Part shown: one piece after another, positions 1 to 64,000 of the stretch
Position numbering within the stretch: position 1 is the stretch's first letter
How the letters are laid out: each line of letters begins with the position of its first letter
Assembly (NCBI RefSeq): GCF_030518215.1
Contig: NZ_JAULRT010000062.1
Coordinates: 558,001-622,000, forward strand
Length of the DNA: 64,000 nucleotides
DNA from: Gilvimarinus algae
GTDB lineage: Bacteria; Pseudomonadota; Gammaproteobacteria; Pseudomonadales; Cellvibrionaceae
Direction: 5' to 3'
Program-made: the position numbers and the translations under genes
Notes under the pieces: generated by a model
Databases searched by the model: none
Seen by the model: the letters and a program-made list of their open reading frames with translations, nothing else
What the model was told of the DNA's origin: nothing

Positions 1-1
1 T

Positions 2-154
2 ACGATTAATGATTTGTTGTTCGGCCTGAACGAGGAGGCCGGCACTACGCTGGTGCTGATTACCCATGAAGAGCGGTTGGCCAATCGCTGTGCCCGCCAG
101 TTACAGCTCGCGGGTGGGGAGTTGATGATAGCCAGCGCCGAGGCTATTGCCTGA
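2..154 (+). CDS. ybbA: ABC transporter ATP-binding protein, C-terminal end only (YbbA/LolD-like)
   Basis: Only the last 50 codons are in the window; the 5' part lies before base 1. The fragment contains a strand followed by ITHE, the usual H-loop (switch histidine) of an ABC ATPase, and then the short C-terminal tail typical of the LolD/MacB/YbbA group. Its TGA overlaps the ATG of the next gene by one base (TGATG), so the two are translationally coupled. That partner is an FtsX-fold permease of YbbP type, which is why YbbA is preferred over LolD. Function in the family: ATP-driven transport or lipoprotein/envelope work at the inner membrane; the YbbA-YbbP substrate is not established. Confidence 0.8.
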   Translation, partial: TINDLLFGLNEEAGTTLVLITHEERLANRCARQLQLAGGELMIASAEAIA

Positions 155-2628
155 TGTTGGCCTGGCGATTGTTGTGGCGTAATTGGCGCAGTGGCGAAAT
201 CAAATTACTGTCCGTCGCGTTGGCGCTGGCGGTTACTGTGGTCAGTGCGATTGCTCTGTTCACTGACCGGCTTGAGGGCACGTTACTCGAGCAGAGTAAC
301 TCCCTGCTCGGTGCGGATCGACTGGTCACCAGTAATCAACCTCACAGACGCGAATGGGCCGATGAGGCCAGGCGGCGCGATCTTGCACAAACTCGCGTGG
401 TGCACTTTGCCTCCATGGTGTTTGCCGGCGATGAAATGCACCTGGCATCGGTTAAGGCCGTTGCTGAGGGGTATCCGCTGCGCGGTTACATCGATACCAG
501 CCAAACGCCCTTTGCGCTTGAGCCCGAGCTGATCGAGCGTGCCCAGGGAATTCCAGCGGCCGGAGAGGTCTGGGTGGATTCGCGACTCTTGCCTCTGCTG
601 CACATAGAGCTTGGAGATACGCTGCAAGTGGGGGAGGGGCGTCTTAGGGCTACCCGTGTGATTACCAGTGAACCCGATGGCAGTGGCCCCTTCAGTGTCA
701 TGGGTGCCCGTATTCTGATGAATTGGGCCGATCTGGAGCGCACCCGGGTAATTCAGCCGGGCAGTCGGGTGGAGTATCAGTGGTTGTTGGCTGGCGAGGA
801 GGCGCAAGTCTCTGAGTTTATGCAGTGGCTGGAGCCCAAGCTCTCCGAGCATGAAGAAGTCATGGACATTGAAAACGCGCAACGCCGCTTGCAGGGCACC
901 TTGCTGTCCGGGCGACGCTTTTTGGTGCTGGCTGCGGTGATGGGTGTGCTTCTGGCCGGCGTTGCCATCGCCCTAGCGGCACGCCAGTTCGCCGACCGCC
1001 ACATTAATCAGGTGGCGCTTTTGAAAAGCCTGGGCACCTCGGCCGGGCGTATTCGTGGTCTTTATCTAGCTCAGCTGCTGATTCTCGCCGCCCTGGCATC
1101 GTTGCTCGGCCTGGCATTGGGAGCACTCTTGCAGGAGGTGATTGCCCGAGTGGTGCTCAAGCTTTACCAGATCGAGATGGCGCCCAGTGGCCTGATACCG
1201 ATTGCGCTGAGCCTTCTGAGCGGGCCTTTGGCGCTTGTGGGCTTTGCGCTGCCAAGTCTTTGGTTTTTGCCGGGTGTGCCGCCGATTAAAGTGTTGCGCC
1301 AGGAAATGGTCATACCGCGCGGAGCCTTTGTCTGGCAAGTGATTCTGGCGTGCGCGGTTTTGATTCTCTTGGTCGGTGTGTTCGGGCGCGATCTGGTGCT
1401 CGGTTTGACGGTACTGGCGGCCCTTGCGGTTGTTGGCAGTCTCGCCAGTGCATTGGCTCTGGGGCTTTTGGCCACCAGCCGGCGCGCCGGTGCTCAAGCC
1501 GGTAGCCGCTGGCGTTTGGCGCTGGCCAGTATCCAGCGTCGCCGCGGTGCCAGTGTTTTACAGGTGGTAGTCTTCGCTACAGCCATTATGCTGTTGTTGA
1601 GCCTAACCATTGTGCGAACGTCGCTTATTGAGGAGTGGCAGGTTAAGGTGCCGGACAACGCGCCCAACCATTTTCTCCTCAACATTGCGCCGTCGCAGGT
1701 TGAGGATTTCAGAGCGCTGTTGACCGCCGACTCGCTGAAAGTAGAGCAGCTCTACCCAATGGTGCGCGGGCGGCTGACGCACATAAACGATGAACCCAAA
1801 CCCGAAGATACCCTGAACAGAGAAGCCTCTTTGACCTGGACCGCTGAGCTCGCCGAGGATAATCAAGTGGTGGCTGGTAAGTGGTGGGGCGAGTGGCAGC
1901 GCGGCGAGGCAGACCTGCCGGGTGTGTCGGTGGAGCAGGAGGTGGCCGAGCGCTTGGGCATAGCTTTGGGAGACCGCCTGAGCTTTTCGATCGGGGGGCT
2001 AGCCGCCGAGGCTGAGGTGGCAAGCTTTCGCACCTTGGAGTGGGAATCCCTGCAACCGAATTTTTACTTTATCTTCGAGCCCGGTGCACTCGATGATTAT
2101 GCGCCCATGTACATGACGAGCGTATATTTGCCCGCGGAGAAAAAGCGTTTTATCAACACCTTGCTGACGCGTTACCCGACCGTTGTGGTCATTGAACTCG
2201 ACAGAATCATCAACCAGATCCGGACGATTATTTCTCAGGTCAGCGATGGCGTGGGTCTGGTACTGGCCATGGTGCTGCTGGGTGGCTGCCTGGTATTGAT
2301 CGCGGCGGTGACCGGCAGTATCGATGCGCGCAAACAAGAGGCAGGCCTGTTGCGTGCGCTCGGTGCCCCTCGCCGCCTTATGGTGGGAGGCATCTGGATT
2401 GAATTTGCCCTGCTGGGCGGTTGTGCTGGCGTGATTGCAGTGATGGCCTCGGAGGCGTTGTTGCTGGGTTTGCAAGTGTTCGTGTTTGAAGTGCCTGTGC
2501 AGCCTCACTATCTGTATTGGCTTCTGACGCCCGCGGTAAGCGCAGTGTTCGTTGGTGTTCTAGGCGCAATTAGCTGTCGCCATGCGGTGACCACACCGCC
2601 AGCGATTGTCCTGCGCGAGGCTCAGTAG
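154..2628 (+). CDS. ybbP: FtsX-like permease, YbbP family ABC transporter membrane subunit
   Basis: This is an 824-residue inner membrane protein. An N-terminal membrane segment (about residues 18-38) is followed by a large periplasmic domain to about 245. A block of hydrophobic segments (about 255-380) forms the first FtsX core, then two more helices around 395-440. A second periplasmic domain follows, with a C-terminal FtsX core (about 690-815) that includes the LRALGAPRR motif of FtsX permeases. Two FtsX cores in one chain of about 800 residues is the YbbP architecture. It is coupled by TGATG to the ATPase gene upstream. The family is thought to move or extract envelope lipids or lipoproteins; the substrate here is unknown. 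Confidence 0.85.
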   Translation: MLAWRLLWRNWRSGEIKLLSVALALAVTVVSAIALFTDRLEGTLLEQSNSLLGADRLVTSNQPHRREWADEARRRDLAQTRVVHFASMVFAGDEMHLASVKAVAEGYPLRGYIDTSQTPFALEPELIERAQGIPAAGEVWVDSRLLPLLHIELGDTLQVGEGRLRATRVITSEPDGSGPFSVMGARILMNWADLERTRVIQPGSRVEYQWLLAGEEAQVSEFMQWLEPKLSEHEEVMDIENAQRRLQGTLLSGRRFLVLAAVMGVLLAGVAIALAARQFADRHINQVALLKSLGTSAGRIRGLYLAQLLILAALASLLGLALGALLQEVIARVVLKLYQIEMAPSGLIPIALSLLSGPLALVGFALPSLWFLPGVPPIKVLRQEMVIPRGAFVWQVILACAVLILLVGVFGRDLVLGLTVLAALAVVGSLASALALGLLATSRRAGAQAGSRWRLALASIQRRRGASVLQVVVFATAIMLLLSLTIVRTSLIEEWQVKVPDNAPNHFLLNIAPSQVEDFRALLTADSLKVEQLYPMVRGRLTHINDEPKPEDTLNREASLTWTAELAEDNQVVAGKWWGEWQRGEADLPGVSVEQEVAERLGIALGDRLSFSIGGLAAEAEVASFRTLEWESLQPNFYFIFEPGALDDYAPMYMTSVYLPAEKKRFINTLLTRYPTVVVIELDRIINQIRTIISQVSDGVGLVLAMVLLGGCLVLIAAVTGSIDARKQEAGLLRALGAPRRLMVGGIWIEFALLGGCAGVIAVMASEALLLGLQVFVFEVPVQPHYLYWLLTPAVSAVFVGVLGAISCRHAVTTPPAIVLREAQ

Positions 2629-3012
2629 CGGTGTGAGATTGATAGGCGTAGTTGTGGCTGGCCGACGGTTGATGTAGAGGGTTTGGGTGAGTCGCGAACG
2701 AATACCTTCAGCATCGCCTTCGCTGCGATCTTTTCAATGTCACAGCCTCTGTTGGATGTCATGACATCCAACACTAGCTATTCTTTGTGAGGATGGGTGT
2801 GCTTACGCCCTCAGGTGTTTTCTAACATTCACTCGTTTTGGGCCCGAGCACGTGCCCATCATAAAGGTGTGCGTGGTTTCTCGTAAACCGTATATCAGCT
2901 CTGAAAATTTCCAGGTCCCAGTCTTAGCGCTAAAAACACGCAGTTGAATTGGGTTGGGTTATGCTTTAGGCACCGTGTATATTGGTTTGAATTGGAGAGC
3001 GCTTCACCGATT
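2629..3012. other. intergenic region with a perfect palindrome, no gene seen
   Basis: About 380 bases separate ybbP from the MFS gene. No convincing reading frame is seen. The one clear structure is the 24-bp perfect palindrome at 2750-2773, listed separately. There is no T-tract terminator after ybbP. A short in-frame extension of the MFS gene from a TTG at 2944 is possible but has no ribosome binding site. Confidence 0.6.
2750..2773. repeat. 24-bp perfect palindrome
   Basis: The left arm TGTTGGATGTCA is followed directly by its exact reverse complement TGACATCCAACA, with no loop. No T-tract follows, so it does not look like a normal terminator. It could be an extragenic palindromic repeat unit, a dimeric regulator operator or a cruciform. 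Only one copy was noticed in this window. Confidence 0.7.
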
Positions 3013-4335
3013 ATGAAACATTCTCGCTTTGCGGAAGAACTGTATCAGAAACTTACCAACGAAGAAGACGCGCGGGTCTGTAAGGCCATTGAAGAGCGCG
3101 CCTGTCGCGAGGTGCCTGGTAATTTTTTGTTGATGATTCTGAGTCACTTCCTGACCAAGTGTGGCGATACCCTCACCAATCCCAAAATTGTCATGCCCTG
3201 GGTGTTTCAGGCGGTGGCTGCGCCTGTGGCATTTATCGGTTTTTTGGTGCCCATTCGTGAGTCGGGCTCGCTGTTACCACAGCTGATGATCGCAGCGTTT
3301 GTGCGCGGGCGTGCCCTTAGAAAGTGGATCTGGGTATTGGGCAGTGTCTTGCAAGCAGGTGCTGTTTTAGCGATGGCTGGTACGGTGCTGACTCTTTCTG
3401 GTGCTCTGGCCGGCTGGACGCTGTTGGTACTACTGGTGGTGTTTTCGCTGGCGCGTGGTCTTTGTTCTGTGGCATCGAAGGATGTGCTCGGTAAGACCAT
3501 TCCCAAGACGCGGCGCGGTCAGATTAACGGCTGGTCGGCGAGTGCAGCGGGATTGGTGACCGTAGTCTTTGCAGTATGGTTGTTTTTGCAGCGCGATCGG
3601 ATTGAGTTCGGCCCTAGTGACTGTGCCCTTTTACTGGCGGTAGCTGGGGCTTTCTGGTTGCTTGCAGCGGTGGTGTACGCCATGATTCGGGAGTTTCCCG
3701 GCGCCACCAGCGGCGGGGCCAACGCTTTGGCAACAGCGTTTGGCTCACTTGGGCTGTTGGTTAAGGACAAACCCTTTCGCCGCTTTGTCATTACCCGGGC
3801 CATGCTCTTGTGTTCTGCTCTGACAGCTCCATACATCGTCGCCCTGGCCCAGCAGGAAGTGGGGACTGAGGCTTACATGCTGGGGTTGTTCTTATTGGCC
3901 TCAGGAGCTGCAAGCTTAATTTCAGCACCGGCATGGGGGCGCTTTGCAGATCGTTCCAGTCGTCTGGTCATTATGTTTGGTGCTGCCATGACAGCCAGTG
4001 TTGCGGCGAGCGTCGCCTTGGCTTTTTGGATGATGCCGGCAGTGCTGGCATTACCCTGGATGTTGCCGCTGGCCTACTTTTTTCTCGCATTGGCTCACCA
4101 AGGTGTGAGAGTCGGACGCAAGACCTATGTGGTGGATTTGGCCGAAGGCGATCAGCGCACCGACTACGTGGCCGTGAGCAACAGCGTTATCGGTGTGGTT
4201 TTACTGCTGCTCGGGGGTTCGGGCTGGATCGCCAGTGTGTTTGACATCGCCACGGCTATTGCGTTTTTGTCGACGCTGGGGGCGATGGGTGCATGGCTTG
4301 CCCGCTCTTTGCCAGAGGTTCAGTCTCGCCCCTGA
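3013..4335 (+). CDS. MFS transporter
   Basis: This 440-residue polytopic inner membrane protein begins with a hydrophilic cytoplasmic stretch of about 60 residues (MKHSRFAEELYQKL...), then has roughly 12 hydrophobic segments with the central break expected of the major facilitator superfamily. The ATG at 3013 is chosen because GGAGAG lies 13 bases upstream and the longer TTG-initiated version from 2944 adds a non-helical tail. Substrate cannot be told from the sequence. Its last 80 bases overlap, tail to tail, the coding end of the glycosyltransferase gene on the other strand. Confidence 0.8.
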   Translation: MKHSRFAEELYQKLTNEEDARVCKAIEERACREVPGNFLLMILSHFLTKCGDTLTNPKIVMPWVFQAVAAPVAFIGFLVPIRESGSLLPQLMIAAFVRGRALRKWIWVLGSVLQAGAVLAMAGTVLTLSGALAGWTLLVLLVVFSLARGLCSVASKDVLGKTIPKTRRGQINGWSASAAGLVTVVFAVWLFLQRDRIEFGPSDCALLLAVAGAFWLLAAVVYAMIREFPGATSGGANALATAFGSLGLLVKDKPFRRFVITRAMLLCSALTAPYIVALAQQEVGTEAYMLGLFLLASGAASLISAPAWGRFADRSSRLVIMFGAAMTASVAASVALAFWMMPAVLALPWMLPLAYFFLALAHQGVRVGRKTYVVDLAEGDQRTDYVAVSNSVIGVVLLLLGGSGWIASVFDIATAIAFLSTLGAMGAWLARSLPEVQSRP

Positions 4336-5272
4336 TCTCGCTGATGTGATAGCGGGGCCGGGCTTTGACTTCCTGGTAGAGCTTGGCCAGGTACTCACCG
4401 ATAACACCGAGGCTCAGCAATTGCACGCTGCCGATAAACAACAGTGGTAGCAGAATAGAGGCCCAACCGGGAATGGCGTTGTCGGTGAAAAAACGTGTTA
4501 TCAGGACCCACGCAATCAGCAGCATCGAAAGGGCGCTGGCGGTAATACCCAGCAGCGTAATGGCTCGCAGTGGCGCGGTGGAGAAGCTGGAAATGCCGTT
4601 CCAGGCCAGTGACAACATCTTGCGCAGCGGGTATTTGCTTTCACCGGCGAGCCGGCTCTGTCGGTCGTACTCGATAATGCTGGAGGTAAAGCCCACCTCG
4701 CGGACAATGCCGCGCAAAAACAACTGACTCTCACGATACTCCAGCAGCGCATTGAGCGCGCGCCGGGACATTAGGCGAAAATCAGCGTGGTTGAACACCA
4801 GATCCACACCCATGCGCCGCATCAGATAGTAATAGCCCTCGGCGGTAAAACGCTTAAAAAACGTGTCTGTTTTGCGTGCAGCCCGCACGCCGTAGACTAC
4901 GTCTGAGCCTTTGTGAAACTCATCGACCATGCGTTCGATGTTGCTCGGATCGTCTTGCAGGTCGGCATCGATACTGACCACCATATCCTCAACCGTTGTC
5001 TCAAGTCCGGCGATTAGAGCGTTCTGGTGACCCCGGTTGCGCGAGAGTTTTATACCGACGACCTTTCCGCTGCTTGCGAGACTGGCCTGGTCGATTTGCT
5101 CCCAGGTGTTGTCGCGACTGCCATCGTCCACCAGATAGAGCTTGGATGTGTTGGAAATTTTTCCCTTCTCGATAAGTTCATCGAGAGTTGCCAGCAAAAC
5201 CGGAAGGCTCTGCGGCAGCATGTCTTGCTCGTTGTAGCAGGGGACTACAATTGCCAAAGTTGCCGTTGCCAT
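4256..5272 (-). CDS. family 2 glycosyltransferase, GtrB/ArnC-like, membrane anchored
   Basis: The protein has 338 residues. The N-terminal GT-A domain has the nucleotide-sugar signature VVPCYNE, VDDGS and SIDADLQDD (DXD metal site). The C-terminal part has two hydrophobic segments (about residues 230-255 and 265-292), as in GtrB, YfdH and ArnC, which transfer a sugar from a UDP-sugar to undecaprenyl phosphate on the cytoplasmic face. The GtrA-like gene sits 5 bases upstream on the same strand, so the pair probably makes and flips a polyprenyl-phosphate sugar for lipopolysaccharide or protein decoration. No third gene (a dedicated GtrC-type transferase) is next to it. The 3' end overlaps the convergent MFS gene. 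Confidence 0.88.
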   Translation of the reverse strand: MATATLAIVVPCYNEQDMLPQSLPVLLATLDELIEKGKISNTSKLYLVDDGSRDNTWEQIDQASLASSGKVVGIKLSRNRGHQNALIAGLETTVEDMVVSIDADLQDDPSNIERMVDEFHKGSDVVYGVRAARKTDTFFKRFTAEGYYYLMRRMGVDLVFNHADFRLMSRRALNALLEYRESQLFLRGIVREVGFTSSIIEYDRQSRLAGESKYPLRKMLSLAWNGISSFSTAPLRAITLLGITASALSMLLIAWVLITRFFTDNAIPGWASILLPLLFIGSVQLLSLGVIGEYLAKLYQEVKARPRYHISEIRGETEPLAKSGQAMHPSPPASTKTQ

Positions 5273-5277
5273 ATGCG

Positions 5278-5712
5278 TTACCGATAGATCCAGAATTTGT
5301 GTAGTAGAAAATTACTTACCAAGGTGACCGCTGTGGCCAGCATTTGCGCCAGCACATAGTGGGGCATTAGCATATCCGCCAGGTAAAAAACCGCGGTGTT
5401 GAGCCCCAGGCCAATCGCGACCGTAACGGCAAATCGCAATGCCGACTCGCTGTGCTTTTGCGTCGCCTGAAAGGTGAAGTAGTAGTTGGCCAGGTAATTA
5501 AACACCGCCGATAAAGTAAAGGCAGCGGCGGATGCGGCCACGTTGGGCAAAATAGTCAGCTCTACCAGAAGGATCAGTAACAGATACTGCAAGACTGTTG
5601 CCGCGCCACCGACGAGCAGGAAGCGTCCGAACTGCAAGCGATACAGCCGGTGCAACCATTGTCCAACAGACGTGGTGCGCCCGTTGGTGGTTTTGGCAGA
5701 AGTCTCTGACAC
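5278..5712 (-). CDS. GtrA family membrane protein (putative polyprenyl-phosphate sugar flippase)
   Basis: This 144-residue protein has four hydrophobic segments starting near RFLLVGGAATVLQY, the typical opening of the GtrA/DPMS3 family, and a basic C-terminus (NFLLHKFWIYR) also typical of it. Family members are proposed to flip undecaprenyl-phosphate-linked glucose or similar to the periplasm. It is the first gene of a two-gene operon with the GT2 transferase that begins 5 bases downstream, which supports a shared sugar-lipid pathway. The start at 5712 leaves about 20 hydrophilic residues before the first helix, which is normal. Confidence 0.88.
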   Translation of the reverse strand: MSETSAKTTNGRTTSVGQWLHRLYRLQFGRFLLVGGAATVLQYLLLILLVELTILPNVAASAAAFTLSAVFNYLANYYFTFQATQKHSESALRFAVTVAIGLGLNTAVFYLADMLMPHYVLAQMLATAVTLVSNFLLHKFWIYR

Positions 5713-5852
5713 TGTGAAGTTCCCAAATGGCCCCTATTGCTGGACGGCGTTAAGGGGCACTGGTTATAGTTATAGCGTGCGATGCACGTTGCGTTTTATA
5801 ACATTTAACCGGCGAGAGTGTAAGGCGCCGTTCACTGGAATACGAGGTACTT

Positions 5853-6107
5853 ATGTCAGAGGAAAAGCTCGATCATCTCATTACCCGGTTACACGATTTG
5901 TTTGGTAATGACGAAGTGAGCCCGGCGCAACAGCGGTTAATGGCAGAGTTGGAGCGGCACACTCATGCGGCGGGTACGGCCGAAAGTCCAGACCCGCGAC
6001 CGGTGGATACGCTTGAGGCTATGCTTGAGGATTTTGAAGAGGAGCACCCTCAGGTATCTGCGGTGCTCGGGGAGATCATCAACGCCCTGAGAAACATGGG
6101 CATGTAA
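5853..6107 (+). CDS. DUF4404 family small protein
   Basis: The protein has 84 residues, is acidic and mostly helical, with no signal peptide or membrane segment. The opening EEKLDHLITRLHDLF, the middle Pro-rich turn with LEAMLEDFEEEHP and the ending LGEIINALRNMGM match DUF4404, a family of short cytoplasmic proteins found mainly in marine gammaproteobacteria and of unknown function. It is divergent from gtrA and is followed by a convergent small gene, so it appears monocistronic. Confidence 0.8.
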   Translation: MSEEKLDHLITRLHDLFGNDEVSPAQQRLMAELERHTHAAGTAESPDPRPVDTLEAMLEDFEEEHPQVSAVLGEIINALRNMGM

Positions 6108-6138
6108 ACGCGACGATTGCCGCCTTGACGCGCGCCGC

Positions 6139-6375
6139 TTAGGCCCAGCCCACTGCGGCGCGGGCGCGCTCAATGTAGATATACTCCGCCCTGCCTGTAG
6201 CGGGGTGGCAGGCATGGCGCAAATGATGGTGATCCAGAGTCGAGCCCATGTACTCCCAGCACTGGCCGCCATTAATACACAGGTGATCCCCGCCGTTGAT
6301 CTTATACAGCGAAAGTTCGTCCCACATTCTGGCCCATTCGGGGTGTGATACGTCCAGATATTCCATCGTTAGCAT
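6139..6375 (-). CDS. small conserved-looking hypothetical protein
   Basis: The frame encodes 78 residues. It is soluble, rich in His, Trp and Tyr, with two Cys, and ends HPATGRAEYIYIERARAAVGWA. The composition is that of a folded protein rather than a random frame, and the frame fills the gap between DUF4404 and the merR promoter. No family was recognised. Initiation could be at 6375 or at the second ATG, 6366 (MEYLDVSHPEW); neither has a strong ribosome binding site. It converges with DUF4404 with 31 bases between stops. Confidence 0.5.
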   Translation of the reverse strand: MLTMEYLDVSHPEWARMWDELSLYKINGGDHLCINGGQCWEYMGSTLDHHHLRHACHPATGRAEYIYIERARAAVGWA

Positions 6376-6577
6376 TGATCCAGTCTACTTATCCTCAAGT
6401 TATTTTCAACATTTCACTTTGTTTGTCAACTATAGCTCATAAACTGTTGATTTATATTATTTTTATGTGAGTTTGTATAGCTTTTATCGGCCGAAGAAAG
6501 TTATCTAATTGCGCATTTTAAAGAGAATTGTTCCCAGCTTCTGGCGACTTGATCGCAAAAAGCGTCAAAATGCCTGC

Positions 6578-6608
6578 TTGACCTTCACCTTACTGGAAGG
6601 TTTAGTAT
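6578..6608 (+). promoter_or_regulatory. MerR/CueR-type promoter and operator
   Basis: A -35 TTGACC (6578-6583) and a -10 TAGTAT (6603-6608) are separated by 19 bases, the over-long spacer that MerR-family activators act on by twisting DNA. The spacer holds the inverted repeat ACCTTC (6581-6586) and GAAGGT (6596-6601), very like CueR operators of copA and cueO. The regulator's ATG is at 6638, so the regulator and the permease are probably autoregulated from here. Confidence 0.85.
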
Positions 6609-6637
6609 CCGGGTAAATGCTGATCGGGAGTTCGAAA

Positions 6638-7066
6638 ATGAAAATCGGTGAAGCCGCCGAGGCCACGGGTCTGAGCCCCAAATCCATTCGCTACTACGAG
6701 TCTCTGGGACTCGTGTGCAGTGAGCGCCAGGAAAATGGCTACCGCTATTACAGTCCGGCGAATATCCGGCAACTGACCCTGGTGTCGCGCGCCCGCAAAG
6801 TGGGCTTTTCTCTCGAGGAGTGTCGCGAACTGCTGTTGCTGCAAAGTGATACCCGCCGGCACAGCGCCGCTGTAAAACGGGCGGTGGAGCACAAAATCGA
6901 GCAGTTGGATGAGCAGCTGAGCCATCTCAAGGCCATGCGCCAGACGCTGACCGAACTGGCTGTCCGCTGTCGCGGTGATGAGGCGCCCGAATGTGCCATT
7001 TTGCAAGGTTTAACCCGCGAGGATTCGGGAATGACCTTTACCCTTCTGGAGGACCATCATGAGTGA
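6638..7066 (+). CDS. MerR family transcriptional regulator, CueR-like (monovalent copper/silver/gold type)
   Basis: The protein has 142 residues. It carries an N-terminal MerR helix-turn-helix (MKIGEAAEATGLSPKSIRYYESLGL), a dimerisation helix (about 78-108) and a metal-binding loop with two Cys (C111 and C119, seven residues apart) as in CueR C112/C120. The position matching CueR Ser77 is Ser (TRRHSAAVK), where zinc sensors have Cys, so a +1 metal is expected. The start at 6638 has GGGAG seven bases upstream; an in-frame ATG at 6617 is less likely. It overlaps the efflux permease gene by 8 bases and sits behind a MerR-type promoter. Confidence 0.9.
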   Translation: MKIGEAAEATGLSPKSIRYYESLGLVCSERQENGYRYYSPANIRQLTLVSRARKVGFSLEECRELLLLQSDTRRHSAAVKRAVEHKIEQLDEQLSHLKAMRQTLTELAVRCRGDEAPECAILQGLTREDSGMTFTLLEDHHE

Positions 7067-8147
7067 GCCGTGCCATAAAGACCCGGAACCCACACCGGCG
7101 CACAGCTGCTGTGCCCCCGCTGGCAACTTCAAGGGTAAGACGCGCCCGGACATCCTCCTATGGGGCTCGTTGATCGGTTGCGTGACTCTTTATCTGGCCT
7201 ATTTTACTGGCGCGGTGGCGGAAGGCTGGTTGATGCACATGGCGCACGCCGTGTTTGAGCTGCTCAATACCATGTGGTGGGGGGTTGCCCTGGGGATTGT
7301 GTTTGTCGGGCTGCTCCATTTTGTGCCGCAGACATTGGTGGTTTCTCTGCTCGGCCGTGGAGGTTCATTGTCTGGTATTTTGCGGGCCACGGCGGCCGGC
7401 GTACTGCTTGATTTGTGCAGCCACGGCATTTTAATGGTGGGCATGAAGCTCTACCAAAAGGGCGCGAGCCTTGGCCAGGTAATGGCTTTCTTGATTGCCA
7501 GCCCCTGGAATTCGCTGTCGCTAACGCTGATTATGATTGCCTTGATCGGGGTACCCTGGACCCTCGCCTTTATTCTTTTGTCCATGGTGATTGCCGTGAT
7601 CGCCGGATTGATTTTTGATCGGGCCGTCGCTGCACGACGCCTGGCCGACAACCCATACGGGCAGGACACTGACAGCGAGGCCCAACCCATCGCCCCCCAG
7701 CTTAAATCGCTGCTGGCGGATATTACCCTAAGGCCGCGAGCACTGGCGGCGGTGGGTCGCGAGGGGCTCAAGGGATCGCGCATGGTGATTCGCTGGTTGC
7801 TCTTCGGGGTGTTACTGGCCGCGGCCATTCGTGCGCTGGTACCCGCTGACGCCTTCGCCGACTGGTTCGGTCCGACCCTGCTGGGCTTATTGCTGACGAC
7901 CGTCGCCGCTGCGATTATCGAGGTCTGTTCTGAGGGCTCAACCCCCATCGCCGCCGACTTGATGAATCGTGCCAAAGCCCCGGGCAACAGCTTCCTGTTT
8001 CTAATGGCCGGAGTGGCCACGGACTACACTGAGATTATGGTGATCAAAGACACCATGAAGTCCTGGAAGACCGCTCTGTTTCTGCCGTTGATTGTTCTGC
8101 CACAGGTGATTGTGGTGGCCTGGATACTCAATTTCTTCGCGCCCTGA
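7059..8147 (+). CDS. SO_0444-type Cu/Zn efflux permease (DUF318/ArsP-like)
   Basis: This is a 362-residue polytopic membrane protein. A short N-terminal cytoplasmic tail has metal-ligand-like residues (PCHKDPEP, SCCAP). Two sets of hydrophobic segments follow (about 27-185 and 240-362), separated by a hydrophilic loop. Conserved motifs LLDLCSHGIL and EVCSEGSTPIAADL place Cys and acidic residues within membrane segments, as in the permease family that includes ArsP and Shewanella SO_0444, reported for copper/zinc efflux. It overlaps the CueR-like gene by 8 bases, so copper is the more likely signal and substrate. No P-type ATPase or periplasmic copper protein is adjacent. Confidence 0.85.
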   Translation: MSEPCHKDPEPTPAHSCCAPAGNFKGKTRPDILLWGSLIGCVTLYLAYFTGAVAEGWLMHMAHAVFELLNTMWWGVALGIVFVGLLHFVPQTLVVSLLGRGGSLSGILRATAAGVLLDLCSHGILMVGMKLYQKGASLGQVMAFLIASPWNSLSLTLIMIALIGVPWTLAFILLSMVIAVIAGLIFDRAVAARRLADNPYGQDTDSEAQPIAPQLKSLLADITLRPRALAAVGREGLKGSRMVIRWLLFGVLLAAAIRALVPADAFADWFGPTLLGLLLTTVAAAIIEVCSEGSTPIAADLMNRAKAPGNSFLFLMAGVATDYTEIMVIKDTMKSWKTALFLPLIVLPQVIVVAWILNFFAP

Positions 8148-8235
8148 ACCCAGCCTGGCTTCAGTCGCCGACGGTAGTGTGCAGGCCGTTTGTAAGGTAG
8201 AATGCGCCGCTTTTGTACACCATTTGCGAGCACCC

Positions 8236-9331
8236 ATGGAAATCAATCCGCACCTGACAGCCCTTAAAGACCTCAAGGCGCGCACCGACGTGCTTAGGGG
8301 GTATCTTTGACTACGATGCCAAGAAAGAGCGCCTGACAGAAGTCGAGCTCGAGCTCGGCGAACCTGACGTCTGGAACAACCCCGAGCGCGCCCAGGCTCT
8401 GGGCAAAGAGCGGTCGTCCCTCGAGGCCGTGGTAAAGACCATCGATGATCTGGACAGCGGCGTCAGTGACCTGACCGAGCTGCTGGAAATGGCCAAAGAG
8501 GAGAACGACGAGGACAGCCTGAATGATGTGATCGAAGAGATCACGGGGCTGGATGATCAGTTGCAGCTGCTGGAATTCCGTCGTATGTTCTCCGGCGAAA
8601 TGGACGAAAACAGCGCCTACCTGGATATCCAGGCCGGCTCTGGTGGCACCGAGGCGCAGGATTGGGCCGAAATGGTGCTTCGTATGTATTTGCGCTGGGG
8701 CGAGGCCAAGGGCTTCAAGGCGACGCTGGAAGAGGCATCGGCGGGCGAGGTGGCTGGCATTAAAAGCGCTACCATTCGCTTTGAGGGCGAGTACGCCTTT
8801 GGCTGGCTGCGCACAGAAACCGGCGTTCACCGCCTGGTGCGCAAATCGCCGTTCGACTCGGGCAACCGGCGCCATACGTCTTTTTGCTCGGTGTTTGTGT
8901 CACCGGAAATTGACGACGACATTGAGATTGATATTAACCCGGCCGACGTGCGCACCGATACCTACCGTGCCTCGGGCGCCGGTGGCCAGCACATTAACAA
9001 GACCGATTCGGCTGTGCGTTTGACCCATGAGCCTACCAATACGGTTGTGCAGTGTCAGAGCGAGCGCTCGCAGCACTCCAACCGCGATAAAGCCTGGAAA
9101 ATGCTGCGCGCCAAACTCTACGAGTTGGAAGTGCAAAAGCGCAACGCAGATAAGCAGGCTCTGGAAGACACCAAATCCGATATCGGCTGGGGCAGTCAAA
9201 TCCGCTCCTACGTGCTGGATGATCAGCGCATCAAGGATTTGCGCACCGGTGTGCAAACCAGCAACTGCCAGAGCGTACTGGACGGGTCGCTGGATCAATT
9301 TATTGAAGCGAGCCTAAAGGCTGGACTCTAA
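8236..9331 (+). CDS. prfB: peptide chain release factor 2, with programmed +1 frameshift
   Basis: RF2 terminates translation at UGA and UAA. The first 24 codons from the ATG at 8236 (ending VLRGYL) run into an in-frame TGA at 8308. Reading resumes in the +1 frame at 8309 (DYDAKKERL) and continues to 9331, giving 364 residues, close to the E. coli length. Visible motifs are SPF (stop-codon recognition) and GAGGQ (peptidyl-tRNA hydrolysis); the C-terminus ([16 protein letters not shown]) is family-typical. The frameshift makes RF2 autoregulate its own synthesis. It lies 19 bases upstream of lysS, the arrangement seen in E. coli. Confidence 0.97.
8296..8310 (+). promoter_or_regulatory. prfB programmed +1 frameshift site
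   Basis: A Shine-Dalgarno-like AGGGGG (8296-8301), a 3-base spacer and CTTTGA (8305-8310) form the classical RF2 recoding site. The ribosome pairs with the internal Shine-Dalgarno, slips from CTT to TTT, and bypasses the TGA at 8308-8310 when RF2 is scarce. All elements match the enterobacterial site in order and spacing. Confidence 0.96.
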
Positions 9332-9350
9332 TCGAGATAAGTGACCCGCT

Positions 9351-10835
<1,485 letters not shown>

Positions 10836-10838
10836 TCC

Positions 10839-11366
10839 GTGGCGCTGGGGGCAAGTGTTTACAAGGTCAATCTCAATCTGTCGGACACCGACCGGCATGT
10901 TTATCTGGATACCCGGCTGACGCTGGCCCGCCACCCCTCGGAAACCGAAGAGCGGATGATGGTGCGCCTGCTTGCGTGGTGTCTGCACGCGCACGATGAT
11001 TTACTTTTCGGTAAAGGCCTGTCTACCGAGGATGAGCCCGATGTCTGGCAAGTTGATCCCTCCGGCGATATCCTCGAGTGGATTGAGGTGGGTCAACCGA
11101 GCTTGGATCGGCTTAAAAAAGCCCGCTCGCGATCCCGCCGGCAGTTTGTCTATAGTACCGGCCGCGGGCGTGATCAGTGGTGGCCGAGTGTGGCCAAAGA
11201 GTGCAATGCTATGGCCTCTCTCAGCGTGCGACATTTGGACGCTGACGAGGTGGCGGCGCTAGCCGATTTGGCCGAAAGGAACATGTCACTTTCCGTCTAC
11301 ATCAGCGAGGGGAGCGCGCTTTTCACAAGCGCTGATAAATCCCTTACCATTACCCCCCAACAGTAA
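10839..11366 (+). CDS. yaeQ: YaeQ family protein
   Basis: The protein has 175 residues and matches YaeQ along its length: the LTLARHPSETEERMMVRLLAW segment, DEPDVWQVDPSG, WIEVGQPSLDRLKKA and the C-terminal mixed alpha/beta part. YaeQ has a PD-(D/E)XK nuclease-like fold and was once proposed to suppress rfaH loss; its cellular role is unsettled. Translation starts at a GTG (10839) just 3 bases after the lysS stop, so it belongs to the prfB-lysS operon. No catalytic claim is made. Confidence 0.88.
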   Translation: MALGASVYKVNLNLSDTDRHVYLDTRLTLARHPSETEERMMVRLLAWCLHAHDDLLFGKGLSTEDEPDVWQVDPSGDILEWIEVGQPSLDRLKKARSRSRRQFVYSTGRGRDQWWPSVAKECNAMASLSVRHLDADEVAALADLAERNMSLSVYISEGSALFTSADKSLTITPQQ

Positions 11367-11387
11367 TTAACAAGGCGAGACAAGGCT

Positions 11388-12236
11388 ATGAACATTGTCG
11401 ATATTACTGCCGAAAATGCGCAACAGTATGTGATTGACGAGTCGTTTAAGCGGCTGGTTGTGGTGCAGTTTTGGTCGGGCCGCAGCGAGGGCTGCAAAGC
11501 TCTGATGCCCGTGCTTGAAACCATTGCCGGTGAATACCCGGGTGATTTGCTACTGGCCAAAATTAACACGGACCAGCAGCAAATGCTGGTGGCTCAGTTT
11601 GGTATTCAAAGCCTGCCGACGGTAATGATCATCAAAGACGGTCAGCCGGTGGACGGCTTTAGTGGCGTTCAGCCGGAGCCGCAAATCCGCGAGCTGCTGG
11701 AACCCTACCTGCCCAAAGCCTGGGAGGCCGACGTACTGGCCGCTAAGGCCTGGATGGATGAGGCCAACTACGCCGAGGCCCTCCCACTGCTGCGCCAGGC
11801 GCACGAAGTGTCCAATCAATTGCCCATGATTACCTGCCTGCTGGCGCTGTGTTATGCCGAAATGGGCCGGGTGGAAGAGGCTGAGGGCCTGCTGGCGACG
11901 GTAAAAATGGCCGATCAGGATGCCGTCTACCACCAGGCCCTTTCGGTGGTGGAGTTGAAAAAGCAGGCCGCCGACTCGCCCGAGCTGGAAAAGCTGCAGG
12001 CCGAGTACGCGGCCAATCCGGATAATTTGCAAGCCGCCTACGCTCTGGCGCTGCAAATGAACGAAGAGGGTCAGCACAAAAACGCCCTCGAGCTGTTGCT
12101 GGATATTTTCAAGCGCGATCGGGGCTTTAATGACGGCGCTGCCCGCAAAGCCATTACCGATATTCTCGCCGCCCTTGGCAAGGGTGATCCGCTGGCGGTT
12201 GAGTATCAGCGCAAGCTTTTTACCTTGCTCTACTGA
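11388..12236 (+). CDS. cnoX: thioredoxin-like co-chaperone with TPR-like repeats (YbbN/CnoX family)
   Basis: The protein has 282 residues. The N-terminal thioredoxin fold (about 1-108) has WSGRSEGC where thioredoxin has WCGPC: the first Cys is lost, as in YbbN/CnoX, so it is probably not an oxidoreductase. The cis-Pro motif SLPTVMII is present. The C-terminal half (about 115-282) is alpha-helical TPR-like. In E. coli CnoX binds GroEL and DnaK clients and acts as a holdase after chlorine or oxidative stress. Its TGA overlaps the ATG of the next gene by one base. Confidence 0.88.
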   Translation: MNIVDITAENAQQYVIDESFKRLVVVQFWSGRSEGCKALMPVLETIAGEYPGDLLLAKINTDQQQMLVAQFGIQSLPTVMIIKDGQPVDGFSGVQPEPQIRELLEPYLPKAWEADVLAAKAWMDEANYAEALPLLRQAHEVSNQLPMITCLLALCYAEMGRVEEAEGLLATVKMADQDAVYHQALSVVELKKQAADSPELEKLQAEYAANPDNLQAAYALALQMNEEGQHKNALELLLDIFKRDRGFNDGAARKAITDILAALGKGDPLAVEYQRKLFTLLY

Positions 12237-13195
12237 TGCGCCGCCCAATAGCACTTATGTGCCTGGCGCCGTTTGTAATGAGCGCCTGCACGCCTGAGCC
12301 GGAGTCCTCCGCGGGCATTACCCCGCCCGATTACTTGTCCATGGCGCAGGGGCAGGTTGTCCTCGAGCGGGACCAACTGAAAGTCACACTAACGCCGGGT
12401 GTCGGCGGGCGTATCGCGTCAGTGGTGTTCGCGGGCAAAGAAAGATTGATGACTGCCCAGGGGGCTGCCAACAGCAACAGCTGGGGCAATGTGCTCTGGA
12501 CCAGCCCCCAGAGTGAGTGGGGGTGGCCGCCGCCAGCGGCGCTCGACTCGGAACCCTACCGCACGCAGCTCACAGAGCAGGGGGTTACCCTGGTTGGGGA
12601 TGCAGACCCCGGGCTCAAGGTCGCGGCGAGCAAAAGCTACTCGCTGGGCAACACGGAAAACACTCTGGTTATCGACTACCAAATTCGCAACACCGGTGAA
12701 GAGACGGTGACACTGGCGCCCTGGGAAATTACCCGTTTACCCGCCGAGGGGCTGATCTTTTTCCCCAAAGGTGAAACGCCTTATACCACTGGTAATTTTT
12801 CCGGGCTGCCGTTTGCGGAAGCCGACGGCATCAGTTGGTATGAGTACCAGCGGGCCGATCTTACCGCCGAGCACCATAAGGTGATGACCGATGGCGAAGA
12901 GGGGTGGCTGGCCTATCAGTCTGATGATTATCTGTTCGTGAAGGTCTTTGAGAATGTACCGGCTGAACTCATGGCCCCCGGAGAAGGGGAAATTGAGTTT
13001 TATGCCAATGGCGCAGGGACCTATATAGAGCTAGAACAGCAGGGCTATCTGACAACCCTGATGCCCGGTGAGTCGCTCAGTTGGGAAGTCTTGTGGGTCT
13101 TCGCCACAGTGCCGGAAGATCTGGTTGGCGAGCACGGTGTGCTGGCTCAGCGCGCCCGGCAACTGGCCGGAGGCGCGCTGGCGCAGGCGGACTGA
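12236..13195 (+). CDS. DUF4380-like lipoprotein, probable beta-sandwich sugar-related protein
   Basis: The protein has 319 residues. The N-terminus (MRRPIALMCLAPFVMSAC) is a lipoprotein signal with a lipobox ending in Cys17. The body resembles DUF4380, a beta-supersandwich family related to galactose mutarotase, with the motif WTSPQSEWGWPPPAALDS near residue 85-100 and GGRIASV near 55. It is coupled to ybbN by TGATG. Its stop codon directly abuts the stop of the convergent sugar transporter (TGATCA at 13193-13198). A role in sugar handling is suggested by fold and neighbour only. Confidence 0.72.
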   Translation: MRRPIALMCLAPFVMSACTPEPESSAGITPPDYLSMAQGQVVLERDQLKVTLTPGVGGRIASVVFAGKERLMTAQGAANSNSWGNVLWTSPQSEWGWPPPAALDSEPYRTQLTEQGVTLVGDADPGLKVAASKSYSLGNTENTLVIDYQIRNTGEETVTLAPWEITRLPAEGLIFFPKGETPYTTGNFSGLPFAEADGISWYEYQRADLTAEHHKVMTDGEEGWLAYQSDDYLFVKVFENVPAELMAPGEGEIEFYANGAGTYIELEQQGYLTTLMPGESLSWEVLWVFATVPEDLVGEHGVLAQRARQLAGGALAQAD

Positions 13196-14500
13196 TCAGT
13201 CCGCTTTGGCGTAGAGGTTAGCGTACTTCACGCCGTAAAACAGGATGTAGCCGTAGCACAGGGCCGGCAGCAGGAACGACAGCTGAATGCCAATGGTATC
13301 GGCCAGTACCCCCTGCAGCAGAGGCACAATAGCGCCGCCGACAATCGCGACACACAAAAGCCCTGAGCCCTGACTGGTCAGGCTGCCAAGCTTGTGCAGT
13401 GCCATGCTGAAAATGGTGGGAAACATAATCGAGTTGCACAAGCCCACGGCGATAATCGCCCACATGGCCAGTTTGCCGTCAAAGAACACCGCCGCCAACA
13501 CCAGCGCAATGGCCGCTACGCAGTTAAAGGCCAGCACCTTGCCGGGCTGGACATGGCGCATGACCACAAAGCCGATAAACCGGCCGATCATGGCACCACC
13601 CCAATAAAAACTCACGTAGGCTGCGGCTTCGTGCTCCTTCATGCCAGCGATGTTTTCCTCGCCAAAGAAGTTCACCAAAAAGCTGCCAATGGCTACCTCG
13701 CCGCCCACGTACATGAAAATACCCAGGGCGCCAAGGATCAGATGGGGCTGCTTGAAAATAGAGCCTTTTTCACCCATATGCGCGGCATCTGACAGGTCGG
13801 CCGGGTCATTGTCGTGGGAGATTTGAGGCAGCTTCGCCAGTTTGAAAAACACCGCCAGAGCGATCAGCGAGCCGGCCAGCACCAGGTAGGGCATCTGCAC
13901 GGCGGCGGCTTCTTTGGCTTTCATGGCCGCCACTTCCATTTCTGACAGGCTTTCGTGGTCGAGCACTTCGCCGGCGGCAGCGAGAATCAATAAGCCGCCA
14001 AGCGCCGGCGCGATGGTGGTGCCCAGCGAGTTAAAAGCCTGGGTCAGGTTCAATCGGCTCGAGGCGGTGCGTGCGGGCCCAAGCACCGTAACATAGGGGT
14101 TGGCCGCCACTTGCAGCACAGTGATGCCTGCCGCCAGGATAAAAAACGCGATCAGAAACACGGTGTAGGTGCTCATTGAAGCGGGGTAGAACAGGAAACA
14201 ACCAAACCCGGCAATGACCAGACCGGTAACGGCGCCGTTCTGGTAGCCTATTTTCTTAATCAGCGATCCCGCGGGCAGAGATACCACCGCGTAAGCGAAG
14301 AAGAAGCAAAATTGCACCATCATCGCTTGGGTGTAGGTCAGGGTATAAACGTTTTTCAGGTGGGGAATCAGCACATCGTTCATGGCCGTCAGTAGGCCCC
14401 ACATGAAGAACAAAATCGTGATAATAATCAGCGGGCCCGTGTAGTTTTCATCGGTATCGGTCGTTTGAGCGACACCAGCGCCGGTCGGAGCAGTTGCCAT
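13196..14500 (-). CDS. sugar MFS transporter, FHS family (GluP/FucP-like)
   Basis: The protein has 434 residues and about 12 hydrophobic segments. The opening FFMWGLLTAMNDVLIPHLK and the segment QVAANPYVTVLGP are characteristic of the fucose/glucose/galactose:H+ symporter group (FucP, GluP). With glucokinase and a GH3 glucosidase in the same predicted regulon, glucose is the likeliest substrate. GAGGTG stands just before the ATG. The promoter contains a LacI-type palindrome over its -35 (14639-14652). The LacI-family gene is divergent across a 218-base gap. Confidence 0.87.
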   Translation of the reverse strand: MATAPTGAGVAQTTDTDENYTGPLIIITILFFMWGLLTAMNDVLIPHLKNVYTLTYTQAMMVQFCFFFAYAVVSLPAGSLIKKIGYQNGAVTGLVIAGFGCFLFYPASMSTYTVFLIAFFILAAGITVLQVAANPYVTVLGPARTASSRLNLTQAFNSLGTTIAPALGGLLILAAAGEVLDHESLSEMEVAAMKAKEAAAVQMPYLVLAGSLIALAVFFKLAKLPQISHDNDPADLSDAAHMGEKGSIFKQPHLILGALGIFMYVGGEVAIGSFLVNFFGEENIAGMKEHEAAAYVSFYWGGAMIGRFIGFVVMRHVQPGKVLAFNCVAAIALVLAAVFFDGKLAMWAIIAVGLCNSIMFPTIFSMALHKLGSLTSQGSGLLCVAIVGGAIVPLLQGVLADTIGIQLSFLLPALCYGYILFYGVKYANLYAKAD

Positions 14501-14624
14501 AGTTACACCTCGTAGGAAGAATCTGTTATGTCACCGCACTGGATGCGTGCCTTGCGGTTTGTTTGTTGTGTCAGGTGTGCCTTGTTGTTATGAGCCCTGG
14601 AGCGGACCTCTATTTAGCGCGGCT

Positions 14625-14653
14625 ACTATAAAGCAAACTGACAGCGCTGTCAG
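14625..14653 (-). promoter_or_regulatory. sugar transporter promoter with LacI-type operator
   Basis: Read on the minus strand, CTGACA, a 17-base spacer and TATAGT (plus-strand 14625-14630) make a good sigma-70 promoter for the MFS gene. The palindrome TGACAGCGCTGTCA (14639-14652) covers the -35, so binding should block RNA polymerase. The same palindrome occurs at 22848-22861. The adjacent LacI-family protein is the obvious candidate regulator. Confidence 0.8.
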
Positions 14654-14718
14654 CATAGCGCGCCGCCGCCGTTCCGGTTTTCAGGTAGAATGCCTTCTTT
14701 TTGCGCAGGAAGGACTCA

Positions 14719-15735
14719 GTGGCCAAGGCAACCATTGACGACGTCGCCGCTCTTGCCGGCGTCTCTATGAAAACCGTCTCGCGGGTAGTGAACAAAGAGC
14801 CCAATGTGCGAGCCAGCACCCGGGACAAGGTGCAGGCGGCCATTGCCGAGCTGGAGTATCGCCCCAGTCAGTCGGCCCGCTCGCTGGCAGCCAACCGCTC
14901 CTATGTGCTGGGGCTGCTCTACGATAACCCCAGCGCCAACTACGTGATTGATGTTCAGGAGGGGGCGCTCGAAACCTGCCGCCGCGCCGGTTACGACTTG
15001 CTCATTCACCCCTGTCGTCACGACGAGCCCAGTCTGGCCAGTGAAGTATTGTCGCTGGTGCGCCAGAGTCGGGTTGACGGGCTGATTCTGACGCCGCCGT
15101 TGTCTGATATTGCCGAGTTGGTCGAAGGGCTGGTGGCCGCCCAGGTGCCCTTTGTCCGGCTTTCGCCTACCGAGAACAAGCAGGCCTGCCCCTATGTGCA
15201 AACCAACGATCAGGAGGCGGCCTATGATATGACCTGCCAGTTGATCGAGCTCGGCCATGAGCGTATTGGTTTTATCGCCGGGCACCCGGACCACAAAGCG
15301 GTTGCAGAACGCTTCAAAGGCTACAGGGCTGCCTTGAAAGAGAGTCGGATCAAGCTGGATAAATCTCTTGTGGTGCAGGGCTACAACTCGTTTGAATCCG
15401 GTCGCGCGGGTGCCGCTCAACTCCTGGCGCTTGAGTCCAGGCCCACGGCGATTTTCGCCAGTAACGATGATATGGCCGCGGGCGTGATTATCGAGGCGCA
15501 TCATCGGGGTATTGCCATCCCGCGCGAGCTGTCGGTAGCCGGCTTTGACGATACCCCCGTGGCTCACCAGATTTTCCCCTCTCTTACCACCGTCAGCCAG
15601 CCCATTGCCGATATGGCCAGTAAGGCCACGGAACTGCTGATCAAGCAGCTCAAGGGAAAAGCCGTGCAAATGCCGGCGGCGATTATGAGCTGTCGGATTC
15701 TGGTGCGCGAAAGCACTGGCAAGCTGGGCAAGTAA
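14719..15735 (+). CDS. LacI family transcriptional regulator of the glucose/beta-glucan regulon
   Basis: The protein has 338 residues. The N-terminal LacI helix-turn-helix (TIDDVAALAGVSMKTVSRVVN) with the hinge helix RPSQSARSLAANRS is followed by a periplasmic-binding-protein-like sensor domain ending with SVAGFDDTPVAHQIFPSLTTV. GTG at 14719 is chosen because AGGAAGGA ends four bases upstream. It is divergent from the sugar transporter, and the shared intergenic region contains an operator-like palindrome also present between glk and the GH3 gene. It should therefore repress transport and glucoside use until a sugar or sugar phosphate binds. The inducer is unknown. Confidence 0.9.
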   Translation: MAKATIDDVAALAGVSMKTVSRVVNKEPNVRASTRDKVQAAIAELEYRPSQSARSLAANRSYVLGLLYDNPSANYVIDVQEGALETCRRAGYDLLIHPCRHDEPSLASEVLSLVRQSRVDGLILTPPLSDIAELVEGLVAAQVPFVRLSPTENKQACPYVQTNDQEAAYDMTCQLIELGHERIGFIAGHPDHKAVAERFKGYRAALKESRIKLDKSLVVQGYNSFESGRAGAAQLLALESRPTAIFASNDDMAAGVIIEAHHRGIAIPRELSVAGFDDTPVAHQIFPSLTTVSQPIADMASKATELLIKQLKGKAVQMPAAIMSCRILVRESTGKLGK

Positions 15736-15909
15736 TCTCAGCGCTTTTCCGGCAAGTGTGAACTTGTTTGGGCTCCATTCCGGTTGGTTTTTTGCCCACT
15801 GAGGTGGCCGCTAACCATCGATTGACGCAGCCACGGTGGTACTGCTACAAAGTGCCCGTTGCAGTGTTTTCTGCTGCTACTTTTCCTAGGTTGCTAGTAC
15901 AAGGTGTCT

Positions 15910-16881
15910 ATGATCTACGCTCTTTTGGCTGTGGTATTGGGGCTGGCGCTATTGGTGTGGAGCGCTGATCGCTTTGTCGACGGCGCTGCCGCTACCGCGC
16001 GCCACTTTGGTATGCCGGCGCTGTTGATTGGCATGGTGGTGGTGGGCTTTGGGACTTCCGCGCCCGAAATGGTGGTTTCAGCATTGGCGGCAGGGCAGGG
16101 TAACCCTGGCCTCGCGCTCGGCAACGCCTATGGTTCCAACATCACCAATATTGCGTTGATTCTTGGGTTGACCGCGCTGATCAGCCCGATTGTTGTGCAC
16201 TCGCAGGTGCTGCGCAAAGAGTTGCCCATTTTGCTCGCGGTGACGGTGCTGGCGGCCTGGCAATTAACGGACGGTGATATTGATCGGGTCGACGCGCTGG
16301 TGCTTCTCGGCGTGTTTGTGGTGGTCATGGCCTGGACTATTTGGCAGGGCATGAAAAAGGCCAGCGACCCGCTCGGCGTGGAAATGGGGCAGGAGCTTGA
16401 GGCAAACGCCCTGCCCATCAAGCGTGCCGTCTTTTGGTTGGTGGCGGGTTTAGTGCTGCTGATCATCAGCTCGCGGATTCTGGTTTGGGGTGCGGTGTCG
16501 CTCGCGCAAAGCTTCGGCGTCAGCGACTTGATCATCGGCCTGACGGTGGTGGCAGTGGGCACGTCGCTGCCGGAGCTGGCATCGTCCATTCTCGCCATCC
16601 GCAAGGGCGAGCACGATCTCGCGCTGGGTAATGTACTTGGATCTAATTTGTTTAATACGTTGGCTGTGGTGGGTATAGCCGGTGTCATTCACCCCTTGGA
16701 GGTAGGGCCAGAGGTGCTTAGTCGCGACATGCTGGTTATGGCGGGTTTGACGGCCTCACTGTTTGTATTGGGCTATGGCTTTCGCAGGCAAGGTCGGATT
16801 AACCGCTTCGAAGGGGCGTTTTTACTGGCGTGTTATCTCGGTTACACCGCGTATCTGATTGCCGCTACCTTTGGCGGTTAG
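15910..16881 (+). CDS. yrbG: calcium/sodium antiporter, YrbG-like (CaCA family)
   Basis: This 323-residue membrane protein has ten hydrophobic segments in two inverted halves. The alpha repeats are clear: GFGTSAPEMVVS with GNAYGSNITN in the first half, AVGTSLPELASS with GNVLGSNLFN in the second. These are the ion-binding signatures of Na+/Ca2+ exchangers. ATG at 15910 is preferred over the in-frame GTG at 15904, which is part of its own AAGG ribosome site. It stands alone between the LacI regulator and the convergent DUF2254 gene. Confidence 0.9.
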   Translation: MIYALLAVVLGLALLVWSADRFVDGAAATARHFGMPALLIGMVVVGFGTSAPEMVVSALAAGQGNPGLALGNAYGSNITNIALILGLTALISPIVVHSQVLRKELPILLAVTVLAAWQLTDGDIDRVDALVLLGVFVVVMAWTIWQGMKKASDPLGVEMGQELEANALPIKRAVFWLVAGLVLLIISSRILVWGAVSLAQSFGVSDLIIGLTVVAVGTSLPELASSILAIRKGEHDLALGNVLGSNLFNTLAVVGIAGVIHPLEVGPEVLSRDMLVMAGLTASLFVLGYGFRRQGRINRFEGAFLLACYLGYTAYLIAATFGG

Positions 16882-17010
16882 TAGTCCGACCTGTAAAGAG
16901 GCTTTGCCGGAGGCTCAAAGAAGGTATAGGTTTGGTGCGTCTGTTGCCGCGCGAACTGTCGCGCCAGTGCGGTCCCCGGTTTTATGCTTGCCGGGTAACT
17001 TGTTACCGAG

Positions 17011-18300
17011 CTAATCGTTGCCGGGCCCAGCCGCTTGCTCAGTCGCACCGAAAAGCCGCTCGAAAACACCGTCGAGCGCTTGTTGGTCAGGCTCGAACTC
17101 AATGTGCGACCGGGCTCTTGCCAAAGCGCGTCGCGCTGCTGCCAAGGCGGCGTGATGAAAGTGTGTATCTATCGCGGCCAGTGCGCCTAAGGATTTTTGC
17201 AGGCGAATTTGCACTTCAAGCATGGTTGCCCCGTCGCGTGCGATGGGGCTGAAAAAATCGATAAACAGCTCTTCTAGTTCAACGCGCGGCACCCAAACCC
17301 GCGGGTAAGGAATCTCGTAGTCGCTGACATCCTCGGGTGTGACTTTCCAGGCGCTTATCAAGCGCACGCCGCGGCCCAGCACTTCAATAGCCGTGCCGGG
17401 ATCGTTAATGCCCGGAGAGAGCGCACGCGAGGCAATTTCAGCCATGACCAAGAGCCCGAACCGTGGGTCCTGATCAAAAGATCGGGTATCCCCCAGGGTA
17501 ATCGCGTTGTGCAGTGGTTTGAACTCATCGTCAGAGCTCTGGACGCTGCTATAGAGCAAGGCTCTGTGGGGGTGAACAAAAGAACCCGGCAGGCAGGCAA
17601 TGTACAGTTGAGCCTTTCGCTCATCCGCCCACTGATTGAGAGCTTGAACGTCGATATGTTGGATATAGCCCGTGGCCGAGCTGTAAATTGCCTGACAGCC
17701 TTCGGGTATGTCGTCCAGGCTGTCGAGCCTTTGTCCGTCCAGCCAGGGGTGTTCACTGCGCCTGACGATAGCCGCCATGGCCGCGCTCTCGACCCGGTCA
17801 GCTATCTCGCTAAAACGGCTCAGCCTGGCCAGGTGATTAATCCAGAGTAAAATGGTACCGACAATCAACACCACCACGGCGATGGTGACGACGAACAGTA
17901 TCACGCGCCCTTCGTCGCCATAGACGCCGGTGCTGAGCGCAATGATGCCGACTAACGAGTAGACAAACGAGCCGACAAACGTCGCCAAGGCGTTCTGCGT
18001 GGTCGTATCTTCTATGAGCAGACGTGTAGCCCGTGGGGTAAGGCTGTTGGCGGCACTGCTGTGGGCCGTCACCATCACGCTTAGGGAAAAAGTCGTCACC
18101 GCAAGCATGCTGGAGGCGAGAATTGACAGAATTTTATCGACCGCTTCGGACCCGATGAGCCCTGAAAGAGAGGCGGGGATAAACCCCTTGAGCGCAATAG
18201 CGATCAGCGCCGTGGCCACGGCGAGAATGGCAAAGGCCAGAGTACGCATCCAAAGGGCGCGGCTCAACTGCAGGAGTTTCCATCCGAACTTGGTGAGCAT
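17011..18300 (-). CDS. DUF2254 family membrane protein
   Basis: The protein has 429 residues. There are four hydrophobic segments in the first 165 residues (around 15-38, 55-80, 105-125, 135-155), with the motif LSVMVTAHSSAANSLTPRATRLL between the second and third, diagnostic of DUF2254. A large soluble domain of about 260 residues follows, with ISPGINDPGTA-like LSPGINDPGTAIEVL. The family is widespread and uncharacterised. It is monocistronic, divergent from the small secreted protein gene. Confidence 0.85.
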   Translation of the reverse strand: MLTKFGWKLLQLSRALWMRTLAFAILAVATALIAIALKGFIPASLSGLIGSEAVDKILSILASSMLAVTTFSLSVMVTAHSSAANSLTPRATRLLIEDTTTQNALATFVGSFVYSLVGIIALSTGVYGDEGRVILFVVTIAVVVLIVGTILLWINHLARLSRFSEIADRVESAAMAAIVRRSEHPWLDGQRLDSLDDIPEGCQAIYSSATGYIQHIDVQALNQWADERKAQLYIACLPGSFVHPHRALLYSSVQSSDDEFKPLHNAITLGDTRSFDQDPRFGLLVMAEIASRALSPGINDPGTAIEVLGRGVRLISAWKVTPEDVSDYEIPYPRVWVPRVELEELFIDFFSPIARDGATMLEVQIRLQKSLGALAAIDTHFHHAALAAARRALARARSHIEFEPDQQALDGVFERLFGATEQAAGPGND

Positions 18301-18480
18301 AAGGTGTGCTTCCTGGATTATTCGCTATCGGCTCTGCGCCTGGGTCTCCATACTCCGAGCTCAGGGGCGAGGTGCGATTCAACTTGTGCCAGCGCTGGGG
18401 TATGATGTTCGGGCTTCGCGGTCAAGCAAAGCGCTGCGTGAATACTGGCACAATGCCTGTTTAATGGAAAGGAAAGACGT

Positions 18481-18990
18481 ATGATAAATCGCCCTATGTT
18501 TCTACTGCCTGGCTTGCTGACCGTTGTGAGTATGGGCGCAAGTGCAGAACCGCTGGAGTTGGAAAGCCGCTTTGATTCCAGTGAGGTCGATTGGGTAATG
18601 CAGCCAGGCAGCGCCACGGTGTCCGGCACAGCCTCTATTCGTCTGGAAACTGGTGAGCAGAAAGGTTGTGGCGGCTTTCATGTAGAGCTCCTGCCGGCGG
18701 CCGATTACGCCAACGAGCGAATTTTTCGAACTTACGGCAATAACGATCAGGGACAAATCTTGATGTCTCAAGATCCGCCGAGCTTTACCCCCGACGCCAA
18801 GGCCTATCATGAGCTCAACCTAAGCGCCCCGTGTAACGAAGACAACCGGTTTGAGTTTTTGCAAGTGCCGGCTGGGGACTATTATGCGATAGGGTTTATT
18901 ATTTGGTCCGAAGGTGACACGAAAAAAGGCGGCGGAGTGATGAAGCGAATTCGTGTGACTGAGGGCGAAAGCCTCGTTGTGGATATTTAA
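18481..18990 (+). CDS. secreted/periplasmic hypothetical protein
   Basis: The protein has 169 residues. A signal peptide of about 22 residues ends in ASA before EPLELES. The mature part is predicted beta-rich, with two Cys (CGGFHVELLPA and SAPCNEDNRF) that could form a disulphide, and a strand-turn pattern (FLQVPAGDYYAIGF) reminiscent of carboxypeptidase-regulatory or DUF2846-like small beta sandwiches. No family is claimed. A good GGAAAGGA site precedes the ATG. It is followed by a hairpin at 19110-19148. Confidence 0.7.
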   Translation: MINRPMFLLPGLLTVVSMGASAEPLELESRFDSSEVDWVMQPGSATVSGTASIRLETGEQKGCGGFHVELLPAADYANERIFRTYGNNDQGQILMSQDPPSFTPDAKAYHELNLSAPCNEDNRFEFLQVPAGDYYAIGFIIWSEGDTKKGGGVMKRIRVTEGESLVVDI

Positions 18991-19109
18991 CGGCATTCAA
19001 TGGTCGCTGTGTCAGAACGAGCCATTGGCCCTAAGGCGATGACCCCTCCTTCTGCGGCAGTTCGAATTCTTCTGCTATAAAAACCTTAACACTTGATGAA
19101 CTCTATCAG

Positions 19110-19148
19110 CATTCGTTATGCCCGGTGTCTCATCGGGCATAGCGAATG
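19110..19148. terminator. hairpin between convergent genes
   Basis: A 15-bp stem (CATTCGTTATGCCCG at 19110-19124 against CGGGCATAGCGAATG at 19134-19148, one G-T pair) encloses a 9-base loop. It lies between the secreted protein gene and the convergent Roadblock gene. The T-tract is weak on both sides, so it may act as a modest bidirectional terminator or simply as mRNA end protection. Confidence 0.5.
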
Positions 19149-19157
19149 GACCTTTGG

Positions 19158-19520
19158 TTAGACTCTCTGTAACGCTTTCTCCAGATCGGCGGTCTTGCGT
19201 CTGGCGAGCGCCAGATTGGCGGATTTTTTGTCCAGGACCAAATAGATAAACAGGCCCTCGTTCGAGGTGCTGGGCCGTATGATGTGTAGCTGGGTGTCCA
19301 GGGTGATCAGTATGTCCTCGATGCCGCCGTCGATGCCCAGACTTTTCATGGTTTTCAGTTTCGCTTTGACCACTTCACTGTTGCCGGCTGCCGCCAACTC
19401 CAGATCGACGCCGGCGCCGTCGGAGGCCAGCAGCATGCCGGTGGTGTAGTCCACAATAGCGCATCCAAGCGCTCCGTCAATTTCCATTAACCCTTTTTTA
19501 ATATCATCAAGATTGCTCAT
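19158..19520 (-). CDS. Roadblock/LC7 domain protein (distal copy)
   Basis: The protein has 120 residues and is a single Roadblock/LC7 domain: the N-terminal helix (LDDIKKGLMEIDGALGCAIVDYTTGMLLAS) leads into the beta-turn-beta, a long central helix (LELAAAGNSEVVKAKLKTMKSLG) and the last strands with LHIIRPSTSNEGLFIYLVLDK. GGAGAA precedes the ATG. Such proteins dimerise and act as partners or activating proteins of Ras-like GTPases (MglB for MglA). It is the last gene of the BLUF-GTPase-Roadblock operon, 29 bases after the other Roadblock gene, and differs from it clearly in sequence, so it is not a recent duplicate. Confidence 0.85.
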   Translation of the reverse strand: MSNLDDIKKGLMEIDGALGCAIVDYTTGMLLASDGAGVDLELAAAGNSEVVKAKLKTMKSLGIDGGIEDILITLDTQLHIIRPSTSNEGLFIYLVLDKKSANLALARRKTADLEKALQRV

Positions 19521-19549
19521 TGGCTTCTCCTTCTATGAACAAGTATTGC

Positions 19550-19963
19550 CTATACCGAGGCAATGGCGGAATCGGGTGTTAACTCATGAATCTCGTTGGC
19601 CAGTCGCGTGATCAAAAGGCGCAGGCTGGCAATGTTCAGCGACTGTTGCGCAGACATCACTAGCACGTAGTTTTTTCCCTGCAGCTCAAGATCGACGAAG
19701 GCGACGTTGCCCTGCTGCGCTTCGATAAAAGTAACCTTAAAGCGCTTACCCAGAATCTGTTGAGCCACCGCGTTACTGACAGAGTGAAGTGTGCTGGCCG
19801 CGGCGGACAAGCTGTCTTCTTCAATATTGTGGTTGGCCCGGTTGAGGGTGTATACCGGAAAACCGTCGGTGGTCGACAGAGAAATGACTTCAACCGCTTC
19901 GTTCTCCGCGTACTTTTCGCAGAGGGCTTTAATAGGCTTATGCAGGGTTTTATCAAATGACAT
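19550..19963 (-). CDS. Roadblock/LC7 domain protein (proximal copy)
   Basis: The protein has 137 residues. It is Roadblock/LC7-like: a strand with [16 protein letters not shown], a helix with [20 protein letters not shown], and the strands [23 protein letters not shown] at 19963 gives the natural protein start; the longer reading frame to 20065 would run through the GTPase gene in another frame. It overlaps the GTPase gene by 11 bases, so translation is coupled. It is probably the direct partner of the GTPase; with the second Roadblock gene it could form a heterodimer. Confidence 0.82.
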
Positions 19964-20528
19964 CTCTGTGTGCCTCCATCGGGTCGTGCACGGTGTCTTG
20001 CAGCGAGTCGAACAATTGCAACAACAGCAGAGAGGACTCCACCTCTCTCGGGTCAAGGCAGACAATCGGTGCTGTCACACCATTTTGTTCAAGGGCGTAG
20101 TGTAAAATATCAACGAACAGGTCAATTTGATCTTCGTCCGCAGCGAGGTCGCTGTGGGTCAGCCCAATTACCAGGGGCAACTGGTTTTTCATCGGGTCAA
20201 AATGATTCAGCACATCATTCAGGGCGCTGACGTTGAGCTCATCGTTGTATTTCACTAGAACCAATAGCCCCCATAAGCCCTGCTTGACCATATCCCAGAG
20301 CAGCTGAAAGCGCTTTTGTCCGGGTAGACCATAAAGGCCGAGCGCAATGTCGCTGTCCAGGCTTAGCCTGCCGTAATCGATACCGACAGTGGTGTATTCT
20401 TTGCCAATATCCACACTGGATTTTGCCTCTGTCACAAAAGGGGAGATCTCGCTGATGGTGTGCACCAGTTGTGTCTTCCCCGCCCCGACTTCGCCGACAA
20501 TGGCGAGTTTGTGATAAATCCTACTCAT
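19953..20528 (-). CDS. small Ras/SRP-beta-like GTPase (COG2229/MglA-like)
   Basis: The protein has 191 residues. The P-loop GEVGAGKT is at residues 12-19. The G2 region has the conserved [11 protein letters not shown]3 is atypical: GLPGQKRF in place of DxxGQE, so the switch II Asp is missing, as in MglA (TVPGQ) and COG2229 proteins. G4 is THSD in place of NKxD. Cytoplasmic, no lipidation motif. Family members are molecular switches controlled by Roadblock proteins, for example in cell polarity (MglAB) or Streptomyces conservons. It overlaps the BLUF gene by 8 bases and the Roadblock gene by 11. Confidence 0.85.
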
Positions 20529-21342
20529 GACCGGCGATTCCTTTGGCCCTGTGGTTGCTGATAAAACTGCGCAATGCCTGGCTGAATCGACCCCTGGCGG
20601 GAGCCGGAGCCTTGTTTTCCCGCTGTGAGCTCAATATGCGTAGATTGTCCGGCTCGGCCACGGCGATCACCTCTAGGGCTCTGGCCTGCTGTAATCGATG
20701 AAGCAGCTCTGTCAATTCCTGCTCATGAGCAAAGAGGTTAAGGGAAACCAGCCGCTGGTAGGGAACGTGCTTTTTAATCAGTAACGGACAAAGCTTCATA
20801 AGTGCGGCGTCGAGTCTTAGCTGAGTTGGGCGCGGCCAGGAAGGCATGGACAGTACCGTGTCGCGAAAAGGAGCGCTTTGCTCATGACTGTCGATTTGTT
20901 GCTTGCTGGTCGGCGCGCTGGTCTCCCCCATGTTAAAGAGCTTGTGATAGCGAATAGAGTCAATAGCGCCCGACAGGTTCAATCCGCCTTTTAACAGGTT
21001 TTCTATCTTTTTCAGGTGTTGTGCATGGGCGTCACAATTCTCGCTGAGCAGCTTTATCGACCAGCGACTGAACGCGGGCTTTTCGATGTGCTCGTTAACG
21101 ATAATGGAGACATCCGAGATTCTTGGGTCCCTGTTGATTCTGTAGATGACTTTTGCCAGCTCATTGGCTTCGCCTTCAGCCACTTGCAGCAGGATGTTTT
21201 TGAAGACTAGAAAGACGCCAACAATATCGTGCTCTTTGTTGTACACCCGCGCGGTGTCAAAGGTGTTGAAAACCTGCTCGGAGTAGCGATTATTATTGTC
21301 TGGCCCGTCGATGGAGCTTAAGCAGGCGATGCGTTTGAGCAA
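20521..21342 (-). CDS. degenerate BLUF-domain protein, first gene of a GTPase/Roadblock operon
   Basis: The protein has 273 residues. The first ~100 residues fit the BLUF fold: the strand [10 protein letters not shown], the helix ending in [14 protein letters not shown], and [24 protein letters not shown] with SRWSIKL closing. Asn35 and Gln53 sit 18 residues apart like the flavin-contacting Asn/Gln of AppA (45/63) or Slr1694. The essential photoactive Tyr is replaced by Cys7 in the best alignment, so light sensing is doubtful. The C-terminal ~110 residues ([17 protein letters not shown]...) are helical, possibly winged-helix-like, unrecognised. TTG start at 21342 with GAGGGA upstream. Confidence 0.75.
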
Positions 21343-21744
21343 GGTGAAATTCCCTCTTCGTAGTCGGTGGCAGGTTCGATATAAGAAAAGCTTTTAAACA
21401 CGTTGTGAAATCAAGCTTAGTTGAACTTATGGTTGGCGCAAATTCGCGATTATTCTAATTTATCATTAGAAACGGTCTTTCTCTAACCCGAGCGATTTCC
21501 GTGACGGATTGCTGGCGAAAAAGTAAAAATACAGTTTTCTGATCGTAAAATAGCAGTAAAATCGGCGCAGTTTTTTTCGCGTAAACTTGCTTTCTAAATT
21601 TTAGTGCCAAAGGGTTGTGCGAGGCTGGAGCGTTTAAGGCGAAGCGTTTGGAGAGGTGAGTGTAAGCGGATAACAACAAAAGCGCGATTGAGAGTTGGGG
21701 TTTGGGCGCCACTCACTGTGTAGTGACGCCTCAGATCCTTAGGA
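21343..21744. other. AT-rich intergenic region upstream of the BLUF operon
   Basis: About 400 bases with no convincing gene lie between the BLUF gene and glk, both on the minus strand. It should contain the BLUF operon promoter, but no clear -35/-10 pair was found. The inverted repeat at 21453-21471 is listed separately. An 85-codon open frame on the minus strand (21455-21712) looks spurious. Confidence 0.5.
21453..21471. promoter_or_regulatory. inverted repeat, possible operator of the BLUF operon
   Basis: TTCTAAT and ATTAGAA form perfect 7-bp arms around a 5-base centre (TTATC), about 110 bases upstream of the BLUF start codon. It is AT-rich and dyad-symmetric, the form of a dimeric regulator site. 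No regulator gene is adjacent, so this is only a candidate. Confidence 0.35.
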
Positions 21745-22725
21745 TTAGGATTGCAGGGCCGGAGTGGTATCCACCAGCCAGGCGGCTGTGCCAATCAGAG
21801 CCGCTTTGTCGTTGGTGACCATATGCACCGGAATGTCCTCCACGTAACCGCGCATAACGCCCTTGTGCAGATAGCGTTTGATAAAGTCGGTCTGTGGCAA
21901 GTAGTGAGCGATCTTGGGAACAATGCCTCCGCCCAAATAAATGCCGCCAAGCGCGCCCCAGCTTAGGGCTTTGTCGCCCGCGACGCTGCCGAGTATATTG
22001 CAAAAAGCTTGCAGCGCTTGTTCGCACAATGCGTCCTGATGTTTCATGCCGCGTTCGCTGACATCGGCCGGTTGTAAATCCTCGGCGTCTTTACCTTCAA
22101 TCGCGGCCAGTGCCTTGTATATAGAAACCAGACCCTGACCCGAAAGCAGATGCTCAATGGAGACATGATCAAAGCGCTTGCGCAGTTCTTGCAAAATGGC
22201 AATTTCGGTATCTGTCGTCGGTGCAAAGCTGCAGTGACCGCCTTCGGTGGGGATAATCTTCCAGGCTTTATTGACAGGTGCCAGCAGTGCCGCGCCAAAA
22301 CCCGTGCCCGGCCCCATGACACCGATGGGCGCGTAGGGGTTGGCCTCGGTGTTGTACAAAGTGGTGATGTCTTCTTTTTGCAGGTGAGGGGCGGCGTAGG
22401 CGAGTGCGGAATAATCGTTGATGACGTCCAGCGCCTGCATGTTCAGCTCGTCGCGCAGGCGCGAGATGGAGAATTCCCAATTGAGGTTGGTGACTTTGAC
22501 GTGCCCGTCCTGAATGGGACCGGCGATGGCCAAACAAGCAAACTTGGGCATGCTAATGCCGGCTTGTTTGACATAGTCACGGATCATATCGGCGAGGGTG
22601 GGGTAGTCGGCACTTCGCAGGCTGATCTGCTGCTCGGCGTTATAGCCTTTGCCGTGAGAGCAGGCGTTGACCAGACCGAAGCGTCCGTTGGTGCCGCCGA
22701 TATCAGCTACCAGAATAATGCTCAT
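21745..22725 (-). CDS. glk: glucokinase
   Basis: This 326-residue cytoplasmic enzyme phosphorylates glucose to glucose 6-phosphate with ATP. The N-terminal phosphate-binding ADIGGTNGRFGLV is the glucokinase signature, LAIAGPIQDGHVKVTNLNWEFS the sugar-binding region with the catalytic Asp expected in VINDYSALAYA, and MGPGTGFGAALLAP the second phosphate loop. The C-terminal GGIYLGGGIVPKI is also typical. GGAGAA precedes the ATG. It is divergent from the GH3 gene; a LacI-type palindrome lies on both promoters, tying glucose release and phosphorylation to the same control. Confidence 0.95.
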   Translation of the reverse strand: MSIILVADIGGTNGRFGLVNACSHGKGYNAEQQISLRSADYPTLADMIRDYVKQAGISMPKFACLAIAGPIQDGHVKVTNLNWEFSISRLRDELNMQALDVINDYSALAYAAPHLQKEDITTLYNTEANPYAPIGVMGPGTGFGAALLAPVNKAWKIIPTEGGHCSFAPTTDTEIAILQELRKRFDHVSIEHLLSGQGLVSIYKALAAIEGKDAEDLQPADVSERGMKHQDALCEQALQAFCNILGSVAGDKALSWGALGGIYLGGGIVPKIAHYLPQTDFIKRYLHKGVMRGYVEDIPVHMVTNDKAALIGTAAWLVDTTPALQS

Positions 22726-22833
22726 ACTTGTTGTTCTCCTCGCGCTGGCTTGATGCGTTGACCGGCCACCAGCTTACCGGTATTGCCCGGTCCTGCCCAG
22801 TGTCCGCCATGTTATCGATACAAAATGCGCCGC

Positions 22834-22876
22834 AGTCTAGTTTGAATTGACAGCGCTGTCAATAATGGTGTAGTTT
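22834..22876. promoter_or_regulatory. divergent glk / GH3 promoters sharing one LacI-type operator
   Basis: The palindrome TTGACAGCGCTGTCAA (22847-22862) reads TTGACA at its start on both strands, so a single operator supplies the -35 of both promoters. On the minus strand (glk) TTGACA is followed after 17 bases by TAGACT (plus-strand 22834-22839). On the plus strand (GH3) TTGACA is followed after 18 bases by TAGTTT (22871-22876). The core TGACAGCGCTGTCA matches 14639-14652 exactly. Confidence 0.78.
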
Positions 22877-22973
22877 GCGCCGCAATTCGCTATGCTACGG
22901 CAAGCCGAACGATAACGACACGAGGCCTGCAAAAGGCCCACAAAACCCTGACACATAATCTCTGGAGGTAGCT

Positions 22974-25436
22974 GTGCCCTGGCCCAAAGTCACCAGTGTG
23001 GTGAAACCCGATGCGAATCTGGAAAAACGGATTGATGACCTTCTCGCGCAGATGAGCGTGGCTGAGAAAGTTGGCCAGATGATTCAGCCCGAGATCAAAC
23101 AAGTGACGCCGCAGGACATCAAGGACTACCACATAGGTTCTGTGCTAAACGGTGGCGGGTCGGTGCCGGATAACAATCGCTATGCCAAAGCCGCCGATTG
23201 GGTGGCGCTGGCCGACCGTTTTTTTGAGGCCGCCGCCGATGGCTCAGACGGCAAAGTCTATATTCCGATTATGTGGGGCACTGATGCTGTGCACGGCGTG
23301 GGTAATGTCGTTGGCGCGACTCTCTTTCCGCACAACATCGCGCTGGGCGCGACGGACAATCCCGAACTGATTCGTCAAATCGGCGAGGTCACCGCCCGTG
23401 AGATCGCGGCGATTGGTATCGATTGGGACTTCTCTCCCACCGTGGCCGTTGCCCGCGATGATCGCTGGGGCCGCACCTATGAATCCTACGCCGAAGACCC
23501 TGAATTGGTGCGCGCCTATGCCGGCAAAATGGTGGAGGGCTTGCAAGGGGCGGGCGACACTAGTGACTTTTTAAATCAGACGCATGTCATTGCTACCGCC
23601 AAGCACTTTATTGGCGACGGCGGCACCATTAACGGTATTGACCGTGGCGATTGCATTGATGACGAACAGACGCTCTGTGATATTCACGGGGCAGGTTACA
23701 TCAGTGCTATTGAGGCGGGCGTGCAAAGTGTGATGGCTTCGTTTAACAGCTGGCACGGTGAGAAGTTGCACGGACATCAGCATCTGCTAACCACCGTGCT
23801 CAAGGACACCATGGGCTTTGATGGCCTGGTGGTGGGTGACTGGAACGGTCACGGGTTTATTGAGGGCGCTAGCGTGTTGGATTGCCCCCACGCGATTAAC
23901 GCCGGTCTCGACATTTTTATGGTGCCTGACCCGGATTGGAAAACCCTGTTCACGAACACCGTTGAGCAAATCAACTCCGGTGTGATTCCCATGGCGCGCG
24001 CCGACGACGCTGTGCGCCGCATTTTGCGGGTTAAGCTGCGCGCCGGGTTGTTCGAGCGTGACAAGCCCTCATGTCGACCGCTTGCGGGTCGCGACGAGCT
24101 AATCGGTGCGCCAGAGCACCGCGCCGTCGCCCGCCAGGCGGTGCGCGAATCGCTTGTATTGCTGAAAAACAAAAACAACCTCCTGCCGCTCAGTCCTTCG
24201 CAGCGAGTGCTGGTGGCCGGTGACGGGGCCGAGAATTTGTCCAAGCAGGCCGGCGGCTGGTCGGTTACATGGCAGGGCACGGGAACCAGCCGCCGGGACT
24301 TCCCAGGCGCCTCCTCGGTGCTGGACGGTATTCGCGACGCTGTCGGTGCAGCCGGAGGCGAGCTTGAATTCAGTGAAGATGGAAGCTATCAGCAAAAGCC
24401 GGACGTTGCCATCGTTGTTTGGGGTGAGGCGCCCTACGCCGAGATGCAAGGCGATGTGCAGAATCTGCTCTATAAAGAGTCCGCTGGGCGCGATTGGGCG
24501 CTGCTGCAACGACTCAGGGCGGAGGGAATACCGGTGGTGTCGCTGTTTATTACCGGGCGTCCCCTGTGGGTAAACCGAGAGCTCAACGCCTCTGATGCCT
24601 TTGTGGTGATTTGGCAGCCAGGCAGTGAGGGCGCAGGTGTGGGCGATGTGATTTTTACCGCAGCCGACGGCTCGGTGCCGCACCCGATAAAAGGCAAGTT
24701 GACCTTCTCCTGGCCGCGCGACCCGGATCAAGTGCCACTCAACCTGGGCGATGCCGACTATGAGCCGCTCTTCGCCTATGGTTATGGCTTGCGCTATGGC
24801 GAGGTGGATACCCTGGGCGATGACCTACCTGAGGCCTACGATGCGCGCTTCGAGGCCAGTGACGCCATGCCAATATTCAACCGCCGACCCATAGAGCCCT
24901 TTGGCATTGTGCTTGAGGGCTGTCGTAATGACCGCGTCACCATGACTGGTAACAGTGCTCAAACCACCAGTATCAGTGTTACTGCTGTGGATCGCGAGGT
25001 TCAGGAGGATGCCCGTCGCGCCGTCTGGAACGGTGCGGGGGAAGGGCTTGTCGCTCTCACCACCCGCGATCGTCAGGTGATGGTGGACTACTTGGAGAAC
25101 AACGGCGCTCTTTTGTTTGACGTTAAGGTGGATCGTGCCCCGAGCGCCGCTGTGATTTTGCGCCTTGGCTGCGGCCCCAACAGCAACTCTGACCTGGAGA
25201 TTACCGATACTCTGACCAATTTGACCGGCCAGGGCTGGGCAAGGGTCACCGTGCCGCTTAGGTTATTCCCCGATGTGGGCTCGGATTTTGGTCTGGTCTT
25301 ACCGCCGGAGGAGTTCTTTTACCGTATTCTGGAGCCGTTTACCCTGGTAACAAGCGGCGAGCTGGATTTGCGCTTTTCCTATGTGGAAGTCAAAAAGGCA
25401 GCAGCGGGCGAGGGTATAGAGGTGAGCGCCTGCTAA
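22974..25436 (+). CDS. glycoside hydrolase family 3 beta-glucosidase / exo-beta-glucanase
   Basis: The protein has 820 residues. The N-terminal GH3 barrel (about 20-370) contains WGTDAVHGVGNVVGAT, KHFIGDGGT and the nucleophile motif VVGDWNGHG with Asp289. The second alpha/beta domain (about 400-610) and a C-terminal beta domain with a carbohydrate-binding-like fold (about 660-820) match the ExoP-type exo-1,3/1,4-beta-glucanases of marine bacteria. GTG start with GGAGG five bases upstream. Unlike ExoP relatives it has no signal peptide: it opens MPWPKVTSVVKPDANLEK, so it appears cytoplasmic, acting on imported oligosaccharides. It shares its operator with glk. Confidence 0.9.
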   Translation: MPWPKVTSVVKPDANLEKRIDDLLAQMSVAEKVGQMIQPEIKQVTPQDIKDYHIGSVLNGGGSVPDNNRYAKAADWVALADRFFEAAADGSDGKVYIPIMWGTDAVHGVGNVVGATLFPHNIALGATDNPELIRQIGEVTAREIAAIGIDWDFSPTVAVARDDRWGRTYESYAEDPELVRAYAGKMVEGLQGAGDTSDFLNQTHVIATAKHFIGDGGTINGIDRGDCIDDEQTLCDIHGAGYISAIEAGVQSVMASFNSWHGEKLHGHQHLLTTVLKDTMGFDGLVVGDWNGHGFIEGASVLDCPHAINAGLDIFMVPDPDWKTLFTNTVEQINSGVIPMARADDAVRRILRVKLRAGLFERDKPSCRPLAGRDELIGAPEHRAVARQAVRESLVLLKNKNNLLPLSPSQRVLVAGDGAENLSKQAGGWSVTWQGTGTSRRDFPGASSVLDGIRDAVGAAGGELEFSEDGSYQQKPDVAIVVWGEAPYAEMQGDVQNLLYKESAGRDWALLQRLRAEGIPVVSLFITGRPLWVNRELNASDAFVVIWQPGSEGAGVGDVIFTAADGSVPHPIKGKLTFSWPRDPDQVPLNLGDADYEPLFAYGYGLRYGEVDTLGDDLPEAYDARFEASDAMPIFNRRPIEPFGIVLEGCRNDRVTMTGNSAQTTSISVTAVDREVQEDARRAVWNGAGEGLVALTTRDRQVMVDYLENNGALLFDVKVDRAPSAAVILRLGCGPNSNSDLEITDTLTNLTGQGWARVTVPLRLFPDVGSDFGLVLPPEEFFYRILEPFTLVTSGELDLRFSYVEVKKAAAGEGIEVSAC

Positions 25437-25636
25437 CTCCTTAGGCTTTCGGCTCACCGGATCGCCCGGTGGGCTTGATTACGCCGGCCAAATGAATACC
25501 ATAGGCCCGCTCACAGCCAGTGAGTCTGGCATGCAACTTCTGGCGCAGGCAGGCGTCTAAGGCGCGTTACGGATCCCACCCGGGACTGCGGCAAAGAATC
25601 CGAACAACGGTCAGACGCAGTACAAGCGAACATACT

Positions 25637-27880
25637 ATGGTAAAAGTCCGCCAAGACCACCCCATCGCCGAAGATGGCAGTGTCGACATTGATGCGTGGC
25701 TGCAGCGCCTGGAAGGCATAGAGCAGCAAACGTCTCCTACCCTTGCTGAACTCAAGCGCGCCTGCGAGCTTTGTCAGAGCGTGGATGTTCTGCCAAGTGT
25801 GGCACAACACCGCTGGGGCGAAGGCAGCAGTTGCTTTCGTATTGGCCTGGAAATGGCCGAAATTCTCGCCGACTTGCAGCTCGATCAGGAAACTCTGGTC
25901 GCGGCCATCCTCTACCGCACGGTGCGCGAAGAAAAAGTCCCGCTGGAAGACGTCGAGGCCCAGTTCGGTGAAACCGTCGCCAAGCTGATCAAGGGGGTGC
26001 TGCGTATGGCGGCGATCAGCTACCAGCGCAGCGAGTCGGAAGAGCGTGTCTTTGGTCGTCAGTCGGAGGAGCAGGCCGAGAATATCCGCAAGATGCTGGT
26101 AGCCATGGTCGATGATGTGCGAGTGGCCCTGATCAAGTTGGCCGAGCGCACCTGCGCGATTCGGGCGGTAAAAACCGCATCGCCTGCGCGCCGCCGGCAG
26201 GTGGCACGCGAGGTTTCCGATGTCTATGCGCCGCTCGCCCATCGTCTGGGTATTGGTCATATCAAATGGGAGCTGGAGGATCTATCGTTCCGCTATCTGG
26301 AGCCCACGGATTACAAGCGCATTGCCTCTTTGCTGGATGAACGACGCATTGCCCGCCAGGAATACATCGATAACGTCTTGGCGCTGTTGCGTGAAGAGCT
26401 GCAAAGCGCGAGTATCGATGGTGAAGTCGCGGGCCGTGCCAAGCATATTTACAGCATCTGGCGAAAGATGCGGCGCAAGGGTATTGGCTTTTCCCAAGTC
26501 TATGACATTCGCGCGGTGCGCATTCTGGTGCCGAGCGTGCGCGATTGCTACACGGTGCTGGGCATCGTCCATAGTCTTTGGCGCAACATCCCTCACGAGT
26601 TTGACGATTACATCGCCTCGCCCAAGGAAAACGGCTACCGCTCACTACACACTGCGGTCATCGGCCCGGAAAACAAGGTGCTGGAAATTCAGGTGCGCAC
26701 TTACGCCATGCACGAAGAGGCCGAGCTGGGCGTCTGCGCCCATTGGCGCTACAAGGGCACGGATACCGATGCCTCGCAGGATGGCTACGAGCAAAAAATT
26801 GCCTGGCTGCGGCAAGTGCTTGAATGGCACGATGAGCTGGGCGGCAACAGCGAACAGTTGCAGGAGGATTTCAAATCCTTTGATCAGGATCGCATCTACG
26901 TCTTTACCCCCGAAGGCCATGTGGTGGATTTGCCCAAAACCGCTACGCCACTGGACTTCGCATACCGTATTCACACCGATGTGGGCCACCGCTGCCGGGG
27001 GGCAAAAGTCAACGGCCGAATAGTGCCGCTCAACTACCACCTCAACACCGCGGATCAAGTGGAAATTCTTACCGGTAAGCGCGAGGCGCCCAGTCGCGAT
27101 TGGCTGTCGCCGGCTCTGGGTTATGTGAACACCGCCCGTGCCCGTGCCAAGGTTCAGCACTGGTTTAAAGTGCAGGCTCGCGATGACAATATTGCCGAAG
27201 GACAGGCACTGCTTGATCGCGAATTTAAACGTTTAGCGCTGCTGGATCTGGATTTTGAGGAACTGGCCAAAAAGCTCAACATGCAGTCGCTGGATGATCT
27301 CTACGCGGCAGTGGGTGCCAGTGATATTGGCGTCGGTCAGGTGCTCAATGCCGCGCAACGGCTGATTGACAAAAAACACCCGAAAGAGCCAGTCATACCC
27401 TTTAAAGCGCGTTCGCCCAAAACGAAAAAGGAATCCGACGTTTACATCGAAGGCGTGGGTAATTTATTAACGCAAATCGCCAGCTGTTGTAACCCGGTGC
27501 CCGGTGATGCCATCACCGGTTACATTACCCTCGGGCGCGGGGTGTCTATTCATCGCGCCGACTGCAGCAACGTTTTGCAATTGCAGTCGGATGAACCCGA
27601 GCGCATCATCAAGGTGGATTGGGGCGCGGCTCCGCAAAGCAGTTATTCGGTGGATGTCATTATCGAGGCCTATGACCGCTCGGGGCTGTTGCGCGACATT
27701 ACCTCATTACTCGACAACGAACGCATTAACATCAGTGCCATGCAGACCTTGTCGGACAAGCGCAAAAATACTGTGGATATGCAGATCACCGTTGAAATCC
27801 GCGGCTTTGATGAGCTCAGCCGTGTACTGACGCGCCTGAATCAGCTGCCCAACATTGCCTCGGCAAGAAGGAAGTTATAG
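25637..27880 (+). CDS. relA: GTP pyrophosphokinase (stringent response ppGpp synthetase)
   Basis: The protein has 747 residues. The order is degenerate HD-like domain (about 50-200, lacking an intact HD pair), synthetase domain (about 240-370) with EFDDYIASPKENGYRSLH, TGS domain (about 415-480), helical/zinc-finger region and C-terminal ACT domain (about 670-747). EFDD is the acidic EXDD motif of monofunctional RelA; bifunctional SpoT/Rel have RXKD. So this is the ribosome-associated synthetase. ATG at 25637 gives the RelA-like start MVKVRQDHP. mazG follows after 83 bases, as in many gammaproteobacteria. Confidence 0.95.
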   Translation: MVKVRQDHPIAEDGSVDIDAWLQRLEGIEQQTSPTLAELKRACELCQSVDVLPSVAQHRWGEGSSCFRIGLEMAEILADLQLDQETLVAAILYRTVREEKVPLEDVEAQFGETVAKLIKGVLRMAAISYQRSESEERVFGRQSEEQAENIRKMLVAMVDDVRVALIKLAERTCAIRAVKTASPARRRQVAREVSDVYAPLAHRLGIGHIKWELEDLSFRYLEPTDYKRIASLLDERRIARQEYIDNVLALLREELQSASIDGEVAGRAKHIYSIWRKMRRKGIGFSQVYDIRAVRILVPSVRDCYTVLGIVHSLWRNIPHEFDDYIASPKENGYRSLHTAVIGPENKVLEIQVRTYAMHEEAELGVCAHWRYKGTDTDASQDGYEQKIAWLRQVLEWHDELGGNSEQLQEDFKSFDQDRIYVFTPEGHVVDLPKTATPLDFAYRIHTDVGHRCRGAKVNGRIVPLNYHLNTADQVEILTGKREAPSRDWLSPALGYVNTARARAKVQHWFKVQARDDNIAEGQALLDREFKRLALLDLDFEELAKKLNMQSLDDLYAAVGASDIGVGQVLNAAQRLIDKKHPKEPVIPFKARSPKTKKESDVYIEGVGNLLTQIASCCNPVPGDAITGYITLGRGVSIHRADCSNVLQLQSDEPERIIKVDWGAAPQSSYSVDVIIEAYDRSGLLRDITSLLDNERINISAMQTLSDKRKNTVDMQITVEIRGFDELSRVLTRLNQLPNIASARRKL

Positions 27881-27963
27881 CGTGCAAAGTCGAGGACCGG
27901 CGGGGTGTTTTTTGTGGCTCGAGTGAGTTTACAATGCGCTAACCGCCTATTCTAAGGACGCTT

Positions 27964-28770
27964 ATGGCATCGCCAACCTACAGCCTGGACGATTTGATTT
28001 ACCTGATGCAGCGCCTGCGGGATCCGCAAGACGGCTGCCCGTGGGACTTGCAGCAAACCTACCAGAGCATTGTTCCCTCTACTATTGAAGAGGCCTACGA
28101 GGTCGCCGATGCCATTGAACGTGGCGACCTAGATCATCTGAGCGAAGAACTGGGTGACTTGCTGTTTCAGGTGATTTTTTACAGCCAGTTTGGCGCGGAG
28201 CAAAAGCGCTTTGACTTTCATCAGGTGGTGGATACTTTGGTGGCCAAGCTGGTGCGTCGCCATCCTCATGTTTTCCCCAACGCCAATCTCTACGAGCGCT
28301 ACGGTGATCAGCCTGCCGATGAAGCCGCCATTAAGCAGCGCTGGGAAGACATTAAACAGGAAGAGCGCGCCGCCAAAGGCTCCAGAGGCACGCTGGACGA
28401 TATACCGCTCAATCTCCCGGCGCTTACCCGCGCCGCGAAACTGCAAAAGCGCGCCGCGCGCACGGGTTTTGATTGGGATGATGTCCAAGGCCCCATCGCC
28501 AAAGTGCGCGAGGAATTGCAGGAGGTCGAGCAGGCGCTGGCGAGCGGTGATATGAGCGCAGTGGAGGCCGAGCTCGGTGATCTTTTATTTGCGGTGGTGA
28601 ATATCAGCCGCTACCTTAAGCAGGACCCGGAGGGTTCACTACGCCGCGCAAACCATAAATTTGAGCGCCGCTTTCGCTATATTGAAGCGAATGCGACCGA
28701 TGCATTGAATAAACTCTCTCTTCAGCAAATGGACCAACTCTGGGATCAGGCCAAGCGTGAGGGCCTTTGA
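27964..28770 (+). CDS. mazG: nucleoside triphosphate pyrophosphohydrolase
   Basis: This 268-residue cytoplasmic enzyme hydrolyses NTPs to NMP and pyrophosphate. It has two MazG helical domains: the first with LRDPQDGCPWDLQQTYQSI, EEAYEVADAIE and EELGDLLFQVIFY (the EExxE...ExxD metal site), the second with a similar VREELQEVEQAL and EAELGDLLFAVVN. Length equals E. coli MazG. It follows relA directly, without the mazEF toxin-antitoxin pair that lies between them in E. coli. Confidence 0.95.
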   Translation: MASPTYSLDDLIYLMQRLRDPQDGCPWDLQQTYQSIVPSTIEEAYEVADAIERGDLDHLSEELGDLLFQVIFYSQFGAEQKRFDFHQVVDTLVAKLVRRHPHVFPNANLYERYGDQPADEAAIKQRWEDIKQEERAAKGSRGTLDDIPLNLPALTRAAKLQKRAARTGFDWDDVQGPIAKVREELQEVEQALASGDMSAVEAELGDLLFAVVNISRYLKQDPEGSLRRANHKFERRFRYIEANATDALNKLSLQQMDQLWDQAKREGL

Positions 28771-28873
28771 GCTCAAACCGCTCGCAAGCGTTAGGCAAGG
28801 TAAAGGCCGTTGTTTTCATCAGTGCAATTTGTTTAAGGTAGCCTAAAACCATAATCACCCAAAGGCTGCCGCT

Positions 28874-30043
28874 ATGCGCAAACGGACTCGTCCCTCTCAT
28901 CTACTCCCCAGTTTGTTTGCTGCGCTTTTGTCGTTAGTCGCCTGCTCGGGCGGCGGTCAGTCGACGGCACCTATTGCCGACAATCCCGCCAGCCGGGCAT
29001 CGTCCAGCGCGTCTTCCGTGAGCAGCGTCGGCGCCTCTTCTTTACCGTCGTTGAATTTCATCGCACCCGATGACCCGGCCATTCGCTACACCGGGCGGGT
29101 GGCCGTCACTCCAGAGGCTGCCAGCTACGACTGGGCCAATACGCAAATTGAATTTCGCACCAACGCGGCGGCGGTAACGCTGCTACTGGACGACGGGCTG
29201 AATGATTACAATGTGTTTGTAGGTGGTGAGCTTCACTCTAAGGTGTCAACGGCCTCCGGTCAGGGCGACTATCCTCTCAGTCTGGGCGAGGGGGAGCACC
29301 GGGTTTTGCTCACCAAGCGCACGGGTCCTAACTTTGGCGCGGGGCGCTTTCTAGGGCTTCAGCTGTCCAGTGACGGCGAGCTCTTACCCTTGCCGCCGGC
29401 GCCGGAGCGAAAGCTAGAGTTTATTGGCGATTCCTACACCGTAGGCTATGGCAATGAAGGGCCGGGGCTTGACTGCGGTGGCGTACTGCGCCCCTATGAA
29501 AACAGTTACCTCTCATACGCGCCCATTGCCGCTCGAGCCTTGGGCGCGCAAAGCCATTCCATTGCGATATCCGGTTTTGGGGCCGTGCGTAATTACGGCG
29601 ATGAAGATTCCACCAGTGCGACGCCAATGCCGTTTTACTACGGCAGAACGCTGATGGCCCGCGATGATCTGCCTTGGGGGTTCAGCGCCTGGCGCCCTGA
29701 CGCCGTGGTGATCAAACTGGGTACCAACGATCACAGCACGCCGCCCATGCCGGAGGCCAGCGTGTTTATCCAGGCTGTGCAGGATTTAATTGGCCAAGTG
29801 ACCTCGGCTTACGGCGAGTTACCCATCGTCCTTTTGGCCGATAGCTCCCTACCGCAAGTGGTGGAGCGGTTACAGGCGGCAGCCCACGAGCAGGCGCAAA
29901 TGGGTAACCCGCACGTGCATTTCGTCCAGGTCTCCCATCCACCCCAGTCCCAGCTCGGGTGCGACTGGCACCCGCTGGTGGCCGGGCATCAGGCCATGGC
30001 CAATCAGTTGGCTGAGGCGCTCAGGCCTATTATGCAGTGGTAG
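28874..30043 (+). CDS. SGNH/GDSL hydrolase lipoprotein, CE2-like carbohydrate esterase
   Basis: The protein has 389 residues. A lipoprotein signal ends LLSLVAC (Cys24 region), followed by a Ser/Ala-rich linker (about 35-58) common in Cellvibrio/Saccharophagus surface enzymes. A jelly-roll domain (about 60-170) precedes the SGNH domain: FIGDSYTVGYGNEG carries the nucleophile Ser, GTND the block III residue, and GCDWHPLVAGH the catalytic His. This two-domain order is that of family CE2 acetyl-xylan/glucomannan esterases. It is likely outer-membrane anchored, deacetylating plant or algal polysaccharide. Monocistronic; the next gene is convergent. Confidence 0.85.
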   Translation: MRKRTRPSHLLPSLFAALLSLVACSGGGQSTAPIADNPASRASSSASSVSSVGASSLPSLNFIAPDDPAIRYTGRVAVTPEAASYDWANTQIEFRTNAAAVTLLLDDGLNDYNVFVGGELHSKVSTASGQGDYPLSLGEGEHRVLLTKRTGPNFGAGRFLGLQLSSDGELLPLPPAPERKLEFIGDSYTVGYGNEGPGLDCGGVLRPYENSYLSYAPIAARALGAQSHSIAISGFGAVRNYGDEDSTSATPMPFYYGRTLMARDDLPWGFSAWRPDAVVIKLGTNDHSTPPMPEASVFIQAVQDLIGQVTSAYGELPIVLLADSSLPQVVERLQAAAHEQAQMGNPHVHFVQVSHPPQSQLGCDWHPLVAGHQAMANQLAEALRPIMQW

Positions 30044-30931
30044 TCAGGCCTGCCCTGACTCCTTAAAGTGCTCTGCCATAAGCTCCAGAAATCGCGCTAA
30101 GCGTGGAGGCATAAAGCGGCGTTCAGGGTAGAGGGCATAGAGGGTCATCTTGGGTTTTCGGGTTTTAGCCAGAATTTCAACCAGCTCGCCAGTATCGAGA
30201 GCGTTTTGGCAAATAAAACTCGGAATAAACCCAATGCCCTCTCCGAGCTTGATGATCTCCAGCAAAAAGACAGAACTGTTGGCTTTGAGTTGACCGCTTA
30301 TGGCAATGCCTTGTCCACCGACCGGCCAGAGATTTTTGTCACGAAAGTAGGTGTATTCAAAGCAGTTATGTTTTTTTAGATCGCTGGCGCGTCTAATGGG
30401 ATCGTGCGAGGCGAGGTATGCCGCTGAGGCGCAAATACGGTAATCAAAATGCGTGAGCACGCGGCCCACGTAAGGGGAATCAAAACTGCGGCTGGCCACT
30501 CTCAGGCCCACATCGAAATTGTGTTGAATCAAATCCAGTGATTCGTCCGAAAGCTGGATGTCCAGTTCTATATCCGGGTATTGCTGCATAAACGCGCTGA
30601 TGGCAGGCCGCAAGGCCGTTAGGCCGAGTGCCATGGGTGCATTGACTCTGAGTTTGCCTTTGGGAAGCTGCAGCTCATCTTGAATATGAAGCTCTGCCTC
30701 ATCGACTTGTTGCAATATATTCCGGCAGCGTTGTAGATAGGCATCGCCCAGTGGGGTGAGCTGCAGTTGTCGCGTTGAACGCTGCAGCAGGCGAGCGCCC
30801 AAGGCGTCTTCAAGCTTGGCTATTTGTTTGCTTACCATGGATTTGGTCGTTCCGCATTGCTCGGCTACTTTGCTGAAGCTGCCAAGCTCGCTGACTTGAA
30901 CCAGTAGCTGCATGGCTTTGAGCTTATCCAT
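30044..30931 (-). CDS. LysR family regulator, divergent from a GST-NTF2-tautomerase operon
   Basis: The protein has 295 residues. The LysR winged helix starts MDKLKAMQLLVQVSELGSFS, with the recognition helix in GTTKSMVSKQIAKLE, and the effector domain follows from about residue 90. ATG at 30931 is the family-typical start; ten extra residues to 30961 are unlikely. It resembles the CrgA/DsdC-like group (VNAPMALGLTALRPAI). It is divergent from the gstA-like gene with about 110 bases between starts, so it most likely controls that operon in response to an electrophile or aromatic compound. Confidence 0.88.
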   Translation of the reverse strand: MDKLKAMQLLVQVSELGSFSKVAEQCGTTKSMVSKQIAKLEDALGARLLQRSTRQLQLTPLGDAYLQRCRNILQQVDEAELHIQDELQLPKGKLRVNAPMALGLTALRPAISAFMQQYPDIELDIQLSDESLDLIQHNFDVGLRVASRSFDSPYVGRVLTHFDYRICASAAYLASHDPIRRASDLKKHNCFEYTYFRDKNLWPVGGQGIAISGQLKANSSVFLLEIIKLGEGIGFIPSFICQNALDTGELVEILAKTRKPKMTLYALYPERRFMPPRLARFLELMAEHFKESGQA

Positions 30932-31040
30932 GGTATCCCCCAAGGAAACAGTAGGTATCAATTGTAGTTATATATTCGCTAAGTCGGCAAGTCTATAGTG
31001 GGCCCTGTCAACCAAGTTATCTTTACACAGGAAAGCTACT

Positions 31041-31646
31041 ATGTATCAGTTGTACTATTCACCGGGAGCGTGTTCATTGGCCACTCAGGTGATTTTGCGT
31101 GAGCTGGGCCAGGATTTTTCCCTTATTAGCAAGGCCGAGATCGCCGACTATTCGCAAATCAACCCAGTGGGCGCTGTGCCCGCGTTAAAAACAGGGGATA
31201 CTGTTGTTACCGAGGGCGCTGCGATTATTCTCTATCTATTGGAGCGCCATGCAAATCAGCTGCTGCCCACCGATGCGCAGGCTCGTGGTCGGGTGATTGA
31301 GGCCTTGATGTTTGCAAATGCCAGCATGCACCCGGCCTACAGCAAACTGTTTTTCCTGGCTGGTAGTTTGGAGGACTCCGAAACCAAAATGGCGCTGCTT
31401 TCAGCCGCGGCTCAGAAGGTTTCAGCGCTCTGGGAAGTAGTGGAAAGCCGGCTTGAAGTGCACGCCTACTTGGCCGGTGAGGTTCTGAGCCCGGCCGATA
31501 TTTTGTTGGCCGTCTACGCCGCTTGGGGGGAATTCTTTCCTGTCCGCATTGAAATAGGCCGCAGGTCAAAGGCACTTATCGATTCGGTCAGAGCCATGCC
31601 CAGCTACCGGGCATCGGTAGCGGCCGAGCAGAGTAAGGTGGCCTGA
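31041..31646 (+). CDS. glutathione S-transferase, beta-class-like
   Basis: The protein has 201 residues. The N-terminal thioredoxin-like domain begins MYQLYYSPGACSLATQVILREL; the Cys11 after PGA is the hallmark of bacterial beta-class GSTs. NPVGAVPALKTGD with the cis-Pro and TEGAAIILYLLERH bind glutathione. The helical C-terminal domain starts near residue 85. AGGAAAG lies before the ATG. It heads a three-gene operon with an NTF2-like protein (2 bases later) and a 4-OT-like tautomerase, under a divergent LysR gene. Confidence 0.9.
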   Translation: MYQLYYSPGACSLATQVILRELGQDFSLISKAEIADYSQINPVGAVPALKTGDTVVTEGAAIILYLLERHANQLLPTDAQARGRVIEALMFANASMHPAYSKLFFLAGSLEDSETKMALLSAAAQKVSALWEVVESRLEVHAYLAGEVLSPADILLAVYAAWGEFFPVRIEIGRRSKALIDSVRAMPSYRASVAAEQSKVA

Positions 31647-31648
31647 GA

Positions 31649-32005
31649 ATGTCTGCCAGTGATTCTGTGCAGATTGAACGCTTGGTCGAGGACTATTTTA
31701 CGGGCTTGCATCGTGCCGATCGTGCGTTACTCGACACCGTGTTCGATGATCGGGCGCAGCTGCAGGCTCCGGGGATTCGCCGCACGAAAGCTGAGTGGCT
31801 GGAGCTCGTGGTCAGTCGCCCGGTGCCCGCCGAGCGTGGGGATGCCTTTGCTTACCGGTTGGAGGCCATTGATCTTTTCGGTGAGCAAGCGGTGGTCAGA
31901 GTCTATTGCCCGCTGCTCGGTCGTGAGTTTGTAGACTTTCTCAGCCTGCTGAAAGAGCAAGGGCGCTGGCGTATCGTCAATAAAATGTATGCGGATAAAC
32001 CCTAA
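31649..32005 (+). CDS. NTF2-like protein (lumazine-binding-like/SnoaL fold)
   Basis: The protein has 118 residues with the NTF2 cone fold pattern: the N-terminal helix IERLVEDYFTGLHRADRALLDTVF, then strands with AVVRVYCPLLGREFVDFLSLLKEQGRWRIVNKMY at the end, as in the putative lumazine-binding (Lumazine_bd_2) group. Often a small-molecule binding or isomerase-like protein; no catalytic residue can be named. It starts two bases after the GST stop and is followed at 10 bases by the tautomerase. Confidence 0.78.
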   Translation: MSASDSVQIERLVEDYFTGLHRADRALLDTVFDDRAQLQAPGIRRTKAEWLELVVSRPVPAERGDAFAYRLEAIDLFGEQAVVRVYCPLLGREFVDFLSLLKEQGRWRIVNKMYADKP

Positions 32006-32015
32006 GGAGACAAAA

Positions 32016-32210
32016 GTGCCTTACGTGAATATAAAAGTGACTAATGAAGGGGTGAGCCCCGAACAAAAGCGTCGGCTGATTCGTGGGGTAACCCAATTGC
32101 TGGTGGATACCCTGAACAAAGACCCCAAAACCACTTTTGTGGTGATTGATGAAGTCAGTACCGATAACTGGGGTATCGGTTACAAGAGCGTTACCGAATT
32201 AAGAGCTTAG
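32016..32210 (+). CDS. 4-oxalocrotonate tautomerase family enzyme
   Basis: The protein has 64 residues. GTG at 32016 is chosen because AAGGAGA ends six bases upstream and because it places Pro at position 2, which becomes the catalytic N-terminal Pro1 after Met removal. The sequence PYVNIKVTNEGVSPEQKRRL and the ending DNWGIGYKSVTEL match 4-OT-like tautomerases of 2-hydroxymuconate type. It works as a small oligomeric keto-enol tautomerase in the cytoplasm. It is third in the GST operon, suggesting detoxification or isomerisation of an aromatic or unsaturated acid. Confidence 0.85.
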   Translation: MPYVNIKVTNEGVSPEQKRRLIRGVTQLLVDTLNKDPKTTFVVIDEVSTDNWGIGYKSVTELRA

Positions 32211-32280
32211 GGGTCGAGAACTTTTATCACAAGGAAGTGTCCGTAAAAGGGTTCATATTACTGATCAGGGAAGGTTTGCC

Positions 32281-33096
32281 ATGCCCCTCTTTTTTCGTCT
32301 CTTACTCGTGTGCTTGTTGACGAGTATACTGTTCGCTTGCTCCTCCATGCCCGTCGGCTCTATGCTGAAAATGCGCTCTGTCGACCCCCTGACCATGGAT
32401 GGACGTCAGTTAAAAATCGCGGTAATTCTTCCCAAACGTATCGACATCTCCCAGGCCCATGTAGTGATGCTGCTGGGTTTTGACGCTGTGGATGACCAAT
32501 TGGATATTGCGGAAAACCTTGAGTTTTCAGCGGTCTCTGAACAGCGCTTACCCGCCGACTTTGTCTATTCCCTTCAGCCAGAAGAAAATTTGGTGGTGAT
32601 GGAGCTGACCGACGAGCAGGCCCGGCGCCTGACTCAGATGCAAAAGCGCATTGCCGATAAAAAGGCTGAAGGTGTTGAAGGCAAGGGTGCCCTGGGTTTT
32701 AGCGTCAGTGGCTTTTGTCTCAAGGACACACCTGAGGGCGATTCATCGCTGATTGCCAATATTTACCTCCAGCTCGACACAACCCAGGAGTACATGCATT
32801 TGATTCGCGATTTGGACCTTACCGAGCAAGACATAGAGGCGGAGCAGGCCCTGTGTAAGAACTGGAAGGGTTATCAGGGCACTAACCAGTTGGCGTGCTC
32901 GCCCGCGTGGGTAAAAAGAGTGTCGGCTGCACTGCCGGTGACCGATGGCGCAGGCCATGGACCCGATCCAGGTTCTGTCGAATGGCAGGGCGCGCTGGAG
33001 TTTGCTTTGGGTCTTAGAGATGACCCCGATGTGCCGCCTCGCCAATCACAGCAATGGTGTGAGTATATTGCCGGTCATCTGGAGGCGCGGCAGTGA
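32281..33096 (+). CDS. hypothetical lipoprotein heading the DUF1287/class D beta-lactamase operon
   Basis: The protein has 271 residues. The signal MPLFFRLLLVCLLTSILFAC is a lipobox with Cys20, so it is a probable lipoprotein. The mature domain is mixed alpha/beta, with ILPKRIDISQAHVVMLLGF early and a Cys-containing C-terminal part (GFCLKD, EQALCKNW, LACSPAW, WCEYI) that could form disulphides. Not recognised as a known family. A good AGGGAAGG site precedes the ATG. Its TGA overlaps the GTG of the DUF1287 gene (GTGA), so it is translated together with it. Confidence 0.7.
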   Translation: MPLFFRLLLVCLLTSILFACSSMPVGSMLKMRSVDPLTMDGRQLKIAVILPKRIDISQAHVVMLLGFDAVDDQLDIAENLEFSAVSEQRLPADFVYSLQPEENLVVMELTDEQARRLTQMQKRIADKKAEGVEGKGALGFSVSGFCLKDTPEGDSSLIANIYLQLDTTQEYMHLIRDLDLTEQDIEAEQALCKNWKGYQGTNQLACSPAWVKRVSAALPVTDGAGHGPDPGSVEWQGALEFALGLRDDPDVPPRQSQQWCEYIAGHLEARQ

Positions 33097-33716
33097 TACT
33101 CTTTCGATCGCGATTGTTTTCTGGGGGAGTTGCGGGCGTTTTGTCCTGGTTTGCCGTTTCGGTTGCACAGGCAGACGAATCACTGGCTTTTTCGCAGCGA
33201 CTGGCTGCCGCCGCTTTTGAGCGCACAGAGCACAGAGTCGTTTACGATGGCCGCTATATACCAATGGACTACCCCGGTGGCGATGTGCCTGCGGGTATCG
33301 GTGTCTGTACCGATGTCGTCATTCGTAGCTATCGCGCCCTCGGCATAGATTTACAAGAACGGGTGCATAAGGATATAACTGCCCACTTTAGTGCCTACCC
33401 CTCTCGCCGGATATGGGGTTTGACTGCGCCAGACAGTAACATTGATCATCGCCGGGTGCCGAACCTGCAAGCGTTCTTTGCGCGCCACGGTGAGGCGCTC
33501 GCAATAACCGATAGCGCGGGCGATTATCTGCCCGGCGATTTGGTCACCTGGATGTTGCCAGGCAATCTTCCACACATTGGTATTGTCAGCGATCGCACCA
33601 CTGCGGCCGGCGTGCCTTTGGTGGTCCATAACATCGGTGCGGGTCCGCAGCTGGAGGATCGCTTGTTTGCTTACCCTATTAACGGGCACTATCGCTATCA
33701 CTCCGACACACAATAA
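33093..33716 (+). CDS. DUF1287 domain periplasmic protein
   Basis: The protein has 207 residues. A signal peptide (to about residue 27, ending VAQA) is followed by the DUF1287 domain: YDGRYIPMDYPGGDVPAGIGVCTDVVIRSYRALGIDLQ, HKDITAHFSAYPSR, LPGDLVTWMLPGNLPHIGIVSD and VHNIGAGPQLEDRLF. The pattern of a Cys at a helix start (GVCTDVV) and a His on a later strand (PHIGIV) looks like an NlpC/P60-type papain fold, suggesting a cell-wall amidase or peptidase, but this is inference. GTG start overlaps the previous stop by 4 bases. Confidence 0.85.
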   Translation: MILFRSRLFSGGVAGVLSWFAVSVAQADESLAFSQRLAAAAFERTEHRVVYDGRYIPMDYPGGDVPAGIGVCTDVVIRSYRALGIDLQERVHKDITAHFSAYPSRRIWGLTAPDSNIDHRRVPNLQAFFARHGEALAITDSAGDYLPGDLVTWMLPGNLPHIGIVSDRTTAAGVPLVVHNIGAGPQLEDRLFAYPINGHYRYHSDTQ

Positions 33717-33733
33717 CAAGCAAGGAGCCGGAA

Positions 33734-34534
33734 ATGACACCAATAGCCCGAGCCGCGTGGCTTTTAATGATGTTTGCGGCACCGACTGCTATGGCCGAGA
33801 GCGTCGCCAACTGCGATCAACCCGTTGAGCTCTGCACTTTTGTGCTCTACAGCGAGCCGACCGGTGGTTATACCGTGAGCGGGGAAGCGCGCGCCAAACA
33901 GCGGTTTTCTCCTTTTTCGACCTTTAAGGTGGCCAGCTCGGCCATTACTTTGCAAACTGGTGTTGTTCGGGATTTAACACAGCCACTTAATTACAGCCGG
34001 GATGACTATCCGCCAGAGCCCTGGTGGCCAAGCTCCTGGCAGCGCACTCCCATGACGCTCCCACAGGCTTTTCAGCGCTCGGCGGTACCTGTCTACCGTA
34101 CGCTGGTCTCGCAGATGGGGTCAGAGGCTATGACAAAATGGCTACAGGCCTTTGAGTATGGCAACCAGGATATCTCCTCAGGCCTGGATGACTTCTGGTT
34201 GAGCGGTTCTCTGCAAATTTCAGCCCTGGAGCAAGTCGCGTTTTTACGCCGCATCGCCAATGATGAGGTGGGGCTGGATGCGGAGGTGACTTCCCGTTTG
34301 TTGAAGGTGATGCAAGCCGAAAAAGCAGACCAATACACCCTCTATGCCAAGACCGGCGCTGGTTACTTGGCTGTGGACGAGACACTTGGCTGGTACGTCG
34401 GTTGGGTGGACAACGCCGAGGGCAGATACTATTTTGCTCTTAACGTATCCGGTAATACCGTTGCCGATATTCAAGCTCGTCGCGAGGCCTTGGCAAAGGC
34501 CTATTTACGTCAGGCCGGGTTGATCACCAATTGA
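33734..34534 (+). CDS. class D (OXA-like) beta-lactamase family protein
   Basis: The protein has 266 residues. A signal peptide ends near AMA (residue 21). All class D motifs are visible: STFK (Ser62-Lys65, nucleophile and the Lys that is carboxylated), SAV (Ser116-Val118), YGN (142-144), W155 in WLSGSL, and KTG (206-208). It therefore can be an active serine beta-lactamase in the periplasm. It is encoded in a chromosomal operon with a lipoprotein and a DUF1287 cell-wall-like protein and no mobile element nearby, which suggests an intrinsic gene, possibly with a peptidoglycan role. Hydrolysis spectrum cannot be told. Confidence 0.88.
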   Translation: MTPIARAAWLLMMFAAPTAMAESVANCDQPVELCTFVLYSEPTGGYTVSGEARAKQRFSPFSTFKVASSAITLQTGVVRDLTQPLNYSRDDYPPEPWWPSSWQRTPMTLPQAFQRSAVPVYRTLVSQMGSEAMTKWLQAFEYGNQDISSGLDDFWLSGSLQISALEQVAFLRRIANDEVGLDAEVTSRLLKVMQAEKADQYTLYAKTGAGYLAVDETLGWYVGWVDNAEGRYYFALNVSGNTVADIQARREALAKAYLRQAGLITN

Positions 34535-34542
34535 GAATTCCC

Positions 34543-34803
34543 ATGTCCGATAACACAGCGCCCCAAACCCTTCACCTGAAAGCCCTGGACGCTATTAGCC
34601 GGGGCGAATGGCACGTGGCCCATGAAACCGTCCAAGATGAGACGGATAGGTTATCGTGCTTGATACACGCCTACCTACACCGGCTAGAGGGCGATATGGG
34701 CAATGCTCGTTATTGGTATGGCCGCGCTGGAGAGCACATGCCGGCCAATACCCTGGCTCAGGAACTGGCGCGCCTACAAAAGGGGAAGAATGATAAGGGC
34801 TAG
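34543..34803 (+). CDS. small helical protein, TPR-like, end of the beta-lactamase operon
   Basis: The protein has 86 residues. It is soluble and all-helical: LHLKALDAISRGEWHVAHETVQDE, CLIHAYLHRLEGDMGNARYWYGRAGEHMP. The last segment has the A/G-x3-Y-W pattern of a TPR-like repeat, common in small proteins of gammaproteobacteria. ATG at 34543 lies 9 bases after the class D gene stop. No signal peptide, unlike the three genes before it, so it should be cytoplasmic. Function unknown. Confidence 0.7.
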   Translation: MSDNTAPQTLHLKALDAISRGEWHVAHETVQDETDRLSCLIHAYLHRLEGDMGNARYWYGRAGEHMPANTLAQELARLQKGKNDKG

Positions 34804-34812
34804 CCGAAAATT

Positions 34813-34831
34813 GAAAATGAATATCATTTTA
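34813..34831. promoter_or_regulatory. Fur-box-like sequence
   Basis: AAAATGA (34814-34820) and TCATTTT (34824-34830) form a perfect dyad around ATA. The 19-base segment starting at 34813 agrees with the Fur consensus GATAATGATAATCATTATC at 14 of 19 positions by eye. It lies just after the small gene stop and about 170 bases before the HD-GYP start, so iron control of that gene is possible. No clear -35/-10 was matched to it. Confidence 0.45.
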
Positions 34832-34999
34832 TGCCTGTGTATAGCGCTAACTAATAAAGCCCCTAGACATTATTAATATTTATCCGGGCAGCCATAGGCT
34901 AGACTGGCTATAGTGGGGTAATAGTGACGCATAAAATAGCTTTTTAGGCTGGCACAGAGCCCTCCCTGTGCCCTCGCGTGGTCAGCAACGAGAACTGCT

Positions 35000-36256
35000 T
35001 TGGATACCCGAGAAATACGTCCCGGCTTTTACGATAAAAGCAAGCGCAGCATCAAGATACCCGTGGGTGAACTGCGGGTAGGCATGTACGTGTCCAAGCT
35101 GGACCGGGATTGGCTCGAAACGCCGTTTTTGCTGCAGGGCTTTCTCTTAGAAAGTCAGGACGACGTCGATACCGTGGCCGAATACTGCCAACATGTCTGG
35201 ATTGACGCCGTACAGCCAGAGTGGGTGCCGCCCGACGAACACGGTGTTATGGAGCCCAAAACTCGCAAGAAAACCACCTATATCAACAAAGTCTCCGCCC
35301 GGGATGAGCACGACCAGGCGCTGGGCGTTTTTCGCGAGGCGCGGCGGCTCACCAAAACCATTATCGACGATATCCGCCTCGGTGGTACCCTCAATACTGA
35401 GGAGGCCAAGTCGACGGTCAAATCCTGTGTCGACAGTATTTTGCGCAATCCAGATGCGCTGCTGTGGATGACCAAAATTCGCAACCAGGATAACTACACC
35501 GCCGAACATTGCCTTAACGTGTGCATTCTGGCCATTGCCTTTGGTCGGCACCTCGGCTTTAGTGAGGCCGAGCTGGAAAAGCTCGGCTTGTGTGGCTTGC
35601 TGCACGATGTGGGCAAAATGCGTGTGCCTCCCGAGGTGCTCAATAAGCCGGGCCCCTTGGATAAAAAGGAGTGGAACCAAATGCGCGCCCATGTGATTCA
35701 CGGGCGTAACCTGTTGCTGTCGAGCCCCGGCATTACTCACGCTGCCGTCGACGTCGCCTACAGTCATCACGAACGAATGGACGGGCAGGGTTACCCGCGC
35801 AAATTACCCGCCTCGGGCATCTCTGAGTTTTCTCGTATTATTGCCTTGGTGGACGCCTACGATGCCATGACTGCCAAGCGTTGTTATGCACCGGCTATTC
35901 CCACTACGCAGGCGTTGAAAATCATCTACAAAGATCGCGGCACTCACTTTGATGAGCGCTTGGCGCTGGCGTTTATTAAGAGTGTTGGACTCTATCCGCC
36001 GGGTTCGCTGGTAGAACTTAAAAACGGGCTCGTCGGGCTGGTGCTGGAAGGCAATAAGCAATACCGTCACCTGCCAAAAGTCATTCTCTTGGCGCAGGGC
36101 GATGAGCCGCTGGAGCGCGAAAAAATTGTGGATCTTGCTCAGGTAGAAGCTGGAAAACTTGATAAGAGCTACTTAATTCGCGACACCCTGCCCGATGGAA
36201 CTCACGGAATTTTTGTCCGCGATTATCGCGAAAAAGGGCTGGTGTTTAAGAGTTGA
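35000..36256 (+). CDS. HD-GYP domain cyclic di-GMP phosphodiesterase with N-terminal DUF3391
   Basis: The protein has 418 residues. The N-terminal DUF3391 (about 15-145) starts IKIPVGELRVGMYVSKLDRDWLETPF. The HD-GYP domain (about 150-340) has CGLLHDVGKMRVP (HD), HVIHGRNLL, SHHERMDGQGYPR (GYP signature) and DAYDAMTAKR. It should hydrolyse cyclic di-GMP, lowering biofilm signalling and favouring motility. No receiver domain or membrane segment. The start is uncertain: the TTG at 35000 is used because the next in-frame ATG (35084) would cut into DUF3391; the ribosome site is weak. Confidence 0.88.
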   Translation: MDTREIRPGFYDKSKRSIKIPVGELRVGMYVSKLDRDWLETPFLLQGFLLESQDDVDTVAEYCQHVWIDAVQPEWVPPDEHGVMEPKTRKKTTYINKVSARDEHDQALGVFREARRLTKTIIDDIRLGGTLNTEEAKSTVKSCVDSILRNPDALLWMTKIRNQDNYTAEHCLNVCILAIAFGRHLGFSEAELEKLGLCGLLHDVGKMRVPPEVLNKPGPLDKKEWNQMRAHVIHGRNLLLSSPGITHAAVDVAYSHHERMDGQGYPRKLPASGISEFSRIIALVDAYDAMTAKRCYAPAIPTTQALKIIYKDRGTHFDERLALAFIKSVGLYPPGSLVELKNGLVGLVLEGNKQYRHLPKVILLAQGDEPLEREKIVDLAQVEAGKLDKSYLIRDTLPDGTHGIFVRDYREKGLVFKS

Positions 36257-36609
36257 TCGCTTTTGGGTATTCAGGGCTTGAGAATGGATAACAAGGAAAA
36301 GCTCCAAGTGCTAAAGCGCGCTGCGGCGGATGATCTTAGGTTTAATCAAACCGAAGAAAGCAGGCACTAAAGCGTTGGCTTGTCTCATAGCACCGTCAAA
36401 AACCTTCTATCCCGTTTTGTGTATTAGAGCTCGGTTTGCCGAATCAAGAAAGTAAACTCGACCTGGGGTTTCGGTTTGTAAATTTCCAGATCAAGTAAGA
36501 GGTCGGTCTAAGCGCACTGCAATTTCTTTAGGCGCCACTAGGTTATCGCTAAGCGGAATTGATTGAGTCTCGGGCTACCCATCGCAATTCGAGAATCGCT
36601 GCAAGCGCT
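36257..36609. other. intergenic region, no clear gene
   Basis: About 350 bases lie between the HD-GYP gene and the convergent LysR gene. A 28-codon frame at 36284-36370 (MDNKEKLQVLKRAAADD...) has a protein-like composition but no ribosome site, and may be a degraded gene fragment. No terminator with a T-tract and no repeat was seen. Confidence 0.5.
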
Positions 36610-37509
36610 CTAATCCACATACCCCTCAGTCACTTCCTCCACCCAATTCATAAACACTTTTAACCGCTGCGCCTGGTGTCGCCGGTTGGGGTAGACCATA
36701 GAGAGCGGCATGGGTTCGGCCGGAAAATCTTCGAGCACTTCTACGAGGACGCCCTCGTTAAGGTATGTCAGGACGCCCGCTCGGGGGGCCTGAATAATGC
36801 CCAACCCCGCCAAGCAGGCGCTGGTGTAGGCCATAATACTGTTGACCGTTAGGGCCACAGGTACCTGGCAGGTGCTATGGCGCTGCCCATCGAGGTACTC
36901 AAAGTCGCCCGTTTGGCTGCCGAGGGTTTGACTGTAATCGATCAGACGGTGGTTGGATAGTTCAGCGGGGTGCTCGGGTTTGCCCCAGCGTTCGATATAG
37001 CCGGGACTAACGCAATTAGCCATGCTCAAACGGCCCAGTGGTCGGGCAATCAGCCCCGAGCTGTGGACGTTGCCCACGCGCAACACGCAATCAAATCCCT
37101 CACGGATCAGGTCTACCTGCCGGTCGCTGCAGCTGAGCTCAAACTCGATGCCTGGGTAGTTGTCGAGAAAGTCCGGTAGTTTGGGCACAACCAAATTCCG
37201 GGCGAGACCGGTAGGCATGTCTACCCGCAAGCGTCCACTCACTGTGGCCGGGGTTTGCTGGAACATGGACTCCAGTTCATCCACATCGGCCAGTAAATCC
37301 CGGCAGCGCTCGTAATAGGCTTGTCCATCCGGCGTTAGGCTGACCCGGCGCGTGGTGCGCTGCAGAAGACGTGCACCCACCTGACTCTCCAGCTGGCTAA
37401 CAGCTTGAGACACGCTGGCTTTGGGCAACCCCAGACTGTCGGCTGCGGCGGTAAAGCTAGCTTGTTCGGCCACGCGTACAAAAACAGTCATCGCATTAAT
37501 ACGGTCCAT
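36610..37509 (-). CDS. LysR family regulator, divergent from SDR gene
   Basis: The protein has 299 residues. The LysR winged helix begins MDRINAMTVFVRVAEQASFTAAADSLGLPKASVSQAVSQLE, and the effector domain starts after RVSLTPDGQAYYERC. The ATG at 37509 is the family-typical start. It is divergent from the SDR gene, with about 110 bases between the starts, so it likely controls SDR and the quinol monooxygenase-like gene after it. It belongs to the same broad CrgA-like group as the LysR protein at 30044, but is not a close duplicate. Confidence 0.88.
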   Translation of the reverse strand: MDRINAMTVFVRVAEQASFTAAADSLGLPKASVSQAVSQLESQVGARLLQRTTRRVSLTPDGQAYYERCRDLLADVDELESMFQQTPATVSGRLRVDMPTGLARNLVVPKLPDFLDNYPGIEFELSCSDRQVDLIREGFDCVLRVGNVHSSGLIARPLGRLSMANCVSPGYIERWGKPEHPAELSNHRLIDYSQTLGSQTGDFEYLDGQRHSTCQVPVALTVNSIMAYTSACLAGLGIIQAPRAGVLTYLNEGVLVEVLEDFPAEPMPLSMVYPNRRHQAQRLKVFMNWVEEVTEGYVD

Positions 37510-37622
37510 AATGCCCCAATTGTTCAAAAATTTTGAACAGTTTAACCAAAAAATACAGGTTTATCCTGATTTTTATGACCAATAAGCTAAGGGCGTGATT
37601 TACTCAACCTGGGAGAAACGAG

Positions 37623-38381
37623 ATGACCAACAAGATTGCTTTGATTACTGGCGCAAGCCGCGGCTTGGGACGCAACATGGTTCTGCACCTGACGCGAATG
37701 GGCGTTGACACCGTCTTTACCTACCACACCGACGCTCAAGCCGCCCAAACACTGTGCGCCGAGGTGGAGGCTATGGGCGGTAAAACCCATGCGCTGGCGC
37801 TGGATGCCAGCGACATCGTGTCGTTTGAGCCCTTTGTCAAAGCGCTGCGTCAGGCGCTAGAGGTTAACTGGCGGCGCGACAGCTTTGATTATTTGGTCAA
37901 CAACGCCGGTATTGGTATTAATGCACTGTTTGAGCAGACCACGGAGGAGCAGTTCGACCGGCTGATGAACATTCATGTCAAAGGGGTGTTTTTCTTAACG
38001 CAGGTTCTGTTACCTGTCATCGCCGACAGTGGGCGCATCGTGAATATCTCTTCGGGCCTGACCCGCTTTTGCTATCCCGGCTACGCTGCCTATGGTGCCA
38101 TGAAAGGTGCTGTTGAAGTGCTGACGCGCTACCTTGCCAAAGAGCTGGGCCCCCGGGGCATTCGCGTTAATACCCTGGCGCCGGGTGCTATTGAAACCGA
38201 CTTTGGCGGTGGTCATGTCAGAGACAATGCCGAGCTGAATCGCTTTATCGCCTCGCAAACCGCGCTCGGGCGTGCAGGTCAACCAGACGATATAGGTGGA
38301 GCTATCGCCGCTTTGCTGGCCGATGATAGCGGTTGGATCAACGCCCAACGTCTGGAAGTCTCTGGTGGCATGATGCTCTAG
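37623..38381 (+). CDS. short-chain dehydrogenase/reductase
   Basis: The protein has 252 residues. It is a classical SDR: the NAD(P)-binding TGASRGLG motif near residue 10, NNAG near residue 94, the catalytic Ser in NISSGL, YAAYGAMK as the YxxxK pair, and the C-terminal PGAIETDF and SGGMML. Cytoplasmic oxidoreductase of unknown substrate. GGGAGAA precedes the ATG. It is divergent from a LysR gene and followed by a small quinol monooxygenase-like gene, a frequent pairing in redox or aromatic-compound stress clusters. Confidence 0.92.
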   Translation: MTNKIALITGASRGLGRNMVLHLTRMGVDTVFTYHTDAQAAQTLCAEVEAMGGKTHALALDASDIVSFEPFVKALRQALEVNWRRDSFDYLVNNAGIGINALFEQTTEEQFDRLMNIHVKGVFFLTQVLLPVIADSGRIVNISSGLTRFCYPGYAAYGAMKGAVEVLTRYLAKELGPRGIRVNTLAPGAIETDFGGGHVRDNAELNRFIASQTALGRAGQPDDIGGAIAALLADDSGWINAQRLEVSGGMML

Positions 38382-38493
38382 CTCGCGACTGCTTTCGCGA
38401 GGCTGTCAAACCTACACAGGGTTCTATAACATCGGCGGTAGAGAGTGCAACAAGGTATTTGTTGTCGCTAGCGTTTTTAAGGGAGATTTTGGT

Positions 38494-38790
38494 TTGGCGA
38501 AAGCCGCACGAAAGAAAGTTGTGCTTCAAGGCTATCTGCTGGTGCCAGAAGCGGAGTTGGCGGCCGTGCTTGTGGAATTGCCCCGGCATATTGCCCTTAC
38601 CCTGGCCGAAGAAGGCTGCTCGGTATTTGTGGTTCAGCAAGATTCGGAAAATAGATGCAAATTTCACGTGTACGAAGAGTTTGTGGATAAGGCCGCTTTT
38701 GCGGTCCATCAAGCGCGGGTGCGTGATTCGCAGTGGGGTTTGGTGTCGGTCAACGCTGAGCGGCATTATCAGGTGATGGGACTGGAGTAG
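38494..38790 (+). CDS. ABM-domain protein, putative quinol monooxygenase
   Basis: The protein has 98 residues, a single antibiotic-biosynthesis-monooxygenase (ABM) domain: LQGYLLVPEAELAAVLVELPRHIALTLAEEGC, then FHVYEEFVDKAAFAVHQARV and the ending VNAERHYQVMGLE. YgiN-like small dimeric enzymes of this kind oxidise quinols. The TTG start at 38494 has AAGGGAG eight bases upstream; there is no nearby in-frame ATG. It lies 112 bases downstream of the SDR gene, on the same strand, and likely belongs with it. Confidence 0.8.
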   Translation: MAKAARKKVVLQGYLLVPEAELAAVLVELPRHIALTLAEEGCSVFVVQQDSENRCKFHVYEEFVDKAAFAVHQARVRDSQWGLVSVNAERHYQVMGLE

Positions 38791-38841
38791 CTGAAGAAAC
38801 TCTGGCTTAGAATGTGCTCTCTGTTAGGATCGCTCTGTTTT

Positions 38842-39459
38842 ATGGATAAAAATATTGTAGACATTTTGCAAATGCACTCTGGTGAATTTCTCTGTCACTC
38901 TCTTGGCGTTGCGTGTGTTGAAAGGGAGGAGGGTTTTCAACACATCCTAATCGCACCTCAAGAGCCGGCTTGGGTCTCAGAGGTGCTGGAAATTAACGAA
39001 TTCTTCGAAAATATTGGATCTGCGTTATTGTATTTCTGTCCGCAAAGTGAAGTTGCAGCTTTTTATTTGGCAAATCCCAAAGAGTGGCGCGAGCTGGAAG
39101 ATGGCATGTTTGCTTGGATCGAAGTGCTTGATGATGACGAGAAGAGAGAGGTCCTTCCATCTTGGTTCGGACAGCATAAGGTTATTGGGGAGGTACCGGC
39201 GAGCGGAAACTACTTGCTCTGCGTAGAAAGTGGCGCTGAGTCAGGAGCGATATACATTTTTGACCACAATGGGCTCGAGTTTCATAAGCTGGTGGACAGT
39301 CTTCGGGAGTTTATCTTAACTGCGTTAGATCCGACCCCTCGTTTTCTCTCGTACATGGCCTCCTTTATGCGGTTCGTTACGCATGACAACTACGGCGATC
39401 AGTGGTGGATAAAGGAACTGAGACACAGCTGTGGAAAGGTGGTGTCTAAGGAGGTTTAA
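38842..39459 (+). CDS. SUKH/SMI1-KNR4-like protein, orphan
   Basis: The protein has 205 residues from ATG 38842 (a longer form from 38812 is possible). It is acidic and soluble. The pattern FGQHKVIGEVPASGNYLLCVE, GAIYIFDHNGLEF and LVDSLREFILTAL resembles the SUKH superfamily, which includes immunity proteins of bacterial toxin systems. No toxin gene is adjacent. Codon choice and base composition are more AT-rich than the neighbours, a hint of acquisition. Family assignment is tentative. Confidence 0.55.
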   Translation: MDKNIVDILQMHSGEFLCHSLGVACVEREEGFQHILIAPQEPAWVSEVLEINEFFENIGSALLYFCPQSEVAAFYLANPKEWRELEDGMFAWIEVLDDDEKREVLPSWFGQHKVIGEVPASGNYLLCVESGAESGAIYIFDHNGLEFHKLVDSLREFILTALDPTPRFLSYMASFMRFVTHDNYGDQWWIKELRHSCGKVVSKEV

Positions 39460-39507
39460 AGCTATTTTTTTGTGCTTTGAATCATAGAAAACGCGTCTGC
39501 GAAGCGC

Positions 39508-40008
39508 TCAGGCGATATACTCAATCCCTGTGATATAAAACACCTTATCCCCCTGTTCACTTTTGAGCACCACTTCATCGTCCACTTGCTTTTTCAGCAT
39601 GGCGCGGGCGAGGGGGGAGTCCATGCTGATTTTGCCTTCGCCGACATTAAATTCATCGGGGCCGACGATGCGGTAGCGTGACTCCACACCGTCGTCGTCC
39701 TCAAGAGTGACCCAGGCGCCGAAGAACACCCGAGTTTGATCGTCCGGCAAGCGGTCGACGATGGTGAGCGCCTCGAGCCGTTTGGTAAGAAAGCGCACGC
39801 GTGAGTCGATTTCCCGCAGTCTTTTTTTGCCGTAGATATAGTCGCCGTTTTCCGAGCGGTCGCCGTTTTTCGCCGCCTCATGCACCACATCGGTGACTTT
39901 AGGGCGTTCCTCTTTCCACAGATAGCGTAGCTCGGCTCGGAGCGCTTCGGCACCTTCAGCGGTTATGTAGGCCGAGCTTTTCGGGCGCGGCGCTCGCCAG
40001 CGGCCCAT
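39508..40008 (-). CDS. greB: transcription elongation factor GreB
   Basis: The protein has 166 residues. The N-terminal coiled coil (EGAEALRAELRYLWKEERPKVTDVVHEAAKNGDRSENGDYIYGKKRLREID) with acidic tip (the DRSENGDY motif) enters the RNA polymerase secondary channel, and the C-terminal FKBP-like domain follows (about 85-165). The YIYGKKRLREIDSRVRFLTKRL segment distinguishes GreB from GreA. It rescues backtracked polymerase. It is 3 bases after the S9 peptidase stop, so they form an operon. Confidence 0.95.
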   Translation of the reverse strand: MGRWRAPRPKSSAYITAEGAEALRAELRYLWKEERPKVTDVVHEAAKNGDRSENGDYIYGKKRLREIDSRVRFLTKRLEALTIVDRLPDDQTRVFFGAWVTLEDDDGVESRYRIVGPDEFNVGEGKISMDSPLARAMLKKQVDDEVVLKSEQGDKVFYITGIEYIA

Positions 40009-40011
40009 CGC

Positions 40012-41961
40012 TTAGTGGGCCTGCCGTTCAAATTGCGTAAGGTAAAACGCAAGCTCTTCGCCAATGGCGGTTTGTATGGCTTCGGCGCTGCGAAAGCCGT
40101 GCCCTTCGTCGGCGAAGGTGACGTAGCGATTGGCAATGGCTTTTTCTTCCAGAGCGGCCACCATGGCCTCGGCTTGCGCCGGAGGAACGATTTTATCCTT
40201 TAGTCCCTGCAGAAAAATCACCGGGCAATTTAACCGGTTGATGTGATGGATGGGGGAGCGCTCGCGATAGAGCGCTTCGCTCTCGGGATAGGGGCCGATG
40301 AGGGAATCCAGGTAGCGCGATTCAAACTTGTGGGTGTCTTCGGCCAGAGCGGTTAAATCACCAATGCCGTAGAGGCTGGCGCCCACGGAAAAAGTATCGG
40401 TAAAGGTCAGCGCTGCCAGTACGGTGTAGCCGCCCGCGCTGGAGCCGCGAATGATCAACCGGTCTTGATCGGCCAGCCCCTCGTTTACCAAATACTCAGC
40501 CCCCGAGGCAACGTCGATGACATCGCTTACTCCCCAGTTGCCCTTGAGTCTGTCGCGGTACTTGCGGCCGTAGCCAGTGCTGCCGCGGTAGTTCACATCG
40601 AGCACGGCAAAGCCGCGGGAGCTCCAGAACTGCACTTTGTAGTTGAGCGAGCTGGAGGTGGCGCCGGTTGGCCCGCCGTGACACACCACCACTAATGGTG
40701 GCTTGTCACCCTCGGGGGCGCGAAACTCGGGGTTGGTGGGCGGGTAGTAAAAACCGTGGCAGGTTTCGCCATCGCTGGTGGCGTAGCTCACGGGCCAGGG
40801 CTCGGCGAGATAGGCTGGGTCCACATGGGCGGGCTGCGAGCGGCGCAGCTGCTGCATGGGCGGCGCGGCTTTGTGGCCAATGGACTGCCCGAGCAGGTGA
40901 TACAGAATACTTGCCCGCTGGGCGTTGGCACCGAGAAAGACAACGTGCTCGTCATTGGCGGTGATGGCACTGATCTCGGTTAGTGGGCTGGTCAGTTCGC
41001 TGAAGCGGTAGCGCCCGTCGGTCTTTTGTCGGGTGACGAGCCCCAGTGACCAGGTGCCATCGCGGGTAAAGGTACAGATGATTTTATCGTCCGATAGAAA
41101 CCCGTAGGTGGACATGCCAAACACCCATTGTGGGGTGGCAAATTCCGCTTCCTGGCGGGTGACCAGGCGGGCCCGCTCGCCGTCGGCGACATACAGGTTC
41201 CACCAGTTGCTTTTATCGCTGACGTAGTAGAGTTCGCCGCCGGGGCTCCAGCTCGGCTGAAAAACCGATTCCGTGTCTGAGCCGGCAATCACGCGGCTCT
41301 GGGTGATTTTTCCATCCTGATCCAGTTCGGCGAGTGACAGGTGGGTGCCGTCCCAGGGCATGTTTGGGTGGTTCCAGCTGAGCCACAGCAGTTGCTTGCC
41401 ATCCGGGCTCAGGCGCGGGTTGCTGTAAAAGTCCGCGCCGCTGGCGAGTACCTCCACAGGTGCTTTGCCGGTGATGTCGATGGCAACCAGCTCACTCTTT
41501 TCTTCTCTGCCCTCGCGGGTGTGATCTTCGCGCACGGCAATCAAGCGTGAGCGTCGAATGTCCAGGCAAAAATCGGCGTAGCGGTAGCGCTCTTGTCCGG
41601 TGATGGGGGCGGGCGTCAGGGAGTGGCCCTGTTTCAGGGGAATGCGGTAGAGGCGCTCGTCGGCATCAAACACGGCGTAGACAGCATCATCGCTGGCGAT
41701 ATAGGCGCCGCCGCCGTATTCGTGGGCGCGGGTACGAACACTGACGCTGGCATCGAGCAGCTCGCGCGGTTCGCGGCCCAGCTCCTGGCGCATGAGCACA
41801 TTGCGCCCGCCCTCATCGGGTCGCGATTCCAGCCAGTAAACCACATTGCCGCACAGCTGTGGCTCGGCGAGGCGCATGCTGTTGGCCGTTAAGGTCTCAG
41901 GGGTGATGGGCGATTGCCAGTGGCCATAAGGGGCGGTTTGCATAGAGTGTTGATCGCTCAT
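40012..41961 (-). CDS. S9 family prolyl oligopeptidase-like peptidase
   Basis: The protein has 649 residues. The N-terminal part (about 10-390) is a seven-bladed beta-propeller-like TolB/DPP domain, with repeats such as PRLSPDGKQLLWLSW and PSWSPGGELYYVSD. The C-terminal alpha/beta hydrolase has HGGPTGA (oxyanion), RGSSAGGY (nucleophile Ser), QGLKDKIVPPAQ (Asp) and DEGHGFR (His). No signal peptide is seen, so it is cytoplasmic dipeptidyl-peptidase/acylaminoacyl-peptidase-like. Several starts (41991 TTG, 41961, 41943) are possible. Divergent from tilS. Confidence 0.87.
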   Translation of the reverse strand: MSDQHSMQTAPYGHWQSPITPETLTANSMRLAEPQLCGNVVYWLESRPDEGGRNVLMRQELGREPRELLDASVSVRTRAHEYGGGAYIASDDAVYAVFDADERLYRIPLKQGHSLTPAPITGQERYRYADFCLDIRRSRLIAVREDHTREGREEKSELVAIDITGKAPVEVLASGADFYSNPRLSPDGKQLLWLSWNHPNMPWDGTHLSLAELDQDGKITQSRVIAGSDTESVFQPSWSPGGELYYVSDKSNWWNLYVADGERARLVTRQEAEFATPQWVFGMSTYGFLSDDKIICTFTRDGTWSLGLVTRQKTDGRYRFSELTSPLTEISAITANDEHVVFLGANAQRASILYHLLGQSIGHKAAPPMQQLRRSQPAHVDPAYLAEPWPVSYATSDGETCHGFYYPPTNPEFRAPEGDKPPLVVVCHGGPTGATSSSLNYKVQFWSSRGFAVLDVNYRGSTGYGRKYRDRLKGNWGVSDVIDVASGAEYLVNEGLADQDRLIIRGSSAGGYTVLAALTFTDTFSVGASLYGIGDLTALAEDTHKFESRYLDSLIGPYPESEALYRERSPIHHINRLNCPVIFLQGLKDKIVPPAQAEAMVAALEEKAIANRYVTFADEGHGFRSAEAIQTAIGEELAFYLTQFERQAH

Positions 41962-42063
41962 AGGGCTCGCGTTGTCTGAATTGGGCTCCAAACACTAACG
42001 ATTGTGGTGCGGCCGCGCAAGTGTTCGCTTGCCGGACTTTGGGGGCTGGGGTTTAATGCCCGC

Positions 42064-43431
42064 ATGAGTGAGTCTCCTGTCAATACGCAATCCGAAGCGG
42101 CGACTTTGCCGGCCCTTCTGGCCCGCGAGCTTGCCGGCTTGGACCTAGCTGGTCGCTGGTTGGTGGGGCTGAGTGGCGGTGTCGACTCAGTGGTGCTTTT
42201 GCACGCGCTGCTTGCCACCGGCCCGACGCAACCGGTGGTGGCGGTGCATGTCAATCACGGCCTGTCCTCCTTGGCCGATGAGTGGGAGGCACACTGCCGT
42301 GCGCTTTGCCAGGCGTGGGGCGTAGCACTCGAGATCCGGCAGCTGCACTTGGGCGAGGGTGGCAGTGGTATAGAGGAGCGAGCCCGCCTGGCGCGTTACG
42401 GTGTTTTCCGCGAACTGATGCAGCCCGCTGACGCTCTGTTGTTAGGCCATCACCGGAGCGATCAAGCAGAAACCGTGTTGTTTCGTTTGATGCGTGGCGC
42501 CGGTGTACGTGGGCTCGCTGCTATGGCCAGTCATCGGCCTCTGGCCGGGGGCCGGTTGCTGCGCCCGCTGCTTTCACTCGGCCGCGAAGCCATAGAAGCC
42601 TACGCCAAGGCGCAGGGTCTGAGCTGGGTGGAGGACCACTCCAATACCGATACCGACTTCGACCGCAATTATTTGCGTCACAAGGTGCTGCCTTTGCTGG
42701 CGGCGCGCTGGCCAGAGGCCGAGCGTCAACTGGTGCGCACCGCGGAACACTGCCGCGAAGCCGATGCTTTGCTGGCCGATTTGGCCGCGCTGGATTTAAG
42801 CGCCTGCGACGAGCAGCCGGCGGCGCTCGGCTTTAGTGTTAAGCGTTCGGCGCTACAGGCGCTGACGCCCAAGCGCCAGCGTAATTTATTGCGCCACTGG
42901 TTGTTGCGGCGCTGCGGTCAATTGCCGGGGCATCAGGCTCTGGCCGATATCGACAGCCAGTTGCTGCGTGGCGACAGTCACAGCGCCTGCATTGGTTTGT
43001 CCTGGTGCCAGCTGCGGGTTTATGGCGGCCGTCTGTTTGCACTGGACCTGCAGCGCCAGTGGCAGCCGAGCGCCGTCGAGCCCACCTTGTATTGGGTGGA
43101 TTTGGCCGAGCCTTTGCGCCTGCCCGGCGGCGATGCCTTGCAGTTTGGCCCGGCAAGGGTGGGGGCGGGCCTGGCCGAGCGCTTTTGCGCGAGTAGCGCT
43201 GAGGTTCGCTGGCGTAAGGGGGGAGAGCGCTGTCATCCGGCGGCTCGCGGGCACTCGCAAACCCTGAAAAAGCTGCTGCAGGAGTACGACCTGCCCACTT
43301 GGCTGCGCAGCCGCGTCCCTTTGCTTTATCTGGACGGTGAGTTGGCGGCGGTAGGGGATCTCTGGGTCTGCCGCGAGTTTGCCGCAGCGGTCGACGAGCC
43401 GGGTAGGCCATTGTGTTGGCAGCTGCCCTAA
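42064..43431 (+). CDS. tilS: tRNA(Ile)-lysidine synthetase
   Basis: The protein has 455 residues. The N-type ATP pyrophosphatase signature SGGVDS is at 37-42, HVNHGLS and LLGHHRSDQAET follow, and the C-terminal substrate domain contains KGGERCHPAARGHSQTLKKLLQEYDLPTWLRSRVPLLY. The enzyme converts C34 of tRNA-Ile2 to lysidine, so it reads AUA; it is essential. ATG at 42064 is preferred; an upstream in-frame extension from 42004 would overlap the divergent promoter. In many gammaproteobacteria accA precedes it; here it does not. Confidence 0.93.
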   Translation: MSESPVNTQSEAATLPALLARELAGLDLAGRWLVGLSGGVDSVVLLHALLATGPTQPVVAVHVNHGLSSLADEWEAHCRALCQAWGVALEIRQLHLGEGGSGIEERARLARYGVFRELMQPADALLLGHHRSDQAETVLFRLMRGAGVRGLAAMASHRPLAGGRLLRPLLSLGREAIEAYAKAQGLSWVEDHSNTDTDFDRNYLRHKVLPLLAARWPEAERQLVRTAEHCREADALLADLAALDLSACDEQPAALGFSVKRSALQALTPKRQRNLLRHWLLRRCGQLPGHQALADIDSQLLRGDSHSACIGLSWCQLRVYGGRLFALDLQRQWQPSAVEPTLYWVDLAEPLRLPGGDALQFGPARVGAGLAERFCASSAEVRWRKGGERCHPAARGHSQTLKKLLQEYDLPTWLRSRVPLLYLDGELAAVGDLWVCREFAAAVDEPGRPLCWQLP

Positions 43432-43455
43432 ACTGGCCTTTGCGGCAAGTTTCGA

Positions 43456-43484
43456 TTGAGCCTTGGGGGCCTTTCTGGTATTCT
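43456..43484 (+). promoter_or_regulatory. probable pyrG operon promoter
   Basis: TTGAGC (43456-43461), a 17-base spacer and TATTCT (43479-43484) form a reasonable sigma-70 promoter between tilS and pyrG, about 145 bases before the pyrG ATG. The leader it would create is GC-rich at its start. Strength and use are inferred only. Confidence 0.55.
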
Positions 43485-43606
43485 GGCGCCCCATCTTAAG
43501 AGCACTTCTTGAGCCACTGCTGCGGTACTTTTGCACCGCCGACAGCCACGGATGTGCGCCGAGTGAGTGGGGCTCCAAGTCTGCTCATTCTCCCCGATTT
43601 CTCTAA

Positions 43607-45253
<1,647 letters not shown>

Positions 45254-45259
45254 AACTGT

Positions 45260-45276
45260 GCCCGGCGCTGCCGGGC
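45260..45276 (+). other. intercistronic hairpin between pyrG and kdsA
   Basis: GCCCGGC (45260-45266), a 3-base loop and GCCGGGC (45270-45276) give a strong 7-bp GC stem. No T-tract follows, so it is not a full terminator; it may stabilise the upstream mRNA or attenuate readthrough into kdsA. Confidence 0.4.
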
Positions 45277-45300
45277 GCCTCATACAAAGAGATACATTGA

Positions 45301-47484
<2,184 letters not shown>

Positions 47485-47504
47485 TAAGGCTCGCTGCACA
47501 AAAA

Positions 47505-47526
47505 GCCCCGCTAGCGGGGCTTTTTT
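47505..47526. terminator. intrinsic terminator after eno, probably bidirectional
   Basis: The perfect palindrome GCCCCGCTAGCGGGGC (47505-47520) is followed by six T (47521-47526) and preceded by AAAA. It ends the pyrG-kdsA-eno transcript. The A-run on the other side could help terminate the convergent DUF3859 transcript, whose stop codon begins at 47525. Confidence 0.92.
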
Positions 47527-47920
47527 ATGGCTCAGATAAAATCAAGTTAAAGGTCTTATCGGCAATCAGCTCGCCGTCAATGGCAAGGGTAATGCGCCAG
47601 GGGCCAGCTTTGTTTTCCACCGGCGCCCAAATGGTGTCGCCGATAAAAAAATTCCAGTCGTTCTGGCGGATGTACTCTTCACCGGCAAAGGGCGCCAGCG
47701 GCTGGCCGTCTTCATCGGGAATCTTGGGGTGGTAAATGCAATACTGCAGTTTGCGGTTTTTTGCCTTTTTGATGGTGACGGTGTAGCCGAACTCAATGCC
47801 TAGTTCGCAGGGTATGTCGTGAGTGACCTTGATCAGCTCGGGCAGCTCTTTTGAGCCGTGTTCCCAAGGGGTGTAAATGCCCCAGTGGTTGATGCGGACT
47901 TCGGGTTTCTTCTTGGCCAT
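47525..47920 (-). CDS. DUF3859 family protein
   Basis: The protein has 131 residues, soluble, and looks like a single beta-sandwich domain. Motifs NHWGIYTPWEHGSKELPE, CELGIEFGYTVTIKKAK, and the WGIYT and GPWRITLAIDGELIADKTFNL end are those of DUF3859, found in gammaproteobacteria and of unknown function. ATG at 47920 (MAKKKPEVRINHWG) is preferred over 47950. It converges on eno and shares its terminator; divergent from ftsB by about 90 bases. Confidence 0.8.
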   Translation of the reverse strand: MAKKKPEVRINHWGIYTPWEHGSKELPELIKVTHDIPCELGIEFGYTVTIKKAKNRKLQYCIYHPKIPDEDGQPLAPFAGEEYIRQNDWNFFIGDTIWAPVENKAGPWRITLAIDGELIADKTFNLILSEP

Positions 47921-48011
47921 GGTGTCGGGTGATTTGCAAGGGGCGGCCATTCTACCAGCGCTGTGCCTTCGCTTGTAGTCAGCCGCCAGGTGGTGCGCTA
48001 AACTGCCGACT

Positions 48012-48287
48012 ATGAAATGGTTGCTGGCAATTCTTATCGCCGTCTTTGTGGGGCTGCAATACCGGCTTTGGGTCGGAGAAGGCAGTTATGCCCACAAAGT
48101 GCGGCTTGACGATGAAATTGTCCGGCAGGAGGCGGAAAACGACCGCCTGCGTGAACGCAACCGGGTGCTCGCGGTGGAGGTGGACGATCTGAAAAGCGGC
48201 CACGAGGTCATTGAGGAGCGCGCGCGCAGTGATATGGGCATGGTAAAAAAGGGTGAGACCTTTTTTATGACCCAAAAGCAACAGTGA
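48012..48287 (+). CDS. ftsB: cell division protein FtsB
   Basis: The protein has 91 residues. A single N-terminal membrane helix (about 3-21, WLLAILIAVFVGLQYRLWVG) is followed by a coiled coil (about 30-65) and a short periplasmic tail with ERARSDMGMVKKGETFF, the family hallmark. FtsB with FtsL and FtsQ activates septal peptidoglycan synthesis by FtsWI. The position before ispD is conserved in gammaproteobacteria, here 6 bases apart. Confidence 0.93.
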   Translation: MKWLLAILIAVFVGLQYRLWVGEGSYAHKVRLDDEIVRQEAENDRLRERNRVLAVEVDDLKSGHEVIEERARSDMGMVKKGETFFMTQKQQ

Positions 48288-48293
48288 TCCCCG

Positions 48294-48986
48294 ATGAACA
48301 CACCCTCTTCGTTTTGGGCGGTGGTGCCCGCCGCCGGTATCGGCAGCCGCATGGCGGCCGCTCTCCCCAAGCAGTACCTGGAAATCGCCGGCAAGACCAT
48401 TCTTGAGCACACCATTGAGCGCCTGCTCTCGGTCGAATCCATAGAAAGGGTGGTGGTTGCCCTACACCCTGAGGACGTTCACTGGAACAAACTCGGCTGC
48501 GCCTCGCACCCGCGAGTCTCCGCCGTTACCGGCGGCGCCGAACGCGCCCAATCGGTGGCCCTGGCACTGGAGTACATCAAAGGCTGCGCCGCGCAGGACG
48601 TTTGGGTGCTGGTTCACGATGCCGCCCGCCCCTGTGTGCGCATCGAGGACATTCAACGCCTGATGGCTGCGGGAGAAGGGGCGCTGCTGGCCGCGCCCAT
48701 CAGCGATACGGTTAAGCGTGCCGAGAGAGCTCAGGTGATTGAAACGCTCGATCGCCAGCAGCTCTGGAGCGCCATGACCCCACAGATGTTTAGCCTTAAC
48801 CAATTACACAGCGCCCTCACGAGCGCGGCCGCCAAGGGCCAGCCTGTGACCGATGAGGCCAGCGCCATTGAGTTTGTCGGCGGGCGTCCTCGGTTGGTTG
48901 AAGCCAGCCGCGACAACATTAAAGTGACCAGGCCGGAAGATCTGGCTCTGGCCGAAATGATACTGACACGGCAGCGGGAGGAGTAG
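48294..48986 (+). CDS. ispD: 2-C-methyl-D-erythritol 4-phosphate cytidylyltransferase
   Basis: This 230-residue enzyme is the third step of the MEP isoprenoid pathway, coupling CTP to methylerythritol phosphate. [22 protein letters not shown] is the nucleotide-binding loop; [11 protein letters not shown] and ISDTVKRA follow. It sits between ftsB and ispF, 4 bases before the latter. Confidence 0.95.
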
Positions 48987-48990
48987 CGCC

Positions 48991-49467
48991 ATGCGAATAG
49001 GGCAGGGCTTTGATGTGCACGCCTTCGGGCCCGGCGACAAAGTGATCATTGGCGGTGTGGTGATCCCGCACAGTCAGTCACTGGTGGCGCACTCCGATGG
49101 CGATGTCTTGCTGCACGCCCTTTGCGACGCTCTGCTGGGCGCTTGCGGGCTGGGTGATATCGGCCACCATTTCCCCGACACCGACCCCCACTACAAGGGG
49201 GCCAACAGCCGGGAGCTTCTGCGTATGGTGTATCAAAAAGTGCGCGCAAGCGGGTGGCAGCTCGAAAACGCCGATATGACCATTATCGCTCAGGCACCGA
49301 AAATGGCGCCCTACATTCGTGCCATGGGCGAGGCTATCGCCAGCGATCTCCAGTGCGCAGAAGCGCGAATCAACGTAAAAGCCACCACCACCGAAAAGCT
49401 CGGTTTTACCGGTCGGGGTGAAGGTATTGCCGCTCAGGCGGTCGTCTTGCTCTCAAGCATCGGGTGA
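48991..49467 (+). CDS. ispF: 2-C-methyl-D-erythritol 2,4-cyclodiphosphate synthase
   Basis: The protein has 158 residues. [16 protein letters not shown] with the Asp and His of the zinc site, [30 protein letters not shown] and [22 protein letters not shown] are the family signature. It is the fifth MEP-pathway step. ispD and ispF are adjacent but not fused. The next gene truD starts five bases after its stop. Confidence 0.96.
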
Positions 49468-49471
49468 TCCA

Positions 49472-50434
49472 TTGACCAGTTTTGATCTGAACTTTCCCTG
49501 CGCCTTCGGCGCGCCAGTTGGTACCGCCGGTTTTCGGGTGGCCAACGAAGATTTTTTTGTGGATGAGGCGCTTGGGTTTGTGCCCGAGGGCGCCGGCGAG
49601 CATGTGCTGCTGCAACTGGAAAAAAACGGTGACAACACTCCCTGGCTGGCCCGCCAGATTGCGCGCCTTGCGGGTGTAGAGAGTCGCGATGTAGGTTATT
49701 GCGGCCTGAAAGACCGCCATGGTGTGACACGCCAGTGGTTCAGTGTCTACTTACCCAAAGGCGATGAGCCCGATTGGTCAGCGCTTAACAGCGATACCGT
49801 GACGCTGCTTCAGAGTGCTCGCCACCGGCAGAAGCTCAGGCGCGGTCAGCATCAGTGCAACCGTTTTCGTATCCGCCTGCGCGATATTGATGGCGAGCGT
49901 TCAGCGCTGGATGAGAAGCTGAGCCGCATCGCCGAGCGTGGTGTGCCCAATTACTTTGGCGAGCAGCGTTTTGGCCTGGACGGCGGCAACCTAGAGGCTG
50001 CCGAGCGCATGCTGGTTGCGGGTAGCAAAATTAAAAACCGGGAGAAGCGCTCTATGGTGCTCTCCGCCGCGCGCTCCTGGCTTTTTAATCAGGTATTGGC
50101 CGCGCGAGTCGTTCGGGGCGATTGGGCTCAACGTCTGCCCGGGGATCCCCTAGAGGGCGTCTACCCGAGCGGGCCCTTGTGGGGGCGTGGCCGCTCGCTG
50201 GCGAGCGATGATACCCGGCAGTTGGAGACTGAGGTGCTAAACACCTGGCAAAGCTGGTGTGAGCCGCTGGAGTTTACCGGCCTGACACAGCAGCGGCGCA
50301 GCTTGGTGAACGTGCCCGAAGCACTCAGTTGGGCGTATGACGGCGCCGATCTAGAGTTGCGTTTTTCTCTGACTACCGGTGCTTACGCAACCGCCCTGGT
50401 ACGCGAGTTGGTCCACCCCAGATCCGGCACCTGA
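49472..50434 (+). CDS. truD: tRNA pseudouridine(13) synthase
   Basis: The 320-residue enzyme modifies U13 of tRNA-Glu. The catalytic GLKDRHGVTRQW has Asp81 (Asp80 in E. coli); KLRRGQHQCNRFRI and GVPNYFGEQRFG follow, and the TRUD insertion domain spans about 155-300. Translation most likely starts at the TTG 49472 (TSFDLNFPCAFG), five bases after ispF; a frame extension upstream would run inside ispF. In Pseudomonas and E. coli surE follows truD; here it does not. Confidence 0.93.
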   Translation: MTSFDLNFPCAFGAPVGTAGFRVANEDFFVDEALGFVPEGAGEHVLLQLEKNGDNTPWLARQIARLAGVESRDVGYCGLKDRHGVTRQWFSVYLPKGDEPDWSALNSDTVTLLQSARHRQKLRRGQHQCNRFRIRLRDIDGERSALDEKLSRIAERGVPNYFGEQRFGLDGGNLEAAERMLVAGSKIKNREKRSMVLSAARSWLFNQVLAARVVRGDWAQRLPGDPLEGVYPSGPLWGRGRSLASDDTRQLETEVLNTWQSWCEPLEFTGLTQQRRSLVNVPEALSWAYDGADLELRFSLTTGAYATALVRELVHPRSGT

Positions 50435-50550
50435 GCCCTGGGATTATGCTATAGTGGCCCGACAAAAAAGAGGGCCAGAGTCGTGATTTGGACGAACTTG
50501 GGCGCTAACAGGGGTGAACGGTGAGTAATTTAATTCTTGAAGGGGTGGGC

Positions 50551-51195
50551 ATGACATCCCTGCGCACGCGCGAGCGACTGGTGCAGCGTCTGATGGAGCA
50601 GGGCGTCAGCGATTTTCGCGTACTGGATGTGATTCGCAACACCCCCCGCCACCTGTTTCTCGACGAGGCGCTTTCTCACCGCGCCTACGAAGATTCTGCC
50701 CTTCCCATCGGCTACGGCCAGACGCTGTCTCAACCGTATATTGTCGCCCGCATGACCGAGATTTTGCTCGGCGCCGCCGGCGGCCGCCTGAGCCGCGTGC
50801 TGGAAGTGGGCACCGGCTCAGGCTATCAAACTACGGTGCTGGCCCAGCTGGTCGATCAGGTGTACAGCGTTGAGCGCATCAAGCCTTTGCAGGACCGGGC
50901 GCGCGTGCGTTTGCGCGAGCTGGGCCTGCGTAACGTCCAACTTTCTCACGCCGATGGTGGCTTTGGCTGGCCGGAAAAAGGGCCTTTTGACGGCATTTTG
51001 AGCACGGCCGCGCCCCAGTATGTCCCCGAGGAGCTCAAGCACCAGCTCGCGCCCAATGGTGTGCTGGTGATTCCGGTGGGTGGGCAGCAACAGAGCCTGT
51101 ATTTGATAGTTCGCGATGGTGACTCGGATAGCTTTCACACCCAGGAGCTTGAGCCTGTGCGTTTTGTCCCTCTGCTATCGGGTACGGCGCGCTGA
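50551..51195 (+). CDS. pcm: protein-L-isoaspartate O-methyltransferase
   Basis: The protein has 214 residues. It repairs isoaspartyl residues in aged proteins with S-adenosylmethionine. The opening [39 protein letters not shown] and [12 protein letters not shown] (SAM motif I) are typical. ATG 50551 has AAGGGG five bases upstream and gives the usual N-terminus; a GTG at 50521 with AGGGG upstream would add ten residues. It is coupled by TGATG to the DUF368 gene. Confidence 0.93.
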
Positions 51196-52142
51196 TGTTG
51201 AAACGCTGGTTGGACTCCTACGCACTGATTACCTTGAAAGGTATGGCCATGGGCGCGGCCGATGTCGTGCCCGGGGTCTCAGGCGGTACCATCGCCTTTA
51301 TTACCGGTATCTACGAGCGTCTCCTGTTGGCGCTCAAGTCTTTCACGCCTAAGGCTCTGGTGATTCTCAAGCGCGAGGGGTTTGCGGCTTGCTGGCAGCA
51401 TGTCGATGGCACCTTCCTGGTCTCGCTCTTCGCCGGTGTTTTGCTCAGCATTGCCGGCCTTTCCCATGGTATTGTCTACGCACTGGAAAACTACCCCTTG
51501 CAAGTGTGGGGCTTTTTCTGCGGCTTAATCCTGGCGGCGAGCGTCTACATCGCGCGCTCATTGGACCTCTTGCACAGCAAAACGCTATTGGCGATTGGGG
51601 CCGGTGTACTGGTCGCCCTGCTGGTGGCCGTACTCCGGCCAGTGGACGTGCCGGTCAATTCGGTGACGGTGTTTTTAGCCGGCGCTATCGCTATTTGTGC
51701 CATGATCCTGCCGGGTGTCTCCGGCAGTTTTTTGCTGCTGATTATGGGAATGTACCCGGTCATTATCCAGGCGGTAACGGAATTGAACCTGACTATTCTC
51801 AGTTTGTTCTTGGGTGGTTGCGTGCTCGGCTTAATGGCGTTTTCCCATGTACTTTACTGGCTGTTGCAGCGCTTTCGCCAAATAACCTTAGGTGTATTGA
51901 CGGGTTTTTTAGCCGGCTCTTTGATTATTGTCTGGCCCTGGAAGCGGGTGGTTGAAACCCGTGTCGATCGTCATGGCGAAGTGGTGCCTGTGGTGCAGGA
52001 AAATGTGTGGCCCTGGGTGTACGAAGCTGCCAGTGGTAGCTCATCGCAGTGGCTGGAAGTCACCGCCATGGCAGTATTGGGAATTGTGTTGGTTCTTGTT
52101 CTCGAATACGTGGGTGGGCATGCGCAGAAACGCGACTTATAG
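51195..52142 (+). CDS. DUF368 family protein, putative polyprenyl-phosphate (PopT-like) translocase
   Basis: The protein has 315 residues and about nine hydrophobic segments. GMAMGAADVVPGVSGGTIAFITGIYERLL at the start and AICAMILPGVSGSFLLLIMGMY in the second half are the repeated PGVSGG/PGVSGS motifs of DUF368. Members of this family (PopT) recycle undecaprenyl phosphate to the cytoplasmic face for wall and polysaccharide synthesis. Its ATG overlaps the pcm stop. This position between pcm and nlpD is not the Pseudomonas or E. coli arrangement, where pcm is followed directly by nlpD. Confidence 0.87.
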   Translation: MLKRWLDSYALITLKGMAMGAADVVPGVSGGTIAFITGIYERLLLALKSFTPKALVILKREGFAACWQHVDGTFLVSLFAGVLLSIAGLSHGIVYALENYPLQVWGFFCGLILAASVYIARSLDLLHSKTLLAIGAGVLVALLVAVLRPVDVPVNSVTVFLAGAIAICAMILPGVSGSFLLLIMGMYPVIIQAVTELNLTILSLFLGGCVLGLMAFSHVLYWLLQRFRQITLGVLTGFLAGSLIIVWPWKRVVETRVDRHGEVVPVVQENVWPWVYEAASGSSSQWLEVTAMAVLGIVLVLVLEYVGGHAQKRDL

Positions 52143-52282
52143 TATAGGTGACCATATTTCCAGTGTGTCCGAAAGTGGCTTTTTTTCGGCATTATTTAAG
52201 ATAATTTTTTAATAAACCCGGATCGTTAATCGCAAAAGTAAATAAGCTGTTTGAATTGGCGTGCCCTACAGTGGAGCACTGA

Positions 52283-53137
52283 ATGTTGACCGGTTGGTTG
52301 AGCAGACATTGGCGTCGAATCGCACTGTTTGGAATATTGAACAGTGCTCTTCTGGTGGGTTGTGCGTCGGCGCCACCGGCGCGAGTAGCCGATCGCGAGC
52401 AGCCGCCCACGCGCAAAATTCAGGTGCATACTGTCTCCTCCAATGAAACCCTTTACAGTATCGCCTGGCGCTATGGTCTGGATTTCCGCGAACTGGCGCG
52501 ACACAACGGCATAGGCCCCCCCTATACCATTTATGTATCCCAGCAGTTGCGGCTGGATGTGAACGATGCCTCGCGGCGCCGGCCACCGCCGGCCATCGCC
52601 TCCCGGACCCAAGCGCCTGCCGCGGCGCCTGTGAGCTCACCGACATCCGCGAGCCGAACTCCCAGCCGAAGCACACCGACAACCCCACCGGCGAGCTCAT
52701 CAACCCGTTCTGAAAACAGAACACCTGCAAACAGCACCGCTGAACCCCCGCCGATGCTCAGTGGGCCGGTAAAATGGCGCTGGCCGGCGTCGGGTCCTGT
52801 GATTGCGGGGTTTAGTTCAGCGGGGGGCTTGAACAAGGGTATTGATATTGGCGGCAAATTGGGGGAGCCTGTGGTTGCAGCCGCGAGTGGGAATGTGGTT
52901 TACGCCGGTTCGGGGCTGCGAGGGTACGGCAAGCTGGTGATCGTCAAACACAACGAGACCTATCTGAGTGCCTATGCACACAACCGAGTGTTGATGGTAC
53001 GTGAAGGCGAAAGTGTTAAAGCCGGTCAACAGATTGCCGAACTAGGTTCTAGCGGTACCGATAAAGAGAAATTGCATTTTGAGATAAGGCGCGATGGAAA
53101 GCCGGTGAACCCCTTAACGTTTTTGCCCAAACGTTAG
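52283..53137 (+). CDS. nlpD: NlpD-like lipoprotein: LysM plus catalytically dead M23 domain
   Basis: The protein has 284 residues. A lipoprotein signal ends LLVGC, then a LysM domain (about 50-95, VHTVSSNETLYSIAWRYGLD), a Pro/Ser/Thr-rich linker (about 96-150) and an M23 domain (about 165-280). Two zinc ligands are missing: NKGIDI has Asn where active enzymes have His, and KLHFEIR has Lys in place of the first His of HxH. This is the degenerate LytM state of NlpD, which activates amidase AmiC at the septum. rpoS follows, and its main promoter in relatives lies inside nlpD. Confidence 0.93.
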   Translation: MLTGWLSRHWRRIALFGILNSALLVGCASAPPARVADREQPPTRKIQVHTVSSNETLYSIAWRYGLDFRELARHNGIGPPYTIYVSQQLRLDVNDASRRRPPPAIASRTQAPAAAPVSSPTSASRTPSRSTPTTPPASSSTRSENRTPANSTAEPPPMLSGPVKWRWPASGPVIAGFSSAGGLNKGIDIGGKLGEPVVAAASGNVVYAGSGLRGYGKLVIVKHNETYLSAYAHNRVLMVREGESVKAGQQIAELGSSGTDKEKLHFEIRRDGKPVNPLTFLPKR

Positions 53138-53267
53138 TGTTAACCACAAAGTTTCTGAGCCACTGTCTTTAAAATGACACCTACAGGAAGTAGCTATACG
53201 GGTACCGTTTGAGTTGCTAACGGCCGGTAACACACTTACCGGATGGGATCCATAAGGGGGCCTGACC

Positions 53268-54275
53268 ATGAGAGTAGAAAACAGGGAAACAAGCAGCAAC
53301 CTTGACCGTGATGAATTTGTACTGGCCCAAGGCGTAGACGCTGAAGACAGCGAACTCGCCCTGGACGATAACCCCAAACCCTCCAAGACGCGCTCCGCGC
53401 GCAAACCTGCTGCATCCGGCCGGCTCCCCGGCGACAACAGCACCATGGATGCCACCCAGCTCTATTTAAACGAAATTGGTTTTTCGCCTCTGCTGAGCGC
53501 TGAAGAGGAAGTCTACTTCTCTCGCCGTGCGCGCAAAGGCTGCGAGGCCTCGCGCAAACGCATGATCGAAAGCAACTTGCGGCTGGTGGTAAAAATCTCT
53601 CGCCGCTACGTCAATCGTGGCCTGGCACTGTTGGATCTGATTGAAGAGGGCAACCTCGGCCTGATTCGCGCCGTGGAAAAATTTGATCCCGAGCGCGGGT
53701 TTCGCTTCTCTACCTATGCGACCTGGTGGATTCGTCAGACCATAGAGCGGGCCATCATGAATCAAACCCGCACGATTCGCCTGCCGATCCATGTGGTGAA
53801 AGAGCTCAACGTCTACTTGCGCGCGGCTCGCGAACTCACGCAAAAGCTGGATCATGAACCCACCGCTGAAGAAATCGCCACCATGCTGGATAAGCCGGTG
53901 GCCGATGTAGAGCGTATGCTTGGGCTCAATGAACGGGTGACCTCGGTGGATACCCCTATCGGCAATTCTTCTGACCGCACGGTGGTCGATACCATCGCTG
54001 ATGCGCACGAATCCGACCCGGCGTCGCTGATGCAGGACGACGACATCAACGCCAGTCTGGACCACTGGTTAGACGATCTGAGTGAAAAACAGCGCGAAGT
54101 GCTGGCCCGCCGTTTTGGTCTGCGCGGTCACGAGGTGAGTACTCTGGAAGAGGTGGGCAAGGCGATAGGCCTCACCCGCGAGCGGGTGCGCCAGATTCAG
54201 GTGGAAGCGCTGCGTCGTCTGCGCGACATTCTGGAAAAGCAGGGCCTGAACAGCGAGTGCTTGTTTAATCCTTGA
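53268..54275 (+). CDS. rpoS: RNA polymerase sigma factor RpoS
   Basis: The protein has 335 residues. Region 1.2 ([22 protein letters not shown]), region 2 ([55 protein letters not shown]), region 3 and region 4 with the helix-turn-helix [28 protein letters not shown] are all present. It directs general stress and stationary-phase transcription. The nlpD-rpoS order is conserved. The N-terminus has a hydrophilic extension (about 60 residues), as in Pseudomonas RpoS. Confidence 0.96.
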
Positions 54276-54294
54276 AGAGCGAATCGCAAGGCAT

Positions 54295-54324
54295 AAAAAA
54301 ACCGCGCACAAGCGCGGTTTTTTT
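54295..54324. terminator. bidirectional intrinsic terminator between rpoS and fdxA
   Basis: A run of A (54295-54301), the stem CCGCGC (54302-54307), loop ACAA, the stem GCGCGG (54312-54317) and seven T (54318-54324) form a symmetric terminator that serves rpoS on the plus strand and fdxA on the minus strand. Confidence 0.92.
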
Positions 54325-54341
54325 ATGGGCAAAACGTTGCT

Positions 54342-54665
54342 TTATCGCTCGAGGTATTGCAGCTTGCCCTCGACACCGTCCCACTGCTCGTGGTCTTCAG
54401 GTGCGTCTTTTTTCTCGGTGATATTCGGCCAGACTTCGGCCAGCTCTGCGTTCAACTCGAGGAATACCGCCTGCTCCTCGGGCAGCTCGTCTTCGGAGAA
54501 AATGGCATCCACCGGGCACTCTGGCTCGCACAGGGCGCAATCGATACACTCGTCCGGGTGAATCACCAGAAAATTGGGGCCTTCGTAAAAGCAGTCGACT
54601 GGGCAAACTTCGACACAGTCGGTGTGTTTACATTTAATGCAGTTTTCCCCAACTACAAACGTCAT
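54342..54665 (-). CDS. fdxA: 7Fe ferredoxin
   Basis: The protein has 107 residues. The first half holds the two-cluster Cys pattern: [19 protein letters not shown] and [19 protein letters not shown], i.e. one [3Fe-4S] and one [4Fe-4S] cluster. The acidic C-terminal tail (about 70-107) is family-typical of FdxA. It is a small cytoplasmic electron carrier. It lies between rpoS and mutS as in Pseudomonas, both neighbours conserved. A weak Fur-box-like stretch (around 54781-54799) lies 115 bases upstream. Confidence 0.95.
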
Positions 54666-54796
54666 TGTGCAGACTCCACGGTTACCAGTGCTGAATAAAG
54701 GGGGGCATTTTACAGCGAGGCCGGGGTTAAGTCTATTCGAAAGCCGCCCTCAGGGGCACTCTCCGACGCCGGGCAGAGAGTGAAAATCATTATTAT

Positions 54797-57367
54797 TTAC
54801 AGGGACTTAAGGCGGTACAGGGCCTCAAGTGCCGCTCGGGGACTAAGGTTGTCCGGGTCGATATCTGCCAGGGCCTCCACGGCCGGGTGCGTGGCACTGT
54901 CAAATAAGCCGCCCTGCAGGGGTGCACTGGGCGCCGGAGCGACCGGGGCCAGGCTGTGGTGGTTACCGCTTTCCAGGTTGGCCAGTTGCTTTTCCGCACT
55001 GACGAGCACCGGCGCGGGAATACCTGCCAGGCGTGCGACCTGAATGCCATAACTCTTGCTCGCCGGTCCGTCCTGCACCTTATGCAGAAAGACAATACTG
55101 TCTTTGTGTTCAGTAGCGCTCAAATGCACATTGGCAATGCCCTCGATGCTCGCGGGCAGCTCGGTCAGCTCGAAGTAGTGTGTGGCAAACAGGGTAAAGG
55201 CCCTGACGGTTTCGGCCAGGTGCCGGGCGCAGGCCCAGGCCAGAGCCAGGCCGTCAAAGGTACTGGTGCCGCGGCCGATCTCATCCATCAATACCAGGCT
55301 GCTTGGGGTGGCGTTGTGTAGGATGTTGGCGGTTTCGGTCATTTCCACCATAAAGGTCGAGCGACCACCGGCGAGATCGTCAGACGATCCGATGCGGGTA
55401 AAAATCCGGTCTACCATGCCAATGGAAGCCGAGGCAGCCGGTACAAAGCTGCCCACATGCGCGAGCAGCACGATCAGGGCCGTCTGGCGCATGTAGGTCG
55501 ATTTGCCACCCATGTTTGGCCCGGTGACGATCAGCATATGCCGCTCGCGGCTAAAGTGCAGATCGTTGGGGACAAAGGGGCCATCGAGCACTTGCTCGAC
55601 CACCGGGTGACGGCCGCCTTCAATGATAATGCCGGGCTCGGGTGTCAGCGCCGGGCAGTTCAGCTCCAGCGTCACGGCGCGCTCGGCAAAGTTGCACAGC
55701 ACATCCAGCTCGGAAACCGCGGCGGCCGAGTCCTGTAGTTCAATCAGCTGAGTATTCAGGGTTTCCAGCAGTGCTTCATAGAGCGCTTTTTCACGGGCGA
55801 GTGCGCGGCTTTTCGCGGACAGCGCCTTGTCTTCAAATTCTTTTAATTCCGGGGTGATAAAGCGCTCGGCATTTTTCAGTGTTTGGCGGCGAATATAATC
55901 CGCCGGTGCCTGGCTCGACTGAGCCCGGGTGAGTTCAATGTAGTAACCGTGTACTCGGTTGTAGCCCACTTTCAAGGTGTTGATGCCGGTGCGCTCGCGC
56001 TCGCGAGTCTCGAGATCCACCAGATACTGACCGGCGTTTTCGCTGATGCTGCGCAGCTCATCCAGTTCGGCGTCATAGCCCTCGGCGATAACACCCCCGT
56101 CGCGGATCACTACCGGCGGATTTTCGACGATCGCCTTGTCGAGCAGCTCCACCAGTTCGGGAAAGGTGCTGATGTGCTCTGCCAACTGTTGCAGACGCGG
56201 GCTTCGGCACTGCGCCAGGGCCGACTGCAATTCGGGGTAAGTGGCCAGTGAGAGAAACAGCCGGGACAGATCCCGTGGCCTTGACGAGCGCAGGGCGAGG
56301 CGGCCGAGAATGCGCTCCATATCGCCAATGCGCTTGAGTTTGTCCCGCACCGGCTCGAAGCGGTAGTTGTCAGCCAGTACACCGACGGCATCCTGGCGTG
56401 CTTGCAAGGTGGCCAGATCGCGCAGCGGCCGGTTTAGCCAGCGGCGCAACAAGCGAGAGCCCATGGCCGTCGCGGTTTTATTGAGTACCGCAAAGAGCGT
56501 ATTGTCATCGCCGCCGGTCAGGTTGATGTCAATCTCAAGATTGCGGCGGGTGGCAGAATCCATGGCCACGGCTTCGTCGCGGTTTTCGTGAGCGAGGGTG
56601 CGCACATGGGGTAGGGCGGTGCGCTGGGTTTCGCGCGCGTAGCTCAGCAGGCACCCGGCAGCGGCAATGGCGGTTTGCAGGTGGTCGCAGCCAAAGCCGG
56701 ACAAATCCTTGGTGCCAAACTGCTGGGTCAACAGCCGTTCGGCGGTCTCCAGCTCAAACTCCCAGGGGCCGCGGCGGCGCAAGCCCTTGCGGTTCTCCGT
56801 CAGTTCGGGCAGGTTCAGCTCATCGCTGATCAGCAATTCGGCCGGGCTCAGGCGTTGCAACTCGCTGGCCGCCGCCTCCAACCCATCCACCTGCAGCACC
56901 AAAAACCGACCGCTGGCCATATCCAAAGAGGCGATGCCAAAGGTTTCCTCGCGCCGGTGCAAGGCCACCAACAGATTGTCCCGCCGCTCATCCAGCAGTG
57001 CTTCATCGCTGACCGTGCCCGGCGTTACAACCCGCACCACCTTGCGCTCCACCGGCCCCTTGCTGGTGGCCGGATCGCCAATTTGCTCACAGATGGCCAC
57101 CGACACACCGGCGCGCACCAGCCGCGCCAGATAACTCTCCGCCGCGTGATAGGGCACCCCCGCCATGGGAATCGGCTCCCCGGCAGACTTTCCACGCGCT
57201 GTCAGCGTGACGTCGAGCAGCTCCGCCGCCTTTTTGGCATCGTCAAAAAACAGCTCGTAAAAATCGCCCATCCGATAAAACACCAGCTCATTGGGATGCT
57301 CCGCCTTGATTTTGAGGTATTGCTGCATCATGGGGGTGTGCTGGTCTGCTCGTGCTGATAAGGCCAT
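54797..57367 (-). CDS. mutS: DNA mismatch repair protein MutS
   Basis: The protein has 856 residues. The N-terminal mismatch-reading motif [11 protein letters not shown] (Phe-X-Glu) is at about residues 30-41; the connector, lever and clamp domains follow, and the ATPase domain has the Walker [10 protein letters not shown], then [18 protein letters not shown] (Walker B and signature). The start at 57367 keeps the mismatch-binding domain intact ([20 protein letters not shown]). The C-terminus has the usual helix-turn-helix and tail. It follows fdxA, as in Pseudomonas. Confidence 0.97.
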
Positions 57368-57618
57368 AAAGTCTTGTCTGAGTCGTTAAGAGGCTGGAAA
57401 TGACCCATATTCTACGGCAATTTACTCTTAGCCTAAAGGCGGTGAAAGCCGGTGGCCGGGGGCAGATAGGGGAAAATGTGAGATCAATTACCCAGTCAAG
57501 TAACGTTCAGCTTGTCGTTGCAGACATCATGTTAAGCCGGTAAGTCTTATGGTAAACTGCTTCCTCAAACGGATGATCACTTGCTTTTGGACGTAGGGTG
57601 CTTCAGGGATAGCGACAC

Positions 57619-58449
57619 ATGGAAAGAATAGCTTTTATTGGACGACTTTTTTTCAAGAATGAAATTCCATTCACGCTCTATCGCGCCTTCTTTTTTGTTT
57701 TTATCTCTTTTCTGCCCGTATTTGCTTGGTCCAATCCTTTAACTGGCGCAGATTCGGGTTATTGTCCAGCAGGGCAGGTAAGCTCTACCTCTAGACCCCA
57801 GAGAGCACTGGATTATTCCTGTGCTATCACCTTCGCTTCACTTTCCGATGACCTCGATAGCTATCAGCTGATCGACTCTAGCTCCGGGACAAACCCGCCA
57901 GTCTCGGGCGGCTGGAAAATACCAGTAAGCAAATTCAGACAAGCGAGTTTTTTGCAGGGGAGGCGCTTGTTGGTTATCCAAGAATCTTTCAGAAGAAGTG
58001 CACTGTCGCGTATTTGTCAACTAAGCCGTGAAGCTGATCTGGATATCAGCGTGGCTGTTGGCAAAGGGTGGCCCCCAGAGATTCAAAGGGCGCTCTACCC
58101 GAGCCTTGAGCTTTCAGCGAATGAGCTTTTCCTGGAGTACCACTTGGGTGATCTTGACTTAGTGGCTTCATCCCCCGGTGTGTCACGCCAGTTGATGTCG
58201 ATTGGCTTATCAAATCATCGGCTTCAGGACGGAATGACGTACCTAAAAGCCAGCAAAGGCGCCTTTTCAGCACCCATAGTAATAATAAGTGATCCATTTA
58301 ATATGGAGCCAAAATCTGTTTCGAGAAAATCTGGTGCCTATAGTGTAGAGGGCGGAGTACAAGCTCTGGCAGCCTACAACATGGATGCAAAAAAAACACA
58401 TCAAGGGCAATCGGGAAACCGTAATGATTTCAGTTGTGCGGTCCAGTAA
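57619..58449 (+). CDS. exported hypothetical protein, first gene of the transglutaminase/giant-protein locus
   Basis: The protein has 276 residues. A hydrophobic segment (about 18-36, YRAFFFVFISFLPVFAW) looks like a signal peptide or anchor with a possible cleavage after WSN. The mature part has a pair of Cys near SGYCPAG and YSCAI, and a further mixed alpha/beta core (LLVIQESFRRSALSRICQLSREADLDISVAVGKGW). It is not recognised; a TrbC- or thiol-domain-like fold is only a guess. Base composition is AT-richer than the mutS side. It overlaps the next gene by 26 bases. Confidence 0.6.
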   Translation: MERIAFIGRLFFKNEIPFTLYRAFFFVFISFLPVFAWSNPLTGADSGYCPAGQVSSTSRPQRALDYSCAITFASLSDDLDSYQLIDSSSGTNPPVSGGWKIPVSKFRQASFLQGRRLLVIQESFRRSALSRICQLSREADLDISVAVGKGWPPEIQRALYPSLELSANELFLEYHLGDLDLVASSPGVSRQLMSIGLSNHRLQDGMTYLKASKGAFSAPIVIISDPFNMEPKSVSRKSGAYSVEGGVQALAAYNMDAKKTHQGQSGNRNDFSCAVQ

Positions 58450-59281
58450 GTGGTGCCTAATCGCGCTAATGGCCTCAATAGCAATATGTGCGGTCATTTT
58501 TGTCTTAGATACACGGCAGGATGATGATCCAGATTGGAGAGAGAAATCGCTACGTTTCAGCTTTTTGGTAGAGAATAAGACAACCGAATTTCTACCGAAA
58601 ACAATGTTTAAATTTTTGGTGCCTTTGGAGATCGAAGGGCGCCAAGGCCTCATAGGTTTAGACTCTGATCAGTCTTTGGAAATAGAGGTTCAAGAAGGCA
58701 ATGCCAGGTATGCCCGGGTTTTACTGCGAGAGTTTAAACCTTATGAAAAGCGCGTCGTTAAGGTGGATATCAAGGTGCGCCTTGCGAAGAGCCCCCCCCA
58801 TTCGGCAGTGCCGTCTGATGAATACCTGAGCAATGAGAGCTATATAGAGGCCAGCCATCCACTTGTTAGATCGGTGGTAGCAAAAGAGGATTTTGTGGGG
58901 CCGCAGGAAATCTATTCATGGGTTTCGCAGCGCATTCAAAAAGACGCTTACACCCTTTTGCCAAAAGGCGCTGTCTGGGCATTGAGTCGGCTACATGGTG
59001 ACTGTACAGAGCACATGTTTTCTTTTATGGCGCTTGCCAGAAATAGGGGTATTCCGGCTAGAGGAGCTGCCGGCTTAGTAAGCCGGAATCGGGTGCATAG
59101 GGTGTCTGGCAGCGATTTTCACAACTGGGCAGAGTACTACGGCGGCGATAGATGGCGTATAGCTGATACCTTTTCAGAGGTGTTTGACGAACACTACGAA
59201 AGCTATGTGCTGTTAAATTTTTATAAAGGTGAAATCGCCCCCTTCGTTCAAGCCGACGATGGCTTGGCGGTGCGGCTTTAA
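58424..59281 (+). CDS. transglutaminase-like protein with N-terminal membrane anchor
   Basis: The protein has 285 residues. A membrane anchor (about 10-31, CLIALMASIAICAVIFVLD) precedes a beta-rich region (about 40-130) and a transglutaminase/papain-like core: HGDCTEHMFSF with Cys194, SDFHNWAEYY with His233 and WRIADTFSE with Asp248, a complete Cys-His-Asp triad. The core would face the periplasm. Such enzymes act as proteases, deamidases or cross-linkers. ATG 58424 has GGGA seven bases upstream; an earlier ATG at 58385 lies deeper in the preceding gene. It stands just 26 bases before the giant secreted protein, a probable substrate or partner. Confidence 0.8.
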   Translation: MISVVRSSKWCLIALMASIAICAVIFVLDTRQDDDPDWREKSLRFSFLVENKTTEFLPKTMFKFLVPLEIEGRQGLIGLDSDQSLEIEVQEGNARYARVLLREFKPYEKRVVKVDIKVRLAKSPPHSAVPSDEYLSNESYIEASHPLVRSVVAKEDFVGPQEIYSWVSQRIQKDAYTLLPKGAVWALSRLHGDCTEHMFSFMALARNRGIPARGAAGLVSRNRVHRVSGSDFHNWAEYYGGDRWRIADTFSEVFDEHYESYVLLNFYKGEIAPFVQADDGLAVRL

Positions 59282-59307
59282 GAATCAAAAAGTATTTGGG
59301 AATAACA

Positions 59308-62300
59308 ATGCATAAATGGACGACCTTTCTGTTGTGGCTGGTACTTGCCATCGCCCCTTTTCTATCGACGCCTCTTCTGGCTCAAGTAGTGATTACTGAG
59401 CCGCTGGAAATCGCCGCCTCTGACACTACCTATGATGGGCAGGATGTGACTGTTGATGGTGTGGAAGTAGTGATAGATGGCTATCATCAACTAGCCAGTT
59501 TGCGTCTTGTGAACGGGGCGGCGCTGACACACTCGGAGGAGAGCGGGATTGAACTGGATATTGAAACTGAGCTATATGTTGATGAAGCCAGCCGTATAGA
59601 CGTCGAAGGCAAGGGCCTGCTGTCGAAAGAAACCGATGGTTGCTGTGTGACCGGAAGCCATGGTGGGCGAGGAGGTGTGTATGGCAATGCCCTATACAAT
59701 GAAGAAGAGGGTGTCTACTACCCGAGTGAACCCTCTTCAGAGTATGGCAGTTACGCAACGCCCGAAACATTGGGCGAAGGAGCTAAAACGTATGGTCGCT
59801 ACGGAAATGGGCAGCCTTACGCTACGAGGGGCGGCGGCAGAGTTAAAGTGTTTGCTCAGTCTATTGTTTTACAGGGTAGAGTGTCGGCCAATGGGGCGGC
59901 AATTCAAGACAATAATAAAACGCATGGGGCTGGAGGTTCTGTTTGGTTCGATGCTGATGAAATTATTTTGGGCTCATCTTCTCAAACGCATATCACTGCG
60001 AATGGAGGCGGGGCAGAAGGCGGTAGTGGAGGTGGCCGAGTTGCAATCCATTATAGCTCATTTGAATATACACTTGAAAATTTTTCCGTGTCAGGTGGTA
60101 ATGAGTTCAATAATATTCCAAGTACGATGAGTGGCGGTGCTGGTACCGTATACCTCTACGATAAATCAAAGCAGCACGGTAAGCTGATTGTTAAAAATAA
60201 CGTATGGGAGAAAGCGCCACATACGCGAGTCAGTCTTGAAAATGATGTTCATGAATTACTCGTCAGTGGCTCGGAAACCGCTTTAGAGGTCTTAGCCAGT
60301 GACTTTACTCTGAATGGAGTTCCTACAGTATCTGTAAGTTTGCTAGATCAAGGACGTCTAATCGTGCAAGGCGATCTTGTCTTCCCTGAGGCTTTGCAGT
60401 TGGAGCTGGAATTACCCGAAGCCCCAGAAGGAGAGTCCCTGACTTTTGATCTTGAAGAAGGCCACTTAGAGGTGTTTGGCGAGTTGGAGGTCAATGCACC
60501 GATCTCTTTCGGTGAGGTCTCTGCTAACCGCTTGGTGGTGAATAACACCTTTAGTTGGTTGTCCGCGACGATAAACCATTTAATATTAAATCATCCATTA
60601 GCGAGTGAAGTCCAAGATTCGGTTCTTTCCGTTAGTGAGTCAATTTCGGCAGACGAAAATTCGTTAGTAGTGAATGGTTTCCGTCTTTGGCTTGGTTTTG
60701 ATGCCGATTTTGAAGCCTTGAGTGTCGTCAATGGAGGCATGATTAGCACGACCCCAGTTGACCGGGAAGCTGGAGAGAAATTTAAGACTCTCAACTTAGT
60801 GGCAAATACACTCTGGATTGACTCGGATAGCTCTATCTCTAGTGGAGACCGGGGGTTTTTGGAGAGATCCCCGGATGTTGGGCCATATGGTATAGACTGC
60901 TCCGATTATAAAGAGCCCATTTGCCCGGGGGTGGGTAATAATCAGTTACATAGTCAGGGGGGCGGAGCTATTCATTTATCCCTTGAGAGCTTGCAGATTG
61001 ATGGAATAATTGACGCATCTTCTTCTTACGGCGGAGGTTCAATTTGGATAATAACCAAAGAAATTTCGTCTACGGTTGAAGATTCTAAAATTACAGCAAA
61101 TAGCGTCTATGAAGGTTTTTCATCGGGGTCAGTGTCACTTCACTATGAAACAAACAGTGGGTTTGATTTCACGAACATTACTTCAAATAATAAGTCCATA
61201 CGGAGTTATGCTGAGAAACTTCGGCCGGGCACGGTCTTTATTCTCAATACTGTTTCTGGTGAAAGTACTTTAAAGATCTCCGATGGCGGCACCAACGACC
61301 TATGGCCTTTTCCTGATATCGATTCAGATACCCAGCTAGTAGTAGAAGCCGCCAACTTTTCATATTCGGGAGATGTGCGGGGACAGGAGTGGGATCTGAT
61401 TTCCGGTTCATTGGTCTCATTTACATCGGGTCAGAATCTGTCAAATTTTCACTCTTTCAACATTGTCGATTCAACGCTTAGGTTCGAGCAAGGATTGACC
61501 TTCCCAGAAGAGTCTCCCGTGTTGGGCAGTGGCGTATCCGTTGAGGTTCTAGGTCCGCCGGTTTTTGAGGGTGATAGCTTGCGAGTAGATGGGTTTGATT
61601 TGTCGCTGTCGGGTCATGTAGAGCTTGAAGATATTTCGGTGATTAATGGTGGCATTTTGTCCGCGTCAAAATTTGGGCTTGATGGACGCCTGTCCCTTGT
61701 GACAAACCGGCTACATATTGATGAGCAAAGTCGAATTGATGTTTCAGGGAAGGGTTTTCCCTGGAGTCAGGAAAATCTCGACAGTGGGGTAGGAGGCAGC
61801 CACGGCGGTGTAGGCGGGTACTATCTGAACTCTCGCGACGAGCGCTTTGACAGCCTTCCCGCCTCAGGTGACGAGTTTTGGCCAACAACGCCAGGCTGGG
61901 GGTCACGTGATAGCTACGGCGGCGGAGCCCTGTCAATAGAGGCGATGGTCGTCGAGCTGGGCGGCCAGATACTGGCAGATGGTTGGACCCGCCCCGGTTT
62001 GCCTTCAAATGCAAGGGGCGGCAGCGCCGGGGGATCAATACTTCTCAACGTGAACGAGCTGGCGGTATTGTCTGATCAGGCCCTGATTCGCGCGAGTGGT
62101 TCTCACGCAAGAGGTGGCGGTGGGGGCGGCGGGCGTATTGCAATATATTATTCTAGTTTAATGGAGAGCTTTCCGTTGTTACTGGAGGCTCAAGGCGGGG
62201 TCTCCGAGTTTTACAATGGGCAGTACTACTCCTACGGACACGGTGAAGACGGAACTGTATATCTCAAACAGAAAGAAACCGGACCCTACGTGACCTCAAG

Positions 62301-64000
62301 TAGCCTAAACGCGGTGAGCAAAGACGCCTTTCGGATAATTACCTTGGCGCTGAGTGAGCCTATAGATCCGGCTACTGTGACGGCAAACGATTTGACGCTT
62401 GAGAATATCGAGAGCGGTGTAGTCATGCACCCAGACCAACTGTTGCCGGATTCTGTGTCAGATCTTCGGGCCGAGTTTTCCCAAGACATCCCCGATGGCA
62501 GCTATTTTCTTACTCTGGCGCCTAGTATTGCCAACCTATCCGGCGTGCTACTTGATCAAAACCAAAACCAAATTGCCGGGCAAACCCCTGAAGATCACTA
62601 TACTGAGCACTTTGTTGTCGATACTGTGGCCCCTGATGCGCCTGTGCTCGGCCCCTATCCAGACACCACGGGTAACCGCACCATTACGTTCTCGGGTAGT
62701 AAGGAAGCTGGAACGACGCTTTGGGTCAACAATGCGCCTGTCGATGGGTTTCGCGATGCTGAGGCTTGGCAGTATTCTGCAGAGCTTATTGAAGGTCAGA
62801 ATTTCCTTTCCTTCTACTTGGTTGATGAAGCAGGCAATGAAAGCGGCCAAGTCGAAATCGCCGTTAACTACGATTCTTCCCTCGGTAGTACTATAGCCCC
62901 AGCACTTGTTGAAGAACTTTTGTGGATTCAAGGGGACGGTTCAAGGATTGTTGTGGATTGGAGTTCATACGATCCATTGGGTAATGAAAATGATATATCT
63001 GGATATCACGTTTACTATTCTGGAGCACCGTTTTCTTCCTACAATAGTGGTGTAAATGCGATATTTGTTCCAGCGAATAGCCAGTCTTTCGATATCTCCG
63101 GTTTGCCACCCTTTTCAACAGTCTATGTGGTTGTAGTTGCTATTGACACCCAAGGCTTAACTTCAGAATTTTATGAGTCTGTCCCTATAGACCTTGTGGA
63201 TGAAGAATTACCAGGAAGAGCAAAAAATTTAACGGTGCTTCCTGATTATACAAGCCTTTTACTAACATGGACTCCGGCTTCCGATCCGTACGATAACTTG
63301 GACATCTACCAAGTCCTTGTTGGTGACGAAGTGTTTGTGGTGGACCCAACTGAAATTCAGGATGGCTTTTTTCATCTCGAAGTAAGCGGGCTGTGGCCAG
63401 CGTCTGCATATCCGGTAGAAGTTCGGGCTCTGAACCCCAGGGGCAATTACAGCGCGGCAGCAACAGACCCCGGCGCCACTCTACTTGGAAACCCTTCCGA
63501 CGTTTCGATTTCAGATGATTACGTCCTAACCTGGTCAGCGTCCGGACCTAGGGAGTTGGTGAGTAGTTATAGAATCTATGCCGCCCCGCAAAGCTTTACT
63601 TCGGTATTGGGCATGGAACCTATTCGGATTGTGCCGTCAAGCGGTCCGACGCAGGCGGATTATTCTCTGCAGTTGAATCAACTGCCAGAGAATACTCTGC
63701 ACTATTTTACGGTGGTGGCCGTGAATGTATCTGGTGGGAGTTCAGAGACTATATTTACCGACTCTGGGCTTTATCTGACAGACAATCTTGGGCCGACTAT
63801 AGATTTTGCAGAACTTGTAAACAATGGCCACCACCACGATCTGAGCGCATTTCCGACGGTAGCGAAGAATTCGAGTCTTGTGGCCAGTTTTTCTGACAAC
63901 ACAGGTGTTTCTCATGTCGTGGTGTACTTGAATGATGCTATTCTTGGAAATTTTCCTTTGTCTACTTCCGAGATCCATTTGCCTGTTAATATACAGGCGC
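59308..64000 (+). CDS. giant secreted multidomain protein, 5' part (runs off the window)
   Basis: An unbroken frame of at least 1564 codons begins MHKWTTFLLWLVLAIAPF, a signal peptide ending near LLAQ, and continues past base 64000. Three glycine-rich modules lie at about residues 85-288, 495-615 and 795-990, sharing the pattern L.ID..S.IDV.GKG, SHGG.GG, SYGGG, then GGGGGGRIAIYYSS (GGGRVAIHYSS in module 1). Ig-like domains follow (about 995-1108 with LSEPIDPATVTANDLTL; 1111-1190 with VDEAGNESG), then three fibronectin III-like domains (about 1193-1490) and another Ig-like domain. It is a probable surface protein; the C-terminus (Rhs, autotransporter or anchor) is unseen. Confidence 0.85.
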   Translation, partial: MHKWTTFLLWLVLAIAPFLSTPLLAQVVITEPLEIAASDTTYDGQDVTVDGVEVVIDGYHQLASLRLVNGAALTHSEESGIELDIETELYVDEASRIDVEGKGLLSKETDGCCVTGSHGGRGGVYGNALYNEEEGVYYPSEPSSEYGSYATPETLGEGAKTYGRYGNGQPYATRGGGRVKVFAQSIVLQGRVSANGAAIQDNNKTHGAGGSVWFDADEIILGSSSQTHITANGGGAEGGSGGGRVAIHYSSFEYTLENFSVSGGNEFNNIPSTMSGGAGTVYLYDKSKQHGKLIVKNNVWEKAPHTRVSLENDVHELLVSGSETALEVLASDFTLNGVPTVSVSLLDQGRLIVQGDLVFPEALQLELELPEAPEGESLTFDLEEGHLEVFGELEVNAPISFGEVSANRLVVNNTFSWLSATINHLILNHPLASEVQDSVLSVSESISADENSLVVNGFRLWLGFDADFEALSVVNGGMISTTPVDREAGEKFKTLNLVANTLWIDSDSSISSGDRGFLERSPDVGPYGIDCSDYKEPICPGVGNNQLHSQGGGAIHLSLESLQIDGIIDASSSYGGGSIWIITKEISSTVEDSKITANSVYEGFSSGSVSLHYETNSGFDFTNITSNNKSIRSYAEKLRPGTVFILNTVSGESTLKISDGGTNDLWPFPDIDSDTQLVVEAANFSYSGDVRGQEWDLISGSLVSFTSGQNLSNFHSFNIVDSTLRFEQGLTFPEESPVLGSGVSVEVLGPPVFEGDSLRVDGFDLSLSGHVELEDISVINGGILSASKFGLDGRLSLVTNRLHIDEQSRIDVSGKGFPWSQENLDSGVGGSHGGVGGYYLNSRDERFDSLPASGDEFWPTTPGWGSRDSYGGGALSIEAMVVELGGQILADGWTRPGLPSNARGGSAGGSILLNVNELAVLSDQALIRASGSHARGGGGGGGRIAIYYSSLMESFPLLLEAQGGVSEFYNGQYYSYGHGEDGTVYLKQKETGPYVTSSSLNAVSKDAFRIITLALSEPIDPATVTANDLTLENIESGVVMHPDQLLPDSVSDLRAEFSQDIPDGSYFLTLAPSIANLSGVLLDQNQNQIAGQTPEDHYTEHFVVDTVAPDAPVLGPYPDTTGNRTITFSGSKEAGTTLWVNNAPVDGFRDAEAWQYSAELIEGQNFLSFYLVDEAGNESGQVEIAVNYDSSLGSTIAPALVEELLWIQGDGSRIVVDWSSYDPLGNENDISGYHVYYSGAPFSSYNSGVNAIFVPANSQSFDISGLPPFSTVYVVVVAIDTQGLTSEFYESVPIDLVDEELPGRAKNLTVLPDYTSLLLTWTPASDPYDNLDIYQVLVGDEVFVVDPTEIQDGFFHLEVSGLWPASAYPVEVRALNPRGNYSAAATDPGATLLGNPSDVSISDDYVLTWSASGPRELVSSYRIYAAPQSFTSVLGMEPIRIVPSSGPTQADYSLQLNQLPENTLHYFTVVAVNVSGGSSETIFTDSGLYLTDNLGPTIDFAELVNNGHHHDLSAFPTVAKNSSLVASFSDNTGVSHVVVYLNDAILGNFPLSTSEIHLPVNIQA

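Follow-up and report, generated by a model that had tools for sequence, protein, structure and literature searches.

We consider it rather probable that four adjacent genes of Gilvimarinus algae, located within the 64,000-nucleotide stretch of DNA analyzed here (the window), encode a G-protein switch complete in itself, which functions in the manner of the Group 3 MglA systems and receives its input through a domain that was once a blue-light sensor. The wider history, to which we give about even chances, is that, in a family of gammaproteobacterial operons, the winged-helix adaptor of a switch made up of a Ras-like GTPase and Roadblocks gained an intact BLUF domain in a single fusion event, creating a natural blue-light-controlled small GTPase, and that the lineage of the window is a light-blind descendant with a changed input. 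The idea put forward as new is that intact sister operons may be blue-light-gated Ras-like GTPase switches and the window copy a light-blind descendant of these. The genes, their synteny, the domains, the single acquisition of the fused BLUF domain and the residue states were read from the sequence or from a model. The odds of the rival explanations weighed below overlap with one another and with those of this best explanation.

All four genes lie on the minus strand, and all four reading frames are open. The adaptor gene (20521-21342) encodes an N-terminal BLUF-fold domain (about residues 1-118; 20989-21342), a low-confidence linker, a C-terminal winged-helix-like domain (about residues 165-228; 20659-20850) containing a WP motif, and a C-terminal helix. 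It is followed by the genes for a Ras-like small GTPase of 191 amino acids (19953-20528), the MglB-like Roadblock/LC7 protein 1 (19550-19963) and Roadblock/LC7 protein 2 (19158-19520). The operon is flanked by a glucokinase gene on the minus strand and an unnamed gene on the plus strand. An NCBIfam scan of the operon proteins, including Roadblock 2, gave no informative match. The promoter and terminator scan returned three and six sites, as compared to 2.4 (SD 1.5) and 3.9 (SD 2.1) in shuffled sequences; one of the six is a short minus-strand stem-loop at 19545-19564, between Roadblock 1 and Roadblock 2.

That these genes form one operon had been proposed by the sequence-only reading, which staked the claim on a shared gene order in other genomes. 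This synteny was found. Among 82 BLUF-type GTPase loci, 49 had enough flanking sequence, and 46 of these carried all four genes, while one part each went undetected at the other three (L079, L092 and L100). Two gene orders exist among the 46 complete loci, with Roadblock 2 upstream in 29 and downstream in 17; many of the 29 are from Psychrobacter, so the counts are not independent. The locus collections also overlap (L003 and L044 are one place), and redundant counts are labelled as such.

The nearest named relatives of the window operon, among the best 80 of 245 relatives, belong to Gilvimarinus. In the genome searches, relatives of the GTPase were found in 32 of 144 genomes of the family, 64 of 369 of the class, 54 of 299 of the phylum and 42 of 100 of the genus taken as Psychrobacter. 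The search scores split into two groups, and the high-scoring group (above 140 bits) was of the BLUF type wherever the neighbours were inspected. As read by eye from the tables, high-scoring GTPases occur in 14 of the family genomes, 4 of the class genomes and 1 of the phylum genomes, the last being the window's own genome; by GTPase score alone, 29 of the 100 Psychrobacter genomes carry 34 copies. A low-scoring GTPase was present in 13 other Psychrobacter genomes, and both types at full length in none of the 100 (one 21-bit fragment was seen). In the genome samples searched, the BLUF type is restricted to Gammaproteobacteria and patchy. The BLUF-type loci among the best 80 of 245 relatives carry gammaproteobacterial names except for L097 and L063, which come from a Verrucomicrobiales and an Eubacteriales bin that may be impure. 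A patchy occurrence, as in the 14 family genomes counted by eye, is what a functionless, decaying relic could leave behind, but the four open frames, the conserved gene set and a mean column identity of 69% for Roadblock 2 (50 rows) make a relic scarcely credible.

The adaptor had been described as a degenerate BLUF protein, which is borne out by its residues. In the window copy, Cys7 (codon 21322-21324) stands at the position of the Tyr of photoactive BLUF domains and an Ile at that of the His, while the flavin-site Asn and Gln, as well as the Trp, are kept. BLUF domains cannot run their photocycle without this Tyr. The local alignment with AppA begins at the Cys and may be off by one residue; the window copy has no Tyr there either way. 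The BLUF fold is intact in the predicted structure. At E-values of up to 1, each of the 48 BLUF-type adaptors matched Pfam BLUF (best 9e-27), as compared to none of the 30 other adaptors; the BLUF-type counts rest on a profile of the N-terminal domain, as a broader one drifts onto the shared winged helix.

Among 56 non-redundant BLUF domains, which take in three separate BLUF genes of Marinicella, the photochemical position holds Tyr in 33, Cys in 21 and Phe in one, and one domain has a truncated start (the Tyr call is absent for two loci with such a start). Asn, Gln, Arg and His are retained as well in 32 of the 33 Tyr-bearing domains, including those of Psychrobacter, Arenicella and others; at L014 and L096, the Tyr is present and the Trp absent. 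In the domains with Cys or Phe, the His is missing in 22 of 22 and the Gln in 8 of 22. With Tyr, Asn, Gln, Arg and His intact in 32 of the 56 domains, the operons concerned appear to supply a Ras-like GTPase with a blue-light input, whereas the Cys and the lost His suggest that the window copy is probably light-blind. The coupling of a BLUF protein to such a GTPase had been called unusual, and it is, but the many relatives with an intact BLUF signature had been missed; given these, the natural reading is that the light input was lost in the lineage of the window.

The same residues bear on two alternatives. If the window BLUF domain were a structural or dimerization scaffold only, with the input arriving through the Roadblocks or another protein, this would fit the loss of the Tyr in 22 of the 56 domains, every one of which lacks the His as well and eight of which lack the Gln. 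However, across the 48 adaptors the BLUF residue G57 is invariant and N35, G42, E56, D72, F91 and W94 are nearly so; together with the intact predicted fold, this suggests that a surface or pocket has been kept, and we hold a mere scaffold to be somewhat unlikely. Alternatively, the window domain could sense blue light by other photochemistry, for instance with the Cys in the role of the Tyr, in line with the retained Gln and Asn. The disappearance of the His from every Cys or Phe domain and of the Gln from eight looks instead like decay of the flavin site, and such a photochemistry appears highly improbable.

For the preferred reading, a BLUF domain fused once and blinded later, the order of events was taken from trees. 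A careful tree of 68 GTPases, with the GTPGQ sequences as the root, places the GTPases with fused BLUF adaptors in a single clade of 44 members (support 97/83), and the distribution of BLUF versus other adaptors needs a single change, a count that omits rows without a detected adaptor; a quick tree of 108 sequences agrees. For the 68-row tree, L101 and L102 (BLUF with Tyr, winged helix undetected), L126 and L127 (Tyr) and L060 (Cys) were relabelled by reading. The sequences thus indicate that the fused BLUF domain was acquired once. Tyr is present on the deep branches of the clade; its loss maps close to the base of the 22-row clade to which the window belongs (support 100/99), with a separate loss in L097. 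The placement of three Tyr rows (L012, L013 and L015) inside this 22-row Cys clade is poorly supported, and the fewest Tyr changes on the tree is three. The trees of the Roadblocks follow the split between BLUF and other adaptors with two changes for Roadblock 1 and four for Roadblock 2, as compared to 28-31 and 16-20 in five shuffles.

A second kind of association was seen in Marinicella. In the locus stretches examined, a separate BLUF gene with all tested residues is found directly upstream of the winged-helix gene, the GTPase and the two Roadblocks (L107 8157-8657, L115 5461-5898 and L119 6915-7352), which makes a light input to switches of this class more likely. At these three loci, a similar-looking gene precedes the separate BLUF gene each time. 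The fold and family, and in many sister operons also the residues, are those of the BLUF photoreceptors AppA, PixD/Slr1694, BlrB and BlsA, from which the window copy differs by the missing Tyr. In addition, the solved BLUF chains are cyclase, EAL and free BLUF forms, whereas here the domain shares its protein with a winged helix and is encoded next to a Ras-like GTPase.

The GTPase motifs are GEVGAGKT (G1), TTVGIDYG (G2), GLPGQ (G3), THSD (G4) and DPR (G5). The absence of the switch II Asp from G3 had been noted from the sequence and is confirmed. In G2, a Thr occupies the place where an Arg could stand beside the G2 Thr, G4 has no Lys and G5 reads D-x-R; H125, D159 and R161 are invariant in the alignment (21 rows). 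G3 is G[LV]PGQ in 82 of 82 BLUF-type GTPase ORFs (a redundant set) and GTPGQ in none. The 48 GTPGQ ORFs have a non-BLUF winged-helix adaptor in 42 cases and no detected adaptor in six. Non-BLUF winged-helix adaptors also accompany a further 15 ORFs with G-V-PGQ, which come from Marinicella, Kangiella and relatives; G[LV]PGQ is therefore not exclusive to BLUF-type loci.

The sequence-only reading named MglA-MglB and the Streptomyces conservons as the classical sets. Both are known, but the list was incomplete, as Group 3 MglA systems also exist. According to Wuichet and Sogaard-Andersen (PMC4316618), these occur in beta- and gamma-proteobacteria and consist of an MglA homologue, one or two MglB and a protein that is receiver-like at its N-terminus, has a winged helix at its C-terminus and is described there as of unknown function. 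By this description, the present operon shares with Group 3 the C-terminal winged helix of the adaptor, the single-domain small GTPase accompanied by one or two MglB/Roadblock genes, and the TT in G2, the missing Lys in G4 and the DxR in G5. It differs in that the adaptor N-terminus is BLUF instead of receiver-like, G3 is G[LV]PGQ instead of GTPGQ, two gene orders exist, and Roadblock 2 has no significant Pfam match. Since both the receiver-like domain and GTPGQ are lacking, the operon looks like a BLUF version standing beside Group 3 and not like a strict member. Profile hits were obtained to a Comamonas and a Neisseria gonorrhoeae locus; the sequences of the paper include Neisseria, Xanthomonas and Stenotrophomonas.

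Other known systems are more distant. Group 1 MglA, by the same paper, carries an Arg finger of its own in G2 and has TVPGQ as G3, whereas here TTVGIDYG has no Arg beside the G2 Thr and G3 is GLPGQ; unlike the Myxococcus and Thermus MglA/MglB systems of that group, the operon also contains a dedicated BLUF adaptor. With the actinobacterial conservons (AGPS; CvnA-D and Mfp) it shares the arrangement of a sensor, a Roadblock, a small partner protein and an MglA-family GTPase, but it differs from them in that no histidine kinase is found among the four genes. In the Mfp conservon, the Roadblock is described as a GAP and the CvnC-type protein as a likely GEF (PMC13343842). A comparison of the winged helix with DUF742 (CvnC) by hhalign gave probabilities of 1.3% and 19%, with a DUF742 profile built from only four sequences, and so does not establish homology to CvnC. 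On a Thermus thermophilus plasmid (L159 2357-4486), genes for a DUF4388 (PATAN) protein, a GTPase, a Roadblock and a protoglobin stand in a row, which suggests a gas-sensing version of such switches. Homology of the winged helix with a Thermus DUF4388 protein was considered and is unsupported by profile comparison.

By hhalign, the winged helix of the BLUF-type adaptors and the C-terminal domain of non-BLUF adaptors are homologous (probability 98.8%, E 1e-16), the order of helices and strands in the adaptor model fits a winged helix, and 115 of 122 GTPase ORFs have a winged-helix ORF in front of them. It could be that this domain binds DNA and that the GTPase and Roadblocks control the binding, in other words that the operon is a transcriptional system. 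For Group 3, such a DNA-binding, transcriptional role of the winged helix was suggested by Wuichet and Sogaard-Andersen (PMC4316618), and some non-BLUF adaptors match winged-helix/HTH models of Pfam (HTH_IclR in 2 of 30, best E 1.6e-4; DprA_WH in 1 of 30, E 3.8e-4). Among the families listed for the BLUF-type adaptors, on the other hand, the sole winged-helix name is WH4_Lhr, in 1 of 48 and with an E-value of 0.18, and the charge of the domain is near neutral, although this is uninformative on DNA binding. Nor did clustering of ORFs of at least 110 amino acids in the flanks of L044-L119 reveal an extra gene, and hence a target, at a fixed place across genera. We therefore regard a transcriptional system as unlikely. 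Flank clusters with at least three genus labels comprised a short-chain dehydrogenase (7 labels, 16 loci) and, as judged by eye, an RND-type transporter-like (4 labels, 5 loci) and a LysR-type regulator-like gene (3 labels, 10 loci). The dehydrogenase was considered as an output gene and judged spurious, as its cross-genus identity is about 25-32% (47% in one pair) and its distance varies.

The two Roadblocks are distinct proteins, as had been claimed. Roadblock 1 matches Pfam Robl_LC7 (E 7e-6), and its profile matches solved Roadblocks (E 6e-13), CvnB5 (E 2e-10) and MglB (E 0.001). Its Asp-Gly pair, D33 and G34, is invariant across 38 rows; in PMC4316618, this pair is noted for Groups 2-5. 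Roadblock 2 belongs to a strongly conserved family of 120 amino acids without the pair and has a Roadblock fold according to the predicted structure. A recent duplication was rejected as the origin of the pair of genes, as the profiles of Roadblock 1 and 2 do not align. Lone Roadblock 2 genes apart from a GTPase were seen in L047 (161-583) and L062 (5751-6176), resembling the orphan MglB of Group 3.

For the interactions, nucleotide effects, light response and output, we infer the following scheme from the sequences. The BLUF domain would be the input, and the winged helix of the adaptor would make contact with the GTPase or the Roadblocks, much as is presumed for the receiver-like adaptors, with the GTPase acting as the on/off switch. 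Roadblock 1, which carries the Asp-Gly pair, is the likely GTPase-activating partner that speeds up hydrolysis; as an analogy, Myxococcus MglB acts in a two-part GAP complex with RomY (PMC9481161). Roadblock 2 probably pairs with Roadblock 1 or scaffolds it, or links the switch to an effector. In the intact relatives from Psychrobacter, Arenicella and others, a flavin-based photoreaction would alter the adaptor and thereby shift GTP loading or hydrolysis. In the window lineage, the exchange of Tyr for Cys and the lost flavin-site residues should abolish the BLUF photocycle, and the domain may now be a light-blind input responding to protein interaction, redox state or a ligand.

The sequence-only reading had put forward polarity, motility, pili or adhesion as possible outputs; pilus-linked surface behaviour is at most a reasonable guess. 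In Snodgrassella, which has a Group 3 mglA, an orphan mglB mutation altered the colony edges in soft agar (PMC11112851), and PilT is present in the genome of the window. PilT is over the cut-off in 309 of 369 class genomes, namely in 64 of 64 GTPase-bearing (as judged by eye) and 245 of 305 other genomes (Fisher 7e-6, ignoring relatedness and genome size). It was nevertheless discarded as an output marker, being a weak one, since 60 of these 64 GTPase-bearing genomes are outside the high-scoring BLUF-type group.

No description of a BLUF-GTPase-Roadblock operon was found in titles and abstract openings of the open-licence literature, and no account of the Group 3 input signal in the open-licence literature surveyed. 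A photoreceptor input is a signal that can be switched at will, making the order of sensor, adaptor, GTPase, Roadblocks and output directly testable. If the proposal is true, these operons are a natural example of light control over a Ras-like GTPase. The loss of the Tyr in part of the family offers ready-made light-blind controls from evolution, and the window operon may document how light came to control a GTPase switch and how this sensitivity was later lost.

The operon occurs in several copies in some genomes, and 4 of the 100 Psychrobacter genomes have two or three GTPase copies each. In Agarilytica, a copy is located on plasmid pSU2; its record names the BLUF protein and one Roadblock, whereas the GTPase and Roadblock 2 are entered as hypothetical proteins. 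The whole four-gene set is present as a tandem copy in Psychrobacter sp. NZS113 (L081 597-5864), and another copy (L065 5280-5978) is near a gene that by eye reads like a plasmid replication initiator, which together suggests mobility.
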